Shown: positions 1-64,000 of the stretch, one piece after another
Numbering within the stretch: the first letter of the stretch is position 1
Layout of the letters: each line of letters begins with the position of its first letter
From: Phycisphaerales bacterium
Lineage (GTDB): Bacteria; Planctomycetota; Phycisphaerae; Phycisphaerales; UBA1924
Reading direction: 5' to 3'
DNA: 64,000 nt
NCBI GenBank assembly: GCA_029260345.1
Contig: JAJDDK010000002.1
Location: forward strand, 310,001 to 374,000
Translations under genes and position numbers: made by a program
The notes under the pieces: model-generated
What the model was told of the DNA's origin: nothing
Seen by the model: the letters and a program-made list of their open reading frames with translations, nothing else
Database searches by the model: none

Positions 1-1
1 C

Positions 2-835
2 GGCGACACCGGCGGTGGCTGGCTTGGCTTTGCAGATGACTCCGCGGCGCGACTCGGTGGCAACGCAAACACCAGCGGCGCGATCAAGTCTTCGCAGGCG
101 ATCGACATCAATGGCGACGGCGATATTGATCTCGTGTACGACGAGGCCAACCCAACGGGTCAGCTTCGCATTCTGCACAACAACGGTTCAGGAGTGTTCA
201 CGAGTGCGCCGCAGGCAGTGATTACGGGCGCGTCTTACAACTTCGGCTTGGGCGATCTTGACGGCAATGGCGTGATGGATTTCTACGGCGTTCGTAACGG
301 TGTGGATCAGATTCGCACCAACCTCGGCGCCGGCGCCGGAGACTCCGTCAACCTCGGAACGACGCTTTCCGCTCCGGGAATCAGCAACGGCTTTGGCGCT
401 ATCTGCCGCCCTGCGGACCTCGATGGCGACGGCACGACGGACTTCCTCGTGGCGGACCTCGATCAGGAATTCCCTGGCGATTGCTCTCGTCGTTTGCGCA
501 TTTTCTTCAATTCCGGTGTATCTCCATTCTTGAGTGATGGCTACCCGACGCCGCAAGCGTGGAATCACAACGGCACGTCTGACATCGCGATGATCGACCT
601 CGATGGCGACGGCGACCTCGACATGATGGTCGGCCACTGCTCCGGCAACACGATCTGGATGCAGGATGGTTCGCCAGCAGTCACAGGCGACCTGAACGGC
701 GATGGAATCGTGAACGGCACGGACCTTGCCAACTTGTTGTCGCAGTGGGGCAGCGCGGGCAGCGCGGACTTCAACGACGACGGCGTGGTGAATGGTATTG
801 ACCTCGCCGCATTGCTTGCGAACTGGACCACCTGA
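2..835 (+). CDS. Secreted FG-GAP/VCBS repeat protein with dockerin-like C-terminus (5-prime partial)
   Basis: The frame is open from base 2 with no start, so the N-terminus lies outside the window. Several calcium-loop repeats of the form DxNGDGxxD (for example DINGDGDID, DLDGNGVMD, DLDGDGTTD, DLDGDGDLD) mark FG-GAP/VCBS blades of an extracellular beta-propeller. The last about 45 residues hold two EF-hand-like units (GDLNGDGIVNGTDLA and FNDDGVVNGIDLA, each followed by a short LL..W segment), the dockerin-like tail typical of Phycisphaerae secreted proteins. Such tails are thought to serve in surface display or sorting; the exact role is unproven. Related tails occur at 43007-44140 and 44137-45348. 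The stop is TGA at 833-835 and a strong terminator follows. Confidence 0.85.
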   Translation, partial: GDTGGGWLGFADDSAARLGGNANTSGAIKSSQAIDINGDGDIDLVYDEANPTGQLRILHNNGSGVFTSAPQAVITGASYNFGLGDLDGNGVMDFYGVRNGVDQIRTNLGAGAGDSVNLGTTLSAPGISNGFGAICRPADLDGDGTTDFLVADLDQEFPGDCSRRLRIFFNSGVSPFLSDGYPTPQAWNHNGTSDIAMIDLDGDGDLDMMVGHCSGNTIWMQDGSPAVTGDLNGDGIVNGTDLANLLSQWGSAGSADFNDDGVVNGIDLAALLANWTT

Positions 836-864
836 TTCGCACGTTTGAATTCTGAGTTCACGTG

Positions 865-900
865 ACACCGGCGGCTCTCTAGAGTCGCCGGTGTTTTTTT
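865..900 (+). terminator. Rho-independent terminator
   Basis: A perfect 9-bp stem ACACCGGCG (865-873) / CGCCGGTGT (886-894) runs directly into a T-run (894-900), 30 bases after the stop of the VCBS gene. It also separates that gene from the convergent sulfotransferase gene ending at 899. Confidence 0.9.
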
Positions 901-2929
901 AGGCGTGGCTCGATTGCACATCAGACGCTCGTTCAACATGCAGTGAGGCGCCGTTTTCGTCCATAGTGCGCCATCGCTCGATCAATGACCCCAGCGCCGC
1001 ATCCAGCTTTGCGCTCTCTTCCGCTGTCAGAGGTGTTTTTGGATTGCGCTTGAAATCGGAAATTCGATCTAGGTAAGCGTTCAACCGCGATTCGTACTCA
1101 TTCGTCCACGGCAGTTCAAGCTGTTCGTAAATGCGCTTGAGCGTATCGCCCGGGTGCGCCGCGAGATCTTCGTAACGAACATCGATCACCCGATCCGAGG
1201 GAAGCTGATCTGCCGCTTCATAGAATCGCTCTTCCATGGCCCGATACAACTCCGGATAGCGATCGATGTACCGCTCGTTGTCACGCGGGTCCTGAAGCTG
1301 AAAGAGTAAGTGAGCCGTCTGTGCCAAATGATCGTTGGATCGAATCACATCAACCGGATCACGCCGAATATGGACAAACTTGGCGCCGGGGTAGAGGTCG
1401 AGCAGCAACTCCATGCGTCCGGTGTTGTGTGGATTCTTCAGGAGCGGCCGTTCATCTATATATCGAAACGCAGAGCGAATGAATCGAAGGTGCAGTTTGC
1501 TCCAATGCGCGCGCTCCTTGTCCGTCATCTGATCCGGGAAACCAAAACGATCGTACCGGCGGGCCAGTCGCGGAAGACGAAGCGACCAATCCGGCGACAG
1601 CCCGGTCATGTTGGCGATTGCAAATTCATCCTCCGCCGGAGTTCCCATACCAAATGCGACCGCATCCATGGGGCGCTTCCAGGGCGAGAAAATCTCAAAC
1701 ACTGGGCGCAGCAGCCAGCCGCTAAAGCGAAATCCGAATGGATTCATCACTTGCCACGTGGTCGGCGCCGTGAACTGCGGATCGATTGAGAGCAAATTGT
1801 GAAGGTGCGTGGTCCCGCTACGGTGCGCGCCGAGGATGAAAATCGGCGGCTGCCGCAGTGGTCGTTGCGGCGCCAGTCGCGCGGCAAGGCGCTCAGGCAA
1901 AGTCAGAATGGTATTTCCTGCTGAAAGTATCAGCGTCGCAATGAGTCGCGGGATGTAGACGGCGCCGATTTGAAACCGTGCTCGCCAGAGTTGAGGCAGC
2001 CATACATCCAAGGGCGCCAGTGCGCCCATCGTGGCAAACGGATACGAGCGCGCAAACTTCATTGAAACCACGCGCGGCTTGGAATGCTCCCGCGTCGGGC
2101 GAGTTCGCAACATGACTCCAACAACAATGCTTAATATCGCAAGCTCGATCCAAAGCCCGGGCGACTGAATTGGGTGTTGGGCAGGAGCGAGCAGCGCTTG
2201 CGCAAGCTCCGACGAACTCTCATACGAGAAGAGCGCCACTTTGCGAATGAATCGCTCCATGAACAAGGCGCCGCACAGAAACGCAGCGCCAAGCACGACA
2301 TCTCCCGAGAGAAAACGCAACTGCACAACCACGACCATCAGCGCAAAGCGGCTCGCCGCCAGCGCCAGGCTATCGCCATCTGTCGGACCAAGCGGATGCA
2401 TGAGTGAAACGCCGGCGTACATCGTCGCAGCAAGAAGAGCGGCAGCGGTGGGGCCCCAACGTTCGCGGGCCGTCCCCGCGACGAACCCTGCGAATGTGAT
2501 CGTTGCCGTCACCGCCATGGGAAAGCCTCCGAAGGCTTTGCCAAATGAAGAAAACCAGCGGCCTGCTTCAGCGATATGCAATCCCCACGCGCCGGTCGCT
2601 ATCGCAAGGATCGAAATGATGATCAGTGTCGCTGCTCCAATCGATAATCCGAGCAGGAGATTCCGCGTCCAATGATCGCCAATGGCAAGACCATACGGTT
2701 GCACGCCGCGATCGCTGCGACTCATCACCATAAGAGCGCTGAAAAATGCGATCAGTCCGAAGAGCGATGTTCCCGACCCCGGGCCGACAATTGGCTGCGG
2801 CGCGCCCAGAATCCATGTCAATGCGTAAAACGCACACGACAGAACGACGACCATCGCCACCCAAAGCAACAGGCGTACAACGACTCCGCGACGAGCAATG
2901 AGCGAGAATTTGGATTGCGTCAAAGTCAT
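899..2929 (-). CDS. Membrane-anchored sulfotransferase with degenerate CPBP-like N-terminal domain
   Basis: The 676-residue protein has two parts. Residues 1-275 are multi-pass membrane; around 145-180 the stretch FAGFVAGTARERWGP followed by a hydrophobic helix ending near MHPLG has the spacing of the CPBP/CAAX-protease core, but the catalytic EE pair is absent. Residues about 357-650 are a sulfotransferase: GAHRSGTTHLHN (367-378) is the 5-prime phosphosulfate loop for PAPS, and the FVHIRRDPVDVIRSN segment is the 3-prime phosphate-binding region. It would transfer sulfate from PAPS to an unknown acceptor at the inner membrane face. It is a stand-alone gene, convergent with the VCBS gene. The enzyme class is well supported; substrate and the role of the membrane half are unknown. 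Confidence 0.8.
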   Translation of the reverse strand: MTLTQSKFSLIARRGVVVRLLLWVAMVVVLSCAFYALTWILGAPQPIVGPGSGTSLFGLIAFFSALMVMSRSDRGVQPYGLAIGDHWTRNLLLGLSIGAATLIIISILAIATGAWGLHIAEAGRWFSSFGKAFGGFPMAVTATITFAGFVAGTARERWGPTAAALLAATMYAGVSLMHPLGPTDGDSLALAASRFALMVVVVQLRFLSGDVVLGAAFLCGALFMERFIRKVALFSYESSSELAQALLAPAQHPIQSPGLWIELAILSIVVGVMLRTRPTREHSKPRVVSMKFARSYPFATMGALAPLDVWLPQLWRARFQIGAVYIPRLIATLILSAGNTILTLPERLAARLAPQRPLRQPPIFILGAHRSGTTHLHNLLSIDPQFTAPTTWQVMNPFGFRFSGWLLRPVFEIFSPWKRPMDAVAFGMGTPAEDEFAIANMTGLSPDWSLRLPRLARRYDRFGFPDQMTDKERAHWSKLHLRFIRSAFRYIDERPLLKNPHNTGRMELLLDLYPGAKFVHIRRDPVDVIRSNDHLAQTAHLLFQLQDPRDNERYIDRYPELYRAMEERFYEAADQLPSDRVIDVRYEDLAAHPGDTLKRIYEQLELPWTNEYESRLNAYLDRISDFKRNPKTPLTAEESAKLDAALGSLIERWRTMDENGASLHVERASDVQSSHA

Positions 2930-2997
2930 GGGCAGGCGGTTGGGATTACGTCCGCGTACACCCTAACGATTCCGCCCAATTCGTTAACCCCGGCAAC

Positions 2998-3660
2998 TCA
3001 GCGCCGCGGCGGAGTGGCGCCCTCGGTGACTTCGACCATCGGGTCAAAGGGGCGCACCGTCGGTTGCGGAGACAGGGGGTGGGGCGCGTCGCCTTCCACC
3101 CGTGCCAGACCGAGTGAGCCATTGCCCGTCACGGTGATCATCCATCGCCCCGGGCTGAGGCTTCGATACACCGCCTTGCCGAATCCTTCGGGCCGCTGGT
3201 CCCAGTCGATGGACTCCACGAGGGGATCGATAACGAGTCCGCTGCCCGGAGGCGTGTATGCGTCAAAGACCCGTCGGATCCAAAGCCGTCCGTCAAGGAT
3301 GGCGTAGTCAACGTATATCTCTGCGCGGGGGTCAAACGGCGTTTCGATGCGCTTCTGCACACCTTCCGCCGTTCGAATGACAACATCAAGTTTGCCTTCC
3401 TCAACGAGGAGTTCTGTAACGGCCGTGCGCCGGACAGCGGCGTTGTACTGCTCACGGAGCGCATCACGCTCGGTTGCAAGGTCGCGCAGGCTTGTTTCAA
3501 GCCGCGCGATCGATTCGCGGTGCCGGGCGGCGGCGTCGCGTGACTGGAAAATCTCGTACGTCGCGACACCACCGATCGAGGCGATCGTGAGCGCCGCAAC
3601 GCCACTCAGAAACCGGATGGTCGCGAAACCGCGTTGGGTCCACTTCATACTGTTCTTCAT
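2998..3660 (-). CDS. Hypothetical single-pass membrane protein with coiled coil
   Basis: The start chosen is ATG at 3660 (MKNSMKW), which has a strong AGGGGG ribosome site just upstream; a longer frame to 3684 lacks one. The 220-residue product has an N-terminal membrane helix (about 10-35), a short coiled coil (ARHRESIARLETSLRDLATE, about 42-70) and a soluble C-terminal domain rich in beta-type segments ending in a proline-rich tail. I do not recognise a family. It lies 68 bases upstream of the sulfotransferase gene on the same strand, so the two may be cotranscribed. Confidence 0.65.
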   Translation of the reverse strand: MKNSMKWTQRGFATIRFLSGVAALTIASIGGVATYEIFQSRDAAARHRESIARLETSLRDLATERDALREQYNAAVRRTAVTELLVEEGKLDVVIRTAEGVQKRIETPFDPRAEIYVDYAILDGRLWIRRVFDAYTPPGSGLVIDPLVESIDWDQRPEGFGKAVYRSLSPGRWMITVTGNGSLGLARVEGDAPHPLSPQPTVRPFDPMVEVTEGATPPRR

Positions 3661-3854
3661 CGGCCCCCCTTGGCCGCCTTCCACAACGGCCGAGTAGGGA
3701 AGGTCCGCGTTGAGTTCAGAGGTGGTGTCGTCGGGCTGTTTGGCCCGATTTCATGTTGAAGATCGGCTCTACCAATCGACATGCAGGTGCAATTGAACCG
3801 ATTGGGAGGGGGTGCGGTTCACCCCTCTAGAGTACGACACGGAGACTTGAATAG

Positions 3855-4691
3855 TTGAGCGGTTCGGAGACATTCCGGTCCGGAGAGGCATTCGCCGTCC
3901 TTGATGGTGAAATGACTGAGCCGCTGATAGCGAATGTCGCCGGCGGACGCGCTGCGGTGTTTTCTGTGCGCAGTCCTGTGAAGGAACCTCCCAACGAAGA
4001 CGCCGCAATCGTGATACCGCTCGGCGATTCGACCGCCGTGTTTGCCGTCGCCGATGGCTGCGGCGGTCATGCGGCTGGGGAGCAGGCCGCGAGACTCGCC
4101 ATAGAAACACTCCACCGCCGATTGACGTCACTGGACAACCCCGAGGAGGGCTTGCGCGAAGCGATTCTGGATGCATTCGAAAAGGCGAACAAGGAAATCG
4201 ACAAACTCGGACTTGGCGCCGCGACGACGCTCGCCGTCGCCGAAGTGCGAGGCGCCGAAGTGCGCACGTACCACACCGGCGACTCGGACATCCTCGTGAC
4301 GGGCCAGCGGGCGCGCATCAAACTCCAGACGCTTGCCCACGCGCCGACCGCGTACGCCGTCGAAGCGGGCATGCTCAACGAAGCCGATGCGATGCATCAC
4401 GAAGATCGTTCGCTGATTTCAAATATCGTTGGTTCACACGACATGCGCGTGGATCTTGGAAGTTCGATGCCGCTGGCGGCGCGAGACACACTGCTGCTCG
4501 CCAGTGACGGCGTCACGGACAATCTTTGGACGCGCGAAATTGTCGACCTTGTGCGATCAGGGCCACTGCGCACTGCCGCCCGCAAACTTGCCGAGGCGTG
4601 CTGGTTACGTATGACCGAGCCTACGGAGGGCGCGCCATGCAAACCGGACGATGTGACGTTTGTCCTGTTTCGCCGCGGCCGCTCAGCCTGA
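3855..4691 (+). CDS. PP2C-family Ser/Thr protein phosphatase
   Basis: The product (278 residues from a TTG start) has the metal-coordinating motifs of PP2C phosphatases in order: PPNEDAAIV (about 45-53), VADGCGGHAAGEQAA (about 68-82), HTGDSDILV, and LASDGVTDNL near residue 218. It dephosphorylates Ser/Thr phosphoproteins using two Mn/Mg ions. The TTG at 3855 has GGAG ten bases upstream; ATG at 3912 is an alternative start that keeps every motif. The next gene, 15 bases away and convergent, is a protein kinase, so the pair probably acts on the same substrates. Cytoplasmic; no membrane segment seen. Confidence 0.85.
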   Translation: MSGSETFRSGEAFAVLDGEMTEPLIANVAGGRAAVFSVRSPVKEPPNEDAAIVIPLGDSTAVFAVADGCGGHAAGEQAARLAIETLHRRLTSLDNPEEGLREAILDAFEKANKEIDKLGLGAATTLAVAEVRGAEVRTYHTGDSDILVTGQRARIKLQTLAHAPTAYAVEAGMLNEADAMHHEDRSLISNIVGSHDMRVDLGSSMPLAARDTLLLASDGVTDNLWTREIVDLVRSGPLRTAARKLAEACWLRMTEPTEGAPCKPDDVTFVLFRRGRSA

Positions 4692-4706
4692 AACCACAAA
4701 CACGCG

Positions 4707-5489
4707 CTATTGCGATTCCCAGGTAAACGACTCCAGATACTCGCGAAGATCGCGTGTGGTCCGGAATTTCTTGCGGATCAGCGATCGCTTCAGCCCGCAG
4801 CAGATTTGTTTGATCTCGGGCGGCTGGGAGGCATACCGCTTCGCGCCGCCGACCATGTCGTACAAGATGCGAACAAGGTTGAACACGTCTTCCTGAATGT
4901 TCGCGGCTGACGGTTTGCCCCAGTCGTACATATCCACAATGCGCACATCGAATCCGACCCCCATGCGGCGGACGAGAATATTGCCGACGTGCATGTCGCC
5001 GTGGTATTCGCGCATTTTGTGAACACACTCAAGCCCCGAAGAGATCCTGTACAGAAGATTCAGCGCTTCGAACGGAACCAGCCGTTTGCCGGGCTGACGG
5101 CGCACGAATTTCTCCAGCAGTTCGCCCTCGACAAACTCACTGATCAGCGCCGTCACCCACGTGTCTCGAACGTTGACTTCTTCTGAATGGTGATACTTCA
5201 GAATGATCGGGCAGGGCCGCAGTCGCTCGAGTTTGGCGGCGTACAACGAGACTGCTCGATCACCGACATTGCGATGCGGGAAGAAAAGCTTCGCCGCTCG
5301 CGGCGCCCCGGTCTTGCGCTCCACAACCTTGTAGACCTCACCTTCCCAGCCCGCGCCAAGCAGCGAGTCAACGACATACTTCCCGGCCAGAAGGCGTCCG
5401 GGGGCGAGCTTGAAGGAGTCGATACGAGGGAGTCGATTCGTAGCCACGGGGCGGCATCCTACCGACGAATCCATGTGATTTGGGGCCAT
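4707..5489 (-). CDS. Ser/Thr protein kinase-like protein, compact, atypical catalytic loop
   Basis: The 260-residue protein shows a glycine loop (LLGAGWEGEVYKV, about 43-55), a likely ATP-anchoring lysine in RAAKLFFP, and a catalytic loop HGDMHVGNIL. The HGDxHxxN form is typical of RIO/ABC1/APH-like kinases rather than classical HRD eukaryotic-like kinases. The metal-binding segment reads IVDMYDWG in place of DFG. It has no extracellular or PASTA part and is shorter than usual Hanks-type kinases. It converges on the PP2C gene (ends 15 bases apart), suggesting a kinase/phosphatase pair. ATG at 5474 is an alternative start. Kinase fold is well supported; whether it phosphorylates protein or small molecules is open. 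Confidence 0.75.
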   Translation of the reverse strand: MAPNHMDSSVGCRPVATNRLPRIDSFKLAPGRLLAGKYVVDSLLGAGWEGEVYKVVERKTGAPRAAKLFFPHRNVGDRAVSLYAAKLERLRPCPIILKYHHSEEVNVRDTWVTALISEFVEGELLEKFVRRQPGKRLVPFEALNLLYRISSGLECVHKMREYHGDMHVGNILVRRMGVGFDVRIVDMYDWGKPSAANIQEDVFNLVRILYDMVGGAKRYASQPPEIKQICCGLKRSLIRKKFRTTRDLREYLESFTWESQ

Positions 5490-5527
5490 CCTGCGGGTTC
5501 ATTCGACGAGTCGCCGATATCGAGGAC

Positions 5528-6664
5528 ATGCCTTCTCGGATACACGTCAACACCGTCAAGAGATTGGTCCGACGCCGCGTGCCCCATGCGGGTGCGCCCC
5601 CCGGCGCCTTTGTCCCCTCGGACGCTACCTCTCCCACCAGAATTCGATACATGCGGTTCGACGCGGCCTCCGTTGAAGAGGCTGACGTTTCCGACGTCAG
5701 CCAGCTGGCTGGCTTGGCGCAGCCCGGAAAGCAGGTCTGGGTCGATGTCCAAGGCCTCAGCGACCATGACGCCATCAGGGCCATTGGCACGATTTTCGGC
5801 ATTCACCAGCTTGCGCTTTCCGACATCGTCAACACCGGGCAGCGCCCCAAGGTCGAAGAATATGGATCACAGCTTTTCGTCGTGACCCGTATGGTTCAAA
5901 TTCTTGAATCCGGGAATCCTGACTGGGAGCAAGTCAGCCTCGTGGTGGGGCCGAATTATGTCCTGACGTTTCAGGATCGAATCGGGGATTGCCTCGACCC
6001 GCTTCGGGAACGGATTCGAACCGAGGGCTCACGCATTCGAACGTCGGATGAAGGCTACTTGTCCTGCATGATGCTCGACGCCATCGTCGATGGATTCTTT
6101 CCGGTGCTCGAGCATTTTGGCGAGCGCCTCGAAGAAATCGAAGTCGAACTGATTCGCCAGCCAACGCCGGGTCTCCTGGAGGACATCTTTCTCGTCAAGC
6201 GCGATTTGATGTCGCTGCGCCGGGCGATTTGGCCGCAACGCGAATTTCTGACGCGGCTGCTGCGCGATGGTCATTCCATGTTTGATGAACAGACGGCGCC
6301 GTTTCTGCGTGACGTCTACGACCACGCCGTCCACATCGTCGATGTGACGGAAACGTACCGCGAACTGACGCAGAGCTACATCGACGTCTATCTGTCAAGC
6401 ATCGCCAACCGCACGAATGAAGTCATGCGGGTCTTGACCGTCACTGCCACGATCTTCATCCCGCTCACGTTCATCGCGGGCGTGTATGGAATGAACTTCA
6501 GCACGGCGTATCCAACGAATATGCCAGAGCTTGATTGGCGATACGGCTACATCTCATTTTGGATCATCTGCATCCTCGTCGTGGTGGTGATGCTGGTGCT
6601 CGCCCGCCGATTGGGCTGGCTGGGCGGCTCACCATCAGCGGGGCTCAGGAATCGAGATTCATGA
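5528..6664 (+). CDS. corA: CorA-family magnesium/divalent cation channel
   Basis: The 378-residue protein (start ATG 5528, MPSRIHV; an upstream TTG at 5480 is less likely) has the large N-terminal cytoplasmic domain of CorA, a long helical stalk, and two C-terminal membrane helices. The first ends in the selectivity signature YGMNF and is followed by an acidic loop (PELDW) before the last helix. CorA pentamers import Mg2+, in some cases Co2+ or Ni2+. It is divergent from the kinase gene and overlaps the 3-prime end of the deacylase gene by 20 bases. Confidence 0.92.
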   Translation: MPSRIHVNTVKRLVRRRVPHAGAPPGAFVPSDATSPTRIRYMRFDAASVEEADVSDVSQLAGLAQPGKQVWVDVQGLSDHDAIRAIGTIFGIHQLALSDIVNTGQRPKVEEYGSQLFVVTRMVQILESGNPDWEQVSLVVGPNYVLTFQDRIGDCLDPLRERIRTEGSRIRTSDEGYLSCMMLDAIVDGFFPVLEHFGERLEEIEVELIRQPTPGLLEDIFLVKRDLMSLRRAIWPQREFLTRLLRDGHSMFDEQTAPFLRDVYDHAVHIVDVTETYRELTQSYIDVYLSSIANRTNEVMRVLTVTATIFIPLTFIAGVYGMNFSTAYPTNMPELDWRYGYISFWIICILVVVVMLVLARRLGWLGGSPSAGLRNRDS

Positions 6665-7706
6665 TGTGCAGGTTTGCCGCGAGTCGTTGATGCACACGAC
6701 GGTGAAGATGGTCGCCGGCGCCTTCCAGAGCGCGGCGGATGCTTCGAACCGATCGTTGCGGCTGCGCAATATGGCAAATGGGCTCGCCCGGTCGCACCGC
6801 GGGCAGCGTCGTCATGCCGAGCACGACGCCGTCAATTGGCGAGATGAGAACCGCGCGGCCATCACCAAAGACGCTCGCGTTCGTCGCGATGGGCTGGCCG
6901 GCTTCAATAACTTCACCCGGCGCCACATGAAACCAAAGCAAACCGCCCAGTTGCGCCCGCACCCAGATCGTCTTGTCGACCCGCGTCTGATAGATCGGAC
7001 GATCTGCTTCGCCATTGAGCATGCCCAGCTCAATCATCACACTTCGCACGCCCGACACGCCGATTTCGACGACATCCGGCTCGATCTTCCAAATTTCGCC
7101 GGCTTCGAGAATGATGGTGGGCACGCCGTGATCACACGCGCACCGACGCAATGAGCCTTCGGGACCTCGTCCGGTGACAATCAGTTCGCATCCGAACGAT
7201 TTGGCGAGACGGCGCACCTCCGGGTTGCGCATGTCGGCGCGCACGTTGGGGTAGTTCGTGCGCTGAATCGCCGCTGTGTGAAGGTCAATGCAATAATCCG
7301 CATTATGAATCAGTTCACGAAAGACGACCTCGGCAATGCGGCTCGCCATGCTCCCGTTGGCCGACCCGGGGAATGAGCGATTCAAGTCGCGCCGATCAGG
7401 CACATAACGGGATTGACTCTCAAATGCCGGCATATTGACAACAGGCACGCAGATCAGGGTTCCGCATTTCGGTTTGAGCTGCTCTTCGAACATAATCTGC
7501 CGAATAATGCCCATGCCGTTGAGTTCATCGCCATGCACGACGCCCGTCAGCAGCAGCCGCGGACCTGGTCGATTCGAGCGCACCACGCGCACCGGCGTCG
7601 TCAACGACTCCGCCGTGTAGGTCTCCGTCAGCGGCAGATTGATATCAAGCGTTTCACCGCGACGTACGCGCTGTCCAGCGATCACGAGCGGCTTGGCCTT
7701 ACTCAT
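6645..7706 (-). CDS. Succinylglutamate desuccinylase/aspartoacylase-family zinc hydrolase (RimK-associated)
   Basis: The 353-residue protein carries the AstE/AspA metallo-carboxypeptidase motifs: VVHGDE (zinc ligands H58 and E61), DLNRSFPG (107-114) and DLHTA with the third ligand H143. A lipoyl-like C-terminal region (about 240-320, with VAPGEVIEAGQPIA) is usual for this subfamily. It is the last gene of the operon mscS-like, rimB-like, rimK-like, this gene, 6 bases after the RimK-like ligase. In such clusters the hydrolase is expected to act on amidated or glutamylated products of the ATP-grasp ligase; that substrate is inferred, not shown. Its 3-prime end overlaps corA on the opposite strand by 20 bases. 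Confidence 0.85.
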   Translation of the reverse strand: MSKAKPLVIAGQRVRRGETLDINLPLTETYTAESLTTPVRVVRSNRPGPRLLLTGVVHGDELNGMGIIRQIMFEEQLKPKCGTLICVPVVNMPAFESQSRYVPDRRDLNRSFPGSANGSMASRIAEVVFRELIHNADYCIDLHTAAIQRTNYPNVRADMRNPEVRRLAKSFGCELIVTGRGPEGSLRRCACDHGVPTIILEAGEIWKIEPDVVEIGVSGVRSVMIELGMLNGEADRPIYQTRVDKTIWVRAQLGGLLWFHVAPGEVIEAGQPIATNASVFGDGRAVLISPIDGVVLGMTTLPAVRPGEPICHIAQPQRSVRSIRRALEGAGDHLHRRVHQRLAANLHIMNLDS

Positions 7707-7712
7707 TCCGGT

Positions 7713-8906
7713 TTAATCCTTGGGCGTCCCGTTTTTCTTGCCGAGCTTCTTGCGGCGAGGCCGACGCTTCTCTCGAGGTGGGAGCAACCCTTCGAGCGTC
7801 AGTTGTTTTCCGTAGCACAAAAGTACATCGCCTTCGAGAATTTTTCGATCGCCGCGCGGATTCGGAATCACATTGCCTGCGCGCGTGATGCTCAACACGA
7901 GCACGTCGCGATCACGCAGGTCGAGTTCCGCAAGTGTCTTGTTCGTCATCGTTGATTGCGGCACGATCGCGAACTCCGTCACCGCGTACCCGCGCGCCAG
8001 CGTCAAACGCTGCCGGAGATCAATCTCCGGAAATTGCACCTGCTCTTCGAGATATGAAATGATCTCGCCCGCAACGTCAATATTCGTCGCGCCTTCAATG
8101 CCTTCAAGGCCGGGTGAGGAGTTCACCTCCATAACCTGTGGACCTGCATCGCTCTCCAGCATGTCTACGCCGGCGACGCGCAAACCCAGGATTTGAGCTG
8201 CTCGCACGGCGACCCGTTCATACTCCGGCTCAAGCGTGACGGATTCGGTTGATCCGCCGCGATGAACGTTGCTGCGAAATTCCTGGCCCGACGCCGTCCG
8301 CCGCATCGCGGCGACGACGCGATCCCCGACGATAAACGCTCGAACATCGCGCCCTTTGCTTTCAGCGACAAACTTCTGGATAAGCACATTCTGCTTGGCG
8401 CCTTGAAGCGTTTCGATAATCGCTTCGGCAACCTTGACAGACTCGGCCAGAATCACGCCAATGCCTTGGGTTCCCTCAAGCAGTTTGATGATGACCGGGG
8501 CGCCACCGACACGTTCAATCGCCGCAAGAATTTCACCACGATCGCGCACGAAGGCAGTCGGGGGCATACCGATGTCGTGACGACTCAGCGCCTGCAGCGA
8601 TCGCAACTTATCGCGCGAAACACTGATGGCGTGCGAAGCCGACAGGCTGAACATGCCCATCTGTTCAAATTGCCGCACCACTGCAGCGCCATAAAACGTG
8701 ATTGAAGCTCCAATGCGCGGAACAATGGCGTCGTAGTGTGAAATGCGCTTGCCGCGGTACCACAAGTCTGGGGATTGCTCCTCCAGTGCGATTGAGAATC
8801 GCAGGGTGTCCAGCGCCGTGATTTTGTGTCCGCGACTTTCCGCGGCTTCACGCAGCCGGCGGCTGCTGTAACACTTGGGCGCGCGCGTCAGGAGACCGAT
8901 CTTCAT
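7713..8906 (-). CDS. RimK-family ATP-grasp ligase with C-terminal TrkA_C (RCK_C) domain
   Basis: Residues 1-290 are a RimK/LysX-type ATP-grasp amide ligase: start MKIGLLTRAP, a nucleotide-binding loop near KLLEGTQGIGV (141-151) and the metal-binding EVNSSPGLEGIE (260-271). E. coli RimK adds glutamates to the C-terminus of ribosomal protein S6. Residues about 306-377 add a TrkA_C/RCK_C fold (FAIVPQSTMTNKTLAELDL, then GDVLLCYG), normally a ligand-sensing part of K+ channels and transporters, followed by a Lys/Arg-rich tail. At 397 residues it is about 100 longer than E. coli RimK. It overlaps the RimB-like gene by ATGA (8903-8906). Confidence 0.88.
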   Translation of the reverse strand: MKIGLLTRAPKCYSSRRLREAAESRGHKITALDTLRFSIALEEQSPDLWYRGKRISHYDAIVPRIGASITFYGAAVVRQFEQMGMFSLSASHAISVSRDKLRSLQALSRHDIGMPPTAFVRDRGEILAAIERVGGAPVIIKLLEGTQGIGVILAESVKVAEAIIETLQGAKQNVLIQKFVAESKGRDVRAFIVGDRVVAAMRRTASGQEFRSNVHRGGSTESVTLEPEYERVAVRAAQILGLRVAGVDMLESDAGPQVMEVNSSPGLEGIEGATNIDVAGEIISYLEEQVQFPEIDLRQRLTLARGYAVTEFAIVPQSTMTNKTLAELDLRDRDVLVLSITRAGNVIPNPRGDRKILEGDVLLCYGKQLTLEGLLPPREKRRPRRKKLGKKNGTPKD

Positions 8907-9403
8907 GCCGAATCTTTCTTCGAGGTTTTTCGTGGCTTCTTGATGAGATGGCGGCCGAAGACGTATCGCCGCGCCGGATCAACCACAAATTCCGGCGCCA
9001 AGGCCACACGACCCAGGAGCATTCGGCACAACATATTTTTTCGATTCACCAATCCAAGCTGCACCGTCTTGCGCACCGGTCCAAGATGAAGCGTCGTTTC
9101 CACGAAAAGTCGATCGTGTGAGGCGCCGAAACTCGACTTCACGCGAGAACGACGCGCGATGGTGGCTTCGATCGTTCTTCGCATGCGTTCGCGATCCGAA
9201 TTCGGTGAACGATCAAGGACAACGTCGAATCGCACACGATTGTCCGGAAGCTCCACAAGATTCGCGACATCGATGGCGCCGGTGCGGGCGCCGGTGTCGG
9301 CCTTCGCGACAATCCACCCGACGTCCCATTCAGGCAACTCGACGCGTTCCTTCCAGCCGATGACGATTTTTGACTCGGCGTGATGTGGTGCATCCTTGGT
9401 CAT
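8903..9403 (-). CDS. RimB-like retropepsin-type protease (ATP-dependent zinc protease family)
   Basis: The 166-residue protein opens with IGWKERVELPEW and the aspartic-type active-site motif KADTGARTGAID, followed by strands ending LGLVNRKNMLCRMLLGR. This is the family once named ATP-dependent zinc protease and represented by RimB, a retropepsin-like protein encoded with RimK in other bacteria. Genes on both sides overlap by ATGA (9400-9403 and 8903-8906), which implies translational coupling. By family it would oppose or tune the RimK-like ligase; no substrate can be read from sequence. Confidence 0.85.
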   Translation of the reverse strand: MTKDAPHHAESKIVIGWKERVELPEWDVGWIVAKADTGARTGAIDVANLVELPDNRVRFDVVLDRSPNSDRERMRRTIEATIARRSRVKSSFGASHDRLFVETTLHLGPVRKTVQLGLVNRKNMLCRMLLGRVALAPEFVVDPARRYVFGRHLIKKPRKTSKKDSA

Positions 9404-12400
9404 TGTTCAGATGACTCCGACGCTACGTGTGGCCTCGTTTGGGCAGCAATCGACTGCGCCAGCGCCGCCGGTATGGAGCGAATGTGAAGATCGCGCTGCG
9501 GGAATGCGATCTCAATCCCATGCGCCTTGAATTCGCGGTCAATCGCACGATTTACGTTGTGGCGAATGGTGACGAAATTATCGATGCTCGGTAGGAATAC
9601 GCGAAGTTCAAAGGTCAGCGCACTGTCGCCGAACTCACGGAACAGCACCTGCGGCTTCGGTTCATTCAAAATGATTGAATTTTCTTTCGCGATCTTCAGA
9701 AGGAGTTTTTCGACCAGTTCAGTATCCGAGCCATACGCGACACCTACGTTGAGAATCACGCGAAGGATCGAGTCCGTCAGTGTCCAGTTCACGAGTTGGG
9801 TGGTGATAAAGTCCTTGTTCGGAATAATGATCTCTTTGCGATCCCAATCGAGGATGGTCGTGGCTCGAATGCGGATCTTGGTGACGGTGCCGGTCAAAGA
9901 CCCAACCGTCACCGTGTCGCCGACGCGAAGCGGGCGCTCAAAGAGAATGATGAGGCCCGAAACAAAGTTGGCGAAGATCTCCTGTAATCCAAAGCCAAGT
10001 CCAACCGTGGCGGCGGCGGCGAGCCACTGCACACTGGACCACTTCAGTCCGAGGGCGGCGCCGGCTGCAATCACACCCGCCAGCACAATGACATACCGGG
10101 ACAAGGAACTAACGGCGTACCGTCCGCCGGCGTCCAGCGGCAGGCGACGCAGGACTGAGATCTCTAAAAGGCCCGGCGCGTTGCGCGCAAAGATGAACGT
10201 AAGAGCGCCGGCGATGATCGCCGCGAGCACATCACCGAGCGTCAATTTGAGCGCTTCAATCCGAATGTCTTGCAAAATCCCGAGTGCGGGCAACAGATTG
10301 GCCCATATCACGAGAAGCCCGGCGACCAGGACCAAGATTGTCCCCACGCGAACAAGGCGAGCCGTTTGCTCACCAATGACGGCAAGGTCAATCGAATCCG
10401 AAGCGATTTGAATAGGCGGGATGTCACTGACGGCTTCAGCGCCGGACGTGGCCTTCGCCTGCGCTGCGCGAAGCTGTTCGACCGCAAGTTGGCGGCGCTG
10501 AAGAATCAGCCAGCGCCGCAGAATCGCGCGAGCCAGAATCAAAGCGATGATCGCGAGAATCGATGCGCTGATGCGCTGCGAGAGCTGCATCGCGGTGTAC
10601 GTGTATCCAAGCGCCGCTGCGGCGGCAAGCGCAAAGGGGCCGACGATCGCCGCAAACGAAATGAGCGGCCAGATCCGAAACGCCCAGGTTGATCGGTCTG
10701 TTCCCCAGAAGGCGCGCATGATCGGGGTGTCACGACGAATCAGCCGCCACGCGATCCAAGGCAACATGAGGAGCCACGCCATGATGAACAGCCGGGCCGC
10801 TTCACTGGCGCCAGGACTGGTCTGCGCATACACGAAAAAATATCGACCGGCCGCGGCGACAACAGCGAAAGGGGTCCAGGCGCGAAGCACACGCATCGTG
10901 CGTTTGCGTGCGTCAGATGGCCAGCGCAAATCATGCTCACCGACGCCGCCGGCGCGGCACAATCCGACGACCAATTGAACCGCGAACAAAAGAATAGCGA
11001 GCGCAAGCAGGGCAGCTCCAAAGGGCGTGGCAAAAACCCAGTCGACGTCAATGGCAAAACAAAACTGCGCAAGCACAACCAAAACGGCGGGCATGGCCAA
11101 TGACGCAGCGATCAAAGCGCCGAGCGCCAGGAGTGTGCGCACCATGCGCTGCCGCACCGGCGCCGATTTCGAAATTTGAAGATTTCGAGCTTTGTTTCGG
11201 AGTCGGGGCGCCACCAGCAGCAAACCAAGCGCCAGCAGCAGGGCGCCGACGTGCCGCAGTGTTTGCGAACGGAGCTGGTTCAACGCGGCCGAGGGAAGCG
11301 CTGTCCAATTGTTTGGATTGGCGACATCAAGCACGCCTTCATACGCAATTGAGAACGACTGCACCGTGAGCGCATCATCCGATCGAACCCAGAGAATCCG
11401 CCGTTCAATGAAGTTCTCGAACTGCTCAACTTCATTCGACGTTTGCTCCAGCGCGGCGGCCAATTCCAGCGTGACGCTCAGCAACTCGTTGTACGCGGCG
11501 TCCAGCGACCGCAATGCATTGAGCTGTTGACGGGCAATCGAGTCCGCCGCAGCCTCAATGCGTTCATTGCGCCGTGGTGACGCCTCCAGCAATTCTTCAA
11601 TACGTGCGTCAACGTTGCCGCTGACATTAAGCAGTGTGTCGTTGAGTTCGAACTGTTCGCGGCGAATGGAACCAATTTCCGTCTGCAAGCGACGTGCGGC
11701 AAGGCGCATTTCACGTGCATTGGGAAGCCGCGCAAGCTCATTACGGAGTCGAATGCCGAACCAGCGGTCAAGCTCAATGTCGCCATTCGGCGCTTCAAAA
11801 GTTTCAAGCCGCGTGCGAAGCGCGCCGAGCCTCGTTTGCGCCTCGGTGCGCCGCTGCGACACATCACCAATTTGCCGTTGAACCGCAGCCAATTTTTCTG
11901 CAAGCAGCGCATTTTCTGTAGCCGCGTCGGAAAGGGCCTTTGGCAGTTCCTCCGCTTGGGATCGCGATTCCTGGGCTTGGGCTTCCGCCTGGGCGGCGCG
12001 CACGCGCGTGACTTCCTGCTGGAGCGCATCAACTTGACGCGAGAGCCTTGTGGTGAGGCGGTCAGCACGCTCACGCCGAGCCGTCAGGTTTTCAGCTCGC
12101 GCCGTATAGCTGGATTGTTCCGCTTCCAGAAGTCGAAGCTCAGCTTCAAGCCGCTTGCGCTTGGCCGCGGCGACGACCTGCGCTGCAAACTCGGTGGTCA
12201 GCGCATCGCCTTGAGGCGCGGTATTGGCTGAGGCGCCGAGATTTCGAATCTCGTCTCGTCGCGCCGCGATGAGCGAAGGCAGGGCTGACAAACGTTCGGT
12301 GCGGCGTGATGCCTCTGAAGTGAGCGTGTCGCGTTCAGTTCGTGCCGAATCAAATTCTTGGCGAATGTTTGAAAGTCGCGTTTCGAGTTCATTCAGATCG

Positions 12401-12783
12401 CCGGAAAGATCAGCATCCGCCGGCGCCGCCGCCATGGTGGTCATTTCCTGGCGAATATCCGCGAGGCGCTGTGGAGCTGCGATCCGATCATCATCGAACG
12501 CTTTGGTTTGGGTCTGCGCTTGTGCAGCCGCTTCAAGATCGGCAATGGCGGCTCGGTATTGCCCGATGAGCTCGTCTTTCCGAGGCGATTCGAGCGAATT
12601 CGGCGCCTCCACCTGCGCGAGATAGGCGCGCACCAAATCCAGCGTCGGCCACGGGACGGAATCAGTTTGCTCAGACTGACCATTTGACGGTGGAACCTGC
12701 TGCGCCGAAACGAGAGCCGGTCCGATCGCAAACAGCGACACCAGGAGGATTCCAAGCGTGGATTTCAACGATCGGAGCTTCAA
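9400..12783 (-). CDS. Large MscS-family mechanosensitive channel (MscK/KefA-like)
   Basis: The start is TTG at 12783, with AAGGA seven bases upstream and a clean signal peptide (LKSTLGILLVSLFAIGPALVSA); the frame runs on to 12942 without such signals. The 1127-residue product has a long periplasmic coiled-coil half (about 50-500), a set of about ten membrane helices, and a C-terminal MscS pore and beta domain: LGFGLQEIFANFVSGLIIL, ERPLRVGDTV and IPNKDFITTQLVNWT. It opens under membrane tension to release solutes in hypo-osmotic shock. It leads an operon with the RimB-like, RimK-like and AstE-like genes (ATGA overlap at 9400-9403). Confidence 0.9.
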   Translation of the reverse strand: MKLRSLKSTLGILLVSLFAIGPALVSAQQVPPSNGQSEQTDSVPWPTLDLVRAYLAQVEAPNSLESPRKDELIGQYRAAIADLEAAAQAQTQTKAFDDDRIAAPQRLADIRQEMTTMAAAPADADLSGDLNELETRLSNIRQEFDSARTERDTLTSEASRRTERLSALPSLIAARRDEIRNLGASANTAPQGDALTTEFAAQVVAAAKRKRLEAELRLLEAEQSSYTARAENLTARRERADRLTTRLSRQVDALQQEVTRVRAAQAEAQAQESRSQAEELPKALSDAATENALLAEKLAAVQRQIGDVSQRRTEAQTRLGALRTRLETFEAPNGDIELDRWFGIRLRNELARLPNAREMRLAARRLQTEIGSIRREQFELNDTLLNVSGNVDARIEELLEASPRRNERIEAAADSIARQQLNALRSLDAAYNELLSVTLELAAALEQTSNEVEQFENFIERRILWVRSDDALTVQSFSIAYEGVLDVANPNNWTALPSAALNQLRSQTLRHVGALLLALGLLLVAPRLRNKARNLQISKSAPVRQRMVRTLLALGALIAASLAMPAVLVVLAQFCFAIDVDWVFATPFGAALLALAILLFAVQLVVGLCRAGGVGEHDLRWPSDARKRTMRVLRAWTPFAVVAAAGRYFFVYAQTSPGASEAARLFIMAWLLMLPWIAWRLIRRDTPIMRAFWGTDRSTWAFRIWPLISFAAIVGPFALAAAAALGYTYTAMQLSQRISASILAIIALILARAILRRWLILQRRQLAVEQLRAAQAKATSGAEAVSDIPPIQIASDSIDLAVIGEQTARLVRVGTILVLVAGLLVIWANLLPALGILQDIRIEALKLTLGDVLAAIIAGALTFIFARNAPGLLEISVLRRLPLDAGGRYAVSSLSRYVIVLAGVIAAGAALGLKWSSVQWLAAAATVGLGFGLQEIFANFVSGLIILFERPLRVGDTVTVGSLTGTVTKIRIRATTILDWDRKEIIIPNKDFITTQLVNWTLTDSILRVILNVGVAYGSDTELVEKLLLKIAKENSIILNEPKPQVLFREFGDSALTFELRVFLPSIDNFVTIRHNVNRAIDREFKAHGIEIAFPQRDLHIRSIPAALAQSIAAQTRPHVASESSEQ

Positions 12784-13015
12784 TTGGCGTCCTTGCGGCG
12801 AGGATTGTGTTGATCGGAGGGGCCACTCTATTCTAACGGACGATTCAGCGGTGCAGTGGCGCCGCTGAAGGATGGCGACGCGGCTTTGCTCATCTGGGCC
12901 CTGCCTGCCGCAACCAGGTTGGTTGGATGGAAGCGCATCCATTCACGTGAAAATAGGCGAGCGTCCGAAGAGCCAGTTTCATCATCGAATGCGAATGAAG
13001 TGGAGGAGTCACACT

Positions 13016-13450
13016 GTGAAATTCGATCAAAGCAAACCTCGAACGAAGCGTGGCGGACTGCTGATGTCGGCATTGATTGTGATGGTCGGAACGCTTCCCG
13101 GCTGCATCGCAAATGAAATCCGCGACAATCTCATGCAGGTCAACGAATCGCTCACGCGCACAAACGCGACGCTCGACCTCGTCATTTCCGAATTGGGTTT
13201 ACGGCTCAAGCGATTGGAAGGCATGGATGCTTCGCTTGTGTCCATTGATGGTGAACTTGACCAAATTCAAGTGTCGCTCGTGCGTCTCGACGACCATATG
13301 GTGAGTCTGCGCCGAACACTTCAAAATATTGACAAGACAATTCCGTTCCTCAAGCTTGCCGATGATGAGACGGTCGAAGACCGTCCGGAGGAAGGGACGG
13401 CTGAGACTGATCAAAAAGGTGAGCCACCAGCCAGCAATTCGCCTCAATAA
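13016..13450 (+). CDS. Small lipoprotein with coiled coil
   Basis: The start is GTG at 13016, preceded by GGAGGAG at 13002-13008. The 144-residue product has a signal peptide with lipobox LPGC near residue 33, then a heptad-rich segment (MQVNESLTRTNATLDLVISE, then LRRTLQNIDKTI) and an acidic, glutamate-rich tail. It is probably an envelope-anchored coiled-coil lipoprotein; I do not recognise the family. It is divergent from the mechanosensitive channel operon, with a 232-base gap between the two starts. Confidence 0.75.
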   Translation: MKFDQSKPRTKRGGLLMSALIVMVGTLPGCIANEIRDNLMQVNESLTRTNATLDLVISELGLRLKRLEGMDASLVSIDGELDQIQVSLVRLDDHMVSLRRTLQNIDKTIPFLKLADDETVEDRPEEGTAETDQKGEPPASNSPQ

Positions 13451-13484
13451 GTGACAGACGAGCAGGTTCACCTTGAAGGAGCCA

Positions 13485-13988
13485 CTAAAGGGCCCGCACG
13501 TAAATGAGTTTGTCATCACCGGGCGCGTAAAAGTCACGAATTGTGGCGTCGATCGAATACCCACTGGCGACATAGAAGCGGCGCGTCGACTCGTACTTGG
13601 GTTGTGATGACGTCTCGATATAAATCCGCCGACCATTGAGGGCGCGGACACGGGATTCTGTCGTGGTCATTAATTCGCGTCCGAGGCCGTGGCCTTGGTG
13701 CGAAGGATGCACGGCGATCCAGTAGAGGTCGAAACTGCCGATCGTGCATGCGATGGGGCCGAAACACGCATATCCGGCCAGTTTTCCGTCTGAGTCATCC
13801 AGGAATTCGAAGTGATAGCCGCTTGCCACACCCTTCGTGAGACGCTCCTCAACAAGCTCAACGGCGATTTCAATTTCATCCGGCCGAAAAAAACCGGTAT
13901 CGATGACAAGTTGGCGGACGGCGGCAATGTCTGATTGATGCACGTCGTTGCGACGACTCATGGGATGTGATGTCTTCGTGTTGCTCAT
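13485..13988 (-). CDS. GNAT-family N-acetyltransferase
   Basis: The 167-residue protein has the GNAT fold. Motif A reads VHPSHQGHGLGRELM, with the Q/RxxGxG/A pyrophosphate loop for acetyl-CoA, and motif B ends in STRRFYVASGYS. It is the last gene of the kamA operon and overlaps the GNAT-deacetylase fusion gene by ATGA (13985-13988). In archaeal and bacterial ablA-ablB pairs a GNAT acetylates the beta-lysine made by lysine 2,3-aminomutase. That role is possible here but is inferred only from context. Confidence 0.85.
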   Translation of the reverse strand: MSNTKTSHPMSRRNDVHQSDIAAVRQLVIDTGFFRPDEIEIAVELVEERLTKGVASGYHFEFLDDSDGKLAGYACFGPIACTIGSFDLYWIAVHPSHQGHGLGRELMTTTESRVRALNGRRIYIETSSQPKYESTRRFYVASGYSIDATIRDFYAPGDDKLIYVRAL

Positions 13989-15718
13989 GACGATGCGCCT
14001 GTTGTCAATCCGTTGAAGAAGGACTTCGCATTCGTTCCGAGTGTGCGAGTGCGATAGCCGCCTTCCTGCACAATCAATGTCGGCAGGTTGAGTTCAGCGA
14101 TCATGCGACCGTTCACCACGAAATCCGAAGGCGCCAGCGACCACGTTCCGGTCGGATCGCCTTTGGCGGTGTCGAAGCCGAGTGAGACGATGAGGAAGTC
14201 TGGCGCGAACGTGCGGATGCGAGCGATCGCGGTTGTAAGCGCGCGGTGATAGCGGGGGCCATCGACACGCTCCGGTAGGGTCACATTCAGATTTAAGCCC
14301 TTTCCTTCGCCTTCGCCGAGTTCATCGTCAAAGCCCGTAAAGAATGGATATGCAAAGGTCGGGTTGCCGTGGATCGAAACGGTCAGCACATCGGCGCGCG
14401 TGTAGAAGATGTCCTGCTGGCCATTGCCATGGTGATAATCCACATCCAGAACCGCGATGCGGCCGTGCGCGCTCATTTGATGCGCGGCGATCGCGGCGTT
14501 GCAGAAATAGCAGAAGCCGCCGAATGTTCGGGTTTCCGCATGATGCCCCGGCGGACGAACAAGGGCATACGCAAATCGCTGGCCGTTGAGCACGGCTTCC
14601 ATGGCGGTGAGCGTGCAATCCACGGCGCGCGTCGCGGCGAGATAGGCGTTACGATTCAGTGGCGTAAAGGTGTCAATGCAGTAATACCCTGCGGCATAGG
14701 ACTTATCCTTTGGCGGACGGGTCGTGTTGCGCACAGGGAACACGTACGGATACACGGATTGCCCTTCCGGGAGCCCGGCGCAAACGGCCTTCAAGTAGTC
14801 CACCATCTTTGGATCATGCACCGCCCGGATTGCACTTTCGGCATGGCGCTTCGGTTCCACGCGAAGAAAGAGACCGGTCGGTTCAATACCGGAAAGGATC
14901 GCGCGCACGCGCGCCGGCGCTTCGACATAGCCACGATCACGCACGTGATGGATCTCATGCCGATCGCTGACCACGAGAATGATCTGGTCCTCAGGTCGAC
15001 GTGCAGGGACGACATGAGGGGCGGTGGGCTTTTTGAGTCGAGGCGGGCGCAACCTCACTGGATCATCCTGAATGGACGCAACCACAGCTTCGACATAGTG
15101 CGGCGAACAGAGATCGCCGTACTTGCGCTCCAATATGGCCCGAACAACTTTCTGGGCTTCCTCGCGAAGCAGCGGTCGTTCGCTGCCCAGGTCATCGAAG
15201 ACCAGGTGCGGCGCGTCCTTGTCGCCGGGCTTCAATGGCGTTTCGTACGCAGTGCCAATGATCGGCCGGGCGCCAAAGCGCTCGTAGAAGCGTAATCGGG
15301 CTGCATTCTGTTTCGCATGAGATGGGTCGGCGCATGCCTCCGGTTCATCCGGAAGACACTCAAAGAAAATGCCGTAGGCCCCAAGAGACTTCGCGGCTCC
15401 GCGCACTCGTTCGTACAAGGCGCCGCCGATGCCGCCCGCGCCGCCGACTGGCGTGGCGATGTAGTCAAGCAGGCAAAAATGGAGATCCGGCGCATGCGAC
15501 ATGAACGCAAAGCCGAGCAGCTTGCCCTGCATGTTGTCGGCGACAAACAACATGGATTGCATGTCATAAAGGAACGGGTTGCGCAGTCGATCTTCGAGTG
15601 TCGAGAGTTCACTGTCGCGCAGGCCGGGGAGGCGTTCCTGCAGCGTATGGCGCACATGTTCTATGGCCGGGCGATTGGCCGGGAGCGTCGTCGATGTGAT
15701 CTGCCGAATGCGAAACAT
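13985..15718 (-). CDS. GNAT acetyltransferase-histone deacetylase-family fusion protein
   Basis: Residues about 1-185 form a GNAT domain (VGGAGGIGGALYERVR, 91-106; RLRFYERFGARPI, 141-153). Residues about 245-577 form an HDAC/acetylpolyamine amidohydrolase domain with RPPGHHAE (388-395; charge-relay H392 and H393), DVDYHHGNG (zinc ligands near D427/H429), a glycine-rich segment after FFTGFDDE, and SLGFDTAKGD supplying another ligand. An acetyl-adding and an acetyl-removing domain thus share one polypeptide. It sits 3 bases after one ATP-grasp gene and overlaps the next GNAT gene. The deacetylase domain is closer in length and motifs to acetylpolyamine hydrolases than to protein HDACs, but the substrate is unknown. 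Confidence 0.88.
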   Translation of the reverse strand: MFRIRQITSTTLPANRPAIEHVRHTLQERLPGLRDSELSTLEDRLRNPFLYDMQSMLFVADNMQGKLLGFAFMSHAPDLHFCLLDYIATPVGGAGGIGGALYERVRGAAKSLGAYGIFFECLPDEPEACADPSHAKQNAARLRFYERFGARPIIGTAYETPLKPGDKDAPHLVFDDLGSERPLLREEAQKVVRAILERKYGDLCSPHYVEAVVASIQDDPVRLRPPRLKKPTAPHVVPARRPEDQIILVVSDRHEIHHVRDRGYVEAPARVRAILSGIEPTGLFLRVEPKRHAESAIRAVHDPKMVDYLKAVCAGLPEGQSVYPYVFPVRNTTRPPKDKSYAAGYYCIDTFTPLNRNAYLAATRAVDCTLTAMEAVLNGQRFAYALVRPPGHHAETRTFGGFCYFCNAAIAAHQMSAHGRIAVLDVDYHHGNGQQDIFYTRADVLTVSIHGNPTFAYPFFTGFDDELGEGEGKGLNLNVTLPERVDGPRYHRALTTAIARIRTFAPDFLIVSLGFDTAKGDPTGTWSLAPSDFVVNGRMIAELNLPTLIVQEGGYRTRTLGTNAKSFFNGLTTGASS

Positions 15719-15721
15719 GGG

Positions 15722-16717
15722 TTATCGTGCCAGTGTGAGCGGTTGATGTGCCGCCGCCAGAATGTGCCGAATCACATCGCTCTCGGCCAAACCAGCGTGC
15801 GCCGCCGCGGCGAGGAATCCTGCGTCCGGCGACAAACAAGGATTCACATTGACTTCAAGGATCGTGGGTCGCTGATCAGCGCCAATGCGGAAGTCGACGC
15901 GTGCGTATCCTCGAAGGCGGAAGAGGCGCCAGCACTGAATGGTCAAATCATTCAGTGTTTGCATAAGTCTGGGTTCAGCGAACTGAGAGACAAAGCGGCG
16001 CGGCGTGTCGCGAAACTCGGCGCTCTCCGCATCCCATTTGGCGCGATATCCCACAATGCGCTCCCGCTCATCAGCCAAGCCGGAAAAGTCGATCTCCGCA
16101 GGGGGCAGCACAATCGGCTCGCCGTCAATCTCAAGAATGGACACGTTGAACTCGCGGCCATCAATGAACGCCTCGGCGAATGCTTCGCCTCCGAGTGCGT
16201 CGCGGCGTGCTTCAATTGACTCTCGAAGTTCCTGTGGGCAATGCGCATCAACAATGGATGAATCATCGAGGCCGATGGACGCGTGTTCCCAGACCGACTT
16301 GATAATCCATCGACCCTGAATGGGGAGGTCGGAATCATCATCGGCGCAGATCCAACGAGGCGTCGGAAGGTCGGCACTGCGCATCATCGTCTTTGCGGCG
16401 AGTTTGCTCGAAGTCGTATGGATCGCCATTGCCGGCGACCCGGTCATTGGAAACCGCATGGATTCAACGATCGATGGCGCGAGGTGAATGAGGGCGCCGC
16501 GCGAATCGAGTGATTCGACGAGATTGAAGACGACGTCCGGCTGGCGGCATTCCAGCTCTTTTTGAAGTTGATCCAGTCGAAGGGTGGCAGCCAATGCAGA
16601 CACTTTGTGTCCGAGGGACGCCGCAATTTCCGAGACGAAGCGCACCTGCTCCATCGTGTCGGCTTCGTCGGGACGTCGGCTGCCCGCAACATCATCATGC
16701 AGAATCAGGAGGCGCAT
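15722..16717 (-). CDS. D-Ala-D-Ala ligase-like ATP-grasp enzyme, copy 2
   Basis: The 331-residue protein has an N-terminal pre-ATP-grasp domain (MRLLILHDDVAG, PDVVFNLVESL), a central ATP-binding part (GRWIIKSVWEHAS) and a C-terminal metal site (RVDFRIGADQ, then ILEVNVNPCLSPDAG). Family members join a carboxylate to an amine through an acyl phosphate. Its start overlaps the 3-prime end of the other ATP-grasp gene by 13 bases and it ends 3 bases before the GNAT-deacetylase gene. It is divergent enough from copy 1 to suggest a different substrate. It is unlikely to be the cell-wall Ddl, given the kamA context. Confidence 0.8.
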   Translation of the reverse strand: MRLLILHDDVAGSRRPDEADTMEQVRFVSEIAASLGHKVSALAATLRLDQLQKELECRQPDVVFNLVESLDSRGALIHLAPSIVESMRFPMTGSPAMAIHTTSSKLAAKTMMRSADLPTPRWICADDDSDLPIQGRWIIKSVWEHASIGLDDSSIVDAHCPQELRESIEARRDALGGEAFAEAFIDGREFNVSILEIDGEPIVLPPAEIDFSGLADERERIVGYRAKWDAESAEFRDTPRRFVSQFAEPRLMQTLNDLTIQCWRLFRLRGYARVDFRIGADQRPTILEVNVNPCLSPDAGFLAAAAHAGLAESDVIRHILAAAHQPLTLAR

Positions 16718-17772
16718 GCGACGATCGCATCGGTTGGCGCTGCGCTCCCGGATCGTGTCAGGGCGGATGTCAGAATGCGGCCGATCAGAGCGTCATACGA
16801 CCACCCAGCAAGCGACGCCATGATGGGCAGGTCGGAATGCGAGGGATGGAGGCCGGGGAGGCAATTGATCTCGATGACGCTGGGATTGCCGAGCGCGTCG
16901 GCGCGAATGTCGACGCGTCCGGCGTCGCTGCAGTCCAAGGCGCGGTACGCCTCAAGCGCAAGCTCAGCAGCGCGAGTGGCATAGTCGTCACTGGCAAGGC
17001 GGTACGTGACCAAGTCTTCGCATCGTTCTTTGGTGTCGTAGGAATACACCTCGGCGCCATTCTCGATGTCAAACTCCAGCACACCGACAACGTGGGCGTC
17101 GCCGCCCGTGCCGACGATGCCGACCGTCACCTCGCGTCCGGGCAAGTACGACTCAACGAGCACCGGGGGCGCGAAGCTGCGGAGAAGCCGCGCGCAAACA
17201 CGGCGCAGCTCTTCGGGGGTTCGCACAAGGCAATCTTCATCGATGCCTTTGCTCGACCCTTCGCGGGCGAGCTTGGCGAACGCTGGAAACGTCACGGTAT
17301 TCGTGTCGATGTCCGCAATGTCATTCACAACGACGAATGAAGGCGTCGGCAGGCCGTTGTCACGCAGGATGCGCTTCGTCGTGGGTTTGTCCAGCGTGGT
17401 CACGCAGGTCAAGGGATTTGCGCAAGAGTAGGGGATCCCGGCGTGATCAAGGAGCGTCGGAACCAGGGCTTCGCGCCCGACGCCGCGCGTGCCTTCGCAG
17501 ACGTTGAAGACGAGATCCCAGCGGTCGCCTTGGACAAGGCGCTGCATCAGTTCGTCAGCGCCGCCGATGCGGTCCACGACATGGCCGCGCGCGGTTATCG
17601 CCGAGTCGATCGCATCAATCGTGTCAGCACGGTCAAATTCCGCCACGTCCTGCTCCGACCAGCCCTTCGCGAGGTAGTCCTCACGGAGGTCGTACGTCAG
17701 GCCGATGCGCAGGGATTCTTCTTGCGGTCCTTGCGACTGGCCGCAACCACATTCATGTGAACATGTGCTCAT
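16705..17772 (-). CDS. D-Ala-D-Ala ligase-like ATP-grasp enzyme, copy 1
   Basis: The 355-residue protein follows the Ddl plan: an N-terminal domain with WDLVFNVCEGTRG and a substrate loop region (GIPYSCANPLTCVTTLDK), an ATP-grasp core (FAKLAREGSSKGI; VLVESYLPGREVTVGIVG) and a terminal metal site GRVDIRADALGNP ... VIEINCLPGLHPSHSDLP. The extreme N-terminus is Cys/His-rich (CSHECGCGQ), possibly a metal site. It lies 3 bases after kamA and overlaps the next ligase gene. Two different ligases beside a lysine 2,3-aminomutase suggest assembly of a small lysine-derived peptide or conjugate. That product is inference. Confidence 0.82.
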   Translation of the reverse strand: MSTCSHECGCGQSQGPQEESLRIGLTYDLREDYLAKGWSEQDVAEFDRADTIDAIDSAITARGHVVDRIGGADELMQRLVQGDRWDLVFNVCEGTRGVGREALVPTLLDHAGIPYSCANPLTCVTTLDKPTTKRILRDNGLPTPSFVVVNDIADIDTNTVTFPAFAKLAREGSSKGIDEDCLVRTPEELRRVCARLLRSFAPPVLVESYLPGREVTVGIVGTGGDAHVVGVLEFDIENGAEVYSYDTKERCEDLVTYRLASDDYATRAAELALEAYRALDCSDAGRVDIRADALGNPSVIEINCLPGLHPSHSDLPIMASLAGWSYDALIGRILTSALTRSGSAAPTDAIVACAS

Positions 17773-17775
17773 CGG

Positions 17776-19125
17776 TCAGCTCCCCGCGCCCGCAGGCTGC
17801 GGGTCCGGGTAACGAAACGTCTGGCCTTCGTAGTTGCGAAGGATGATGTCGTCGCCGTCGCGGCCGACTACATAGTTCGGGGATAGCGGGATCTTGCCGC
17901 CGCCGCCGGGGCCGTCGATGACGAAGCTCGGGACGGCGTAGCCGGTGGTGTGGCCGCGCAGCGCTTCGATGATTTCAAGACCCTTCTCGACCGAGGTGCG
18001 GAAGTGGCGCGAGCCGGGAATCGGGTCGCACTGGTAGATGTAATAAGGGCGCACGCGGATCTTGAGCAGGTTGTGCATCAACTGCTTCATAGTCTCCGGG
18101 TCGTCGTTGACGCCGGCGGTGAGCACTGTCTGGCTACCGAGGGGGATGCCCGCATCGGCGAGACGGCCGCAGGACTCCGCGACTTCGGGCGTCACTTCGT
18201 TCGGGTGCATGAAGTGAACGCTGACCCAGAGCGGGTGGTGCTTGCGGAGCATCTTGCACAGCGCAGGGGTGATGCGTTGGGGCAGCACGACCGGGACCTT
18301 GGTGCCAATACGGATGAATTCGATGTGTTTGATCGCCCGGAGCTGCGTCAGCAGCCAGTCCAGCTTGTCGTCATTCATCGTCAGCGGATCACCGCCGGAG
18401 ATGAGGACGTCACGAACGCTGGGCGTGGCGCGCAGGTAGTCCAGGGCACGCTCAAACTGAGCGGTATTAAAGTGATATTCGCCCGTCTTGCCGACCAGAC
18501 GCGAGCGCGTGCAGTAGCGGCAATAGACGGCGCAGAAGCTCGTGACCAGAAACAGCACGCGGTCCGGGTAGCGGTGGACGAGGCCCGGCACCGGCATGTC
18601 GTGATCCTCGCCAAGCGGGTCCGCGAGTTCGCCGCGCTCATGCGTGAACTCGTCGTGCAGCGGGATCATCGTCTTGCGAAGCGGGTCCAGCACGTCGTCC
18701 GGATCAATCAGCGAGGCGTAGTAGGGCGTAATGCCGACAGGCAGGCGGTCCGCAAGCTGCTCGACCGTGTCGCGCTCATCCTCGGAGAGGTTGAACGCGC
18801 GGGCGAGCGACGCCGCATCGCGAATGCGGCTTCGGAGCTGCCACTTCCAGTCGTGCCATTGGGCGTCGGTCGAGTCCGGGAAGACGCGTTCGCGGAAAGC
18901 ACGCGCCTTGGGGCCGCACTCGAAGGTGCTGACGGGCGCTTCTTCAGCGAAGTCTGTTTGGGAAGTGGCGATCGACGATGCTGCCCCATTCAGGCGGCGC
19001 ACAGGCGCCGCCGTCATACCAAGGGGATCGGGATCTTCCATTTCGCCGGGGGAGAGAACGGCCAGTGAGACCGTTCGGTCCGAGCGCGTCAGGGCCAACT
19101 GGCCCGAGCGAGCGCTGTTTTTCAT
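17776..19125 (-). CDS. kamA: Lysine 2,3-aminomutase (radical SAM, PLP)
   Basis: The 449-residue protein has the radical-SAM cluster CAVYCRYC (C198, C202, C205), the SGGDPL turn, and GPGGGGKIP with the PLP-binding lysine K411. Family knowledge: two aspartates in the C. subterminale enzyme hold the lysine side chain; matching residues here are D367 (YYIYQCD) and D404 (FVIDGPGG), which favours lysine over glutamate as substrate. It would convert L-lysine to L-beta-lysine. The length fits catabolic/osmolyte LAM (about 416) plus an N-terminal extension rather than EpmB (about 340), and no epmA is nearby. It is the first gene of a five-gene operon. No convincing ribosome site precedes 19125, so the true start may be later. 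Confidence 0.9.
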   Translation of the reverse strand: MKNSARSGQLALTRSDRTVSLAVLSPGEMEDPDPLGMTAAPVRRLNGAASSIATSQTDFAEEAPVSTFECGPKARAFRERVFPDSTDAQWHDWKWQLRSRIRDAASLARAFNLSEDERDTVEQLADRLPVGITPYYASLIDPDDVLDPLRKTMIPLHDEFTHERGELADPLGEDHDMPVPGLVHRYPDRVLFLVTSFCAVYCRYCTRSRLVGKTGEYHFNTAQFERALDYLRATPSVRDVLISGGDPLTMNDDKLDWLLTQLRAIKHIEFIRIGTKVPVVLPQRITPALCKMLRKHHPLWVSVHFMHPNEVTPEVAESCGRLADAGIPLGSQTVLTAGVNDDPETMKQLMHNLLKIRVRPYYIYQCDPIPGSRHFRTSVEKGLEIIEALRGHTTGYAVPSFVIDGPGGGGKIPLSPNYVVGRDGDDIILRNYEGQTFRYPDPQPAGAGS

Positions 19126-19717
19126 GCTGCAATCCGTGGCTTTTCGCCGTATTGCAGGGGCTTCCGATTCGCCGGCCGGTCCACGGCCTGGTGTTCACGA
19201 AAAGGCGCCACTGATTTGGTGAGAAGAGTATCGACCGATTGTCGGCAGACAAGACGCCACGGGTGAGTTTTGCAAATCATTTTTGAGCGCCTTGCCGGCG
19301 GTCCCTGAATGCTCGGACCCTGCAGGTGAAATTCCGGTCTCTTTCGACGCGCCGGGGCAACGCACGAAGGTCGCCAGTCGGACGAACAATTTGAAGGTCG
19401 GCGCCATGGCGATCAGCCAATCGTGTGGCTTCCAACGATGTGCCAAAACCTCCCGATCAATGGTCTCAAGGACGACGTTAAATCGGATCCTCAACGAAAA
19501 TTATGGCGCGGTCGGGTGCGTCGTTACTTTTCCGAATCAGCGCATGCCTTTGTCATGTAGACACTTCGTCATGTCCGGCCCGCTTGGCGCCATCAAGACG
19601 TTCATTTGAAAGTGAATCGATATTCACGACGGATTTGGTCGGAGTTCATTCTCGGACTTCATAAATGGGACTGATGTTGCAAGTTGCAGCACTGTGATTT
19701 CCTGAGAGGAGGATCAG
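19126..19717. other. Intergenic region between kamA and the PEP-CTERM gene
   Basis: About 590 bases hold no gene I can support; the two open frames of about 100 codons here have no ribosome site and low-complexity composition. The region must contain the divergent promoters of the kamA operon and the PEP-CTERM gene. The only clear structure is the palindrome at 19612-19627. Confidence 0.6.
19612..19627. promoter_or_regulatory. Perfect palindrome, candidate operator
   Basis: GTGAAT-CGAT-ATTCAC is a perfect 6-4-6 palindrome about 90 bases upstream of the PEP-CTERM gene start. The half-sites are too far apart for the canonical CRP pattern. A dimeric regulator site is plausible but unproven. Confidence 0.4.
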
Positions 19718-20398
19718 ATGCCAAAGTTTTGTCGTTCCCTATCGAAACCAGCCGTTAAAGGCGCGGTCGCTGCGTTCGCGTTCGCCGGCGCGGCTCATGC
19801 GGGATCAGTCTTACAGATCGATCTCAACTCGCTCGTGGTCGACGCGGGTGGCGCCTTTGGCGGACTCAACCACACCGGCACACTTTTGCTCACCGATGAT
19901 GGCACCACGTCCTTCGCCAGCATCCTGATCGACGGGATGAGCCAAAGTGTGTCACCTGAAGTCGCCGGGATTAAGGGCTCTATCGATCTGAACAATGGCG
20001 CAGTCGTTGGAGGCGCCTTTGCCGTTTCGTTCACAGATGGCTCGATGTATTCGGCCACGCTGATTGGAGGCGGCGGTGTGAATGAAGCCGCCGATCCGGG
20101 CGGCGCTGGCCCCGGACCATTCACGATTGACACACTCACTGCTGGCGGCGCGTTTTCCGGTCTCGTCAACGGCAATGAATTCGGCGGCGTCGACGTCACC
20201 GAATGGGTCTTGGGCGAACCGCTTTCAGGGTCGATTCTGACGTTCAAATTCGGTCCCGACGACAACGGATTCGATTCCAACGCCGACATGGATGTCTTCG
20301 TCACATCCGCGGTGCCGTTGGCGCCGGCGGGATGGGCTGGATTCGCCGGCCTTGCAGGGCTTGCAAGTATGCGGCGGCGCAGGGAACTCGTGAGCTGA
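19718..20398 (+). CDS. Secreted protein with PEP-CTERM-like sorting signal
   Basis: The 226-residue product starts at ATG 19718, preceded by GAGAGGAGG. It has a signal peptide (about 1-28, ending GAAHA), a beta-rich body with no recognised enzyme motif, and a tripartite tail: VPLAPAGW, a short hydrophobic helix, then RRRR. This is the planctomycete variant of the PEP-CTERM exosortase signal, so the protein is probably surface-exposed or secreted after processing. No exosortase gene is in the window. A candidate structured RNA and a terminator follow the stop. Confidence 0.8.
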   Translation: MPKFCRSLSKPAVKGAVAAFAFAGAAHAGSVLQIDLNSLVVDAGGAFGGLNHTGTLLLTDDGTTSFASILIDGMSQSVSPEVAGIKGSIDLNNGAVVGGAFAVSFTDGSMYSATLIGGGGVNEAADPGGAGPGPFTIDTLTAGGAFSGLVNGNEFGGVDVTEWVLGEPLSGSILTFKFGPDDNGFDSNADMDVFVTSAVPLAPAGWAGFAGLAGLASMRRRRELVS

Positions 20399-20420
20399 TT
20401 CAAAAACAGACTCGTCCGTG

Positions 20421-20574
20421 GGAGCTTGCCCCCATCAGGGCGCCACGTGCGTCCGATTGATGAGGTTACTTTGAAGTAGAGATCAAAGAGGAGAGGGCCT
20501 CATCAACACTGGCGTCCGTTGCAAGCTCCTTCCAGGTCCCGGCCTTCATGACACCGTGAAGGCCGGGCTTTCTT
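20421..20574 (+). ncRNA. Candidate structured RNA or attenuator upstream of mgtC
   Basis: Nested perfect stems can be drawn: P1 20421-20429/20521-20529 (GGAGCTTGC/GCAAGCTCC), an inner stem 20441-20445/20510-20514 (CGCCA/TGGCG), P2 20457-20465/20498-20506 (TTGATGAGG/CCTCATCAA) and P3 20469-20474/20483-20488 (CTTTGA/TCAAAG), with a small CCC/GGG hairpin in the left internal loop. An intrinsic terminator follows at once. The arrangement suits a small RNA with its own terminator, or a riboswitch-type attenuator for mgtC 154 bases further on. It does not match the M-box or other riboswitch consensus known to me. Drawn by eye, not energy-folded. Confidence 0.5.
20538..20574 (+). terminator. Rho-independent terminator
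   Basis: An 11-bp perfect stem CCCGGCCTTCA (20538-20548) / TGAAGGCCGGG (20557-20567) is followed by CTTTCTT. It ends either the PEP-CTERM transcript or the candidate structured RNA. Confidence 0.8.
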
Positions 20575-20727
20575 GTGCCCTATCACTTCCTGCGTCGTGT
20601 TCGAATGCAGGCGCGAAGGCTCCGAAGCTACGAAACACTCCGGTATGCTGCTGTCGTTGAGATTCATCTGTTCGCCATGGGCCGATCAATTGAATTCATG
20701 GCCTGAAACAGGGAGCGGGAGCGACAC

Positions 20728-21207
20728 ATGCCCCAAGAAATTGAATGGCACATTCTTCTCGCGCGACTCTTGTTCGCCGCAGCATGCGCCGCGGCCATCG
20801 GGTGGGAGCGCGAACGTGCGAATCGACCGGCTGGCTTGCGCACCAACATTCTGGTCGGGCTGGGCGCCGCAGTCTTGGCCGTGCTCGCCATTGAGATCGT
20901 GGGGCTGCCGACCTTTCAAGACGACTCCGTCTCACTTGATCCATCACGAATCCTTGCAGCTGTAGTGGGAGGTGTCGGCTTCCTCGGCGCTGGCGCCGTC
21001 ATTCAATCCGGTGGAGACGTGCGTGGCTTGACCACCGCAGCAGGCATATGGGTCTCTGCGGCGATCGGAATGGCCGCCGGCTCCGGAATGTGGTTTCTAG
21101 CCGCGGCTTCCACTGCGCTGGCATTCCTGGTTCTGAGTTCACTGCGGCAGGTTGAAGTTCATATCAAGGACAATCGAAATGATGAACACGCCAAGAACGA
21201 AAACTGA
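20728..21207 (+). CDS. mgtC: MgtC/SapB-family membrane protein
   Basis: The 159-residue protein has four to five membrane helices and the MgtC signatures AIGWERERANRPAGLRTN, VVGGVGFLGAGAVIQ and VRGLTTAAGIWVSAAIG. MgtC proteins act in low-Mg2+ adaptation and in some species modulate F-type ATPase. It lacks the ACT-like C-terminal domain of Salmonella MgtC. The 3-prime end overlaps the next gene (start 21179) by 29 bases, suggesting an operon. The structured leader at 20421-20574 lies upstream. Confidence 0.88.
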   Translation: MPQEIEWHILLARLLFAAACAAAIGWERERANRPAGLRTNILVGLGAAVLAVLAIEIVGLPTFQDDSVSLDPSRILAAVVGGVGFLGAGAVIQSGGDVRGLTTAAGIWVSAAIGMAAGSGMWFLAAASTALAFLVLSSLRQVEVHIKDNRNDEHAKNEN

Positions 21208-21625
21208 TCGGTCGACTCAGGTGGCCTCACGATTCCCTCCGGCGTTCGTCGCGATGTCGGGCGTTGTGGTCATCGCCGCGGGTTGCGGGACCATGCGCAT
21301 GGAAATCGCCATGGACGGCCCGATGCAGATTCAGGGACCGATGATGCGATACGAGGGGGTCTACATCAGCGACGTGATCTTCGATCGGGTGATGCCGGGT
21401 GAAACCTCGGTGGCAATGACGCTGGCGCTCTTTGGCGAACCATCCGAGCAGCACGTTCTCCCTGACGGCACGGAGATCTGGAAGTGGATCTACCGCGAGC
21501 ATGGGATCGACACTTCGATTGCGTCGGTAATCAATAATTCTGATAAGGAAAGCCCGAGCTTGCCGCAGGTGATCACCTTCGTTGAGATCCGTGATGAGGT
21601 GATCGTCGGCAAGTGGCGAAGCTAA
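21179..21625 (+). CDS. Lipoprotein with BamE/SmpA-like C-terminal region
   Basis: The start is ATG at 21179 (MMNTPRT) with AAGGA at 21166-21170, inside the end of mgtC. The 148-residue product has a signal peptide with lipobox AAGC. The segment VMPGETSVAMTLALFGEPSE followed by DGTEIWKWIYRE recalls the BamE/SmpA pattern (pG.t...v...lG.P...dg...W.Y), so a small outer-membrane-associated lipoprotein is likely. That family match is by eye and moderate. It may be cotranscribed with mgtC. Confidence 0.65.
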   Translation: MMNTPRTKTDRSTQVASRFPPAFVAMSGVVVIAAGCGTMRMEIAMDGPMQIQGPMMRYEGVYISDVIFDRVMPGETSVAMTLALFGEPSEQHVLPDGTEIWKWIYREHGIDTSIASVINNSDKESPSLPQVITFVEIRDEVIVGKWRS

Positions 21626-21679
21626 GGCGCCAAAGACTGTCGGCGACCGGCAGCATGGTAGCGCTGACATCATTGAATG

Positions 21680-21714
21680 AAAAAGCTCGAATTCGGCGGC
21701 GGCCGAACTCGAGC
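21680..21714 (-). terminator. Rho-independent terminator for the small lipoprotein operon
   Basis: Reading the minus strand, a 13-bp stem with one mismatch (21702-21714 with 21685-21697, GCTCGAGTTCGGC/GCCGAATTCGAGC) is followed by TTTTT. It lies about 40 bases beyond the stop of the 52-residue lipoprotein gene. Confidence 0.85.
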
Positions 21715-21751
21715 GAGTGAAAAACCCTCCACCCGAGTCAGTCAGAATGCG

Positions 21752-21910
21752 TCAGTTAGTGGCGTCATCGATTTCGTCCGCGACTTCTTCGGCGGCTTCT
21801 TCCACCGGATCATCGTCGTCGCAAGCGATCACGCCCGTTGAGAGCGCTGCTGCGGCGAACACCCAGGCGATCGGCCGCATCCATTTTCGAATGGTTTTCA
21901 GAGGTCTCAT
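21752..21910 (-). CDS. Very small acidic lipoprotein
   Basis: The start chosen is ATG at 21910 (MRPLKTIRK). The 52-residue precursor has a signal peptide with lipobox GVIAC near residue 31 and an acidic tail starting DDDDPVEEAAEEVADE. The mature peptide is only about 22 residues and is tethered to the membrane through the lipid. It follows UPF0391 by 40 bases and is closed by a strong terminator, so it is probably the last gene of a three-gene stress operon (entericidin-like, UPF0391, this). Confidence 0.7.
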   Translation of the reverse strand: MRPLKTIRKWMRPIAWVFAAAALSTGVIACDDDDPVEEAAEEVADEIDDATN

Positions 21911-21950
21911 GGTTTGAACTCCATGTTGAATGTGGGATTGAAATGATTGG

Positions 21951-22127
21951 TTACACACGTGGGGCGCCGCGTCGCACCACCCCAAAGATGAGCGACAGCA
22001 GGAACAGAATCAGGAAGATGAAGAAGAGCACCTTCGCGATAGTTGCGGCGCCGGCGGCGATGCCGCCAAAACCGAAAACCGCTGCAATGATGGCGACGAT
22101 AAAGAATGCAAGTGCGAGACCGAGCAT
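21951..22127 (-). CDS. UPF0391 (DUF1328/YtjA-like) small membrane protein
   Basis: The 58-residue product begins [20 protein letters not shown] and has two hydrophobic helices rich in Gly, Ile and Phe, ending VVRRGAPRV. This is the UPF0391 pattern found across bacteria and often induced by envelope or osmotic stress. ATG at 22127 has AAGGAG upstream. It lies between the entericidin-like gene and the acidic lipoprotein gene on the same strand. Confidence 0.88.
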
Positions 22128-22201
22128 GATGAGCTCCTTTGTGTCAGGCTTGAGTAATTGCGAAAGTGAGGGTTGATGTCTGACGTATTCAGCCTGAGGG
22201 A

Positions 22202-22366
22202 TTAGCCGTCGCCATCAGTGGCGTCGGATACGCCCTCGCCGAGGTTTTCGATGTCCTCGCCGGCGCCTTCGACCGTATTGCAACCAAGAGCAAAGGCAGC
22301 GCTCAGCGCCAAGACTGCAAAGGCAAGGAAGGGCTTGCGTTGGGTTTTGATGTGTCTCCAAAGCAT
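22202..22366 (-). CDS. Entericidin A/B-family small lipoprotein
   Basis: The start is ATG at 22366 with AGGAG upstream; a longer frame to 22420 would overlap the shared promoter motif. The 54-residue precursor has a signal peptide and lipobox ALGC followed by [20 protein letters not shown], the entericidin signature (GCNTxxGxGxDIxxLG). Entericidins are stress- and stationary-phase-induced lipoproteins, described in enterics as an antidote/toxin pair. The gene probably heads an operon with UPF0391 and the acidic lipoprotein. Confidence 0.85.
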
Positions 22367-22406
22367 GATGACACACTCCTTTCGTATGACTTGTGCCGTC
22401 ACATCC

Positions 22407-22452
22407 CAGTATTCGTGCACGAAATGAAAGTCTGCGACATCTCAGGTGAAAC
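22407..22452 (-). promoter_or_regulatory. Shared upstream motif TTTCA-39-ATACTG, site 1
   Basis: On the minus strand GTTTCAC (22452-22446) is followed, with an offset of 39 bases between TTTCA and ATACTG, by CGAATACTG (22415-22407), 41 bases before the entericidin-like start. The same pair at the same offset occurs at 26519-26563 and 26853-26898. ATACTG may lie at or near a -10 element. Confidence 0.45.
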
Positions 22453-22476
22453 TGCTTTCATATTCAGACGCCGGCA

Positions 22477-22515
22477 CAAAAAGCACAGCCCACGCGATGG
22501 GACGCATGGGCTGCA
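22477..22515 (-). terminator. Terminator for the PRC-barrel gene
   Basis: On the minus strand a stem CAGCCCA-(T)-GCG / CGC-(G)-TGGGCTG (22486-22513) is followed by GCTTTTTG. It lies about 65 bases after the PRC-barrel stop. Confidence 0.75.
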
Positions 22516-22578
22516 CTGAAACGTTGAGCGCTGCGTCGGGGCGACGCAACGCGAGTCAAGAGGGAAGCACTCAGGTAG

Positions 22579-24117
22579 TTACTTCGCGCTGGCGAGCGCC
22601 GGACTCCACAGCGTGATCACGCCGTTGTCCGTATGCACGCGCGTCGCGATCTCGTACGTATTGCCGTCGATCTTCACGGTGCGGTATTCAACCGTGACTT
22701 CGTCGCCGGTCTTGCACTCGCGGAACTGATTCGCATACTGCGACGCCGGGCCGATGTGGACCATCTTCTTGGCGCCATCGTTGGAGCGAAGCACAAGAAC
22801 CGTGACGGGTTCCTTGGCCATTGGGAATTTGTCCGTCTTGGCCAGCTCAATGAATGAGCCGCGAACGGTCGCCGGTTGGCCATCCCGAATAGCGCGGTCG
22901 TACGGGTTGTTTTCGCCCCACGCCGATTGAGCTGACTGCCGCGCCGGTTGGTCACTCTTTACACCGTAGTGCTGGAAAACCTGGGCGCGGAATGACGCCG
23001 CATTGAGCTCCGTCGCATCGTCGGGCTCTTCGGGGCTGTTCTTGATCATCTGATCAGTCGCATCGAGCCTGACTTGTTCATCAATGGTGTACCGAGCGAT
23101 CGTCCACGGCGCGAGTCGAATCGTGTCGGCCATACCGAGGAAGTTCTCGTTCGGATCGATGCCCAGGAACTGCACGCTGTTTGAGTGCAGATCGATGAAA
23201 GCTGATTGCACTTCGCCCGCGTCGCGCGTTCCGGCGACCACCGGAGCGCCGACGAGCTGGCTCATGCGCACGAACGGATGTGTCGCGGCGCCATATGCCT
23301 GGCGGGTATTCTCCGGCTTCAGCCATTCAGCCTGTCCGTTGCGATCACGAAGTTGCAGAGTTTGTCCATTGAACGTCGCTGTGGTCGCGACCGCCATGGC
23401 TTCATTTGTGTCACGCAGCTGGACCACTTCAAATTCGACGCGATCGCCGCGTTGCGGCGCCGTGGCGCGGCTCATGATGTACCACGTCGGGCCGACCACG
23501 ATTTCGCGCGAGCGATCCCGGTCGTCGCGAATGGTCACAACGACGAACTCGTCAGCATCGCGGGGCGTGCGTCGATCGACGTTCGTGATCATGCCCGCCG
23601 CCTTTTGTCGATCCTTGGTTTCGGAAATCTGGGTGGCGTATGGATCAACGCGATTGGGCTCAGACGCTTCGCGATTCTGCTTGTCGACCAGACTCCAGTT
23701 GATCGTGTTCAGCTTGGGGAGCCGCTCGACGTCGGCTTCCGTCATATTGATCCGAAGCTTTTTGTCGGCAGTCAGCCAGATCATCGACTCCGGTGAGACC
23801 AGTCTGTTGGCGCCGCCGAGGCCGAGGACGGAGCCATGCTCAAGCACGACGTACCGTATCTGGCCGGTGCCGCGATCGATGACGAAGTCTTCAATGACCC
23901 CGACCTCCTTGTTCAAGCTGTTCTCAACGGTCCAGCCCTTCACATCACCGAAAGACCTGATGTTGTAGACGACTTGTTCGCCCTGCATCATTTGCTTCTG
24001 GTCGTTTGGTGATTTCTTCTGTGGCGGGTCAGCGAGCACAGAGGTCGCAGAAAAGGCAAGTCCCGCCACGGCCGCGATCAACAGGGTTGGTTTCGTTCGT
24101 TTGGTGTTCGTTGTCAT
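22579..24117 (-). CDS. Secreted PRC-barrel domain protein
   Basis: The 512-residue protein has a signal peptide (about 1-29, ending SVLA). A PRC-barrel domain follows at about 50-125 (VENSLNKEVGVIEDFVID, GQIRYVVLEHGSVLGLGG). The rest includes a second, weaker PRC-like region near 285-345 (VAGTRDAGEVQSAFID, VQFLGIDPNENF). PRC-barrels mediate protein or RNA contacts and are common in secreted stress proteins. It lies between the entericidin operon and the two-component system. No enzymatic motif is seen. Confidence 0.78.
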   Translation of the reverse strand: MTTNTKRTKPTLLIAAVAGLAFSATSVLADPPQKKSPNDQKQMMQGEQVVYNIRSFGDVKGWTVENSLNKEVGVIEDFVIDRGTGQIRYVVLEHGSVLGLGGANRLVSPESMIWLTADKKLRINMTEADVERLPKLNTINWSLVDKQNREASEPNRVDPYATQISETKDRQKAAGMITNVDRRTPRDADEFVVVTIRDDRDRSREIVVGPTWYIMSRATAPQRGDRVEFEVVQLRDTNEAMAVATTATFNGQTLQLRDRNGQAEWLKPENTRQAYGAATHPFVRMSQLVGAPVVAGTRDAGEVQSAFIDLHSNSVQFLGIDPNENFLGMADTIRLAPWTIARYTIDEQVRLDATDQMIKNSPEEPDDATELNAASFRAQVFQHYGVKSDQPARQSAQSAWGENNPYDRAIRDGQPATVRGSFIELAKTDKFPMAKEPVTVLVLRSNDGAKKMVHIGPASQYANQFRECKTGDEVTVEYRTVKIDGNTYEIATRVHTDNGVITLWSPALASAK

Positions 24118-24271
24118 CTCAAAGCTCCATTCAATTCAGGGTTTCTTTCCGGTCGCCTTACGTCTTTCACAGGCGGCCGCTCTCACGTACGCTGTCGCAT
24201 TGTGGGGGCGCCGTTTGAGCCAATAGTGATTCGTGAATGAGAAAAATTTCACCCGTTTGCGTGTCTTTATT

Positions 24272-24298
24272 TTGGGCGATCGGGCGGTGTGATATACT
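24272..24298 (+). promoter_or_regulatory. Candidate promoter of the two-component operon
   Basis: TATACT at 24293-24298 is a good -10; TTGGGC at 24272-24277 is a possible -35 with a short 15-base spacer, so an activator may be needed. TTTCAC occurs at 24247-24252, similar to the half-motif seen upstream of the stress genes, but at a different offset. Confidence 0.4.
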
Positions 24299-24344
24299 CG
24301 TACAACGTGGCGGATAAGTTCCAACGTCAATGGAGGCGACCCGC

Positions 24345-25031
24345 ATGCGAGTGCTTGTCATCGAAGACAATCTAAAAATTGCGCGCGCGATCCAGCGCGG
24401 CCTCGAAGAGCACGGTTTCGCGGTCGATGCGTGTCATACGGGTTTTGAGGGCGAGGATCTCGGCGCGGTTGAGCCGTACGACGTGATCCTGCTTGATTTG
24501 ATGCTTCCTGACCACGACGGCATCGAAGTGTGCCGCAATTTGCGCCGGCGCGGCGTGAAGACGCCAATCATCATGCTCACCGCGCTCTCAGAGACGGATG
24601 AAAAAGTGAACGGGTTGGACGCCGGGGCCGACGATTACATCACCAAGCCATTTGAGTTTGATGAACTTCTGGCGCGCATCCGAGCCATGCTGCGACGAGG
24701 TGAGGCGACGGAGTCACACGTGCTTAAGATCGATGATCTTGAACTCGATTTGTACGAACGCCGCATCAAGCGGGGCGAGATGGCCTGCGAGGTTTCGAAC
24801 AAGGAATTTGCTCTTCTTGAGTACTTGATGCGGAATCCGAACCGCGTGTTGTCACGAGTGCAGATCGCGGAAAAGGTTTGGGATCTTCAATACGAACCAA
24901 GCAGCAACGTGATTGATGTCTACGTCGCCTCGCTGCGAAAAAAGATTGACAAAGACCATGACCGGCCTCTGATCCACACGGTGAAAGGCGCCGGTTATCG
25001 ATTTGGCGTCATGAACGCCGCGACCGTATGA
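24345..25031 (+). CDS. OmpR/PhoB-family response regulator
   Basis: The start is ATG at 24345 (MRVLVIEDN), with GGAGG at 24331-24335. The 228-residue protein has a receiver domain (acidic pocket E7/D8, phospho-acceptor D51 in LLDLMLPD, conserved Lys in ITKPFEF) and a winged-helix DNA-binding domain (NKEFALLEYLM ... NVIDVYVASLRKKID ... VKGAGYRFG). It overlaps the histidine kinase gene by ATGA (25028-25031). It is flanked by stress genes on both sides and may control them. Confidence 0.95.
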   Translation: MRVLVIEDNLKIARAIQRGLEEHGFAVDACHTGFEGEDLGAVEPYDVILLDLMLPDHDGIEVCRNLRRRGVKTPIIMLTALSETDEKVNGLDAGADDYITKPFEFDELLARIRAMLRRGEATESHVLKIDDLELDLYERRIKRGEMACEVSNKEFALLEYLMRNPNRVLSRVQIAEKVWDLQYEPSSNVIDVYVASLRKKIDKDHDRPLIHTVKGAGYRFGVMNAATV

Positions 25032-26512
25032 CCACGCAAGAAAGCAAGCCATCGCGCCATTCGTGGCGATCGCTGCAATTGCGCCTCACGTTGTGGGCCG
25101 TCGCCATCTTTGTGGTTATTCAGGTCGCCATTATGGCGTTGTTCCTGTGGTATCAGCGCGATCAGTTGATTCATTCCCAGGATCGCGGCCTCGAAACCAT
25201 GGCCAGTGCTCTCAAAGGGCGCATGATCGACACGGCGCCATACTGGTCGATTCCACAGCTTCAGGCGCGCATGGAGGAAGTGGACATTCAGTTTCCTGGG
25301 AAGATCGAGTTTGCGATCTTTAATCAAAGCGGCGTTTTGCAGGCCAGCAGTGAGCTTCGTTCGAATATCGGAGTGCCGCGGCCATTGCGGCAGCTGGCTG
25401 GCCCCAATGAAGTGCGATTCGCTGACATTGTGGTTCCGCCCAAAGAGGGGCGCAGCGGTGTTGACTATCGCGCCCGAATCGAATCGATCGAAGGCGCCGA
25501 CTCAGTGCCGTACCAAATGATGGTGTTCGTGGATCGAGCGGTGGTCTCAAAGTTGTTCCGAGCGCTGCTTGGCGCTCAGATGCTCATCGGACCAATGGTC
25601 CTGCTCGGCGCAGCCGCGGCGGCGTGGATCTTCGCCGGTGTGGCGATTCGACCGCTGGTGCATCTCAAGCGCGCCGCCCAGGAACTCTCGCCCGAGACCA
25701 TTAGTGAGCAAATCAATTTGCACGCGTCCGTTCCTGAAGTTGAGAGCTTGCAGCATGAGCTTGAACAGGCCATGAAACGGCTTGAAATTGGCTTTGAGTC
25801 TCAATCGCGGTTCATATCCAGTGTTTCGCACGAGCTTCGAACGCCGATCAGTGTGCTTCTCGCGGAGGCGGAAACGCTGAAGAAAAGCCACGCGTTGGGC
25901 GAAGTGGAGACCGAATTTGTTGACAGTGTGATTGTCGAGACGAGACAGCTTGGCCGCATGATCGAGAGTCTGTATCTGATCTCACGGGTGCGTGACGGTG
26001 CGATGGAACCCACGACTCAAACGACGAACGCGAACGATGTGTTGCTTGACGCGGTTTCATCCTGCCGCACCAAGGCGAAGCGGTTTGAAGTGAATGTTCG
26101 GCCGACCTTGATTGAGAGCAATGACGATGCGTTCCTGCGCGGCGACCCCGAACTTTATCGAATTATGATCGCGAATCCGATACGCAATGCGATTCGCTAT
26201 AGCGATCCGGGGCAAACGGTGGACGTGATCGGCGCGGTGCGCGAAAAGTACGTGCAAATACGTATACGAGACTACGGGCCTGGAATTGCACCCGACATGC
26301 AGCCCATGGCATTTGACATGTTCGCGCGCAATGGCGGCGGACGCGCCGCTGAATTGGGAATGGGGCTTGGGCTCACCATTGCGCGCAGCATTGCACGTAT
26401 GCACCGGGGAACGGCGGCGATCGGCAATCACGAAGATGGCGGATGCGAAGTGATCCTGGAGATTCCTCTCGCGTCAGCCTTTGATGACGATTCACTGGGC
26501 GAAGAGGAATGA
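25028..26512 (+). CDS. Sensor histidine kinase, two membrane helices with HAMP
   Basis: The 494-residue protein has membrane helices near 20-42 and 183-207, a periplasmic sensor region between them, a HAMP linker (RPLVHLKRAAQELSPE), the phospho-acceptor SHELRTP with H268, an N box (IANPIRNAIRYSD), a G1 box (RDYGPGIAPDM) and a G2 region (LGMGLGLTIARSIA). It is cotranscribed with the upstream response regulator. The signal is unknown; surrounding genes point to envelope or osmotic stress. Confidence 0.95.
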   Translation: MTTQESKPSRHSWRSLQLRLTLWAVAIFVVIQVAIMALFLWYQRDQLIHSQDRGLETMASALKGRMIDTAPYWSIPQLQARMEEVDIQFPGKIEFAIFNQSGVLQASSELRSNIGVPRPLRQLAGPNEVRFADIVVPPKEGRSGVDYRARIESIEGADSVPYQMMVFVDRAVVSKLFRALLGAQMLIGPMVLLGAAAAAWIFAGVAIRPLVHLKRAAQELSPETISEQINLHASVPEVESLQHELEQAMKRLEIGFESQSRFISSVSHELRTPISVLLAEAETLKKSHALGEVETEFVDSVIVETRQLGRMIESLYLISRVRDGAMEPTTQTTNANDVLLDAVSSCRTKAKRFEVNVRPTLIESNDDAFLRGDPELYRIMIANPIRNAIRYSDPGQTVDVIGAVREKYVQIRIRDYGPGIAPDMQPMAFDMFARNGGGRAAELGMGLGLTIARSIARMHRGTAAIGNHEDGGCEVILEIPLASAFDDDSLGEEE

Positions 26513-26518
26513 GCGAAA

Positions 26519-26563
26519 ATTCATGTGCGAATGAACGGAAATTCATATTGACGCGCAATACTG
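26519..26563 (+). promoter_or_regulatory. Shared upstream motif, site 2
   Basis: ATTCAT at 26519-26524 and ATACTG at 26558-26563 repeat the 39-base offset of sites 1 and 3. A second AATTCAT copy lies 22 bases downstream of the first, about two helical turns, as expected for an OmpR-family direct repeat. The next gene starts at 26620. Confidence 0.4.
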
Positions 26564-26619
26564 TATTTGAGATGACAACAACCGCCGAGCCTGATGAGTG
26601 ATTGAGTGAGCGTGCATGT

Positions 26620-26805
26620 ATGTTTCTGGTAGCCGCACTGTCCGCAATAGCCGCGTTGGTTTGCGGCGCAATGTATTTCACCGGCGTAGTCGGGCCGCTC
26701 ATTGATCTATTGTTCATTGTGAGCGTATCGGTGTTTCTTGTCACCGCGACCATCGCGATCGCGAGATGCATGCGGCGTGACACCGAACGATATTCGGACA
26801 ACTGA
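26620..26805 (+). CDS. Small two-helix membrane protein
   Basis: The 61-residue product (MFLVAALSAIAALVCGAMYF ...) has two hydrophobic helices separated by a short GPL turn and a basic, polar C-terminus. A TTG start at 26602 would add six residues; neither start has a strong ribosome site. It follows the histidine kinase and precedes the DUF883-like gene. Family unknown. Supported mainly by hydrophobic pattern, position and the shared upstream motif. Confidence 0.5.
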   Translation: MFLVAALSAIAALVCGAMYFTGVVGPLIDLLFIVSVSVFLVTATIAIARCMRRDTERYSDN

Positions 26806-26852
26806 AAGACCCAGTTCAATCCCAGGACATGTCGAGTCATCGAATGAAGCTG

Positions 26853-26898
26853 GTTTCATTCGAGCTTCAGTGTGTCGTCACATCGGGAACGAATACTG
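26853..26898 (+). promoter_or_regulatory. Shared upstream motif, site 3
   Basis: GTTTCAT (26853-26859) and CGAATACTG (26890-26898) match site 1 with identical spacing. CTTCAG follows TTTCAT with an 11-base period, as in OmpR-family direct repeats. The first gene of the stress operon starts at 26983. Confidence 0.45.
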
Positions 26899-26982
26899 CA
26901 CATGGAAAGCGGACGAGATCGAGTTGAAACGACTCGGGCGTTCGCATGAAGAACACGAAGACTCTGGAAAGGAGTTTCCATC

Positions 26983-27297
26983 ATGCCGAAGAACGAACGA
27001 TTTGAAAAAGAACTTGATGAACATGCCAGTCTTGATGATGTGAAGAGTGATGTCGCCATGCTTCGATCCGATGTGGCCGACTTGGTGGCTGGGCTTGCGG
27101 AGTCCGGCGTAGCAATTGCCAAATCAAAGGCGACTGAGACGTCAGAGGCCATTAATCACGCCGCCCACGCTGCTCGGGAACATGCTGAAGAAGCTCATGA
27201 ACACGTGCGCGTATCGGTCTCGAAGCGACCCATTACGTATCTCGCACTGGCGTTTGGCGCTGGCGCGATCATGGGTCGAATCATGGCGCGTCGGTGA
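26983..27297 (+). CDS. DUF883/ElaB/YqjD-like membrane-anchored protein
   Basis: The 104-residue protein starts at ATG 26983 with AAAGGAG upstream. It has a long amphipathic helical body (KSDVAMLRSDVADLVAGLAE) and a C-terminal hydrophobic anchor (RPITYLALAFGAGAIMGRI) with a glycine-zipper pattern ending MARR. This is the ElaB/YqjD layout; YqjD anchors ribosomes to the membrane in stationary-phase E. coli. It is the first gene of a five-gene run ending at the terminator 28788-28824. Confidence 0.75.
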   Translation: MPKNERFEKELDEHASLDDVKSDVAMLRSDVADLVAGLAESGVAIAKSKATETSEAINHAAHAAREHAEEAHEHVRVSVSKRPITYLALAFGAGAIMGRIMARR

Positions 27298-27306
27298 GGC
27301 AACTGC

Positions 27307-27759
27307 GTGCTTCATCGCATTACGTCCATCTTGGCGGCGACGGCGAGCCTGCTTGAGTCCGAAGGCCGACTGGCGCGGATTCACTTTGTCCGAACGGTCG
27401 TAGTCACTGCGGCCGTCGCGGCCGCCGTCGTCGTCACGCTTGCGGGGACGCTTGCCGTCCTGGTTGGCGGCGCTTGGCTGCTCGCGGAGTGGATCGGCGT
27501 GCCCGAAGCGATTGCGCTCGGTGGCGCCACGGCGATCGGCATCGGAATCGCGGTGATGCGGGTGGCCTACACGCGAATCACCGGGCCGTTTCTGAACCCG
27601 AAGGTTCGGAACGCACCTGAATCGACGTCGAATGAGAAATCTGAGGAAAGCGAATCATCACATGAACAACGTCATCCGACGAAACTCAACGGACACCGCT
27701 CGTCTGGAAGTGGAATCGCGAAAGGCGCTCCTGAGGGCGTCGGCGGGGCGTCGTCGTAA
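27307..27759 (+). CDS. Membrane protein, YqjE/holin-III-like
   Basis: The 150-residue protein starts at GTG 27307, ten bases after the DUF883-like gene. Two membrane helices (about 28-58 and 65-88) follow an amphipathic N-terminus, and the C-terminus is polar and serine-rich. The size, topology and position after a YqjD-like gene mirror E. coli yqjDEK, where YqjE is a phage-holin-superfamily-III-like protein. The match is by layout, not by strong sequence motifs. Confidence 0.65.
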   Translation: MLHRITSILAATASLLESEGRLARIHFVRTVVVTAAVAAAVVVTLAGTLAVLVGGAWLLAEWIGVPEAIALGGATAIGIGIAVMRVAYTRITGPFLNPKVRNAPESTSNEKSEESESSHEQRHPTKLNGHRSSGSGIAKGAPEGVGGASS

Positions 27760-27961
27760 GGCGACGCGGAAGCCGCAGCCGGCAGGCGGTGGCGTGTTGC
27801 ACGAGGCAGCGCGTTTGGCCGTGAAAAATCCAGTCGCGACGGCAAGCATTGTCTTTGCAGTTGCGTCACTGATCGGGCCATTTCGGCTTGTCAGAGCGGC
27901 CATGTTCTGCGTTCGCGCCGGCGCGGCCGTGGCGGCGCTCCGGGCCGCCGATGACGATTAA
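27662..27961 (+). CDS. Small basic protein with C-terminal hydrophobic helix (YqjK-like position)
   Basis: The start chosen is ATG at 27662 (MNNVIRRN); ATG at 27632 in the same frame is an alternative. The gene overlaps the previous one by 98 bases in another frame. The product of 99 residues has an Arg/Lys-rich N-terminal half (RRRKATRKPQ) and hydrophobic segments (ASIVFAVASLIGPF, AAMFCVRAGAAVAAL). It occupies the place of yqjK in a yqjDEK-like set. The length of the overlap is unusual, but the charge and hydrophobic pattern support it. Confidence 0.55.
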   Translation: MNNVIRRNSTDTARLEVESRKALLRASAGRRRKATRKPQPAGGGVLHEAARLAVKNPVATASIVFAVASLIGPFRLVRAAMFCVRAGAAVAALRAADDD

Positions 27962-28006
27962 GCCCGCCAGTGGCCATCAATCAACAAATTCACAAGGAGA
28001 ATTCCT

Positions 28007-28504
28007 ATGAAACTCGACTCACTAGAAAAACTGTACTACGACCAGCTCAAGGACATACATAGCGCGGAATCGCAATTCGCGGCGTTTCTGCCGGTTGCCG
28101 CAAAGGCCGTGAGCGCAGCGCCACTCAAGAAGGCAATCGAACACCACCTCGGTGAGACGAAAAAACAACGGGAGCGCATTGAGCAATTGTTTGAAGGCGC
28201 GCCGTTCAAGCCGGGAGGCAACCACTGTGACGCTGCGGCCGGACTTATCGGCGAAGCGCGGGAGATCGCCAGTTCCGATGGCGACGCCCGTGTGCGCGAC
28301 GCTGCGATTGTCTGCGCCCTTCAAAAAGTGGAGCACTACGAAATTGGCACGTATGGCTGCCTGCGGGCGTACGCCAAGCTGCTCGGAAAAGAAGGCGATG
28401 CGAAGGTAATCGAGAAATCGCTTCATGAGGAAATGTCCGCCGATGAGAGCCTGAGCGAAATGGCGGAGCAGTGGCTCAATGCGTTTGCCATGGCGGCGCA
28501 TTGA
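28007..28504 (+). CDS. YciE/YciF-family ferritin-like protein (DUF892)
   Basis: The 165-residue protein starts at ATG 28007 with AAGGAGA upstream. It is a four-helix bundle of the DUF892 family: LEKLYYDQLKDIHSAESQF, AIEHHLGETKKQRERIEQLF, VCALQKVEHYEIGTYGCLRAYA, SLHEEMSADESLSEMAEQ. Glutamates and histidines in these helices match a di-iron ferritin-like core. YciE and YciF are induced by osmotic and general stress in enterics. The gene lies between the YqjK-position gene and csbD. Confidence 0.9.
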   Translation: MKLDSLEKLYYDQLKDIHSAESQFAAFLPVAAKAVSAAPLKKAIEHHLGETKKQRERIEQLFEGAPFKPGGNHCDAAAGLIGEAREIASSDGDARVRDAAIVCALQKVEHYEIGTYGCLRAYAKLLGKEGDAKVIEKSLHEEMSADESLSEMAEQWLNAFAMAAH

Positions 28505-28563
28505 ATGAATTGACTGACCGCATTGTGCGTCTGTCGAAAAATCAACCAAGAAGGAGAATCATC

Positions 28564-28767
28564 ATGAATTCTGATGTGCTGAAAGGTCGCTGGAAACAAT
28601 TGAAAGGCGACGTCAAGCGAAAATGGGGTGAGCTGACCGACGACGATCTCGACAAGATCGAAGGCGATGAAGAAAAACTGAGAGGCATCGTCCAGGAGCG
28701 GTACGGGCTCGCCAAAGATCAGGCGCAGAAGGAAGTTGATGAGTTTTGTCGTACCTGTGCGTCATGA
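28564..28767 (+). CDS. csbD: CsbD-family stress protein
   Basis: The 67-residue protein starts at ATG 28564 (MNSDVLKGRWKQLKGDVKRK) after AGAAGGAG. It shows the CsbD signature: N..V..G.W.Q.KG.VK.KWG.LTDDDL..I.G...KL.G..Q..YG. CsbD is a SigB-controlled general stress protein in Bacillus. It is the last gene before a strong terminator. Confidence 0.95.
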   Translation: MNSDVLKGRWKQLKGDVKRKWGELTDDDLDKIEGDEEKLRGIVQERYGLAKDQAQKEVDEFCRTCAS

Positions 28768-28787
28768 CTTGAGGGTCATCAACTCCA

Positions 28788-28824
28788 GGGTGGCGGGAGC
28801 GGTCTCCGAGCTCGCCACCCTTTT
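28788..28824 (+). terminator. Rho-independent terminator of the stress operon
   Basis: The stem GGGTGGCG (28788-28795) / CGCCACCC (28813-28820), with an inner GAGC/GCTC extension, runs directly into TTTT, 20 bases after csbD. Confidence 0.88.
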
Positions 28825-28894
28825 CGCAATGGCATAGAACGCAGTGCGTTCCTTGGCCGGAAGCGTAGTGAAACGAAGACCATGCAGACGTGCG

Positions 28895-28945
28895 GCGCAC
28901 TAGCCCCGGTTGGATTCGAACCAACGACCACACCGATTATGAGTC
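28895..28945. repeat. Left attachment repeat, orphan tRNA-Met 3-prime half
   Basis: All 51 bases equal 36427-36477. Within it, 28901-28945 is the tRNA from the discriminator base back through the T arm, variable loop and half the anticodon stem-loop; the 5-prime half of the tRNA is absent. In one frame it reads as the familiar tRNA-derived peptide VGFEPTT, which should not be mistaken for a protein. Confidence 0.88.
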
Positions 28946-28983
28946 GAGATACGAGCGGCGTTCGTGAGTTGGAAACGCAGAAA

Positions 28984-29196
28984 ATGGACGCGCTGGTCGC
29001 ATATATGCAGCGCGCGGCTGCGCACGACCCCAATCTCCGGACCATCTTCGAGACATGGTCGGAAATCCCAGAGGCAATGCAGCACGCACTTGCAGAGATG
29101 GCCAGGTCAGCAGCGACGAAGTCGCCCTCACTCGCCAATCTGCAACATGGGCACTCAATCTCAGAAGTTGGTGGGCCTGCGGCGTTGTGCGATTAG
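28984..29196 (+). pseudogene. Probable remnant of an integrase-type gene, C-terminal fragment
   Basis: The frame enters from the tRNA relic without a natural start and ends at TAG 29194-29196. The residues MDALVAYMQRAA, then DPNLRTIFETWSEIPEAMQH, resemble the short helical tail (D..L..v...WP.LP..i...I) that I associate with planctomycete tyrosine recombinases. The position next to the left repeat fits. There is no catalytic region, and identification from so short a stretch is tentative. It overlaps the end of the convergent lipoprotein gene by 4 bases. Confidence 0.35.
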
Positions 29197-29714
29197 TTCA
29201 TGATCGGCTTTGCCGATCCAACGACCTTCGTCCCATCCGGCTTTTCAATTTCGATCCACCACATGGTGTTTGCCGGGAGCGGATCGGGGGCGATAGCGTG
29301 AATATCGTAGTCGTCGTGCGACGCGGCGTACTCACCTTTGCCGACGAAGGAGAGTGTGCGATCTTCGCCGCCGATCCATGCCCGCACGATCGTCGCACCG
29401 TTGTCTGAATAAGGCAGCTTCACCACGAGGTGGCCTTCCTGTCCCGCCGCGACCGCGCCGTGACCTTGTGCAAGCTCCACCTGCATATCGCCGATCGTGA
29501 CGGCGCCAAGTGGGGTCTCGTCGTGCGCGTGATCTTCTTCGCCGGTCGATTCGCTCGCGTGATCGTCGTGTGTTGATCCGTCGGCGTGCGTATGCGATCC
29601 GGATTCTTGCGGCGCGGCGGCTGGTGTTTGGCTTTCCTTTTCACTGGATTGGCCGCACGCGATGGCCCACAAGCTCATTGCGATGGTGAGAATGATGGCT
29701 GTAGTAATTTTCAT
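29193..29714 (-). CDS. His/Asp-rich lipoprotein of the metal-efflux operon
   Basis: The 173-residue protein has a signal peptide with lipobox AIAC near residue 20, then a low-complexity metal-binding stretch (SGSHTHADGSTHDDH, EEDHAHDE) and a beta-sandwich-like C-terminal domain (VVKLPYSDNGATIVRAWIGG). It overlaps the RND pump gene by ATGA (29711-29714) and is the last gene of the operon. It probably binds the exported metal in the periplasm; the metal cannot be read from sequence. Confidence 0.75.
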   Translation of the reverse strand: MKITTAIILTIAMSLWAIACGQSSEKESQTPAAAPQESGSHTHADGSTHDDHASESTGEEDHAHDETPLGAVTIGDMQVELAQGHGAVAAGQEGHLVVKLPYSDNGATIVRAWIGGEDRTLSFVGKGEYAASHDDYDIHAIAPDPLPANTMWWIEIEKPDGTKVVGSAKPIMN

Positions 29715-32700
29715 GATTCCAGCTCCTTGTCATTGAGGGTAGTTTCTGATTTCTGCACTGCGGAGTTTGCCGCGCTCTCGGCGCTCAGCCGATGAATGGC
29801 GGCATACCCGGCGGGCACGACGACGAGATTTAAGAATGTTGAGGTCAGGAGGCCGCCAAGGATGACCACGGAAAGCGGCGCGAGGATTTCATTGCCTGGC
29901 GTGTCCCCTTTTACGATGATGGGAATTAGCGCCAGCGCCGCTGTGAGAGCGGTCATGAGGATCGGCACGAGCCGCTCCATCGATCCCCGAATGATTGCGT
30001 CACGCATCGGAACGGCCTCGTTCTCCATGAGATACTTGTAGTGGTTCACGAGAAGAATGCCGTTGCGCACGGCGATGCCGAAGAGGGTGATGAATCCAAC
30101 GAGGCTCGCGATGGAAATCACGGGCGCGATATAACCGCCGACACCGAACAAGGCAACAAAGTTGGTGAATGGGTTTGGCGATTCGGTGATAAAGATGGCG
30201 AGGATGCCGCCGATGAGGGCAAGCGGCAGATTAACCAGCACGAGTAGCGAGACGCGCATTGAGCCGATCGCGAGATTCAGAAGCACCACCATGACGAGCA
30301 CCACTAACCCGCTGAACACCAAGATCGTGCGGCTGGCTGACTGCTGCGCTTCGAACTGGCCGCCATACTTCACGGTGTAGCCGTAGCGCTGGACGATCGG
30401 ATCGACGCGCTGCTGCACTTGCCGCACCAGGTGGCCGAGGTTGGAGCCTTCCGCCACGTTGAGCGACACAACCGCCTTGCGCTGCGCATTCTCCCGCGCG
30501 ATGAGATTCGACGACATCTCGGGTCCGATGACGGCGACCTCGTCGAGGCGAACGAGCGCGCCGCCTTGTCCGCGCAGGATGAGCCGGCGCAGATCCGTGA
30601 TGTCGTCGCGGGCTTCGTCCACGAGTCGCACCACGATCGCGAATCGGCGTACGCCTTCATTGACTTCCGCGACTTCGACCCCGTAGATCGCATTCCTCAC
30701 CTGCTCCGCCGCCGCTTGGGGCGTCAGGCCGTAGGCCGCTAATTCCTGCGGCTGATAATCGACCGGGAGCGACTGAATCATGACCTCACGATTCGCGGCG
30801 ACGTCGCGCGCGCCGGGCAGCGGCGTCAATGCCGATTCGATTTCCTTGGCGATGATGCGAAGCGTGTCAAGATCATCGCCATAGACGCTGATTGCGATCG
30901 CTGCGGGTGTCCCTGAGAGGATGTGGCTGAGGCGATGCTCAATTGGCTGGCCGACGTTGGTTGTAATGCCGGGCACGCGCTCAAGAACCGTCGTGATGCG
31001 TTCACGTACCTCCGTCTTGTTGTAGCCGGGGAGCACGGTGACATCGATCTCGGAATTGCTCACCGGCTCAGCGTGTTCGTCGCGCTCGGCGCGGCCGGTT
31101 CGGCGCGTCACGCTCTTGACGCCCTCAATTGCGAGAAGTTGCTTTTCGATCGAGGACGCCATGCGATCACTCGCGGCGAGTGACGTACCGGGTGGTGCGA
31201 ATAGGCCGACGGTAAAGGTGCCCTCGTTGAACTCCGGCAGGAACGAAGTGCCAAAGGTCGTTGCGAGCCAAAGCGCGAGTATTGTCGCGACGCCAGCCGC
31301 CGCGAGGACGAGGACACGCATTCGGATCGCGAACCTGACGGCTGGCTCATAAGCGCGCTTCAAGAGCCGCACCAAAAAACCATCGACAGACTCACGCTTC
31401 GTGGGATGCGCGTGGAGGAGATAGCGGCACATCGCGGGTGTCACGGTCAAGGCCACAAGCAGTGAGGCCAGAATAGACACGACAAATGCAACGCCGAGTG
31501 GACGGAAGAACCGCCCTTCGATGCCTTCCAGAAACATCAGCGGCACGAACACAAGAGCAATGATGATCGTCGCGAACACCATCGCGGGCCGAATCTCGTT
31601 ACTAGCGTCGAAGATGACGCTGAGCTTCGGCCGCTGCTCGGACTCTGGCTTGGCGGCGTTCTGCCGGAGCCGCCGAAAGACGTTCTCCACGTCGATGATC
31701 GCATCATCCACAAGACTTCCAACGGCGATCGCGAGGCCGCCCAGCGTCATCACGTTGATCGTCTCGCCCATCCAGTCCAGCACGAGTAGGGCGGACGCGA
31801 GCGACAGCGGAAGCGCCGTCAGGGTGATGAGCGTTGTGCGCACATTGAGTAGAAACAGAATGAGGATAATGGAGACGATGATCGCCGCGTCGCGCAGCGC
31901 GTGAACGACATTGTTGACCGACAGACGAATGAAGTCGCCTTGCCGGAAGATCTGCCGGTTGATGTGCAGGCCTTCGGGAAGCGTTGGTTCGAGCGCATCG
32001 AGTGTCGCGTCAATCTGATCGGTGATGGCGAGTGTATTTGTGCCCGGCGCTTTCTGGATCGTCATGACGACCGCTGGATGTCCGCCGTCGGCGCCGGTGC
32101 CGCGTTTGGGCGCTGGACCCAGTCGCACGTTCGCGACTTGTCCAATCGTCACTGGGGCGCCCGCGTGATATTTGATTACGGTCCCTGCAATGTCCGACTC
32201 CGAGCGCACGCGCCCGCTTTGTCGTATCGGCAGTTCAAGCCCATCGACATCCGGAAGGTATCCGGCGCTCAGCGTGCTGTGCGCGGTGTCGGCGGCAGCG
32301 ACGACATCGCTGACGGAGAGATCGTAGAGCCGCAATTTTTCCTGCTCGACGAGCACTTGATACTCGGGAAGCTCGCCCCCGATGACCGACACCTGAGCGA
32401 CGCCCGGAATAGCTAACAATTGATTGCGAAGGTCGAACTCGGCGTAAGCGCGCAATTCCAGCGGCGGAACCGTGCCTTCCGGTGAGGACACGGCGAGCAG
32501 CATGATCTCGCCCGTGATTGACGTGATCGGGGTCATCTCGGCGTGCGCGTCCGGTGGCAAGTCCTCACGTATCGTGTCGAGCCGCTCCGAAACAAGCTGC
32601 CGGGCGCGATAGATGTCCGTGCCCCAGTCAAACTCGACGTACGCGATCGACAAACCGATGGCGCTGCTCGTCCGCACACGGCGCACGCCGGGAATGCCAT

Positions 32701-32920
32701 TCACCGACGTTTCAATCGGAAACGTCACATATTGCTCAACTTCATCCGCAGCGAGGCCCGGCGCTTCCGTCATGATCACCACCGTCGGCGCATTCAGCTC
32801 CGGAAAGACATCGACGGGCATGCGCGGCAGTTGTAGTCCTGCAAACACCAGCAAGACGCCTGCAAGCACCAGCACGAGGGCGGCGTTATCGAGCGAGAAT
32901 TGAATCAGTCGTTTCAGCAT
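29711..32920 (-). CDS. CusA/CzcA-family heavy-metal RND efflux pump
   Basis: The 1069-residue protein has the RND layout: an N-terminal helix, a large periplasmic loop, membrane helices 2-6, a second periplasmic loop and helices 8-12. In the TM4 region GGLAIAVGSLVDDAIIDVENV carries the acidic residues of proton relay in the HME group (D.....DD....E), and the C-terminal half has FGIAVRNGILLVNHY. Length and motifs fit heavy-metal pumps (CusA about 1047, CzcA about 1063) rather than drug pumps. Inner membrane; works with the adaptor and outer-membrane genes directly upstream. Confidence 0.93.
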   Translation of the reverse strand: MLKRLIQFSLDNAALVLVLAGVLLVFAGLQLPRMPVDVFPELNAPTVVIMTEAPGLAADEVEQYVTFPIETSVNGIPGVRRVRTSSAIGLSIAYVEFDWGTDIYRARQLVSERLDTIREDLPPDAHAEMTPITSITGEIMLLAVSSPEGTVPPLELRAYAEFDLRNQLLAIPGVAQVSVIGGELPEYQVLVEQEKLRLYDLSVSDVVAAADTAHSTLSAGYLPDVDGLELPIRQSGRVRSESDIAGTVIKYHAGAPVTIGQVANVRLGPAPKRGTGADGGHPAVVMTIQKAPGTNTLAITDQIDATLDALEPTLPEGLHINRQIFRQGDFIRLSVNNVVHALRDAAIIVSIILILFLLNVRTTLITLTALPLSLASALLVLDWMGETINVMTLGGLAIAVGSLVDDAIIDVENVFRRLRQNAAKPESEQRPKLSVIFDASNEIRPAMVFATIIIALVFVPLMFLEGIEGRFFRPLGVAFVVSILASLLVALTVTPAMCRYLLHAHPTKRESVDGFLVRLLKRAYEPAVRFAIRMRVLVLAAAGVATILALWLATTFGTSFLPEFNEGTFTVGLFAPPGTSLAASDRMASSIEKQLLAIEGVKSVTRRTGRAERDEHAEPVSNSEIDVTVLPGYNKTEVRERITTVLERVPGITTNVGQPIEHRLSHILSGTPAAIAISVYGDDLDTLRIIAKEIESALTPLPGARDVAANREVMIQSLPVDYQPQELAAYGLTPQAAAEQVRNAIYGVEVAEVNEGVRRFAIVVRLVDEARDDITDLRRLILRGQGGALVRLDEVAVIGPEMSSNLIARENAQRKAVVSLNVAEGSNLGHLVRQVQQRVDPIVQRYGYTVKYGGQFEAQQSASRTILVFSGLVVLVMVVLLNLAIGSMRVSLLVLVNLPLALIGGILAIFITESPNPFTNFVALFGVGGYIAPVISIASLVGFITLFGIAVRNGILLVNHYKYLMENEAVPMRDAIIRGSMERLVPILMTALTAALALIPIIVKGDTPGNEILAPLSVVILGGLLTSTFLNLVVVPAGYAAIHRLSAESAANSAVQKSETTLNDKELES

Positions 32921-32935
32921 GGAACCTCGCCCTTG

Positions 32936-34294
32936 TTAGTGATCGTCATGGAAGGCGCCGTCCGCATGGAAGTGACCGCCCTGTTGACTAACGCCGCTCT
33001 GCTGACTGGCGAGTTTCAACTCGTAGGCGCCGTCGAGAACGACTTCATCGCGAAGTGAAAGTCCGCTGTTGATAGCGACCCAGCGTCCGTCGTTGACCCC
33101 CATATCAGCCTCGACACGAATCGCCTTGTTCGGGTCCTGTGGATCGCGCCGGAAGAAGACGTGAACGATGCCATCCTTGACGATGGCCGCACGCGGGATG
33201 GCAAGCGCCGGGCCGCCAGTGGATTCTGCGACGACTTCAAGAAACGCCGACACACCGGGGCGGATCCACGACTTCGACCCTTGCGGTGTGGCGATCAGCG
33301 TGATTGTGCGCTGATCCGGATGCGCTTCGAGGCCGATGGTGAGCGACGCATCCACGCTGTCGCTCAAGGCGACACCGGGCGCCGCGGGAGGCACAATGCG
33401 CGCCGAGGCGCCGCTTGCGATTCGTGCCAGATCGGATTGCAGCGCCATGGCGCGGAAACGGACCTTCTCAGGATCAACCGTGGAGAGCACCAGGGATGGC
33501 GTCTCGACGAAGGCGCCATCCGTCACGGCGAGCGATTCGACGACTCCTGCCTCGGCGGCGCGCACGTCAATCCAGTCGATCGTGCCATAGGTCGGAATCG
33601 CTTTGCCGTCATGCTCTGTTTCGGCAGTGAGCCGGGACTCGGGAATACCCGTCGCGGCAGACGCTCGATGCAGCGCGTGTTCGCGCGTGCGATGGGCGTT
33701 GGCCAATTGTGTTTCCGCTTGTCGCCGCTCCGCGCGCAGACGGGGAAGACTTGTCTCAAGCTCAACGGCCTGCGCTTCGAGGTCGGCGCGGCGAAACTCT
33801 GCGGATGCGAGCGCTGAGAGTCGTTCGCGCAGGGCGGTGAGGCGCTGTTCCGTTTCTTCGAGTTTTGCATCGGCAACGGCGATGGCGGCATTGGCGGCGT
33901 CAATATCCTGCTCACCGACAATGATCTCGTGCTGAAGCTCCGGCCACTCAGGCGACCGGAATCGATAGAGCACATCGCCCGCGTCAACTCTTTGATATTG
34001 GTCCACCAGAAGATTGACGCGGCCGGGAAGCGTCATGCGGTATTCGTGACGAGCGAGCGGCTGTAATTCAAACGCGCCGGGGACACGAATCGTGCTGTCC
34101 ACGTGGCGCCGCTCGACTGAAGCGAACGTGATGCCGAGATTGCTCCGCACGGTCGACGGAATGTCGATGCGATTCGTCGGCGCTTCGCCCGTCGCCGCTT
34201 GCGATGTGGTTTCCGCTGTCGCGGGCGATTCGTTCGTACACCCCACGGTAGCCAAAATACCAAGCGCTATGAGGATCAGGGTTCGATGTTTCAT
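32936..34294 (-). CDS. Periplasmic adaptor (CusB/CzcB-like membrane fusion protein), lipoprotein
   Basis: The 452-residue protein has a lipobox VGC near residue 19, a lipoyl-like beta hairpin (LPGRVNLLVDQYQRVDAGDV), a long coiled-coil hairpin (about 125-215), a second half-lipoyl motif (VDVRAAEAGVVESLAV-type) and a beta-barrel region. The C-terminus is His-rich (GGHFHADGAFHDDH), echoing the other proteins of this operon. It bridges the inner-membrane pump and the outer-membrane channel. It overlaps the outer-membrane gene by ATGA (34291-34294) and ends 15 bases before the pump gene. Confidence 0.9.
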   Translation of the reverse strand: MKHRTLILIALGILATVGCTNESPATAETTSQAATGEAPTNRIDIPSTVRSNLGITFASVERRHVDSTIRVPGAFELQPLARHEYRMTLPGRVNLLVDQYQRVDAGDVLYRFRSPEWPELQHEIIVGEQDIDAANAAIAVADAKLEETEQRLTALRERLSALASAEFRRADLEAQAVELETSLPRLRAERRQAETQLANAHRTREHALHRASAATGIPESRLTAETEHDGKAIPTYGTIDWIDVRAAEAGVVESLAVTDGAFVETPSLVLSTVDPEKVRFRAMALQSDLARIASGASARIVPPAAPGVALSDSVDASLTIGLEAHPDQRTITLIATPQGSKSWIRPGVSAFLEVVAESTGGPALAIPRAAIVKDGIVHVFFRRDPQDPNKAIRVEADMGVNDGRWVAINSGLSLRDEVVLDGAYELKLASQQSGVSQQGGHFHADGAFHDDH

Positions 34295-35700
34295 TGCGTC
34301 ACCTCGTCGGCGCTCTCCGCCGCAGGGTTGGTTGATTCGAGTTTCGCCACCGGCGCAGGCCCGGTGAGGTGGTCAAGCTCGATGTGGGCGCGCGCTTCTT
34401 CGAGGCGCACGTCAATCAGGTGCAGCTTGGCGTTGTGCGCGCGCACAAGGCTCTCCAGCAGCACGAGTCCGCCGCTTTCGCCGAACTCAAGGAGACGGCG
34501 CGCATCGTCAAGCTGGCGATCGATAAGCGGCGCCAGATGGTCTGTAATTTGTTCGCGCTCCTCTCGCAGCGCCGTCGCCCGGGCGCGCATCGCCGCGATG
34601 GCGCCGATGATGCGCTCAAGCTGCGTTTCAAACGCAGCCCGCGCAACCTCGCGCTCGGCCGTCGCCTCAGCGATGCCCTGCCGATTCGCATTGAGAATCG
34701 GAATGGGAATGGCGCCGAGAAAGCCGATGCGCGATTGCCCCTGATCGGTTTCGTAGAGCGGGCCGATCGTCAGGTCCGGGTACCGTTTCCGAATCTCGCG
34801 GCGCAGAGTTTGTTCCGCAACTTCGTACTCTTGCCGTAACCGGGCGAGGGACAGATTGCGCGAGACGGGGTCAATGACTTCCGAATCGGCGGAGATCCCA
34901 ACGCTGAGAATCGGCGTGAATTGAATCGGAGCTTCGGGGGACAATCCGAGAAGCGTTCTGAGATGTTGGTCAAGGACGGCGACGTCGCCGGCAAGTCGAC
35001 GAACCTCGTAGGCGCGTTGCATCCGCTCAATCGAAAAAAGCGCCGCTTCGGTTCGCGGCATCTCTCCTGATTCCGCGAGTCGTCCGGTGGATTCGGTCAA
35101 GGACTTCATGGAATCCACGAACTGCCGCAGCTCCTCATGCTTCAACCTCGCGGCGGACCATTCGGCCCATGCAAGCCGCACATCGCGACGAATGCGCCAC
35201 TCTGCTTCGGCGATGCGGTCAAGGTCAGCGCTAACGGCTGCATTGGCGCGAGCCTTCTCGGCCGCGAGTCGTCCGGAGATTGGAATCGTGATCGCCAGCC
35301 CAGGCGTGATGACCCACGGATTCGCCACGCTTTCAGTAATGCGCAACACATCAATCGAGAATGTCGGATCGTCCCAGCGACCCGCGTATTCAGCGGTTGC
35401 CTGCGCCACTCCAGCGCGCAGCCGCGCCATTCGCAAGTCAGGGTTGAAGACGAGAGCGACGAGTTCGGCCTCGGGGAGTGAGAGTCCGTCGTCCGGATCA
35501 AACGGCGGCGCGTCCGCACGGCCTTCCTCGGCGAGACGCGCTGCGAAAGCGCGCACAGCCTCGTCCGACGGTGTTCGCAATCGCCATGCGGCCTCAAACG
35601 CCTCCGGCTCAAGTGGCCTTGATTGGTAGCTTTGACAGCCCGCCACCGCCACGACGCTTATCGCGACCGCAGCCACGGACCGGAATGATGCCAAGTGCAA
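34291..35700 (-). CDS. Outer-membrane efflux protein (TolC/CzcC-like), lipoprotein
   Basis: The start is TTG at 35700, with GGAGA six bases upstream; the frame extends to 35757 without such a signal. The 469-residue product has a signal peptide with lipobox VAGC, then two outer-membrane efflux repeats of long helices (FNPDLRMARLRAGVAQATAE, RVEVARAAFETQL-type, and LLESLVRAHNAKLHLIDVRL). It forms the exit duct for the RND pump. It is followed by the adaptor gene with an ATGA overlap. Confidence 0.88.
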   Translation of the reverse strand: MHLASFRSVAAVAISVVAVAGCQSYQSRPLEPEAFEAAWRLRTPSDEAVRAFAARLAEEGRADAPPFDPDDGLSLPEAELVALVFNPDLRMARLRAGVAQATAEYAGRWDDPTFSIDVLRITESVANPWVITPGLAITIPISGRLAAEKARANAAVSADLDRIAEAEWRIRRDVRLAWAEWSAARLKHEELRQFVDSMKSLTESTGRLAESGEMPRTEAALFSIERMQRAYEVRRLAGDVAVLDQHLRTLLGLSPEAPIQFTPILSVGISADSEVIDPVSRNLSLARLRQEYEVAEQTLRREIRKRYPDLTIGPLYETDQGQSRIGFLGAIPIPILNANRQGIAEATAEREVARAAFETQLERIIGAIAAMRARATALREEREQITDHLAPLIDRQLDDARRLLEFGESGGLVLLESLVRAHNAKLHLIDVRLEEARAHIELDHLTGPAPVAKLESTNPAAESADEVTQ

Positions 35701-35778
35701 TGTGATTCTCCGAACGAAATTCTGCTTTTGAGCACCGCTGCGCGCATGGCACAGCACGACCGACCAGCGTCAGCCGTG

Positions 35779-36309
35779 TCAGGTCAAAAGCACAATTGTT
35801 CGGAGCGGCGAAATGTGAGGGGGTGGACCTCGATCAGGCGGTGGTCGGCGCGCCGGACCATTCCAATTCGAGAGTGGCAAGATCAATTGCGAGGGTGCTG
35901 TAAAGCAACTCACGCTTACCAATTGATCTGTTGAACCGCCTTTCTCCCGAAGCGCTATTCGCGGGGAGAAATCGTGTGAATGAAGCGAGCTGCAGCAATG
36001 GTCGTCGTCAGAACCGCTTAGACTCGTGAACGCGGGCACGACGTCTTGCAAATCTACGGACGGCAGAACGGCAATATGACTGTGGCCATGTGAATGGGTC
36101 GAGCCATCGTGCGTGTGCTCGTGAGCGTGGAATTGAACTCCGTCGGCGCCACCAATTTCCGTTGCGGCATAACCCCGAGCAGGCGACAGCCATGCAATAA
36201 CGCCGAGCATTGCCGCGATCGGAATTGTCAGGAGCCAGGACCTCACGACCAAAGTGTAGCCCCAAGGCCGCTCAAGTGCCTCCCGCGCGAAGATCGGCGA
36301 AGTCGCCAT
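35779..36309 (-). CDS. His-rich exported protein heading the metal-efflux operon
   Basis: The 176-residue protein has an N-terminal membrane helix or signal segment (about 22-45), a dense histidine stretch (FHAHEHTHDGSTHSHGHSHI, about 60-79), a DDHCC motif and a proline-rich C-terminus ending PPPHISPLRTIVLL. It is likely a periplasmic metal-binding or metal-sensing protein. It lies 78 bases upstream of the TolC-like start and is the island gene closest to the tRNA. Family not recognised; low-complexity sequence makes homology calls unsafe. Confidence 0.65.
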   Translation of the reverse strand: MATSPIFAREALERPWGYTLVVRSWLLTIPIAAMLGVIAWLSPARGYAATEIGGADGVQFHAHEHTHDGSTHSHGHSHIAVLPSVDLQDVVPAFTSLSGSDDDHCCSSLHSHDFSPRIALREKGGSTDQLVSVSCFTAPSQLILPLSNWNGPARRPPPDRGPPPHISPLRTIVLLT

Positions 36310-36426
36310 TCACGGAGCTGTGTGAACCCGACACGTCCACGCACATCTGCGAATCACCTGTGCTGCATGAGTCATTCTTGCCGACGACAGGCACAATCGA
36401 CTTCCGAATGATTGATGCGGACACCC

Positions 36427-36477
36427 GCGCACTAGCCCCGGTTGGATTCGAACCAACGACCACACCGATTATGAGTC
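36427..36477. repeat. Right attachment repeat inside tRNA-Met
   Basis: These 51 bases equal 28895-28945. They cover six bases beyond the tRNA 3-prime end and the tRNA up to the anticodon loop. Outside the repeat the flanks differ at once on both sides (C/G at the left edge, A/G at the right), so the duplication is sharply bounded. Confidence 0.88.
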
Positions 36478-36505
36478 AGGCGCTCTACCGCTGAGCTACG
36501 GGGCC
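36433..36505 (-). tRNA. tRNA-Met (CAU anticodon), elongator-type
   Basis: The minus strand reads GGCCCCG (acceptor), TA, GCTC-AGCGGTA-GAGC (D arm), an anticodon arm with loop CTCATAA (anticodon CAT), a short variable loop, GTTGG-TTCGAAT-CCAAC (T arm) and CGGGGCT-A. CCA is not encoded. A lysidine-modified tRNA-Ile2 also has a CAU anticodon; the general resemblance to elongator tRNA-Met makes Met more likely. One mismatch sits at the base of the anticodon stem. The tRNA serves as integration site for the adjacent metal island. Confidence 0.9.
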
Positions 36506-36600
36506 ACTGGGCGACAAGAGTAGCGAATGGCGCGCATCGCGCCATGCGGATGTGTGTCATCAATCGTGAGTCGTATGTGAGGCGCAAAAATCTGCCTCGA

Positions 36601-38820
36601 TCACTTGATGAAGAGCATTTCGCGATACGTCGGCAGCGTCCAGTGGTCGTCGGGAATTTCGTCCTCGAGATCGTCAGCGAAGCTGCGGAGTGCGGCCATC
36701 TTGGGGCGGATGTCCGCCGCGAGGTGCTTGGCGTGCTTCTCCGGATCCTCATCGTGCGGCGCGTCAAGCGCCGTCTCCAGCGCCAGCATCGCCGCCATGA
36801 ATTGGCCGAGGAGTTCACTGTACGACTGGAACCGTGCGCGCAATTCCGTGCAGTTCATCGAAATGGCTTCTGTCGCGGCGACGGATTCGGCAAGCTCACG
36901 CAAATAGCGCTGGGCTGCAGGTGAAACGTGCTGGCGGCACAGACCAAGCTGCGTGTTGGCTTCAATCAGTATCTGCTTGTTGAACTGTTCGAGGTAGATC
37001 GACTTGCGGGCATCGAGTTCGGCTTCGGTCAGCACGCTGAATCGTGTGAATGCATCCACAACCTTTTGCGCGGTGATCACCGGAATCGCTTGCGTGGAGT
37101 CGTTCAAGATCGGCAATCCACGGCGGGCGGCTTCGTCGTGCCACTCCTGCGTGTAGTTGTCGCCGTCGAAGATCACGCGTTTGTGCTTCTTGACGATCTC
37201 CTGAAGGATGGGCATCACCGCTTGTTCGAGCGACTTGCTGTCCGGCTTCTCACCGACTTTGGCTTCGATTTCATCCGCGAGATCCGCGAGCGATTCGGCG
37301 ACGATGGTGTTCAGCACGGTGTTCGGCCACGCGACGCTCTGACTGGCGCCAACGGCGCGGAATTCGAACTTGTTGCCGGTGAACGCGAACGGCGATGTTC
37401 GGTTGCGGTCGCCGGAGTGGCGGGGAATCTGCGGCAAAGTGCGAGCGCCAAGATCAAGCTGGCCGCGCGATCGCGTGGATGTGGTTTCGCCGGCTTCGAT
37501 CTGATTGACGATGTCGGAGAGCATCTCGCCGAGGAAGATGGAGATGATCGCGGGCGGGGCTTCATTGGCGCCAAGACGATGGTCGTTGCCGGCGGAAGCG
37601 ACGCTGGCGCGAAGCAGGTCGGCATGACGATCGACCGCGCGGATGATGGCGCACAAGAACACCAGGAACTGCAGATTCGTGTGGGTTTCCACGCGCGGAT
37701 CGAGCAGGTTTACGCCGGTGTCCGTCGCCAGCGACCAGTTGTTGTGCTTGCCTGAACCATTGACGCCGGCGAACGGCTTCTCATGCATGATGCAGTGCAA
37801 GCCGTGTTGCGGCGCCGCGCGGCGCAGAGCTTCCATCACGAGCATCTGATGGTCGACCGCGACGTTGGCGGATTCGAACATCGCCGCGATCTCGTACTGA
37901 CCCGGGGCGACTTCGTTGTGGCGCGTCTTGACTGGGACGCCGAGTGAGAAGAGCTCAGAATCCACGTCAGTCATGTACGACAACACACGCGAGGGAATGG
38001 CGCCGAAGTAATGATCTTCGAGCTGCTGATCCTTCGGCGGTTTGGCGCCAAGGAGTGTGCGATTGCACATCATGAGATCGGGGCGAGCGAAGTAGAACCG
38101 CCGGTCGATCAGGAAGTATTCCTGTTCAGCGCCGACGGTCGGCGAAACGCGCGTGGCGCCGGTTTCATTGCCGAAAAGCTTGACCAGGCGCATGGCCTGC
38201 TCACTGAGCGCTTCCATCGAACGAAGCAGGGGAGTCTTCTTGTCGAGCGCTTCGCCGGTCCAGGAGACGAAGACTGTCGGGATGCAGAGCGTGACGTTGT
38301 TGGCGCCGCGATTCAGGAAGACCGGGCTGGTGGCGTCCCAGGCGGTGTAGCCGCGGGCTTCAAAGGTGGCGCGCATGCCGCCGGAAGGGAAGCTGGACGC
38401 ATCGGGCTCGCCCTGAACGAGCTCCGCGCCGGAGAATTCAACGAAGGCGCTGCCGCTGCCATCGGGATGAACGAATGAGTCGTGCTTTTCGGCGGTCGAG
38501 CCGGTGAGCGGCTGGAACCAGTGCGTGTAGTGCGTGGCGCCGTGTTCGATGGCCCAGTCCTTCATCGCATTGGCGATGGTGTCCGCGGCGGACGGGTCAA
38601 GCGGGGCGCCGAATTTGATGGTCTTTTGAAGGGATTGGAAGACGTCTTTCGGCAATCGCTGCCGCATGACGCGCTCGCTGAAGACATCGCGCCCGAAGAG
38701 GGTTTCGATGGAGCTTGGGGGGGCGGATGAACGGGTCAACTCATCCACAGAGTCCGCGATCTGGTTGATCGCATTGTGACGCTGGGAGGCGGTCGCAACG
38801 GCGGCGCCTTCGGTGCTCAT
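36601..38820 (-). CDS. glnN: Glutamine synthetase type III
   Basis: The start is ATG at 38820 (MSTEGAAV), with AGGAAGGA upstream. The 739-residue length fits GSIII (about 700-730) and rules out types I (about 470) and II (about 370). Signature stretches include [49 protein letters not shown], and [15 protein letters not shown]. It makes glutamine from glutamate, ammonia and ATP as a cytoplasmic dodecamer. It lies next to the tRNA and 120 bases from trpA. No PII or NtrC site is evident. Confidence 0.95.
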
Positions 38821-38918
38821 TCGGTCTTCCTTCCTGTGGGGCGGCGGCATGACGGGTGACGCAAGAGTCTATTGTCGCGGGTCGCGCGGACGTTGCAACT
38901 GGGCTGCTCTTTTCGAAA

Positions 38919-38938
38919 TCGGCCGGTTTGAAGGCCGA
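38919..38938 (-). terminator. Weak hairpin after trpA
   Basis: TCGGCC (38919-38924) / GGCCGA (38933-38938) can pair two bases beyond the trpA stop and is followed on the minus strand by TTTCG. It may terminate the mazG-trpA transcript; the T-run is short. Confidence 0.4.
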
Positions 38939-38940
38939 AA

Positions 38941-39747
38941 TCAGGCGACCGGGGCACGGAGACCGGCGGACAGGTCGCGGACAAATGTCTCGGCGGTCTG
39001 AATGGGGTCGGCGCCCTCCGTCAATGCGGATTCGATGCGTCGAACCAGCGCTGAGCCGACGATCGCGGCGTCCGCGTGCTGCACAACTGACCCGACCTGA
39101 TCGGCGGTGGAGATGCCGAAGCCGCACGCGATGGGCAGATCGGTGAGTTTGCGCATCTGACCGACGGGTTCAGCAATTTCGGGAGCGTCGGTGCGCTCGC
39201 CGGTGATTCCCGTTCGCGCGAGCAGGTACACGAAGCCGCTGCACGCGGCGACGATGCGCTTCGCTCGATCAGGAGTCGTGGTCGGGGCCACGAGGAGGCT
39301 GAGTGACAAACCGGCGGCGTCCGCAGCAGCGCGAATCGGGGCGGCTTCTTCAATTGGGGCATCGGGCACAATGAGGCCGTCGAAGCCGGCGTCGCTCGCT
39401 TCACGGGCGAACTTCTCCATGCCCCAGCGCTGGACGATTGACACGCTGACCATCGCGACAAGGCCGAGATTGGTGGAAGGCCGCGCTTTGCGGACGGTTT
39501 CAAGGACGCTCTTCGGGGTCACGCCGGTCAGGAGCGCTTCATGCATCGCGGCGGCGATGACGGGGCCGTCTGCGATAGGGTCACTGAAGGGAATGCCGAT
39601 TTCGACGATCGAGGCGCCGGCTCGTTCCATTCCGGTCAGAAGTCTTGGTAGCGATTCGAGTGTCGGTCGACCGGCGCAGACGAACGGCATCAGCGCCCGC
39701 TGATTCTTCGTCCGCAGCGACGAAAAAATGTGATCAATGCGGCTCAC
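38941..39747 (-). CDS. trpA: Tryptophan synthase alpha chain
   Basis: The 268-residue TIM-barrel protein carries VEIGIPFSDPIADGPVI with the catalytic Glu and Asp (equivalents of E49 and D60), PDAPIEEA, LLVAPTTTPDR, YLLARTGITGERT and the phosphate loop ACGFGIST. It splits indole-3-glycerol phosphate into indole and glyceraldehyde-3-phosphate. No trpB is next to it; the only tight partner is the MazG-like gene, which overlaps its start by ATGA (39744-39747). Confidence 0.96.
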   Translation of the reverse strand: MSRIDHIFSSLRTKNQRALMPFVCAGRPTLESLPRLLTGMERAGASIVEIGIPFSDPIADGPVIAAAMHEALLTGVTPKSVLETVRKARPSTNLGLVAMVSVSIVQRWGMEKFAREASDAGFDGLIVPDAPIEEAAPIRAAADAAGLSLSLLVAPTTTPDRAKRIVAACSGFVYLLARTGITGERTDAPEIAEPVGQMRKLTDLPIACGFGISTADQVGSVVQHADAAIVGSALVRRIESALTEGADPIQTAETFVRDLSAGLRAPVA

Positions 39748-40076
39748 GGTTTGACGCCTTTGACGCGATCCGGATCGGTGTACTTGGTCAGTGCGGCGGC
39801 GAGGTCGACCCCGGCGACATTGGCAAGCGTCGTTAGCCAGGCGAGCACGTCGGCGAACTCCTCGGACAGATTCGCCTGCTGCTCAGGTGTCGGTGACTGG
39901 TCGGGCGCGTTTTCGTGGAGGGAAGTGGCCAGTTCGCCCACCTCTTCGATCAGCCACATGAAGGTGCCGGGGACGCCGCGGGCGGAGTCGGTCGCGTGGT
40001 AACGATCGCGGATGAGCTGTTGCAGCTCACGAACGGTGATATCCGGCGCTGGGGTCTCGGCACTCATGCCAGACAC
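39744..40076 (-). CDS. MazG-like nucleotide pyrophosphohydrolase
   Basis: The 110-residue all-helical protein shows the MazG metal-binding motif pair: WLIEEVGELATSL (ExxE) and EEFADVLAWLTTLAN (ExxD). Family members hydrolyse NTPs or dNTPs to monophosphates in house-cleaning. A start at MSAETP three codons later is possible. Its stop overlaps the trpA start. A functional link with tryptophan synthesis is not apparent. Confidence 0.85.
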   Translation of the reverse strand: MSGMSAETPAPDITVRELQQLIRDRYHATDSARGVPGTFMWLIEEVGELATSLHENAPDQSPTPEQQANLSEEFADVLAWLTTLANVAGVDLAAALTKYTDPDRVKGVKP

Positions 40077-40117
40077 GATAACGAGGCGGCGACATCGCGC
40101 GGTCTGAACCGGCGGGC

Positions 40118-40789
40118 TTAGCGGCCGTTGCCCATGATTTCGTTGTCGGTCATGGGCGGGATGCCGCCACGATTGCGCTCATTGCGAAGCTCAAGGGCGC
40201 GGCGTTCGAGCTCGGCCCATGCTTCACCGGAACGAAGGCGCGTCTCAAGCTCTTCGATCTGCTTGAGGCGATCGTGGTAGGCGCTGTCCACGTAGCGGTC
40301 GTCGAGTTCCATCAGCACAAACGTTTTGTAGTAGCCGTTGGGTTCGACATACGTTTCCTTGCGCTTCACGGATGAGCCGCGCAAAGCGTAGCTGGCGACC
40401 ACGGCGTTGACGTCCTGGAATCGCTGAAGCAAACGTAGATCATCCGCGGCTTCCACCTGTTCCTGGAAGTTGCGCTGCAGGACATCGACGCGGGCGTCAA
40501 TCGTGAGCGCCAGGGCCTGACGAGCCTGATTCACGGCAAGCGACTCGGCGATGGTCTGATTGGCGCCGACTGCTTGCGCCGTGACCATGAGGCGGCCATC
40601 AGCGCTTTGTGGCTCAGTTTGATACCAGACCGGTTCAAAGGCGCGCGTGACTTCAGTGCGCTCCGGCAACACCTTTGGTTGTTTCACGCGGTTGCGCTTG
40701 CATCCGGCGATTGGCGCGACGAGCACGACTGCGGCAAGCGCCATGGACAGCCCCACCCGTCGAGTCATGATGCGAATTTCGTGCGACAT
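40118..40789 (-). CDS. LPP20-like lipoprotein
   Basis: The start is ATG at 40789 (MSHEIRIM), with AGGAG upstream. The 223-residue product has lipobox IAGC followed by KRNRVK, then a conserved region (VTAQAVGANQTIAESLAVNQARQ in part) typical of LPP20-type proteins, where an alpha/beta domain carries A...A..AR. The C-terminal third is a charged helix. The divergent neighbour at 40866-41942 has a similar domain, so the two are probably functional partners in the envelope. Confidence 0.65.
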   Translation of the reverse strand: MSHEIRIMTRRVGLSMALAAVVLVAPIAGCKRNRVKQPKVLPERTEVTRAFEPVWYQTEPQSADGRLMVTAQAVGANQTIAESLAVNQARQALALTIDARVDVLQRNFQEQVEAADDLRLLQRFQDVNAVVASYALRGSSVKRKETYVEPNGYYKTFVLMELDDRYVDSAYHDRLKQIEELETRLRSGEAWAELERRALELRNERNRGGIPPMTDNEIMGNGR

Positions 40790-40865
40790 CGCCCCGGTCT
40801 CCTGATCTGTCGTGAATGATCCGATGAAGGGAATATCGGAGAATGAACGGGGGCGGATAAGAAGG

Positions 40866-41942
40866 ATGATGCACGGTGGAAACACCAACCGGACCTTGAG
40901 GGCCGCTGCCGCATTCGGAGTGGCGTTCGTTATCGGTCTGCCGAATTTTTCTTGCGCATCAAAGCAGTTCGAAGCGGCCTCGGACGACGCAAAGCCAATG
41001 TGGGTGGACCGGCCTCAGGAGGGCGCCGATGGGCGCGTTCTGGTGGGTGTCGGGGTTGGCAGGACGCGGCCAATGGCGGTGGACGCCGCGTTTGCGCGGC
41101 TCGCACAGTCAATTCAAGTTCGAATTATCGCGGATGAAAAGGCGAGATCGTCGGGTGAGACTCGAGTGATCGATGGTCAGCGAACGGGATCAGCGCAGTC
41201 TTCAATGGATCGATCGGTGCGGCTTGTCGTTGATCAGCGGCTCGCAGGCGTCATGATTGATCGCGCATGGCAGAACCCCACGACAGGGGAATGGCATGCG
41301 CGTGTCCTGCTCGATCGCAAGGAATCCGGACGCGCCCTTGATCAAACAGTGAATGAACTTAGGCGCCGTTCGCAAACAGCGCAGCACCGCGCGACTGCCG
41401 TGGCGGGCTGGGAGCAGATCGCGGCGTGGCGCGAAGCGCTTGAAGCAACCCTAGAAGCGATTGACGCCGCGAATGCGAGGGATGCGGTTTTGTCGTCTGG
41501 CGCCTGGGCTGTTTCACATGACGAACTCCTCAATGCGATGGAAACAGCTCAGCGCGGCTGGGACGAGGCACGCGCTCGGGCACGGATTGCGGTGCAGTGG
41601 ACGACGTCGTCGAGCGCCTCGATTGGGCGCGCCGTATCGGATCGCATCAATGAACTGGGTCTGTTGACGTTGGTTGGAGATGCTGATCTGGTGATCCAGT
41701 GTGATTTGTCGTTGGTCACGAGCGGCGCATTTGATGGGCGGACTCGTGCGACGCAATGGGAATTGACGATCCAGGCGCTGGCGCCGGAGAGTCGGCGGTT
41801 TATTGCAAGCCGACGTGAGACTGGCGCCGCAGTGTCCCGCAATGATCCGGAACGAGCGGCGCGCGATGATGCAATGCGCCGATTGGACGTGATTCTTCCG
41901 GGTTTCCTGAACGACGTCTTCGCACGCGGCGGTTCACTCTGA
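40866..41942 (+). CDS. LPP20-like lipoprotein, larger paralogue
   Basis: The start is uncertain: ATG at 40866 or 40869 lies very close behind AAGAAGG, and GTG 40812 or ATG 40824 would overlap the divergent gene's leader. From 40866 the product has 358 residues: a signal peptide with lipobox FSC, an LPP20-like region (GADGRVLVGVGVGRTRPMAV, then AFARLAQSIQVRI) and a longer C-terminal domain (LVIQCDLSLVTSGAFDGRTR) that may be a second similar fold. It is divergent from the 40118 gene with 76 bases between starts, and overlaps the Bfd-like gene tail-to-tail. Confidence 0.65.
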   Translation: MMHGGNTNRTLRAAAAFGVAFVIGLPNFSCASKQFEAASDDAKPMWVDRPQEGADGRVLVGVGVGRTRPMAVDAAFARLAQSIQVRIIADEKARSSGETRVIDGQRTGSAQSSMDRSVRLVVDQRLAGVMIDRAWQNPTTGEWHARVLLDRKESGRALDQTVNELRRRSQTAQHRATAVAGWEQIAAWREALEATLEAIDAANARDAVLSSGAWAVSHDELLNAMETAQRGWDEARARARIAVQWTTSSSASIGRAVSDRINELGLLTLVGDADLVIQCDLSLVTSGAFDGRTRATQWELTIQALAPESRRFIASRRETGAAVSRNDPERAARDDAMRRLDVILPGFLNDVFARGGSL

Positions 41943-42176
41943 GCGGCGATCCGGCGCTTGTGAATCAGTCAATGCATCCAATTCTGATTCGTTGAGCACT
42001 GGGAATGAATCGCGACCGGTGCGCAGCGCGGCTCGGATGTATGGAGCGCACATCGTGCATTCGCCACCGGCGCCGGTGCGCACGCGTAGCGCTTCAAAGT
42101 CGAGCGATTCCCGCTGGGACCGATCGATGAGCTCGCGGAAGGTGAGGTTGGTGCAGATGCAACGATTGACGCACAT
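41934..42176 (-). CDS. Bfd-like [2Fe-2S] protein
   Basis: The 80-residue protein has cysteines at 6, 8, 40 and 43 (CIC ... CTMC). The spacing C-X-C-X31-C-X2-C is exactly that of bacterioferritin-associated ferredoxin Bfd, which reduces ferric iron in bacterioferritin for release. It lies 3 bases after the pseudopilin-like gene and is probably the last gene of the operon controlled by the cobalamin riboswitch. No bacterioferritin gene is nearby. Electron transfer for another process, such as corrinoid reduction, is possible but speculative. Confidence 0.85.
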   Translation of the reverse strand: MCVNRCICTNLTFRELIDRSQRESLDFEALRVRTGAGGECTMCAPYIRAALRTGRDSFPVLNESELDALTDSQAPDRRSE

Positions 42177-42179
42177 GGC

Positions 42180-43025
42180 TTAGTCGTAGTCGAAGAGCTC
42201 ATTGGTGTCCTGCACGCCGAACCAGCCGAGGCCGACTGTCGTTGCATCAACGCCGTAGCCGAATCCAGGCACAGTTTGCGTGCGCGACTCTGAGGAAACG
42301 TGGCCGTCCAGCCATGCGGCGCCGGCGCGGCCTGCATGGCGGAAATGAATGGATGGATTCGCTCGGGCGCCGGGGAATTCCGGCCAAAATCGCGGCTCGA
42401 CGAAGCTGTATTCAATCAGGCCGCCAACGCCTTGGGCACTCGCGAAGGCGCTATCCGTGAATGCGATTGTTTCACTCGGTCTGCTGATGATTGACCGGCG
42501 GGCGCCTTGTGTTGTGGTTTGCACCATCCATGATCCGCCGGGGCCGGGTTGACGCGTGACGCCGATGAAAGCGTTGTTGTAGCCGTAGCCACCGCTGGAG
42601 TTTTCGAACCCGGCGCCGCTTTGGGCGAGCTGATCAAGCGTGAACTGAAATGTCGGGCAGGTTCGTGTGCGGGCGCTGGTCAAGGCGTCTTCTAGGTATA
42701 GGGTGATGACGCCGCGCTCGGACTGGAATGGTTGCGAGGCATGCTCGCGGGCGCCGTGCCAGCGTTCGAGGTTGGTTGATTCGATATTGGAGGCGCCAGG
42801 CATGTAGAGACCGTGGTGGTCGCTTGCATAGAGATCATTGGCGAGTTGAAGCTGACGAAGGTTGGAGGCGCATTGGGCCTGGCGGGCTGATTCACGCGCT
42901 GATGCAAGTGAGGGCAGCAGAATGGACATCAGCGCGCTGATCAATGAGAGCGTGATGAGTGTCTCAAGCAGTGTGACGCCGCGGCGGTGTGTTGGTCTGG
43001 CGCGATTCACGAGCCACTGCTCCAA
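42180..43025 (-). CDS. Type II pseudopilin-like protein with H-X9-DG motif
   Basis: The 281-residue protein has the prepilin cleavage/methylation segment RRGVTLLETLITLSLISAL near residue 15, an N-terminal pilin helix, and then the planctomycete-type globular part (ASARESARQAQCASNLRQLQ). The C-terminal HAGRAGAAWLDG fits the H-X9-DG pattern of planctomycete pseudopilins. It overlaps the upstream surface-protein gene by 19 bases on the same strand and precedes the Bfd-like gene by 3 bases. It may form part of a pseudopilus or surface fibre. Confidence 0.82.
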   Translation of the reverse strand: MEQWLVNRARPTHRRGVTLLETLITLSLISALMSILLPSLASARESARQAQCASNLRQLQLANDLYASDHHGLYMPGASNIESTNLERWHGAREHASQPFQSERGVITLYLEDALTSARTRTCPTFQFTLDQLAQSGAGFENSSGGYGYNNAFIGVTRQPGPGGSWMVQTTTQGARRSIISRPSETIAFTDSAFASAQGVGGLIEYSFVEPRFWPEFPGARANPSIHFRHAGRAGAAWLDGHVSSESRTQTVPGFGYGVDATTVGLGWFGVQDTNELFDYD

Positions 43026-44140
43026 TTTGCGAGCAGGATGGCAAGATCGGCGCCATTGACGACACCGTCTGTATTGAGATCAGCAGGCCCGTTCCCCGGA
43101 CCCCAAACGCCAAGCATGGTCGCAAGGTCCGCGCCGTTCACGACGCCGTCACCGTTGAGATCTGCAATGGTCGCTGCGGCGCGCACGTCGGCAACGGCAT
43201 CGATTTCCACAGACACTTCACCGAGCGGGCCGATCACGGCATTGACGCCCGTGCTGATGCGAATGAAATCGAAGCTGGTGAGATTCGCGGTTTCGCCAGT
43301 GGCGGCATCAATCGCCCAGGCAATGTCGAACGCATCGCCGCCACCGGAGCCCGCGTCGATACCGATTGTGAAAGGGTCGTCAGGGATGGTGTAGAAATCG
43401 CCCGCATCAATGGAAGGATTGTCCTCCGGGTTGTTGAGTTGATTGTCGGTGGCTGAACCTTGAGCGCCGGACAGGTCGCCGCGCAGGAGCGTCGGGCTGA
43501 GGTCTGCGTATCCGTAGATGGACTCCATGGCGCCGCCTGAGGTCGTGAGCGTGAAGGACTCGAACAGTGATGGCAAGCGGAAAGTTGTTGTATTCATCGG
43601 GCTCGGGGCGCCCGCGGGGAACCATGCGATGTTTGCGGGAGGCGTTGGCGTGCCAGAATCTGAATCCCACATCTGAGTCTCAATCGAACTGCTTGGGGAA
43701 GGGAGATGTGATCCTGGGATCAAGAACCATTGATCATCCGGCAGTCCGTTCCCGTTGTCGTCGCGCGCAATTTCGATAATCGCGGCTTCACCCCACCGCG
43801 TGGATGGCGTGCCGCTGGGCCAGAATGCATTGCCAAAGACGATGAAGTCCAGGCCCATGGGGTTCGCTGGATGATCTTCAACGGGACGCGCAAATCCAAG
43901 AGTGATTGAGCCGCCGAATCCGCCGAGCGTGACGCTGTTGGTGTTGTCCGGTGCGATTGTGCCGCCGCCAACGGGGGCGCCGAGCGCGAGTGATGGATTG
44001 CTGAAGGAGGCATTGTTGACGAACTGGCCGGGCGCCGGCGTGTAAACATGAACAACGATGGCAAAGTCAGCCGTTGCTACGTGTTGCACAACAAGGCCCG
44101 CGCAAAGGATTGGAGTGACGAACAAAGAAGTGCGCATCAT
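43007..44140 (-). CDS. Secreted surface protein with dockerin-like tail, cobalamin-riboswitch operon
   Basis: The 377-residue protein has a signal peptide (about 1-24) and a beta-rich body with GLDFIVFGNAFW, AIIEIARDDNGNGLPDDQW and FDFIRISTG. The phrase GNAF followed by D.NGNG.PDD.W resembles surface proteins that accompany BtuG-type cobalamin-capture proteins in Bacteroidetes; this is recall by pattern. The C-terminus has two dockerin-like units (ADLNGDGVVNGADLATMLGVW, ADLNTDGVVNGADLA). It overlaps the upstream gene by ATGA (44137-44140). Confidence 0.78.
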   Translation of the reverse strand: MMRTSLFVTPILCAGLVVQHVATADFAIVVHVYTPAPGQFVNNASFSNPSLALGAPVGGGTIAPDNTNSVTLGGFGGSITLGFARPVEDHPANPMGLDFIVFGNAFWPSGTPSTRWGEAAIIEIARDDNGNGLPDDQWFLIPGSHLPSPSSSIETQMWDSDSGTPTPPANIAWFPAGAPSPMNTTTFRLPSLFESFTLTTSGGAMESIYGYADLSPTLLRGDLSGAQGSATDNQLNNPEDNPSIDAGDFYTIPDDPFTIGIDAGSGGGDAFDIAWAIDAATGETANLTSFDFIRISTGVNAVIGPLGEVSVEIDAVADVRAAATIADLNGDGVVNGADLATMLGVWGPGNGPADLNTDGVVNGADLAILLANWSSGS

Positions 44141-45348
44141 TTGGACTCCCTTCCCCAGTTCGCAAGCAGCATTGCCAGATCAGCGCCATTGACGACGCCG
44201 TCGTGATTCAGATCGGCGAAGAAGTTGTCACTTGCGAAGATTGCGAGCAATGAAGCGAGATCGTCACCTGCGACTTCATCGTCGCCATTGAGATCGCCTG
44301 TGATGCGACCGCTCGTCGCAAACCAACCGGCGAAGTCGGTCAAGAGCAATTCATCCGTGCCAGGGTTGAAGGCGGCGCCGAAAAATCCCGAGCCGTTGCC
44401 GAGCGGATCCAGACGCTTCACCTGCGCAGGGCTTTTCGTGTCGATGGCGACACCGCTTTCGATGATGGTGTTCAACGCGCTGGCATTGATGACGGCAACG
44501 TTTCCAAAATCTCCAGCGTCAAAGTCGCCGCCGCCGACGATGAGGGCGCCGTTGCGATCGAACACCAGCGTGCTGGCGGACAAGAGATCGGCGAGAAACA
44601 ACCCGTCGTTTTCGAAGTCGACGCCGGAGGACCATTCCGCCAACGTAAATCGCTTGATCCATCCGGTCTCACTCGTGCCTGGTGTGTTTGGGGAGTTGTC
44701 GAAGCCGTTGCTTGTGTAGATAGCGCCTTCGTCGTCAATCGCGATGCCGCCACTGGCGCCGTCGATGTTGTCGATGACGATTGGGTTTTCGGGGGCTGCC
44801 GGATTGCTTGTTGTGTCGAGCACGGTCACGAACGCCGGTTGCCCGAAGTCGCCACCAGTGATGGCGAGTGATTGCTCATCAATCCAGGCGGCGGCGAAGT
44901 GGTTGACCGCGAAAGCCGCGGCGTTTGTCGATGTCAGCGTTGCGGGAGTCCTGGCATTGAGCAGCGCGGCGTCAAAAACAATGACTGGCTTGTTGAATCC
45001 TGCGCCAAGCGCAATACGCGTTCCGCCCGGTGACACCACAAGAAACCCAGGATCGACCGGAGCGGACAAGATTGAAGCATCAATCGTCGCGGCGACGTTG
45101 TGAATATTTGAACCAACTTCCGATTCAAGAAGCACTTCCAACCCGGTCGCCGTGATGAGCCTGCCATCGGGCAACACAGCGACGGCGACGCCGAACGATC
45201 CTGGCGCGATCGTTGGCTGGGTGACGTTTCGATACCAATCGCCGTATTGGTGAAATAAGTCGGCCGATGCACTGGATGTCATCAGCAAGAGGCCGACGGC
45301 AGTAGTAGCACACGGCGCCCAAGCCCTTCGACAAAAAATGGAACGCAT
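44137..45348 (-). CDS. Secreted beta-propeller-like protein with dockerin-like tail, first gene after cobalamin riboswitch
   Basis: The 403-residue protein has a signal peptide (about 1-29, ending SASA), then repeated strands of propeller type (VAVAVLPDGRLITATGLEVL, FLVVSPGGTRIALGAGF, GGIAIDDEGAIYTSNGF, TLVFDRNGALIVGGGDFDAG). Two dockerin-like units end it (GDLNGDDEVAGDDLASLL, ADLNHDGVVNGADLAMLLANW). It is the first gene behind a B12 riboswitch. In Bacteroidetes the surface propeller BtuG captures cobalamin, so this may be a planctomycete analogue displayed by a different tail. Direct homology to BtuG is not claimed. Confidence 0.78.
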   Translation of the reverse strand: MRSIFCRRAWAPCATTAVGLLLMTSSASADLFHQYGDWYRNVTQPTIAPGSFGVAVAVLPDGRLITATGLEVLLESEVGSNIHNVAATIDASILSAPVDPGFLVVSPGGTRIALGAGFNKPVIVFDAALLNARTPATLTSTNAAAFAVNHFAAAWIDEQSLAITGGDFGQPAFVTVLDTTSNPAAPENPIVIDNIDGASGGIAIDDEGAIYTSNGFDNSPNTPGTSETGWIKRFTLAEWSSGVDFENDGLFLADLLSASTLVFDRNGALIVGGGDFDAGDFGNVAVINASALNTIIESGVAIDTKSPAQVKRLDPLGNGSGFFGAAFNPGTDELLLTDFAGWFATSGRITGDLNGDDEVAGDDLASLLAIFASDNFFADLNHDGVVNGADLAMLLANWGRESK

Positions 45349-45397
45349 TGATTCATCCTCGATCTCACTCCGATTCGCGCGGAGCGGCTCCCTGCCG

Positions 45398-45495
45398 GAA
45401 AAACTCCCGCGGCTGAGGTTTCAAGGATTGGGGCCGGTGTCTCGCGATCGCGGGGAGCGCGCGGAGACTTCGCCGGCCGCCCCTAAAACCGCGGG
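45398..45495 (-). promoter_or_regulatory. Candidate expression platform of the cobalamin riboswitch
   Basis: On the minus strand CCCGCGG (45495-45489) can pair with CCGCGGG (45412-45406), which is followed closely by TTTTT (45403-45399). The pair encloses a strong inner hairpin between about 45430 and 45481. This would be an intrinsic terminator formed or melted by the upstream aptamer. Read by eye; an alternative translational mechanism is not excluded. Confidence 0.4.
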
Positions 45496-45514
45496 GGTGG
45501 CGCAACACTCGTCA

Positions 45515-45690
45515 ACGGCAGGTCTTCCGGCTCTGGGCTCGGCGAGCTGTGCCTTCCCGCCGCAGTGATTGCGGCAGTGGCATTTGCGTGGCTCGCGTCA
45601 GCACCCATTACGGCGGCGCGTCCGCAGCGGTTTTTCACCGCTTTCCCTCTTCGTCTCATGCTCGCTTTTGGCGAATATGAGAAACCTTTG
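45515..45690 (-). promoter_or_regulatory. Cobalamin (B12) riboswitch aptamer
   Basis: On the minus strand the core elements appear in order: GGGAAAGCGGTGAAAAACCG, then GCTG.GGACGCGCC followed by GTAA, then ATGCCACTGCCGC, GGCGGGAAGGC, and finally GAGCC.GGAAGACCTGCC, the conserved B12-box type sequence. The leader lies about 170 bases upstream of the propeller gene at 45348. Cobalamin binding would repress the four-gene operon below. Boundaries are approximate. Confidence 0.93.
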
Positions 45691-45698
45691 ACGAAAAC

Positions 45699-45728
45699 AA
45701 CGTACGGCGCCCGTGGTTCCATTGTCAA
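45699..45728 (-). promoter_or_regulatory. Candidate promoter of the riboswitch operon
   Basis: On the minus strand TTGACA (45728-45723) and TACGTT (45704-45699) are separated by 18 bases. Transcription would start near 45692, just ahead of the aptamer. Confidence 0.5.
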
Positions 45729-45824
45729 TCCACGATGACCCAGTTGAGGCGGCGCCTGTGTTCAAACGTCTTTGGACCAACGGCTCGCACGAATGCCTGA
45801 CGCGGGCGTGTCAAGGAGGCTTGC

Positions 45825-46433
45825 ATGGACTTTCTCTCTCAGCTTTGGATTCCGATCGTTGTTTCGTCCGCTGCAGTGTGGGTGATTGCCGCGATCATCT
45901 GGATGGCGATGCCGCACCGGAAGAGCGAGTGGAGCGCGGTGGGCGATCAAACCAAGTTTGTAGACATGTTACGGACGTTCGAATTGCGCCCTGGGAATTA
46001 CATGTTTCCGTTCTGCGGCAGCAAAACCGACATGAAGGATGAAACACTGCAGCGACTCTTGAAAGAGGGGCCGATGGGGACCATCCACATTTGGAGAGGG
46101 ATGCGTCCGATGGGCGTGTGCATGCTGGCTTCGTTTGTGTTTTATCTCGTGGTTGGGGTGTTCGTGGCCTACCTGGGATGGCACGCATTTGAAGGGAAGC
46201 CGAATCCGAATTATCTGCACGTGTTTCAGATCACCGGAACGACGGCGTTCATGGCGTACACGTTTGCGCTGATTCCCAACGGCATCTGGTTCGGCAAGCC
46301 GATCAAGAGCATCGCCTTTGATGTCATTGATGGATTAGTTATGGGCTTGGTGACGGGCGGGATATTCGGCTGGTTGTGGCCGAGCGTCGAGACGGTGATG
46401 AACGCCGATGTCGTTGGCGGCATGGGCGGCTGA
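45825..46433 (+). CDS. Conserved-looking membrane protein of unknown function
   Basis: The 202-residue protein starts at ATG 45825 with AAGGAGG upstream. It has an N-terminal helix (about 9-29), a cytoplasmic segment with RTFELRPGNYMFPFCGSK and a histidine/tryptophan-rich piece (IHIWRGMRPM), and three further helices (about 97-118, 134-155, 170-187). I do not recognise the family. It has its own terminator and seems monocistronic. Confidence 0.75.
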   Translation: MDFLSQLWIPIVVSSAAVWVIAAIIWMAMPHRKSEWSAVGDQTKFVDMLRTFELRPGNYMFPFCGSKTDMKDETLQRLLKEGPMGTIHIWRGMRPMGVCMLASFVFYLVVGVFVAYLGWHAFEGKPNPNYLHVFQITGTTAFMAYTFALIPNGIWFGKPIKSIAFDVIDGLVMGLVTGGIFGWLWPSVETVMNADVVGGMGG

Positions 46434-46458
46434 GGCAAGGTCAGTGATGTCAAGTATG

Positions 46459-46499
46459 CAGGCCCGAGCGACTCTGAGCGCCCGGGCCTGTTTCATTTT
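46459..46499 (+). terminator. Rho-independent terminator
   Basis: CAGGCCCG (46459-46466) pairs with CGGGCCTG (46483-46490) and is followed by TTTCATTTT, 25 bases after the membrane-protein stop. Confidence 0.85.
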
Positions 46500-46564
46500 G
46501 GAGTTACTCGCTCGAACGAATTCATTCGTTCTTCGTACGATGAGGGCAAAAGGACGTTCTCCGA

Positions 46565-47815
46565 GTGCCGACCAATAGGAAAACTCGTTTGTTCACATGG
46601 ATGACCGTTTGGGTTGTGCTTTGCGCGATTGCGATGTCCGCGCACTTGGCGGCGTGGCGGACAACGAGTGCGAGTGACGCAAATTCGGGTCTTTTCAGCG
46701 TTCTCAATTTCATCAATCTCGCGATGGCGCCGGGGGAGAAACTTTGGCGCGTGTTGTCCGGTGATTTCACCGGTGGCGGATGGGTCGAAGGAGCTTTCGT
46801 TGGCGCCGCGGGCGCGACGATGTGGACGGTTGTGATTTGGGTTGTTTGGCGCGTGAGGCGATGGTTTATGGATCGGCCCCGACGAGGTCGGGCAGAGATC
46901 GACACATCGCGCCGCCGCTTTGTTTTTGATGCTTCGCTTGCCGGCGCCGGCTTGTTCGGAGGAGGCGTCGCGGCGAACGCGACAATGCGCGAGCCGTGGG
47001 GGCTGCGCACGACGCGCTATTCGGTCAATATTCAGGATCTGCCTGAATCCCTCGATGGCGTGCGATTCGTGCAGGTTTCGGATACGCATCTTGGGCCGCA
47101 CGTTCCGGCTGAGTTCATTCAGCATGCGATTGACGAGGCGATCGCGCTGAAACCCGACATGTTTCTGCTCACGGGTGACTATGTCTCGCGGAGCGCACAG
47201 TTCATTGATGCGGCGGCAGCGCAACTCGGCGCCCTTGTTCGCGCATCAGATCCTTCACGTCCGCCGCTGGGTGTACTGGGGAATCATGATTGGTATGCGG
47301 ACGGTCCGGCGAGTCACGCCGCGCTTTCGGCGGTCGGCATTCGCATGATCGACAACACGCGTGTGTTTCTTGATGGGCCGACGCGAAGCATTGTGGATGA
47401 GCCAACGGCTGATTGTCTTTGCATTGCCGGATTTGGCGATCTGTGGGAAGACCGCATCGATGCGTATCACGCGTTTCTCGGTGTGCCGGCGTCAACGCCG
47501 CGACTGTTGCTTTCGCATCAACCTGATGTGGCGGAATTCAGTGATGTGTCAGGAGTGTTGTCGGATGGCCGACCGACGCGGTCGCCTCGTGTGGACTTGA
47601 TGCTGTCTGGTCATTTGCACGGCGGGCAGGTCAAGTTGCCATTCATCGGGGCGCCGATTGTGCCGAGCCGATTTGGGCAGAAATACCTTGCAGGCATGGT
47701 TCAAGGGCCTGCGTTTCCGGTGCTCATTTCGCGCGGCATTGGGATGTCCGTGTTGCCGATTCGTTGGGGGGCGCCGCCGGAGATCGTTGAGATTACGCTG
47801 CGCTGGAAGCGCTAG
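46565..47815 (+). CDS. Membrane-anchored metallophosphoesterase (YkuE-like)
   Basis: The 416-residue protein has N-terminal membrane helices (about 8-28 and 75-98), a twin-Arg-like stretch RRRFVFDASLAGAG (about 117-130), and a calcineurin-type phosphoesterase domain with all metal motifs: VSDTHLG, LTGDYV, LGNHDW, LSHQPD and SGHLHGG. YkuE-type members are Tat-exported and act on cell-surface or lipid substrates. The 3-prime end overlaps the convergent gene at 47793 by 23 bases. Confidence 0.9.
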   Translation: MPTNRKTRLFTWMTVWVVLCAIAMSAHLAAWRTTSASDANSGLFSVLNFINLAMAPGEKLWRVLSGDFTGGGWVEGAFVGAAGATMWTVVIWVVWRVRRWFMDRPRRGRAEIDTSRRRFVFDASLAGAGLFGGGVAANATMREPWGLRTTRYSVNIQDLPESLDGVRFVQVSDTHLGPHVPAEFIQHAIDEAIALKPDMFLLTGDYVSRSAQFIDAAAAQLGALVRASDPSRPPLGVLGNHDWYADGPASHAALSAVGIRMIDNTRVFLDGPTRSIVDEPTADCLCIAGFGDLWEDRIDAYHAFLGVPASTPRLLLSHQPDVAEFSDVSGVLSDGRPTRSPRVDLMLSGHLHGGQVKLPFIGAPIVPSRFGQKYLAGMVQGPAFPVLISRGIGMSVLPIRWGAPPEIVEITLRWKR

Positions 47816-48395
47816 TCGGGGGCGCGGCCATGCCAGTTTGCGGTGGTGCTTCAATTTCTTCGGGCGCTGCGTTCTTATCCTTCGGTAGAAGCTGTGGCGG
47901 AATCGGGATCAAGAAATGTTCCGCGATGCGGCGGCCATCCTGAAGGAGCGATTGTGTTTGCGCTCTCATGCCTTCTGGCGACGCCATTTCAAGCGCCTTC
48001 GTGAATGACTGCTTGGCCTGTGGCGGCAGGTCCGGCAAGCGGACATTCTCAAATGCCATGAATGCGGATCGAATTGCCGCGGCCTGCTGCTGCGGTGACT
48101 GCTGAGGTGTGGCGCGCTGCGCGGTAACGGCGATGTAAATGATTGGCGCCGCGACAAGGGCGAACGCGGCGGCGATGGCGAGCGGGGCAAATTTGCCAAT
48201 GCGGCCAATAACCGCCGGGCGAGTTGACGGCGCGACGGAGTGATTCCGAGTCTCATCCATTGAGCCAACCGCTTCCATGATGCGCTTGACGCGCATCGGG
48301 TCGGTGGCGCCTGTCAGGCGATCCGCATCACTTTCCAAGCGACGCTCCAGAGGCGTCAACTGGGACGTTTCGTGCTTTGATGATTCGTAATTCAT
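47793..48395 (-). CDS. Putative anti-sigma factor or sigma-linked membrane protein
   Basis: The 200-residue protein has a soluble N-terminal part (about 1-65), one membrane helix (FAPLAIAAAFALVAAPIIYI, about 69-90) and a helical C-terminal domain ending in a Pro/Ala/Ser-rich tail. It overlaps the ECF sigma gene by ATGA (48392-48395). Topology and coupling fit a membrane anti-sigma factor, although no zinc-binding HxxxCxxC motif is seen. Confidence 0.6.
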   Translation of the reverse strand: MNYESSKHETSQLTPLERRLESDADRLTGATDPMRVKRIMEAVGSMDETRNHSVAPSTRPAVIGRIGKFAPLAIAAAFALVAAPIIYIAVTAQRATPQQSPQQQAAAIRSAFMAFENVRLPDLPPQAKQSFTKALEMASPEGMRAQTQSLLQDGRRIAEHFLIPIPPQLLPKDKNAAPEEIEAPPQTGMAAPPTSASSAA

Positions 48396-49015
48396 GGCGA
48401 GGTCTCTTGCAATGGTGACGTCATCGTCATGGACGCGGGAAGCGTGGAGGCTAATCGCTGACGGGCCCGGTGGAGAAGGACACGAACGGCGCCCGGTCGT
48501 TTGCCGATGGCGGGGCCGATGTGCTGGGGCTCCATGTTTTCAGCGTAACGCAGCCACAGCGCGGTGTAGGCGTCGTTGGTGAGCACGCGGGCGGCGTGCA
48601 TCCAGATGTTGTTGTCGCGTTCGGCGTTGAATTCTGAGCTATCGTTCTCGTGATCATCGTTCGCTACGGATCGTTCTCGCGCCGTGCGCCGACGGTCGCG
48701 CTGCTGCGTCTTGATCACGATGCGCGCGGCGATGGTGAAGACCCACGGGGCGAAAGGGCGTTCCGGATCGTATTGATGCAAGCATCGCCATACCGCGAGA
48801 AACGTCTGCTGCAGCGCATCCTCGGCGTCGTCGCGATTGACGCAACGCGGCAGAAGGAACGCCATGAGCCGCGGCTCGAATCGTGAGACAACGGTTTCGA
48901 ATGCGAGAAGAGAGCCCGCGCGGCTTTCGCGCGCGAGCTCTTCGTCCGACCGCTCAAGAAGCGGATGGGTGGATGGAGATTGGCGGTTGGGCATGGTTTC
49001 TGCCGCGTGTGCCAT
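48392..49015 (-). CDS. ECF-type RNA polymerase sigma factor
   Basis: The start is ATG at 49015 (MAHAAETM), or possibly 49051 upstream. The 207-residue product has region 2 (LLAFETVVSRFEPRLMAFLL, CVNRDDAEDALQQTFLAVWR) and region 4 (ENMEPQHIGPAIGKRPGAVRVLLHRARQRL). The linker is acidic. It lies between the secreted-protein gene (8 bases upstream if 49015 is used) and the putative anti-sigma gene. Confidence 0.9.
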   Translation of the reverse strand: MAHAAETMPNRQSPSTHPLLERSDEELARESRAGSLLAFETVVSRFEPRLMAFLLPRCVNRDDAEDALQQTFLAVWRCLHQYDPERPFAPWVFTIAARIVIKTQQRDRRRTARERSVANDDHENDSSEFNAERDNNIWMHAARVLTNDAYTALWLRYAENMEPQHIGPAIGKRPGAVRVLLHRARQRLASTLPASMTMTSPLQETSP

Positions 49016-49022
49016 GTTGAAT

Positions 49023-49985
49023 TCAGAAGTCAGCGTTTTCGAGAAGGTCAATCAGTTGATCCAGGTTGTAGGAAAGGCTGAGAGTGACATCGCGGCCGTC
49101 GGTATTGATGTTCAGGCCGTCAAGCAAACCGGCAAACTGCTTGATTTCTTCGAAATCGTCATCGTCCACTTGCATTTGCATGAGGCCATGGGCCATGGAG
49201 ACAAGCCCGTTCAGCATGCTCTTGAGACCGGACGCTTTCTTTTCGTCGGCCGCCGTCATTCCGACGGTGAGGCTGATGTCCTCGCCACGCTCACTCAAGA
49301 CCACGGAGAAGCCCTCGGCCCCGTCGAGGAAGGCGCCCGCGGGGCCCATGTCGTGTCCATGACCGTTGGCGAGATCTTGAATTGATCCGGTAGTGGAAAG
49401 GACAATGAGAGCGCCTTTGCTGTCAACGGCCCGCAACTTTCCCCATTTGGCGTCAGCGAGATTGGAGCGCTGACCGGAGAGCACGGCCGCGCCATCTTTC
49501 GCAAGATCGGCTTCTTCGGAGGCGACGTAGGCGACGACTCCGCCGCGACCTTCGAGCACGGTGATCTCAAGCTCGTCATCGATGGAATATCCACCGGCGG
49601 TCTTCGTGACCGGCGAGCCGTCCATTCCGATGGCTTTCTCAAGCGCGTTCGCGATGTCGTTTGATCCGACGAGCACAATGATTGGATGTTCGCCCGGCTC
49701 GTCGTAGCCGTACACGGTGACGCCGTAGATAGCTTCCATCGGGTCGAAGCCAAATTGCTCCTGCATTTCTTCGAGGTGATCAAGCTCGGCGCCGAAATCG
49801 TCGGCGTGTTCGAGAAGGAATTCACCCAGTTCCGAAGCGAGGATGGCCTCGACATCAACATGGATGAACCATTGGGCGTCCGCCGCGACGAGGGCGGCGT
49901 CAAAAGGCGACGCGGCCGCCATTGGGGTGAGCGCTGCGGCGGTCGTGAGTGAAGCGGCGGTCAGCAAACTGAAAGTCGGACGCAT
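49023..49985 (-). CDS. Secreted protein of unknown function, ECF operon
   Basis: The start is ATG at 49985 (MRPTFSLL), with AGGAG upstream; the frame runs on to 50156 through a hairpin. The 319 or 320-residue product has a signal peptide (ending MAAA) and an alpha/beta body (WFIHVDVEAILASELGEFLL, HPIIVLVGSNDIANALEKAI) that recalls DUF-type pseudo-enzymes in which strands alternate with helices. It is acidic and near-free of cysteine. Family not recognised. It heads a transcript with the ECF sigma gene. Confidence 0.72.
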   Translation of the reverse strand: MRPTFSLLTAASLTTAAALTPMAAASPFDAALVAADAQWFIHVDVEAILASELGEFLLEHADDFGAELDHLEEMQEQFGFDPMEAIYGVTVYGYDEPGEHPIIVLVGSNDIANALEKAIGMDGSPVTKTAGGYSIDDELEITVLEGRGGVVAYVASEEADLAKDGAAVLSGQRSNLADAKWGKLRAVDSKGALIVLSTTGSIQDLANGHGHDMGPAGAFLDGAEGFSVVLSERGEDISLTVGMTAADEKKASGLKSMLNGLVSMAHGLMQMQVDDDDFEEIKQFAGLLDGLNINTDGRDVTLSLSYNLDQLIDLLENADF

Positions 49986-50025
49986 GGCGGTGGCTCCTGT
50001 TGGTGATACCGGTTGGTTTGTCGGG

Positions 50026-50066
50026 GGTCGCTTTCCGGATGGGTGGTGAAGTCCGGAAAGGCGACC
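50026..50066. other. Long hairpin between SpoIIE phosphatase and ECF operon
   Basis: GGTCGC-TTTCCGGA (50026-50039) pairs with TCCGGAAAGGCGACC (50052-50066) with one bulged base. No T-run follows on either strand. It may act as a processing or transcript-stabilising structure in the leader of the secreted-protein gene. Confidence 0.6.
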
Positions 50067-50152
50067 GCCCGTGATTGTCACGTTCAGGAGTGGATAGGCG
50101 ACTGCCGGGCTGGTCGTTACGCGCGAAGTTGTGGTTGGAATTACCCCGACGA

Positions 50153-52087
50153 TCAATCGTTGAGGCGGCGGCGGATCAGGATGATGGTGAGATCGTCGCC
50201 TTGGAGCGTTCCGCCGCCATGCTTTCGGACAGCCTTGTGGAGGCCGTCGATGAATTTCTCTGTCGGAAGCGCATGATTGGTGCGGACATAGTCAATGACG
50301 CGCTGCGTTCCGAATAGCTCATGGCTGCCGTTCATCCATTCAAAGAAGCCGTCAGTGGCGAGGACCAGCATGTCACCGGGGGCAAACTTCACGGTGCGCG
50401 GCGGCTCAAACACCCAATCGTCCACGACGCCGAAGGGCACGTTCTCTGCGTTCCAGTTGTGGACTTCACCGGTCGCGGCTTCGAAGAACAAGAGCGGCGC
50501 CTGACCGCCGGACGCAAGTTCGGCGGTGTGCGTGGTGGGGTCCAGCACGCCGATGGCGGCGGTGACGAATTTCTCAACCGGCGTGTCGGCGCAGATAAAT
50601 CGGTTGACGATTGCCAAGACTTGTGTGAGCGCATCATGGGCGCCCAACGCGGCGGCCCGGAGATACGCGCGGAAAACGGCGGCGATCAGCGCCGGACCGA
50701 CACCGTGGCCGGTGACGTCGGCAAGCGCAAAGAGTGTTTTTTGATTTGGAAGCGTGAGCAGATCGAAGTAGTCACCACCGGTCTTGTCCGCGGGTCGATT
50801 CCAGCCACCGATTTCGAAGCCGGGCACGACTGGCGGCTCCTTGGGGAGCAGGCCGGTTTGGATTTCGCGAGCGAGGTTGAGATCCCGTTCGATTTTTTCG
50901 CGTTCAGCCTGCTCGTGCGCGAGTCGGGTGATGTGCGACCGAAGCTCGCGGCTCATGGTGTTCACGCTGCGCGCCAGGATGCCGATTTCGTCCTGCGAGC
51001 CGACGTCGTCGATGCTTGCGTCGAAGTTGCCCATCGCGATGGAATGGACCGTCTCCGTCAACTGTTCCACCGGTCGAGAGATGCGCAGCGAAACGCGCCA
51101 GATCGCGATGATGATGAGCACCAGTGCGCCGCCGAGCGCCAGACCCGCCAAAGCGCCGGCTCGATGAACGGCAAAAAGCGCTTCCGCTTCTGAAATGCCG
51201 GTGAGCAGCACCCAGTCCGTTGACTCGATCGGCGCATGGAATAGCCATCGTGTTTCCGGCTTTTGTCCCGGCACCAATGAAACTTCTGGAAGAATGACAA
51301 TTCCCGGCTCGCCGGAAAGAATTTGTGACTCCAACATCGCCATGTCATCGCGATTGGAATCTTCAAGACGATCCTGCATCGTCTCGCCAAGTATGTTCTG
51401 GTTGTTCGGACGATAGATGTAATGCCCGTCCATTGAAACGATGGCGAAGTCCTGATCGCCGATGATGCGCCGGCCGATGTGCGCCTCAATCGAATCAAGC
51501 ATGATGTCCACGGTGGTGACACCGCGAAATTCACCGTCGCGATAGAAGGGCGCGCTGTACGTGACCATCAGCACGTTGCCGGCGCCTTCATCGAAGTACG
51601 GCTCGGTCCAAATGCCTTTGTTTTCTTGCTTGGGCAGCGCCCACCACGTCCATTGCGGATCGAGGTACCAGTCGTACTGCTCCTCGGTGATGAACATGCG
51701 TTCGATCACGTTGCCATTGCGATAGACGTACGGGCTGAAGCGGGGCATCTCCGTCGGAAACGACCCCGGCTCAAACGCCATCGCGGCGCCGTAGATCGCG
51801 CCGTTCTGCAACACATTGGCTTCGAGTTGTGCGAAGATTTGATCGATGGTGACATCGGGCACGGCCCGCAGGAAATCCGCCGTGGTGTCCGCGACGGTCT
51901 TCACTTCGCGGAATTCGCCGTCAAACCGAGCCGCGAGATTGGCGGCAAAGCGCGTCATCTCGGTCTCAATGTTGCGTTTGGCGGCGGATTCCAGTTTGAC
52001 GAGCGTGATGCTGAGAATGGCGACGTAGATCAGCAGCGTCGGGGCGCCAATCAAGAGGATCATTCGGGTTCGCAAACGCATTTTCAC
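50153..52087 (-). CDS. Cache-HAMP-SpoIIE (PP2C) phosphatase, RsbU-like
   Basis: The 644-residue protein has an N-terminal helix (about 8-30), a periplasmic dCache-type sensor (about 35-295; WYLDPQWTWWALPKQENKGI and VDIMLDSIEAHIG), a second helix (about 307-330), a HAMP domain (about 330-385), a coiled linker and a SpoIIE/PP2C domain (IGGWNRPADKTGGDYFD, FALADVTGHGVGPAL, LVLATDGFFEWMN). It senses a small extracellular ligand and dephosphorylates an anti-sigma antagonist or similar partner. No STAS or anti-sigma kinase gene is adjacent. Confidence 0.92.
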   Translation of the reverse strand: MKMRLRTRMILLIGAPTLLIYVAILSITLVKLESAAKRNIETEMTRFAANLAARFDGEFREVKTVADTTADFLRAVPDVTIDQIFAQLEANVLQNGAIYGAAMAFEPGSFPTEMPRFSPYVYRNGNVIERMFITEEQYDWYLDPQWTWWALPKQENKGIWTEPYFDEGAGNVLMVTYSAPFYRDGEFRGVTTVDIMLDSIEAHIGRRIIGDQDFAIVSMDGHYIYRPNNQNILGETMQDRLEDSNRDDMAMLESQILSGEPGIVILPEVSLVPGQKPETRWLFHAPIESTDWVLLTGISEAEALFAVHRAGALAGLALGGALVLIIIAIWRVSLRISRPVEQLTETVHSIAMGNFDASIDDVGSQDEIGILARSVNTMSRELRSHITRLAHEQAEREKIERDLNLAREIQTGLLPKEPPVVPGFEIGGWNRPADKTGGDYFDLLTLPNQKTLFALADVTGHGVGPALIAAVFRAYLRAAALGAHDALTQVLAIVNRFICADTPVEKFVTAAIGVLDPTTHTAELASGGQAPLLFFEAATGEVHNWNAENVPFGVVDDWVFEPPRTVKFAPGDMLVLATDGFFEWMNGSHELFGTQRVIDYVRTNHALPTEKFIDGLHKAVRKHGGGTLQGDDLTIILIRRRLND

Positions 52088-52148
52088 GGAGGGGGACTAT
52101 ACCGAAGCCGGGGCAAATCGCGGGGAGCCGGGAGCGGGTCGAGCTGGC

Positions 52149-52179
52149 TTGAACTTTGGTCCGGCGATGGTGGTATACG
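52149..52179 (+). promoter_or_regulatory. Candidate promoter of the LytTR gene
   Basis: TTGAAC (52149-52154) and TATACG (52174-52179) are spaced by 19 bases. The likely GTG start at 52186 lies only six bases after the -10 element, so the mRNA may be leaderless. Confidence 0.4.
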
Positions 52180-52185
52180 AGAGTC

Positions 52186-53109
52186 GTGAGCCGAACTGAT
52201 TTGACCCAAGGCCGATTTATTGGCGCTGTTCTGGCGAGGCCATCGGTGGCGCTGTGGGCCGCTTCCTTCATTGTGTGGTCCGCGATCGCGGCGATGGCGG
52301 CGACTCAGCAATACGTGGAACTCGCCGGGACAGGGAAACAGCTTTCGTGGTGGCGAGCGTTCGCGTGGCAGGGGGCGAGCTGGATGCTCTTTGCGATTGC
52401 CACGCCGCTGCTGTTTGCGGTGATTCGACGATTGCCGGTTGATCGGGCGCACGCGCATCGAGCGGCGGCGCACTTCGTGTCGAGCATTGTCTTTGGATTT
52501 CTCTTCCTCGGCATCGCAACCCCTGTTCGACTGGCGTTTCATCCGAGCCCGATGCGGTGGAGCTTTTTCGGTGAAGCGTTTTACAAGTCCATTCCGCAAT
52601 TTGTTGGGCTGGGTGTCCTGCTGTACTGGGCCGTGGTGGTCGTCGCTTCGCTGATCGAAACGCGGGCACGCCTGTACGGGACGCTCGAGCGCGCGGAGGA
52701 TGAATCCGAGGCGCTTCCGTTCGCCGCTTCGCGACAGCCATCACCGAATGATCGGCTCCTTCTCACGACCCCCGCTGGTGTGACGCAGCTCGTGGCGCGC
52801 AAAATTGCCTGGGCGGAGCCGACCGCCGCTGGGGCGCGGCTCTTTACTGACGAAGGCGCCGTCCTTGTGCGGCATTCGCTCGCCGAACTCGAATCAATTC
52901 TGGACGGGCGCGGCTTCGTCAGGACTCATCGAAGCGTGCTCGTCAACACCTCGCGGATTCGTGAGGTGCTCGGCGGGGCGAGCCGCGATGGAACGGTGCG
53001 GCTGGACACGGGCGCCGTGGTTCCGGTCAGCCGGCGCCGTCAGGACGCTCTGCGGGACGCGCTCAGCGGCGGGCCATCGGCGACAAACTCTGCGCCGCTC
53101 GACGCCTGA
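52186..53109 (+). CDS. Membrane-bound LytTR-family transcription regulator
   Basis: The start chosen is GTG at 52186 (MSRTDLTQG); TTG at 52156 adds ten residues. The 307-residue product has four membrane helices in the first half (about 15-165) and a C-terminal LytTR DNA-binding domain (RKIAWAEPTAAGARLFTDEG, ELESILDGRGFVRTHRSVLVN, VPVSRRR). It has no receiver domain and so would be a one-component membrane regulator. It is divergent from the SpoIIE gene and precedes two VCBS genes that may be its targets. Confidence 0.88.
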   Translation: MSRTDLTQGRFIGAVLARPSVALWAASFIVWSAIAAMAATQQYVELAGTGKQLSWWRAFAWQGASWMLFAIATPLLFAVIRRLPVDRAHAHRAAAHFVSSIVFGFLFLGIATPVRLAFHPSPMRWSFFGEAFYKSIPQFVGLGVLLYWAVVVVASLIETRARLYGTLERAEDESEALPFAASRQPSPNDRLLLTTPAGVTQLVARKIAWAEPTAAGARLFTDEGAVLVRHSLAELESILDGRGFVRTHRSVLVNTSRIREVLGGASRDGTVRLDTGAVVPVSRRRQDALRDALSGGPSATNSAPLDA

Positions 53110-53203
53110 GTTGCGCCGTTCAGCGTTTTGAGCGATCCAGGCATGTTTCTCCGGGGTATCCGTCTGCGTTCACGCAACTCATACCTCAACCCGGAGACGC
53201 ACC

Positions 53204-54412
53204 ATGAAGGGACTCATCGCAATCGGTCTGACGGTTCTTGGAGGGTTCGGCGCGTTCGCCTGGTCGCCGGATCGGCCTGATTCATCGAATGGTGAATCGG
53301 TTGGTTTTCGCATGGTCGGCGAGCCGATCCCGGTCGGGCTGATGCCGACCACGCCGCTGCTGACGGATCTGGATGCGGACGGCGACATCGACGTCATCGT
53401 CGTGTGCGGCCCGTGCTGCGGGCGCGAGGTCTGCGAGGACTCGGGCCACGCGCAAGTGCTGCTCAACGACGGCGCCGGGCGCCTCACCAAACGTGATGAG
53501 CGGATCCGCCTCGGCGGAACGGCGCTGGGCGGGGCGACGGGGGATGTGAATGGTGATGGGCATATGGATGTCGTGGTGCATCATCATTCGTCATATGACG
53601 CCGCGGTGCTGCTGGGCGATGGCGCGGGCGGGCTGAAGCTGCATGGGTACGTGCCGCTGCATGATGGTGAGAGCGCGCACGTGCATTCGATCGCGCTGGC
53701 GGATGTGAACAGCGACGGCGATCTCGACATGCTGGCGACGCTGGTGGACGATCACGCGCTGGCGGTGCTGCTTGGTGATGGCGCAGGCGGTTTCGCGCCG
53801 GCGCTGGGGCAGCCGTACTTTGCGCAGCGGCATCCGTACGCGCAGCTCAACACGGTGGACATCAACGGCGACGGCGCCATCGACGCCGTGCTGACGGACA
53901 TGCGCGGCAACGGCATGACCGTTCTCACGGGCTCAGGCACGGGGATGTTTGCGCCGCTGCTCGGGTTCAATCTGAATACGACGATGCCGCTGACGAGCGC
54001 GGAGCGGCCGATGGCGTGTGCGCTGGGCGATGTGGACGGCGACGGTGATCTCGACGCGGTCGCGTTTATCGATGAAAGCCCGATCGCAGTGCTGATGATC
54101 AATCAGGGCGGGGGCGTGTTTGCGGAAGCCGCGGAGGCGCTGATCGATCTCGGCGCGCCGTGCGTTGGCGGCACGCTGGCGGATGTCACGGGCGACGGTG
54201 TGCTGGATGTCGTCGCGTCGGGGACGATGGTGACGACCGTGTCCATCGTGCCGGGGAGGCGCGGCGGAGGATTTGGGAAGCCGCGCTTGATTGAGGCGGG
54301 CGGAACGAGCCCGCATGTGGCGGTGGGGGATATGAATGGGGATGGGCGGGTGGATGTGGTGACAGGGAACTATGACGGGGGAACCGTGACCGTCCTCCTG
54401 GCTACTGAATGA
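53204..54412 (+). CDS. Secreted FG-GAP/VCBS repeat protein
   Basis: The 402-residue protein has a signal peptide (about 1-19) and about seven repeats with calcium loops such as DLDADGDID, DVNGDGHMD, DVNSDGDLD, DINGDGAID, DVDGDGDLD, DVTGDGVLD and DMNGDGRVD. They predict a seven-bladed propeller. An early Cys cluster (CGPCCGREVCED) is unusual for the family and may bind metal or form disulfides. A second VCBS gene follows. No membrane anchor or sorting tail is seen, so the product is probably periplasmic or exported. Confidence 0.85.
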   Translation: MKGLIAIGLTVLGGFGAFAWSPDRPDSSNGESVGFRMVGEPIPVGLMPTTPLLTDLDADGDIDVIVVCGPCCGREVCEDSGHAQVLLNDGAGRLTKRDERIRLGGTALGGATGDVNGDGHMDVVVHHHSSYDAAVLLGDGAGGLKLHGYVPLHDGESAHVHSIALADVNSDGDLDMLATLVDDHALAVLLGDGAGGFAPALGQPYFAQRHPYAQLNTVDINGDGAIDAVLTDMRGNGMTVLTGSGTGMFAPLLGFNLNTTMPLTSAERPMACALGDVDGDGDLDAVAFIDESPIAVLMINQGGGVFAEAAEALIDLGAPCVGGTLADVTGDGVLDVVASGTMVTTVSIVPGRRGGGFGKPRLIEAGGTSPHVAVGDMNGDGRVDVVTGNYDGGTVTVLLATE

Positions 54413-54478
54413 ACCTACGAACTCATGGAGAGTCAACTGTTCCTTGCACAAGGGCGCCTCAAGCGAAGGAGATCAACA

Positions 54479-55630
54479 ATGCGATGGCGCGCAATAGTGG
54501 CGGCGATGTCTTGGATCAGTCTCACGGCGCAAGCGCAAAGCGCGACGCCGATTGGCTCGGCGACATTTGAATCACACATGATCGACGTCGAGGGATCCAC
54601 GGTCGGCATCGCGGATGTCAACGGCGACGGACGGATGGACATTCTCAGCGCGGGGCGCCGGTTGTCCGTTCGACTCGGTGACGGCGCGGGCGGACTGCGG
54701 GCGCCGATGCATGCGCCGGCGGGCGATCAACCATCCGACCTCGCATTTGCTGATGTGAATCAGGACGGCCACATCGACATCGTGATCGCGAATCACGAAA
54801 CGCATTACGCCATGGTGCTCGTCGGGGACGGGCGCGGCGGCTTCACGCCGGGGCCGCACTCGCCGCTTGCGGTCGATGTTGATCCGCACCCGCACGACGT
54901 CGGCCTCGCGGATATGGACGGCGATGGGCTGGTTGATCTGCTGGTGGACCACTCGCCGCGCGGACCGGCGGACCCGGGTCTGCGGCGGGACGCGGGCGGC
55001 GTGCTGGTGATGCGCGGGCTCGGCGACGGGCGGTTCGAGTCGCCGGGTGAAGTCTTCGAAAGCGGCGGCGTGCCGTATCGGGGTTTCGCGGTCGGGGATC
55101 TGAATGCGGACGGGCGGTTTGATTTGGTGACGCCGCACGGGCGGGATTTGGGAGTGTTGTTGAACCAAAGCGAACCGGGGCGAGTTTCCTTTGAGCGTGG
55201 GAATCCGATCTCGGCGACGTCGCCTTTCCTCGTCATGCTCGCGGACTTCGACGCGGACGGCGCGATGGACATTATTTCCGCGGCGGGTGAAGACTCGGCG
55301 CGGGTCGAAGTGTTTCTCAATGATGGGCGCGGCGGGTTCGAGCCGGCGCCGCAGTCACCATTTCAACACGCGCGCGGCGGGAAAAACGTTGCGCTGGGCG
55401 ACTTCAATGGCGACGGCGTGATGGATGCGGTGGTGTCGGCGTACCGATCAACGGATGTGCTGATCATTCTGGGTGGGCGACAGGCGCTGGAAACGGCGCG
55501 CGTGCCGGCGGGTCATGACCATCCGTGGGGTCTAGCGGCGGGGGATTTGAATGGAGATGGGATGGATGATCTGCTGATTGTGGGCGACGGTGTGCAGCGG
55601 GGGCAGTTGTATATGAGTGTGGTGGAGTGA
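54479..55630 (+). CDS. Secreted FG-GAP/VCBS repeat protein, second copy
   Basis: The start is ATG at 54479 (MRWRAIVA), with AAGGAG at 54466-54471; an upstream frame from 54425 lacks one. The 383-residue protein has a signal peptide ending AQAQS and repeats DVNGDGRMD, DVNQDGHID, DMDGDGLVD, DLNADGRFD, DFDADGAMD, DFNGDGVMD and DLNGDGMDD. It is similar in plan to the 53204 gene and probably arose by duplication. A fragment of a third copy follows. Confidence 0.85.
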   Translation: MRWRAIVAAMSWISLTAQAQSATPIGSATFESHMIDVEGSTVGIADVNGDGRMDILSAGRRLSVRLGDGAGGLRAPMHAPAGDQPSDLAFADVNQDGHIDIVIANHETHYAMVLVGDGRGGFTPGPHSPLAVDVDPHPHDVGLADMDGDGLVDLLVDHSPRGPADPGLRRDAGGVLVMRGLGDGRFESPGEVFESGGVPYRGFAVGDLNADGRFDLVTPHGRDLGVLLNQSEPGRVSFERGNPISATSPFLVMLADFDADGAMDIISAAGEDSARVEVFLNDGRGGFEPAPQSPFQHARGGKNVALGDFNGDGVMDAVVSAYRSTDVLIILGGRQALETARVPAGHDHPWGLAAGDLNGDGMDDLLIVGDGVQRGQLYMSVVE

Positions 55631-55633
55631 GGG

Positions 55634-55810
55634 AGATTCGGGGACGACGGTCAGGACGGTGTTCGTCGTGCCGGGCACGCGAGGCGGGGGATTTGGGACA
55701 CCGCGTTTGATTGAAGCGGGTGGTAAGAGCCCGCATATTGCGGTGGCGGATATGAATGGGGATGGGCGGCTGGATCTGGTGACGGGGAATTATGATGGGG
55801 GAGGTGGGGG
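55634..55810 (+). pseudogene. Relic of a third VCBS gene, C-terminal fragment
   Basis: The translation from about 55650 (VVPGTRGGGFGTPRLIEAGG, then SPHIAVADMNGDGRLDLVTGN) matches the end of the 53204 gene (IVPGRRGGGFGKPRLIEAGG ...) residue for residue apart from a few changes. There is no start, and the frame runs past the homologous end into unrelated sequence. It marks the left border of the AT-richer SIR2-HerA segment. Confidence 0.8.
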
Positions 55811-56031
55811 TGTTGGTATTGGTAGATATGCAGTGAAATGTCAACACTGCATAGCTTTCAATATGGGGGCATTTTCACACATGCGCGAACTAGGCGCTCA
55901 ATCGAGGGGTGGATCCCCGCAGAACGCATAGTCCGAATCGCAATGCGATCGCGGGGAATTCAATTGATTAGATTGCCTTCACGCTAGAAATGAGTCATCT
56001 TGATTTCAAGATGCAAGAAAATTGCATTTTG
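55811..56031. other. Non-coding border of the SIR2-HerA segment
   Basis: About 220 bases of markedly more AT-rich sequence separate the VCBS relic from the HerA-like stop. I see no gene, terminator or inverted repeat strong enough to name. A left end of an inserted element could lie here. Confidence 0.5.
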
Positions 56032-57819
56032 CTATTCCGTCTTCGGCCTTGATTGGCGGCGAAGTGTCTCTACAGCTTCGATGACTGCGTTCGCATCCGG
56101 CGCCTTTTCGCCCCATTCAGTCCAGAATTCACGTGTTTGGCTTAAGGGTTCAATTCGAGGTCTATTCAATTTGATTCTTGCAGGCAACAAGATCGCGTCG
56201 CCGACAAGTATTGCTTCTCCGGTATCAAGAAGCGGTAAACCGTCAAGTACTCCAGCTAGCGAGTCCGGCATTAGACGTCGAACAACGTTCTGATCCTGGT
56301 CGTTTGTCAATCGCAATACTAAGAAATTGTTGCATTGACTCAAAATTGTGCGACTGACGTCTGAGGGTCGTTGGCTGACCACAAGAAGCGAAACCCCGTA
56401 CTTTCTCCCCTCCTTCGCGATTCTCTCGAATGAATACAACGCCTGCTTCGCAACCGAATCAGCATCCTCTCGAACGGGTAAGTACAAATGTGCCTCATCA
56501 CAAACGAATACAAATGGCGTTCGCTTTTTCGGTTCCATCCAAAACTGAATGTCATACAAGAGTCGTGCAAATACTCCTGTGACAACCGGAAGCACATCAA
56601 ATGGAACTTCGGAGAAATCAATAATCTTGATTCCGGGAGAATCATCAGGTGAAGCGAGCAATCTACTCAATTGGCTGCCCAGCCAGTCGTAGTTGTTGGA
56701 ATCAGTGGGTGGCTTGAAGAGAAAGCCGTAGCGCCTGTCCTCTGACTTGGACTTCAAGCGTGAAATAAATCGAGTGAGCTTCCCATGCCATTCGCCGTTC
56801 CGGGCGCGCTGAACTTGGGGAGGCTCCAGTCGTTCAGTGTCGTCATCGTGAAGTCTTTTTACGAGATCTTCAAGTGAGTATGGGATGGGTGAATCAACCG
56901 TGAATGTGGCTTGCACGTCACTCTTGGAGGCCCCTATCAATGTGGCCTCCTTTAGGTCCTTTACGTGCTGTGTGAATCGTGAAGCTTGGTTTGGAGCATT
57001 CTGATCACTCCGGTCAAGGATCATTGCGAGCATCTCTTCGCGGTTGAGCAGCCAGTATGGCAGAAATATCGCATTCAACGGCGGCGAATCTAGATCGCCT
57101 GGGCCTGCAATTTTGAAACGTGAAGCAATCTGTATCGCCTTGGACTCCAGGTCAGGCGCAGCAGGAGACGCAAGCGATGCATATTCGCCGTGCATGTCTA
57201 GCACGATTACGTTTGCATGTTTTCGAGCGCTAGCTCGCTCAAGTATCAAAGATACGCACCAACTCTTGCCGGAACCAGTACTCCCTAGAATTGATGCGTG
57301 TCGTTGAAAAAATTTATCGCCACTAGCAATTGCAGTGGCTGTTTGATCAATAACGAAATTGCCAAGTTCAAGTCTTTCGTCGTCGCCGAGGTCCTTTCCG
57401 AGTAGCCCCATAAATCGTTGAAGATTTGCGCCTTCAATTAAAAAACACGGTCGGTCAATTTGAGGAAAGGAATCAGCACCGCGCTTAAATTGATTGCGAC
57501 TAGATCCATCTACAGTTCGATATGTGCCTACGAGCACGACACGAAGCGCATCGTCTGGAACAATCTCTGATGCAAGGGTAGTTGGGTCCAACGGATCGGG
57601 TTGCGCAGCTTGTTCTCGCAGTTGCCGAGTTACTCGTTCTGATGTGCCTATCAAGAACTCTTGCGTAGTTGCTCCCTGAATGGCGATTAGACTTCCCACA
57701 GCTGCTCGTGGAAGCAATTCTGAGTTCTCAACCGCGATTAAGACACGGCTTGTGTCTACAGAAGTTACTACTCCAAGCTTCATTGTGTCGTCAAAAACCA
57801 GCGCAGGTCCATCTGTCAT
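56032..57819 (-). CDS. herA: HerA-like ATPase of a SIR2-HerA defence module
   Basis: The start is ATG at 57819 (MTDGPALVF), overlapping the SIR2 stop by ATGA (57816-57819). The 595-residue protein has an N-terminal beta-barrel (HAS-barrel-like, about 10-100), Walker A GSTGSGKS (179-186), a long insertion, Walker B FVFVCDEAH (about 436-444), and VSQRPSDVS (481-489) of the sensor/arginine region. HerA forms hexameric DNA-pumping ATPases; in phage-defence pairs it assembles with SIR2 NADases. The codon choice is visibly more AT-rich than in neighbouring genes. Confidence 0.92.
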   Translation of the reverse strand: MTDGPALVFDDTMKLGVVTSVDTSRVLIAVENSELLPRAAVGSLIAIQGATTQEFLIGTSERVTRQLREQAAQPDPLDPTTLASEIVPDDALRVVLVGTYRTVDGSSRNQFKRGADSFPQIDRPCFLIEGANLQRFMGLLGKDLGDDERLELGNFVIDQTATAIASGDKFFQRHASILGSTGSGKSWCVSLILERASARKHANVIVLDMHGEYASLASPAAPDLESKAIQIASRFKIAGPGDLDSPPLNAIFLPYWLLNREEMLAMILDRSDQNAPNQASRFTQHVKDLKEATLIGASKSDVQATFTVDSPIPYSLEDLVKRLHDDDTERLEPPQVQRARNGEWHGKLTRFISRLKSKSEDRRYGFLFKPPTDSNNYDWLGSQLSRLLASPDDSPGIKIIDFSEVPFDVLPVVTGVFARLLYDIQFWMEPKKRTPFVFVCDEAHLYLPVREDADSVAKQALYSFERIAKEGRKYGVSLLVVSQRPSDVSRTILSQCNNFLVLRLTNDQDQNVVRRLMPDSLAGVLDGLPLLDTGEAILVGDAILLPARIKLNRPRIEPLSQTREFWTEWGEKAPDANAVIEAVETLRRQSRPKTE

Positions 57820-58898
57820 TGAAGGAACTCCTCCACCATGACGCCGAGGTCCCATGCATTGGCGCCCTGATGTTCAAATTGTGTATCGTTGGTCAGCACT
57901 GCAACGCCATCCCAATTGGTGGGTCGAGAAAGTGCAGTGCAATTTGGGCATTCCTTTGCAAGAGTGCGAACCGTGTCATTCAGTGAACGATTGAGTATCA
58001 AGCAAGGCGTGCCGTCTCGAAGTCTTTGCATTAGATGCACTTGCAAATGATCATCATTAAAGCCATAGCCCACTATGAGTAGGCGAGAGGCCTTCTGGAT
58101 ATGCGAATTCGCCAATTCTCGGTGCTTGTCAAACGGTATCTCATACCCCGCGCGGTATTTGTTCAGTCCGGGAGTGATAATCAATCGTGGTGCATCTAGA
58201 TCGACTGAGCAACGCCGGGGTCCCTTTTCAGATTTATACCAATCGAAGCTTCCGTGCGGTTTCAGCACGACGGCTCGCGGGTAGTGGTCAAGTATTGGTG
58301 TCTTTCCGCGATACTTGAGCTTCTTGCAGGATCCCAAACAGCTTCGATTGTGGTCGAAATCTCCGGCATAAACGCCGATTGCAGTCGTGTCTACGTGATA
58401 ACCTGCGAGCTCGCAAGCAACCTCTACAAGACGGTCATAATTCGACGTGAGAATTGGCAACCCAGCGGTAGGAGGCAAATAGTGATTGAGCAATTTACTT
58501 AGGCGAAGTGTCCTTGATCCTGAAAGTACCGATGAGATCACATCTCGTTCTGTAGGTAGAAGAAACTCCGTCGTCTTGGAAACAATCCAATCTTCAAGCT
58601 CAACGGGGGGTGGGTGCGTGTGTAATGCAGCTTCGAGCCCTGCACCACCCTCCAGCTCTTTCTGGATTGGGGCCCAAATAGTATTGAAGGCACTATCCAG
58701 AGAACTGGATGCATTAATCAAATGTAAAGCAAGCTCGGGCATGCCAGGGAGCCCTTCGGCGGACGACAAGCCAGAACCCATGACGAGAAGAAGCCCGTCA
58801 GTCATATGCTCCTGAACGCGACGAATGAGACCTTCATAGTCCACTCCGCGATTGTACAGCTTTCTCTTAAGTTGAGTGAGTGTTGTGACCGGCGTCAA
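57816..58898 (-). CDS. SIR2-family NADase/deacetylase-like protein of a SIR2-HerA defence module
   Basis: The 360-residue protein has the SIR2 Rossmann motifs: VMGSGLSSAEGLP (about 39-51), LTSNYDRLVE with N153 and D155, KPHGSFDW with catalytic-type H215, and LIVGYGFNDDHL near 275. In defence systems such SIR2 domains cleave NAD+ on phage sensing and stop cell growth. The start may be TTG at 58898 or ATG at 58805, which has GGAG close upstream and starts just before the first motif. It is coupled to herA by ATGA. AT-rich codons suggest acquisition from elsewhere. Confidence 0.88.
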   Translation of the reverse strand: MTPVTTLTQLKRKLYNRGVDYEGLIRRVQEHMTDGLLLVMGSGLSSAEGLPGMPELALHLINASSSLDSAFNTIWAPIQKELEGGAGLEAALHTHPPPVELEDWIVSKTTEFLLPTERDVISSVLSGSRTLRLSKLLNHYLPPTAGLPILTSNYDRLVEVACELAGYHVDTTAIGVYAGDFDHNRSCLGSCKKLKYRGKTPILDHYPRAVVLKPHGSFDWYKSEKGPRRCSVDLDAPRLIITPGLNKYRAGYEIPFDKHRELANSHIQKASRLLIVGYGFNDDHLQVHLMQRLRDGTPCLILNRSLNDTVRTLAKECPNCTALSRPTNWDGVAVLTNDTQFEHQGANAWDLGVMVEEFLQ

Positions 58899-58910
58899 AT
58901 GTATTTTTAG

Positions 58911-58991
58911 TCACTCACCTTGATCCAACACCGCCGTGAAGGCTTCCTGCGGCACTTCGACGGAGCCGATGCTCTTCATGCGCTTTCCTGC
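58911..58991 (-). pseudogene. Divergent relic of the lepA 3-prime end
   Basis: The minus strand encodes AGKRMKSIGSVEVPQEAF, then TAVLDQGE and a stop, matching the last residues of LepA at 59174 onward except for one missing Lys and Met to Thr. Many differences are silent (for example TTGGATCAA against CTGGATCAG), so this is a diverged homologue rather than a recent exact copy. It abuts the SIR2 start. Confidence 0.88.
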
Positions 58992-58993
58992 CT

Positions 58994-59163
58994 CCTCCCC
59001 CGCCTTGCGGGGGAGGATTGAGGAGGGGGCTATTTCTTCTACGACTTCTTCTACAACTTCTCTATGCCTCGCTTTGCCGATTGCGCGAGTCTTTACATGA
59101 GAGACTTGAAGAAGTGGTAGGCGGGGTAGCCCTCCCCTGGCCCCTCCCGCACGGCGGGAGGGG
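58994..59163. repeat. REPIN/MITE-like imperfect palindromic element
   Basis: The ends are two GC-rich hairpins in inverted orientation: CCTCCCCCGC-CTT-GCGGGGGAGG (58994-59016) and CCCCTCCCGC-ACG-GCGGGAGGGG (59141-59163). Between them, further inverted segments pair across the centre (ACTTCTTC near 59041 with GAAGAAGT near 59108; CTCGC with GCGCGAG). It fills the gap between lepA and its relic. No transposase is linked. Confidence 0.65.
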
Positions 59164-59173
59164 AAGGATCAGT

Positions 59174-60976
59174 TCACTCACCCTGATCCAGCACGGCCAT
59201 GAATGCTTCTTGCGGCACTTCGACGGAGCCGATGCTCTTCATGCGCTTCTTGCCGGCTTTCTGCTTGTCGAGCAGTTTGCGCTTGCGCGAGACGTCGCCG
59301 CCGTAGCACTTTGCGGTCACGTTCTTGCCCATGGACTTGATCGTTTCGCGGGCGATGACTTTGCCGCCGATGGCGGCTTGCAGCGGGATTTCGAATTGGT
59401 GGCGGGAGATTTCTTTTTTGAGGCGCGTCAGCAGGTGGCGGCCGCGCTTTTCGGCGGTGTCGCGGTGGCTGATGAAGGAGAGCGCTTCGACGGGTTGGCC
59501 GTTGATGAGAATGTCCACCTTGGCGAGGCGGTCGGTGCGGAAGCCGACGATTTCGTAATCCATCGTGCCGTAGCCGCGCGTCATGGATTTCAGCTTGTCG
59601 TAGAAGTCGTAGATGATTTCGCCGAGCGGGAGTTCGTAGATGAGGATCTGGCGATCTTCGCTGATGACGGTTTGTGATTTGTAGACGCCGCGCCGGTCGC
59701 CGCAGAGGGTCATGATGTCGCCGATGAATTCGACCGGGACGATGATGTCGAGGCGGACGATGGGCTCGCGGAGTTCTTTCCAAATGGACGGGTCGGGGAG
59801 ATCCGCGGGGTTGTGGATTTCGATCGTCTTGCCTTCGGTGGTGACGAGTTCGTAGGTCACCGTCGGCGCGGTCTGGATGATCTCGACGCCGCCCTCGCGC
59901 TCGAGACGCTCTTGGATGATGTCCATGTGCAGGAGGCCGAGGAAGCCGCAGCGGAAGCCGAAGCCGAGGGCTTCGGAGTGGACAGCGAAGTACGTGAACG
60001 AGGCGTCGTTGAGTGAGAGTTTCTCAATCGCTTCGCGCAGCTCTTCGATGTTGCTGCCTTTGCTGTCGCCGCCGGATGCAGGATAGAAATCGCAGAACAC
60101 CATCTGGTGCGGCTCTTCGTAACCGGGCAGCGGCTCGGCGGCGGGGTCGATGTCCAGTGTGATGGTGTCGCCGACTCGCACGTCCTTCAGCGTTTTGATG
60201 GACGCGATGACGTAGCCGGTTTCGCCGGGGCCGAGTGTCTTCACTTTCGTGGGCTTGGGTGTGTACTTGCCGAGTTCGGTGACCTGGAACGTGCGCCCGA
60301 CGCCCATCATGCGAATCTTGTCGCCGACTTTGAGTTTGCCGTCGAACATTCGAATGTAGACCACGACGCCGCGATAGTCGTCGTAGTGGGAGTCGAAGAT
60401 GAGCGCGCGGGTCTTATCGGTGACGGCTTCGCGCGGCGGGGGGAGTTTGTCGCAGATCGCGCTGAGCAGTTCATCAATGCCCTGACCCGTCTTGGCGGAG
60501 CAATAGATGCAGTCTTCGGCGGGAAGGCCGAGGGCCTGTTCGACTTCCATGGCGATTTCGTCGGGACGGGCGCCGGGGAGGTCGATTTTGTTGACGACCG
60601 GGATCATGTCGAGGTCGTTGTTGGCCGCGAGGTAGGCGTTGGCGACGGTCTGGGCTTCGACGCCCTGGGTTGAGTCCACCACGAGGATGGCGCCTTCGCA
60701 GGCGGTGAGGGCGCGGCTGACCTCGTAGGCAAAGTCGACGTGCCCGGGAGTGTCGATGAAGTTGAGCATGAACTCCTCGCCGTTGTGCATGTGCCGCACG
60801 GTGACGGAGGAGGCCTTGATGGTGATGCCGCGCTCGCGCTCGAGGTCCATGTCGTCGAGGAACTGCTGGCGGGCCTCGCGTTCAGAGACGGCGCTGGTGG
60901 ACTGAAGCAGGCGGTCCGCGAGGGTGCTCTTGCCGTGGTCGATGTGCGCGATGATGGAAAAGTTTCGAATTTGCAT
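59174..60976 (-). CDS. lepA: Elongation factor 4 (LepA), back-translocating GTPase
   Basis: The 600-residue protein starts MQIRNFSIIAHIDHGKST (G1), followed by the G3 DTPGH, the G4 NKID, EF-Tu domain II, the elongation factor G domains III and V (FRCGFLGLLHMDIIQERLER) and the LepA-specific C-terminal domain (GTMDYEIVGFRTDRLAKVDI; RKRKLLDKQKAGKKRMK). It binds stalled ribosomes and helps biogenesis and elongation. The last 26 codons have a diverged relic at 58911-58991. Confidence 0.97.
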   Translation of the reverse strand: MQIRNFSIIAHIDHGKSTLADRLLQSTSAVSEREARQQFLDDMDLERERGITIKASSVTVRHMHNGEEFMLNFIDTPGHVDFAYEVSRALTACEGAILVVDSTQGVEAQTVANAYLAANNDLDMIPVVNKIDLPGARPDEIAMEVEQALGLPAEDCIYCSAKTGQGIDELLSAICDKLPPPREAVTDKTRALIFDSHYDDYRGVVVYIRMFDGKLKVGDKIRMMGVGRTFQVTELGKYTPKPTKVKTLGPGETGYVIASIKTLKDVRVGDTITLDIDPAAEPLPGYEEPHQMVFCDFYPASGGDSKGSNIEELREAIEKLSLNDASFTYFAVHSEALGFGFRCGFLGLLHMDIIQERLEREGGVEIIQTAPTVTYELVTTEGKTIEIHNPADLPDPSIWKELREPIVRLDIIVPVEFIGDIMTLCGDRRGVYKSQTVISEDRQILIYELPLGEIIYDFYDKLKSMTRGYGTMDYEIVGFRTDRLAKVDILINGQPVEALSFISHRDTAEKRGRHLLTRLKKEISRHQFEIPLQAAIGGKVIARETIKSMGKNVTAKCYGGDVSRKRKLLDKQKAGKKRMKSIGSVEVPQEAFMAVLDQGE

Positions 60977-61320
60977 GAATCGCCGGGTCGCGGGGAAAGG
61001 AACTGGATGCGAGGCGGCGGATTCTACCGGGGAGATTCTGGGAAGCGAGAAGGAGGGGAAAAGGTGGCGGACTTTAAGGCCCTCATCCGTCGTCGCTGCG
61101 CGATGCCACCTTCTCCCAAAGGGGAGAAGGGTTTCCTCTCAATGGCGCCGTGGTCTTGGCCAGAGGACATGGCTGCGGAGGGTCGGTCGTGAAACGTCGA
61201 GGCCTTTCTGCGCAAGACCTCGGCACCATTGGAATGCTCCCATTTGCTTGAGTTGGAAAGCATTTGCGGCGATGAGCCGGCGGCCGTTGTGGCAGCGCAT
61301 GGAGAAGGAAACTGAGTAAG
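60977..61320. other. Intergenic region between lepA and the transglutaminase-like gene
   Basis: No gene can be supported in these 344 bases. They contain the lepA promoter on the minus strand and one REP-like palindrome at 61109-61130. Confidence 0.6.
61109..61130. repeat. REP-like palindrome
   Basis: CCTTCTCCC (61109-61117) and GGGAGAAGG (61122-61130) form a 9-bp perfect hairpin. It is preceded by GCCCTCATCCG, a composition typical of dispersed REP elements, and resembles the hairpins at 58994-59016 and 59141-59163 in style but not in sequence. Confidence 0.6.
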
Positions 61321-62565
61321 TCAGTCTCTGTCACCGCCGCGGACGGTTTCTTCGCGGGCGCCGAAATCGAGGCGCTGATCAAGCGAGGGCGCGGCGGGGA
61401 GCGGCAGCCAACCCCAGAGCGCCGGCGGGCCGGAGTTCACGACGGTCGTCGGCGGGTGCAGGTGGAATGAAATTGGGGCGAGGTGCTTCAGGCAAGGGTT
61501 GTTGCCGAAGAAGTCCCACGGTTGCTCCAGTCGCGGCGGGCGCGAGGTGATTTTGAACTGAGCCGCGATGTCGACGGGGATCCATTCGCCACGCTGGTTG
61601 GCTTCGTCGAAAAGGTAGAACTCGAGCCACGTACGCACGACGGGCTGGACAATGCCGTCGTCATCGCGGGCGTTGTGTTCGCACACGGGGTCAATGTCGG
61701 GAATGCCGAGCTGCATGCCGAGCGACGCGGCGAGGTCGTAACCAATGACGTATCGCGCGGGGATGCCGGCGGCGCGATAAACGGCGCAGAGGAGCGCTGT
61801 GAGATCAGCGGGTGTGCCTTGGGCGCTGCGCGCCGCGATGGAGGCGCCATTGATGTTGATGCCGGCGATCTCGCCGCCATGACCGGAAATGTAGTTCGCG
61901 TCCGTCGTGATGCGAAAACCATCCATCACGCGCGCGGCCAAGTATTTGGCGAGGCGCGCAGGGGGCACAGCGCCGGGATTGTTGTTGGTCCACTTGGCAA
62001 CGAGGTCTTCGATGTACGGATCGTCGGACTCAATGAAGAGTTGCGGCTGCAGCGCGGACGCCGCGATCGGTGGCCACGGATTCTTCGGCCATCGAATCTG
62101 CATGGCGCGCTTCTCATCGAACGTGACGTCGTAACACGTCATGGGAAGGTCGAGAAGGAAGCGCATGAGAATGCCGCGTAGCGCGGGGAGTTCCCAGCGG
62201 CCGAGTTGTTCGCCAGCTTGGTAGTCGGGAAGAAGCACGAAGTCTGAGTCGTAGACTTTGTCATCCACGCTCAATGTAGACGTTGCTTTCTCAGGATGTG
62301 ATTCATGCCCGGCGCTGGATTCGAGCACTGGGTAAACAAACACGGCACTGTTGATTTCGAATGCTGTTGAGACATTAAACCCCGGCGTCACGCCATTATT
62401 GAGATAACGGCGCAGTGGTGTTGATTGGCCTTCCACTTTGACGTAGAGCACCCAGTCACGCGATTCGCCGCGCTTCATGACGGGTTCGTTGGCGGCGATG
62501 CAGGTGTTTGCAAGCGCAAGCAAGCATGTTGCAACAAGTGCACATTGTGATGTGAGATGATGCAA
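61321..62565 (-). CDS. Secreted transglutaminase-like protein lacking catalytic Cys and His
   Basis: The start is TTG at 62565, with AAAGGA upstream and a signal peptide next to it (LHHLTSQCALVATCLLALAN); the frame to 62616 is less likely. The 414-residue product has a transglutaminase-like core (about 230-340): QGTPADLTALLCAVYRAAGI-PARYVIGYD, then RTWLEFYLFDE and GEWIPVDIA. At the usual positions of the triad, Cys is replaced by Pro in GTPAD and His by Arg in RTW; only Asp remains. It is probably a non-catalytic binding protein. Periplasmic or secreted. Confidence 0.8.
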   Translation of the reverse strand: MHHLTSQCALVATCLLALANTCIAANEPVMKRGESRDWVLYVKVEGQSTPLRRYLNNGVTPGFNVSTAFEINSAVFVYPVLESSAGHESHPEKATSTLSVDDKVYDSDFVLLPDYQAGEQLGRWELPALRGILMRFLLDLPMTCYDVTFDEKRAMQIRWPKNPWPPIAASALQPQLFIESDDPYIEDLVAKWTNNNPGAVPPARLAKYLAARVMDGFRITTDANYISGHGGEIAGININGASIAARSAQGTPADLTALLCAVYRAAGIPARYVIGYDLAASLGMQLGIPDIDPVCEHNARDDDGIVQPVVRTWLEFYLFDEANQRGEWIPVDIAAQFKITSRPPRLEQPWDFFGNNPCLKHLAPISFHLHPPTTVVNSGPPALWGWLPLPAAPSLDQRLDFGAREETVRGGDRD

Positions 62566-63005
62566 ACTCGCCGTCCTTTCCTCACTCGGAGCGGCATTGA
62601 CATGCGCGGCGCCCATTTGGGGTACGTACTGAAGGGGCGTCCGGTTGCGATTCCGCGGACAGATTGAAGGTGAGGATTGGATCAGGCTTCGTCAAGAGAC
62701 CGTGCGGTCTGCGCAAAGAAGCAGGGCGCCATGTTCAGAGGGCGCCCCGCTGGAGGAGAGAGAGATCAGATGGGAATATACGGTTTATCGGCCTCTTTAC
62801 GACCCCGCATTAGACATTTCGCTTGAAATCCTGTAGCCGGCTCAAGTCGGGTGGATGGGATGAAGATGGCGGCGGAATGTGGACAACTTGTCGCGCCACT
62901 GCATCGGGGATGGGGCCGTGTTTGGTGCTTATTGCGATCTGGCGGGGTGAAATTCGCGCAAGAGGCGCCGATCAATCATCGGGTCATGCGCAAGTTCGGA
63001 ACTCA
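62566..63005. other. Intergenic region with one hairpin
   Basis: No gene is supported in 440 bases. GGGCGCC (62724-62730) and GGCGCCC (62741-62747) form a 7-bp hairpin without a T-run. The promoter of the transglutaminase-like gene must lie here. A 63-codon frame at 62645 has no ribosome site and atypical composition. Confidence 0.5.
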
Positions 63006-64000
63006 TCAGTACATCAGAGGGGCGAGCGCCACCGTGACAAGGCCAACCAAGATGGTCAGCGGACCCCCAAATCTGAGGAAGTCGTGAGGTTTGTATCCAC
63101 CCGGCCCCATGACCATGAGGTTGGTTTGGTACCCGAGCGGCGTGGAAAAACCGGCCGACGCGGCAATCGCGAGAACGACCACAAATGGCGTGAGCGGATG
63201 GTTTCCGGAGCGGGCGGCTTCGAGGACAATGGGGAAAAGCAAGACGGCCGCAGCGTTGTTTGTAATGACGGATGTAAATACTGCGGTGATTGCATAGATC
63301 ACGGCGAGCAAAGCCCACAGTCCAAAGGGCGCCGCCCAATTGACAACACCGCCGGCAATGATGGCGGCAAGGCCGGTGCTTTCCATGGCCAGCCCCAGAC
63401 CAAACGACGAGCCAATCACCAGCAAGACCTGCCAGTCAATGCTTGATCGCGCCTGTGGTCCGGTGCAGCAGCGTGTGAGAATCATGAAGAGCGCGGCGAT
63501 GAGCGCGAACGTCATGGATTGTGTCGGCATCAACGTGATCGCAATGACCATTGCGACAAGGATGCCGATGGAGATCGGCGCCAGGTGATGTCGCGGCGCC
63601 GCGGCGCCTGGAAGTTCACTCACAAGGTGGAAGTCGTTTGAATTCTTGTGCGCTTCGGCAAAGTCTGTCGGCGCTTCAAGGAGAAGCGTGTCGCCCTGGC
63701 GCAAGCGAATGTCACCGAGGCGTCCGCCGATGCGCTGGCCATTGCGATGCACACCGATGACGACGGCGCCGTAGCGGGCGCGAAACCCGGCCTCGCGGAT
63801 TGAGCGGCCAAGCAGGGGCGAAGCGCCGGAAACGACGGCCTCAATGAGTTTGTTTGCATAACGCGGCGGCAGTGAAGTGGCGGCCGGCCCTGCGGTTGGG
63901 AGTGATTCCGCGTCGACCGGTTCGCCTTCGGAGACCGGCGTCATGCCCTTCATGCGCTGGAGATCGACGACGGAGTCGATCACACCGACAAATACAAGCA
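63006..64000 (-). CDS. SLC13/DASS-type anion transporter with TrkA_C domain (5-prime partial)
   Basis: The frame is open to the window edge (the codons before 63983 read LVFVGV in frame), so the N-terminus is missing. The visible part has a TrkA_C/RCK_C domain (about 45-110; SPLLGRSIREAGFRARYGAV, RLRQGDTLLLEAP) and then seven or so membrane helices of the SLC13 type, with SSFGLGLAMESTGLA and VITNNAAAVLLFPIVLE (the SNT-like motif) and PLGYQTNLMVMGPGGYKPHDFL. Proteins of this form carry sulfate, phosphate or dicarboxylates. Substrate unknown. Confidence 0.9.
   Translation of the reverse strand, partial: LVFVGVIDSVVDLQRMKGMTPVSEGEPVDAESLPTAGPAATSLPPRYANKLIEAVVSGASPLLGRSIREAGFRARYGAVVIGVHRNGQRIGGRLGDIRLRQGDTLLLEAPTDFAEAHKNSNDFHLVSELPGAAAPRHHLAPISIGILVAMVIAITLMPTQSMTFALIAALFMILTRCCTGPQARSSIDWQVLLVIGSSFGLGLAMESTGLAAIIAGGVVNWAAPFGLWALLAVIYAITAVFTSVITNNAAAVLLFPIVLEAARSGNHPLTPFVVVLAIAASAGFSTPLGYQTNLMVMGPGGYKPHDFLRFGGPLTILVGLVTVALAPLMY

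Follow-up and report, generated by a model that had tools for sequence, protein, structure and literature searches.

What do the four genes behind a cobalamin riboswitch in a Phycisphaerales bacterium do, and do they serve the uptake of vitamin B12? The locus lies in a window of 64,000 nucleotides, the whole stretch of DNA that was analysed, and its features are listed in Table 1. We hold with a probability of roughly 0.8 that this is a B12-scavenging operon of a B12-dependent planctomycete and that the prepilin-type product of gene C is its conserved core.

The riboswitch and its operon

The first-pass annotation had placed a near-consensus cobalamin aptamer at 45515-45690. An Infernal covariance-model search recovered the RF00174 aptamer there at full length with a score of 103.1 bits (E = 1.1e-24), compared to a gathering score of 31.5. 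No other RF00174 match occurs in the genome (3.4 Mb). The leader was scanned for terminators and promoters and none were found; the riboswitch likely acts by translational control. Low intracellular cobalamin would permit expression of the operon.

Four tightly packed genes, A, B, C and D, follow the riboswitch. The operon had been described as ATGA-coupled, and A and B do overlap by ATGA (44137-44140). Between B and C the shared nucleotides are GTGA (43007-43010), and gene D starts 3 nt past the stop codon of C. The riboswitch and the operon are confirmed as real, and the interpretation given to them earlier is partly supported. Genes C and D lie inside the interval first annotated but were passed over there; C is the most conserved component. 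The product of D scored 27.0 bits against Fer2_BFD (PF04324; cut-off 26), and homologues of D are present in related operons. For both C and D, we infer the role.

The same genome encodes MetH and the B12 domain of a methylmalonyl-CoA mutase with MeaB, and no corrin-ring methylases (PF00590) were detected in it. The host appears to be B12-dependent and unable to make the corrin ring.

Table 1. Positions in the window of the features of the riboswitch-headed operon
Feature	Positions	Strand	Basis
Cobalamin riboswitch aptamer RF00174	45500..45704	minus	cmscan, full length (positions 1-189 of 189)
Leader, presumed expression platform	45349..45499	minus	between aptamer and gene A start codon
Gene A, 403 aa, secreted beta-propeller with dockerin-like tail	44137..45348	minus	ORF, AlphaFold2 model, structural matches
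Predicted six-bladed beta-propeller domain of A, residues 34-348	44305..45249	minus	VIA-align structural matches
Dockerin-like tail of A, residues 351-394	44167..44298	minus	just under curated cut-offs
Gene B, 377 aa, BtuH-domain protein	43007..44140	minus	ORF overlapping A
BtuH domain of B, residues 23-319	43184..44074	minus	family profile vs PDB
Dockerin-like tail of B, residues 326-376	43013..43165	minus	NF041540, PF00404
Gene C, 276 aa from GTG, prepilin-type DUF1559/H-X9-DG protein	42180..43010	minus	PF07963, PF07596, TIGR02532
Prepilin cleavage site and hydrophobic helix of C, G11/VTLLE..., Glu at mature position 5	42900..42980	minus	
H-X9-DG motif of C, H225 to G236	42303..42338	minus	118-sequence conservation
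Gene D, 80 aa, BFD-like [2Fe-2S] protein	41934..42176	minus	PF04324

The BtuH-domain protein B and the propeller A

The second gene had been linked, from a pattern in its sequence, to partners of Bacteroidetes BtuG, and this link was borne out. A family profile of B matched 8BLW (BtuG1) at 2e-33 and 7BIZ (BtuH2) at 1.8e-26 over the whole domain, and a single-sequence phmmer search of the PDB with B gave 1.4e-23 and 4.7e-20, respectively. Eight residues of BtuH2 contact B12 (PMC8941943). Five of them are kept in B (Q39, N104, F106, Y211 and L306) and three are changed (His476 to T, Trp511 to A and Trp577 to P), and because of these three differences the affinity or corrinoid preference of B may differ. 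The positions matching Gln333, Asn399 and Tyr510 of BtuH2 are invariant across 13 planctomycete homologues. All 12 full-length homologues of B elsewhere in the class sit behind a cobalamin riboswitch, and the 12 homologous loci share the gene order first-slot gene, B, C. Judging from homology, B would capture corrinoids through its BtuH domain. Riboswitch control, the BtuH kinship of B and the earlier proposal of a planctomycete B12-capture operon are all supported.

Gene A had been called a propeller-like secreted protein, which agrees with the beta-propeller in its AlphaFold2 model and with the signal-like hydrophobic stretch found at the N-terminus of both A and B. The model aligned to six-bladed Pizza6 and NHL propellers with a Z of about 23 over 240 residues (rmsd 2.6, VIA-align), and both these best structural matches and the strand count predict six blades. 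The BtuG2 propeller has seven. No BtuG chain matched A in sequence or profile searches of the PDB. BtuG chains were also absent among the 50 structural matches listed for A, which alone rules nothing out. A was not classed as a BtuG, given its predicted blade number and the lack of a sequence match. A could instead be a second binder or an adaptor. In relatives, its slot holds a PQQ-type propeller protein or a DUF4465 (BtuJ-type) protein (the latter in L038, L116, L117 and L121) or is empty. Eight DUF4465 members have been found experimentally to bind B12 (PMC13398666).

A and B are probably exported proteins that stay attached to the cell surface. The tail of B scored 30.8 bits with NF041540 (dockerin_GC; cut-off 29) and 24.5 bits with PF00404 (Dockerin_1; cut-off 22.9); the tail of A reached 23.3 and 20.9 bits with the same two models. 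The first-pass annotation had proposed dockerin-like display rather than lipoproteins. The tails are there and the sequences have no visible lipobox, but the tails are not specific to this system, as the proteins of relatives end in PEP-CTERM tails in their place. Dockerin-like tails also occur on many other proteins of the same genome.

The prepilin C and its link to cobalamin riboswitches

C scored above the cut-offs of PF07963 (N_methyl; 21.6 vs 21.2 bits), TIGR02532 (18.7 vs 16.3 bits) and PF07596 (DUF1559; 24.0 vs 23.3 bits). The separate H-X9-DG model, TIGR04294, gave 13.1 bits, under its cut-off of 19. Among 118 distinct C sequences, the Glu at mature position 5 is present in 98%, H225 and D235 in 97% each and G236 in 91%. 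The AlphaFold2 model of C (pLDDT 51) is unreliable beyond the N-terminal helix, and no B12 site is apparent in it.

The best C homologue lies just 3' of a cobalamin riboswitch in at least 73 of the 99 genomes examined (71 among the 99 listed and 2 found otherwise). In an independent collection, a cobalamin riboswitch lies upstream of 66 of the 80 best C homologues (55 recognized by motif, another 11 by Rfam), and a BtuH domain precedes C in 68 of the 80. The sequence pattern used as the motif had a sensitivity of 11/13 and no false matches in 570 kb of strand sequence, and Rfam was applied to the 14 remaining loci; an earlier pattern with a sensitivity of just 6/13 was dropped. Across the class, C stands behind BtuH, DUF4465 (BtuJ) or propeller genes, and sometimes behind none. 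Some of its loci also carry BtuFCD or a cobalamin adenosyltransferase. For example, the order in L134 is riboswitch, PEP-CTERM protein, B, C and then BtuF-, BtuD- and BtuC-like genes, and the L129 locus carries a PduO adenosyltransferase. C would be a prepilin-like subunit dedicated to the B12 system and kept class-wide while A and B vary.

Most likely, C would act together with the type II/type IV assembly machinery of the cell and form an element resembling a pilus or pseudopilus. Genes of the GspE/PilB and GspF/PilC types are present in the genome. These genes, the prepilin signal of C with its hydrophobic helix, and the secreted proteins encoded beside it would also suit another explanation, which is possible, if doubtful: C could be a type II secretion pseudopilin that exports A, B and their equivalents, with B12 entering through some other porin-like or receptor protein. 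However, C scored 24.1 bits with the GspG equivalog TIGR01710, far under the 88.85 required, and so failed the test for a major pseudopilin. In L144 and L145, C is the first and apparently sole gene behind the riboswitch, with no secreted binder alongside. Furthermore, PEP-CTERM or dockerin-like tails imply other sorting routes.

Routes of uptake and relation to known systems

The absence of BtuB had been reported for the window, and profile searches extend it, within their reach, to the whole genome. Neither the TonB-receptor barrel (PF00593) nor the plug (PF07715) matched anything in the genome, and the controls responded in both searches. At 96% completeness, the assembly could have a gap at a receptor gene. 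An ordinary BtuB-type receptor missed through such a gap or through divergence, with A, B and C as accessories like BtuG, BtuH and BtuJ in Bacteroides, is an unlikely explanation. Riboswitch-headed TonB receptors do occur in some class members (G021, G143 and G066), and in L140 a riboswitch-headed TonB system with ExbB, ExbD and TonB directly adjoins C. On the other hand, the plug is absent from all nine genomes of the host's own family, each at least 96% complete, and from 44 of the 73 genomes with riboswitch-linked C. In 18 of 18 relatives, the genome holds a single cobalamin riboswitch, and it heads the B and/or C operon. In five genomes that bear the operon (L048-L052), the TonB plug proteins were considered as B12 receptors and rejected, as no cobalamin riboswitch is nearby. 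C is not simply a BtuB substitute because it also occurs in L140, with its TonB system, and in the L143 genome, which has a canonical btu/cob operon.

Under the B12-scavenging explanation, the pilus-like element would serve to present B12 or the proteins binding it, or to move them through the outer membrane, and an ABC permease would complete import. The genome encodes a FecCD-type ABC permease and ATPase; a BtuF partner was not located. A second FecCD match, at C6:711743, was rejected as BtuC since it lies, by eye, among ABC-3-like genes for zinc/manganese-type transporters. A bolder version can be put forward only tentatively: that phycisphaeral planctomycetes dispense with a TonB receptor and import B12 through a dedicated pilus-like or pseudopilus-like device under B12 control, with C as its subunit and BtuH, BtuJ and propeller proteins as interchangeable capture heads. 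Pilin-like proteins can act as adhesins, and the tails fit anchoring in a matrix or at the surface, but it is very unlikely that A, B and C merely store corrinoids there or attach the cell to B12-producing partners, because repression-type control by intracellular B12 points to uptake and use, as do the operons shared with BtuFCD-like genes and an adenosyltransferase.

Earlier accounts treat BtuH-type B12 capture as a Bacteroidetes trait; the homology of B would extend it to a planctomycete class, where the surface anchors differ and BtuB is apparently lacking. Planctomycetes have been found to bind macromolecules on pili-like fibres and then bring them into the periplasm via an unidentified outer-membrane system (PMC5394234). 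If true, pilus-like B12 uptake would be a molecular instance of this fibre-linked uptake, and it would make such uptake directly testable, with one small-molecule ligand, the riboswitch as a built-in reporter and one conserved prepilin gene.

Across the entire B12-binding domain, B shows homology to BtuH2 and to the H domain of BtuG1 from Bacteroides thetaiotaomicron (PMC8941943, PMC10404256; 7BIZ, 8BLW). It also shares with BtuH2 a cobalamin-riboswitch locus and five of the eight contacts. Unlike these proteins, B lacks PKD domains and a lipobox and has a dockerin-like tail at its C-terminus; its gene adjoins a prepilin gene, and no TonB receptor was detected in the genome. A resembles Bacteroides BtuG as a secreted propeller beside a BtuH domain with a cobalamin riboswitch upstream, and, as in BtuG1, propeller and BtuH share one reading frame in L035 and L040. 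Both of these are truly in frame; an apparent A-B fusion in L032 was an out-of-frame ORF artefact. A differs from BtuG in its six predicted rather than seven blades, in the absence of detectable sequence kinship, and in having neither a lipid anchor nor a detected BtuB partner. Compared to canonical BtuB-TonB-BtuFCD uptake, riboswitch control and the FecCD-type permease and ATPase are alike, and the lack of a detected TonB barrel or plug is the difference. The BtuJ/DUF4465 B12 binders (PMC13398666) are absent from the present operon, but in several relatives they fill the first position of these operons, carry PEP-CTERM tails and are accompanied by the C prepilin. Finally, C passes the Pfam cut-offs that mark the DUF1559/H-X9-DG prepilins of planctomycetes, a very large family of unknown role with 68 paralogues in P. 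limnophila (PMC10632474). In contrast to the family at large, C belongs to a separate subgroup that is highly conserved and linked to cobalamin riboswitches, and this link to vitamin B12 is the first functional lead found for the family.

Riboswitch and operon layout

The RF00174 covariance model matched at full length ahead of gene A, bearing out the near-consensus cobalamin aptamer proposed in the first-pass annotation. This was the single match in the source genome (whole 3.4 Mb, 8 contigs, 96% complete). The A/B junction is an ATGA overlap, as had been claimed, and C and D also fall in the unit: the B/C junction is a GTGA overlap and D starts 3 nt past the C stop codon. Because of these overlaps and the short gap, A to D are very likely co-transcribed and translationally coupled. 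The genes flanking the operon on either side lie on the plus strand. A scan of the leader found no terminator-like site between the aptamer and the start codon and, thus, a translational mode of control appears likelier.

Features of the riboswitch-headed operon
Feature	Coordinates	Strand	Description
Cobalamin riboswitch	45704-45500	minus	full length; 103.1 bits (gathering score 31.5), E 1.1e-24
Gene A	45348-44137	minus	ORF
Gene B	44140-43007	minus	ORF
Gene C	43010-42180	minus	ORF
Gene D	42176-41934	minus	ORF

Elsewhere in the window, three adjacent ORFs at 53204-55931 (402, 401 and 104 residues) were mutually related in an all-against-all comparison and may represent a tandem duplication whose third copy is broken. 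Two divergent genes at 40118-41942, whose starts overlap at 40812-40888, have mature parts that open alike and are possible paralogues.

The BtuH-domain protein and the propeller

Judged by homology, B is a BtuH-domain protein. A single-sequence search of the PDB returned 8BLW chain B (1.4e-23) and 7BIZ (4.7e-20), and a B-family profile (13 homologues) reached 2e-33 and 1.8e-26, respectively, with the 7BIZ alignment spanning the domain end to end. The 7BIZ entry shows BtuH2 from Bacteroides thetaiotaomicron in complex with cyanocobalamin, and 8BLW is BtuG1, into which a BtuH domain is fused (PMC8941943, PMC10404256). The suspected resemblance of the second gene to partners of BtuG was therefore upheld. 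Eight B12-contact residues have been named in BtuH2 (PMC8941943). Five of them (Gln333, Asn399, Phe401, Tyr510 and Leu578) are kept in B as Q39, N104, F106, Y211 and L306, and the residues matching Gln333, Asn399 and Tyr510 are invariant across all 13 planctomycete sequences. The other three differ: B has T, A and P where BtuH2 has His476, Trp511 and Trp577, respectively. The residue register in mid-domain is based on a weak alignment. This pattern suggests that nucleotide-loop contacts are retained and some corrin-ring contacts changed, and we infer that B would bind B12.

AlphaFold2 modelled A as a propeller, with mostly good confidence outside a poorly predicted tail (mean pLDDT 79, many blocks >85 in residues 50-260). 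Its nearest structures were six-bladed designs and NHL propellers (Z ~23 across 240 residues), and its ~25 strands match the need of six blades. BtuG2 is seven-bladed, and no BtuG chain matched A in sequence or profile searches of the PDB. On these two grounds A was not classed as BtuG, only as a propeller that occupies the BtuG slot. The earlier description of a propeller-like secreted protein agrees with the predicted fold. Dockerin-like display, proposed as a trait of the system, fared similarly: A and B do carry the tails, but these recur on many proteins of the same genome, and relatives of the system have PEP-CTERM tails in their place.

Searching 150 Phycisphaerae genomes with B gave 12 further full-length homologues, all with a cobalamin riboswitch immediately upstream and C behind B (12/12 for each). 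An A propeller lay ahead of B in 7/12 by tblastn, and an eighth A-like propeller was seen on translating the reading frames of locus L040. The first slot of another locus (L038) holds a DUF4465 protein (E 9e-55), from a family with eight members proven to bind B12 (PMC13398666). The lone riboswitch in four sister-genus genomes heads a divergent BtuH gene, a ~475-residue putative PQQ-type propeller, C and D; genome G084 has the riboswitch followed by B, C and D without A. Each of 18 relatives tested has exactly one cobalamin riboswitch. The class genomes examined mostly have one, which is unusually few, and many of these riboswitches head genes for extracellular capture, not biosynthesis. Regulated scavenging of B12 is the reading with the best support; B would be the capture protein and A its partner.

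Linkage of the prepilin gene to cobalamin riboswitches

C scored above cut-off with the N_methyl, DUF1559 and TIGR02532 profiles, which mark it as a prepilin-type protein. Its predicted structure was unreliable past the N-terminal helix. Of 118 distinct sequences of C, every one has a cysteine at position 118, 98% retain the prepilin glutamate, and 91-99% have the motifs W-x-G, GGYGYN, HFRH and DGH. D matched the profile of BFD-like [2Fe-2S] proteins; that it might act in corrinoid reduction is speculation.

Since the DUF1559 family is large, the C profile found some match in nearly every class genome (148/150). The best match lay within 6 kb downstream of a cobalamin riboswitch, on the same strand, in 71 of the 99 genomes listed (median 2.3 kb) and in 38/44 at E <1e-50. 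Separate searches found riboswitches outside the matches listed in G119 and G084, which brings riboswitch-linked C to at least 73/99. Dozens of DUF1559 genes are spread over ~4 Mb per genome and, therefore, this linkage is not chance. C is the constant element of the system.

A second collection, of named genomes, overlaps the first in part (several contigs are identical), so the two are not fully independent samples. Its best 80 C homologues were nearly all labelled Phycisphaerae or Planctomycetota, the exceptions being one Verrucomicrobia and two Lentisphaera-type bins. A BtuH domain lay upstream of C in 68/80 and a riboswitch in at least 66/80: 55 by a motif (sensitivity 11/13, zero false matches in 570 kb) and 11 more by Rfam, which was run on 14 of the remaining loci. 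Several of the loci left over start at a contig end. Loci L212, L216 and L222, from bins labelled Verrucomicrobia and Lentisphaera, have fused DUF4465-BtuH-like proteins directly ahead of C, and L216 has a riboswitch too; unless these bins are mislabelled, the system may extend past planctomycetes. L209 (JANQQE010000021.1) is a contig filed under Alphaproteobacteria; its length and locus are those of class member G022, and it appears to come from a planctomycete bin that was mislabelled.

The neighbors of C differ among loci. Three operons (L116, L117 and L121) include a DUF4465 gene, L129 includes a PduO adenosyltransferase (1.8e-60), and L134 has BtuF-, BtuD- and BtuC-like genes immediately behind C. 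At L140, C with its own riboswitch adjoins a riboswitch-headed TonB receptor with ExbB, ExbD and TonB (names here and at L143 were read by eye, the plug domain excepted), so C can coexist with BtuB. At L144 and L145, C comes first after the riboswitch and appears to have no companion gene. Because partners vary or are absent, C seems tied to B12 uptake and not to a single binder. In genome G008, a second riboswitch stands at the head of a long gene series (L143:4571-17793) that appears to comprise genes for cobalamin salvage, a TonB receptor and its ExbB/ExbD/TonB partners, BtuF/D/C-like proteins and CobQ.

B12 supply and comparison with known systems

The source genome encodes MetH, a MeaB-like GTPase to which a mutase-type B12 domain is joined, and a B12-binding radical-SAM-like protein; names beyond the domain come from reading the sequences. 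PF00590 methylases, a marker of corrin-ring synthesis present in 14/14 control genomes, are absent, making de novo corrin synthesis very unlikely on gene content. The first-pass annotation had noted no BtuB in the window; profile searches extended this to the whole genome, finding neither the TonB-receptor barrel nor the plug domain. The plug was found in 0/9 genomes of the same family and was missing from 44 of the 73 genomes with riboswitch-linked C. The genome also contains a FecCD permease and ATPase, together with GspE/PilB-type and GspF/PilC-type genes. The mass of B12 exceeds the ordinary porin limit; B12 is thus too large for such porins, and some outer-membrane route must exist. That limit is ~600 Da (PMC5394234).

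C could present or move B12 as a pilus-like element, a reading to which we assign a probability of roughly 0.3. Planctomycete fibres bind dextran ahead of uptake (PMC5394234), to which a pilus-like C would connect as analogy, not evidence. Another possible explanation, equally tentative, is that C is a pseudopilin exporting the binders. Slightly less probable is that C is an accessory next to an unseen receptor.

No joint treatment of pilins, riboswitches, cobalamin and planctomycetes was found in the open-licence literature, and pilins go unmentioned in the DUF4465 paper (PMC13398666). The riboswitch and the BtuH domain are of known kinds; what is new is their combination with a class-wide prepilin, different anchors and no TonB receptor. 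At L035:8806-11319 and L040:9438-11996, the propeller and BtuH domain share a single open frame, separated at L040 by a PEP-CTERM-like stretch, in the same domain order as Bacteroides BtuG1. In a planctomycete outside the class (G159, L067:6822-8621), a 599-residue BtuH protein lies behind a 118-bit cobalamin riboswitch, and its lipoprotein-like N-terminus and PKD-like sequence are both also features of BtuH2.
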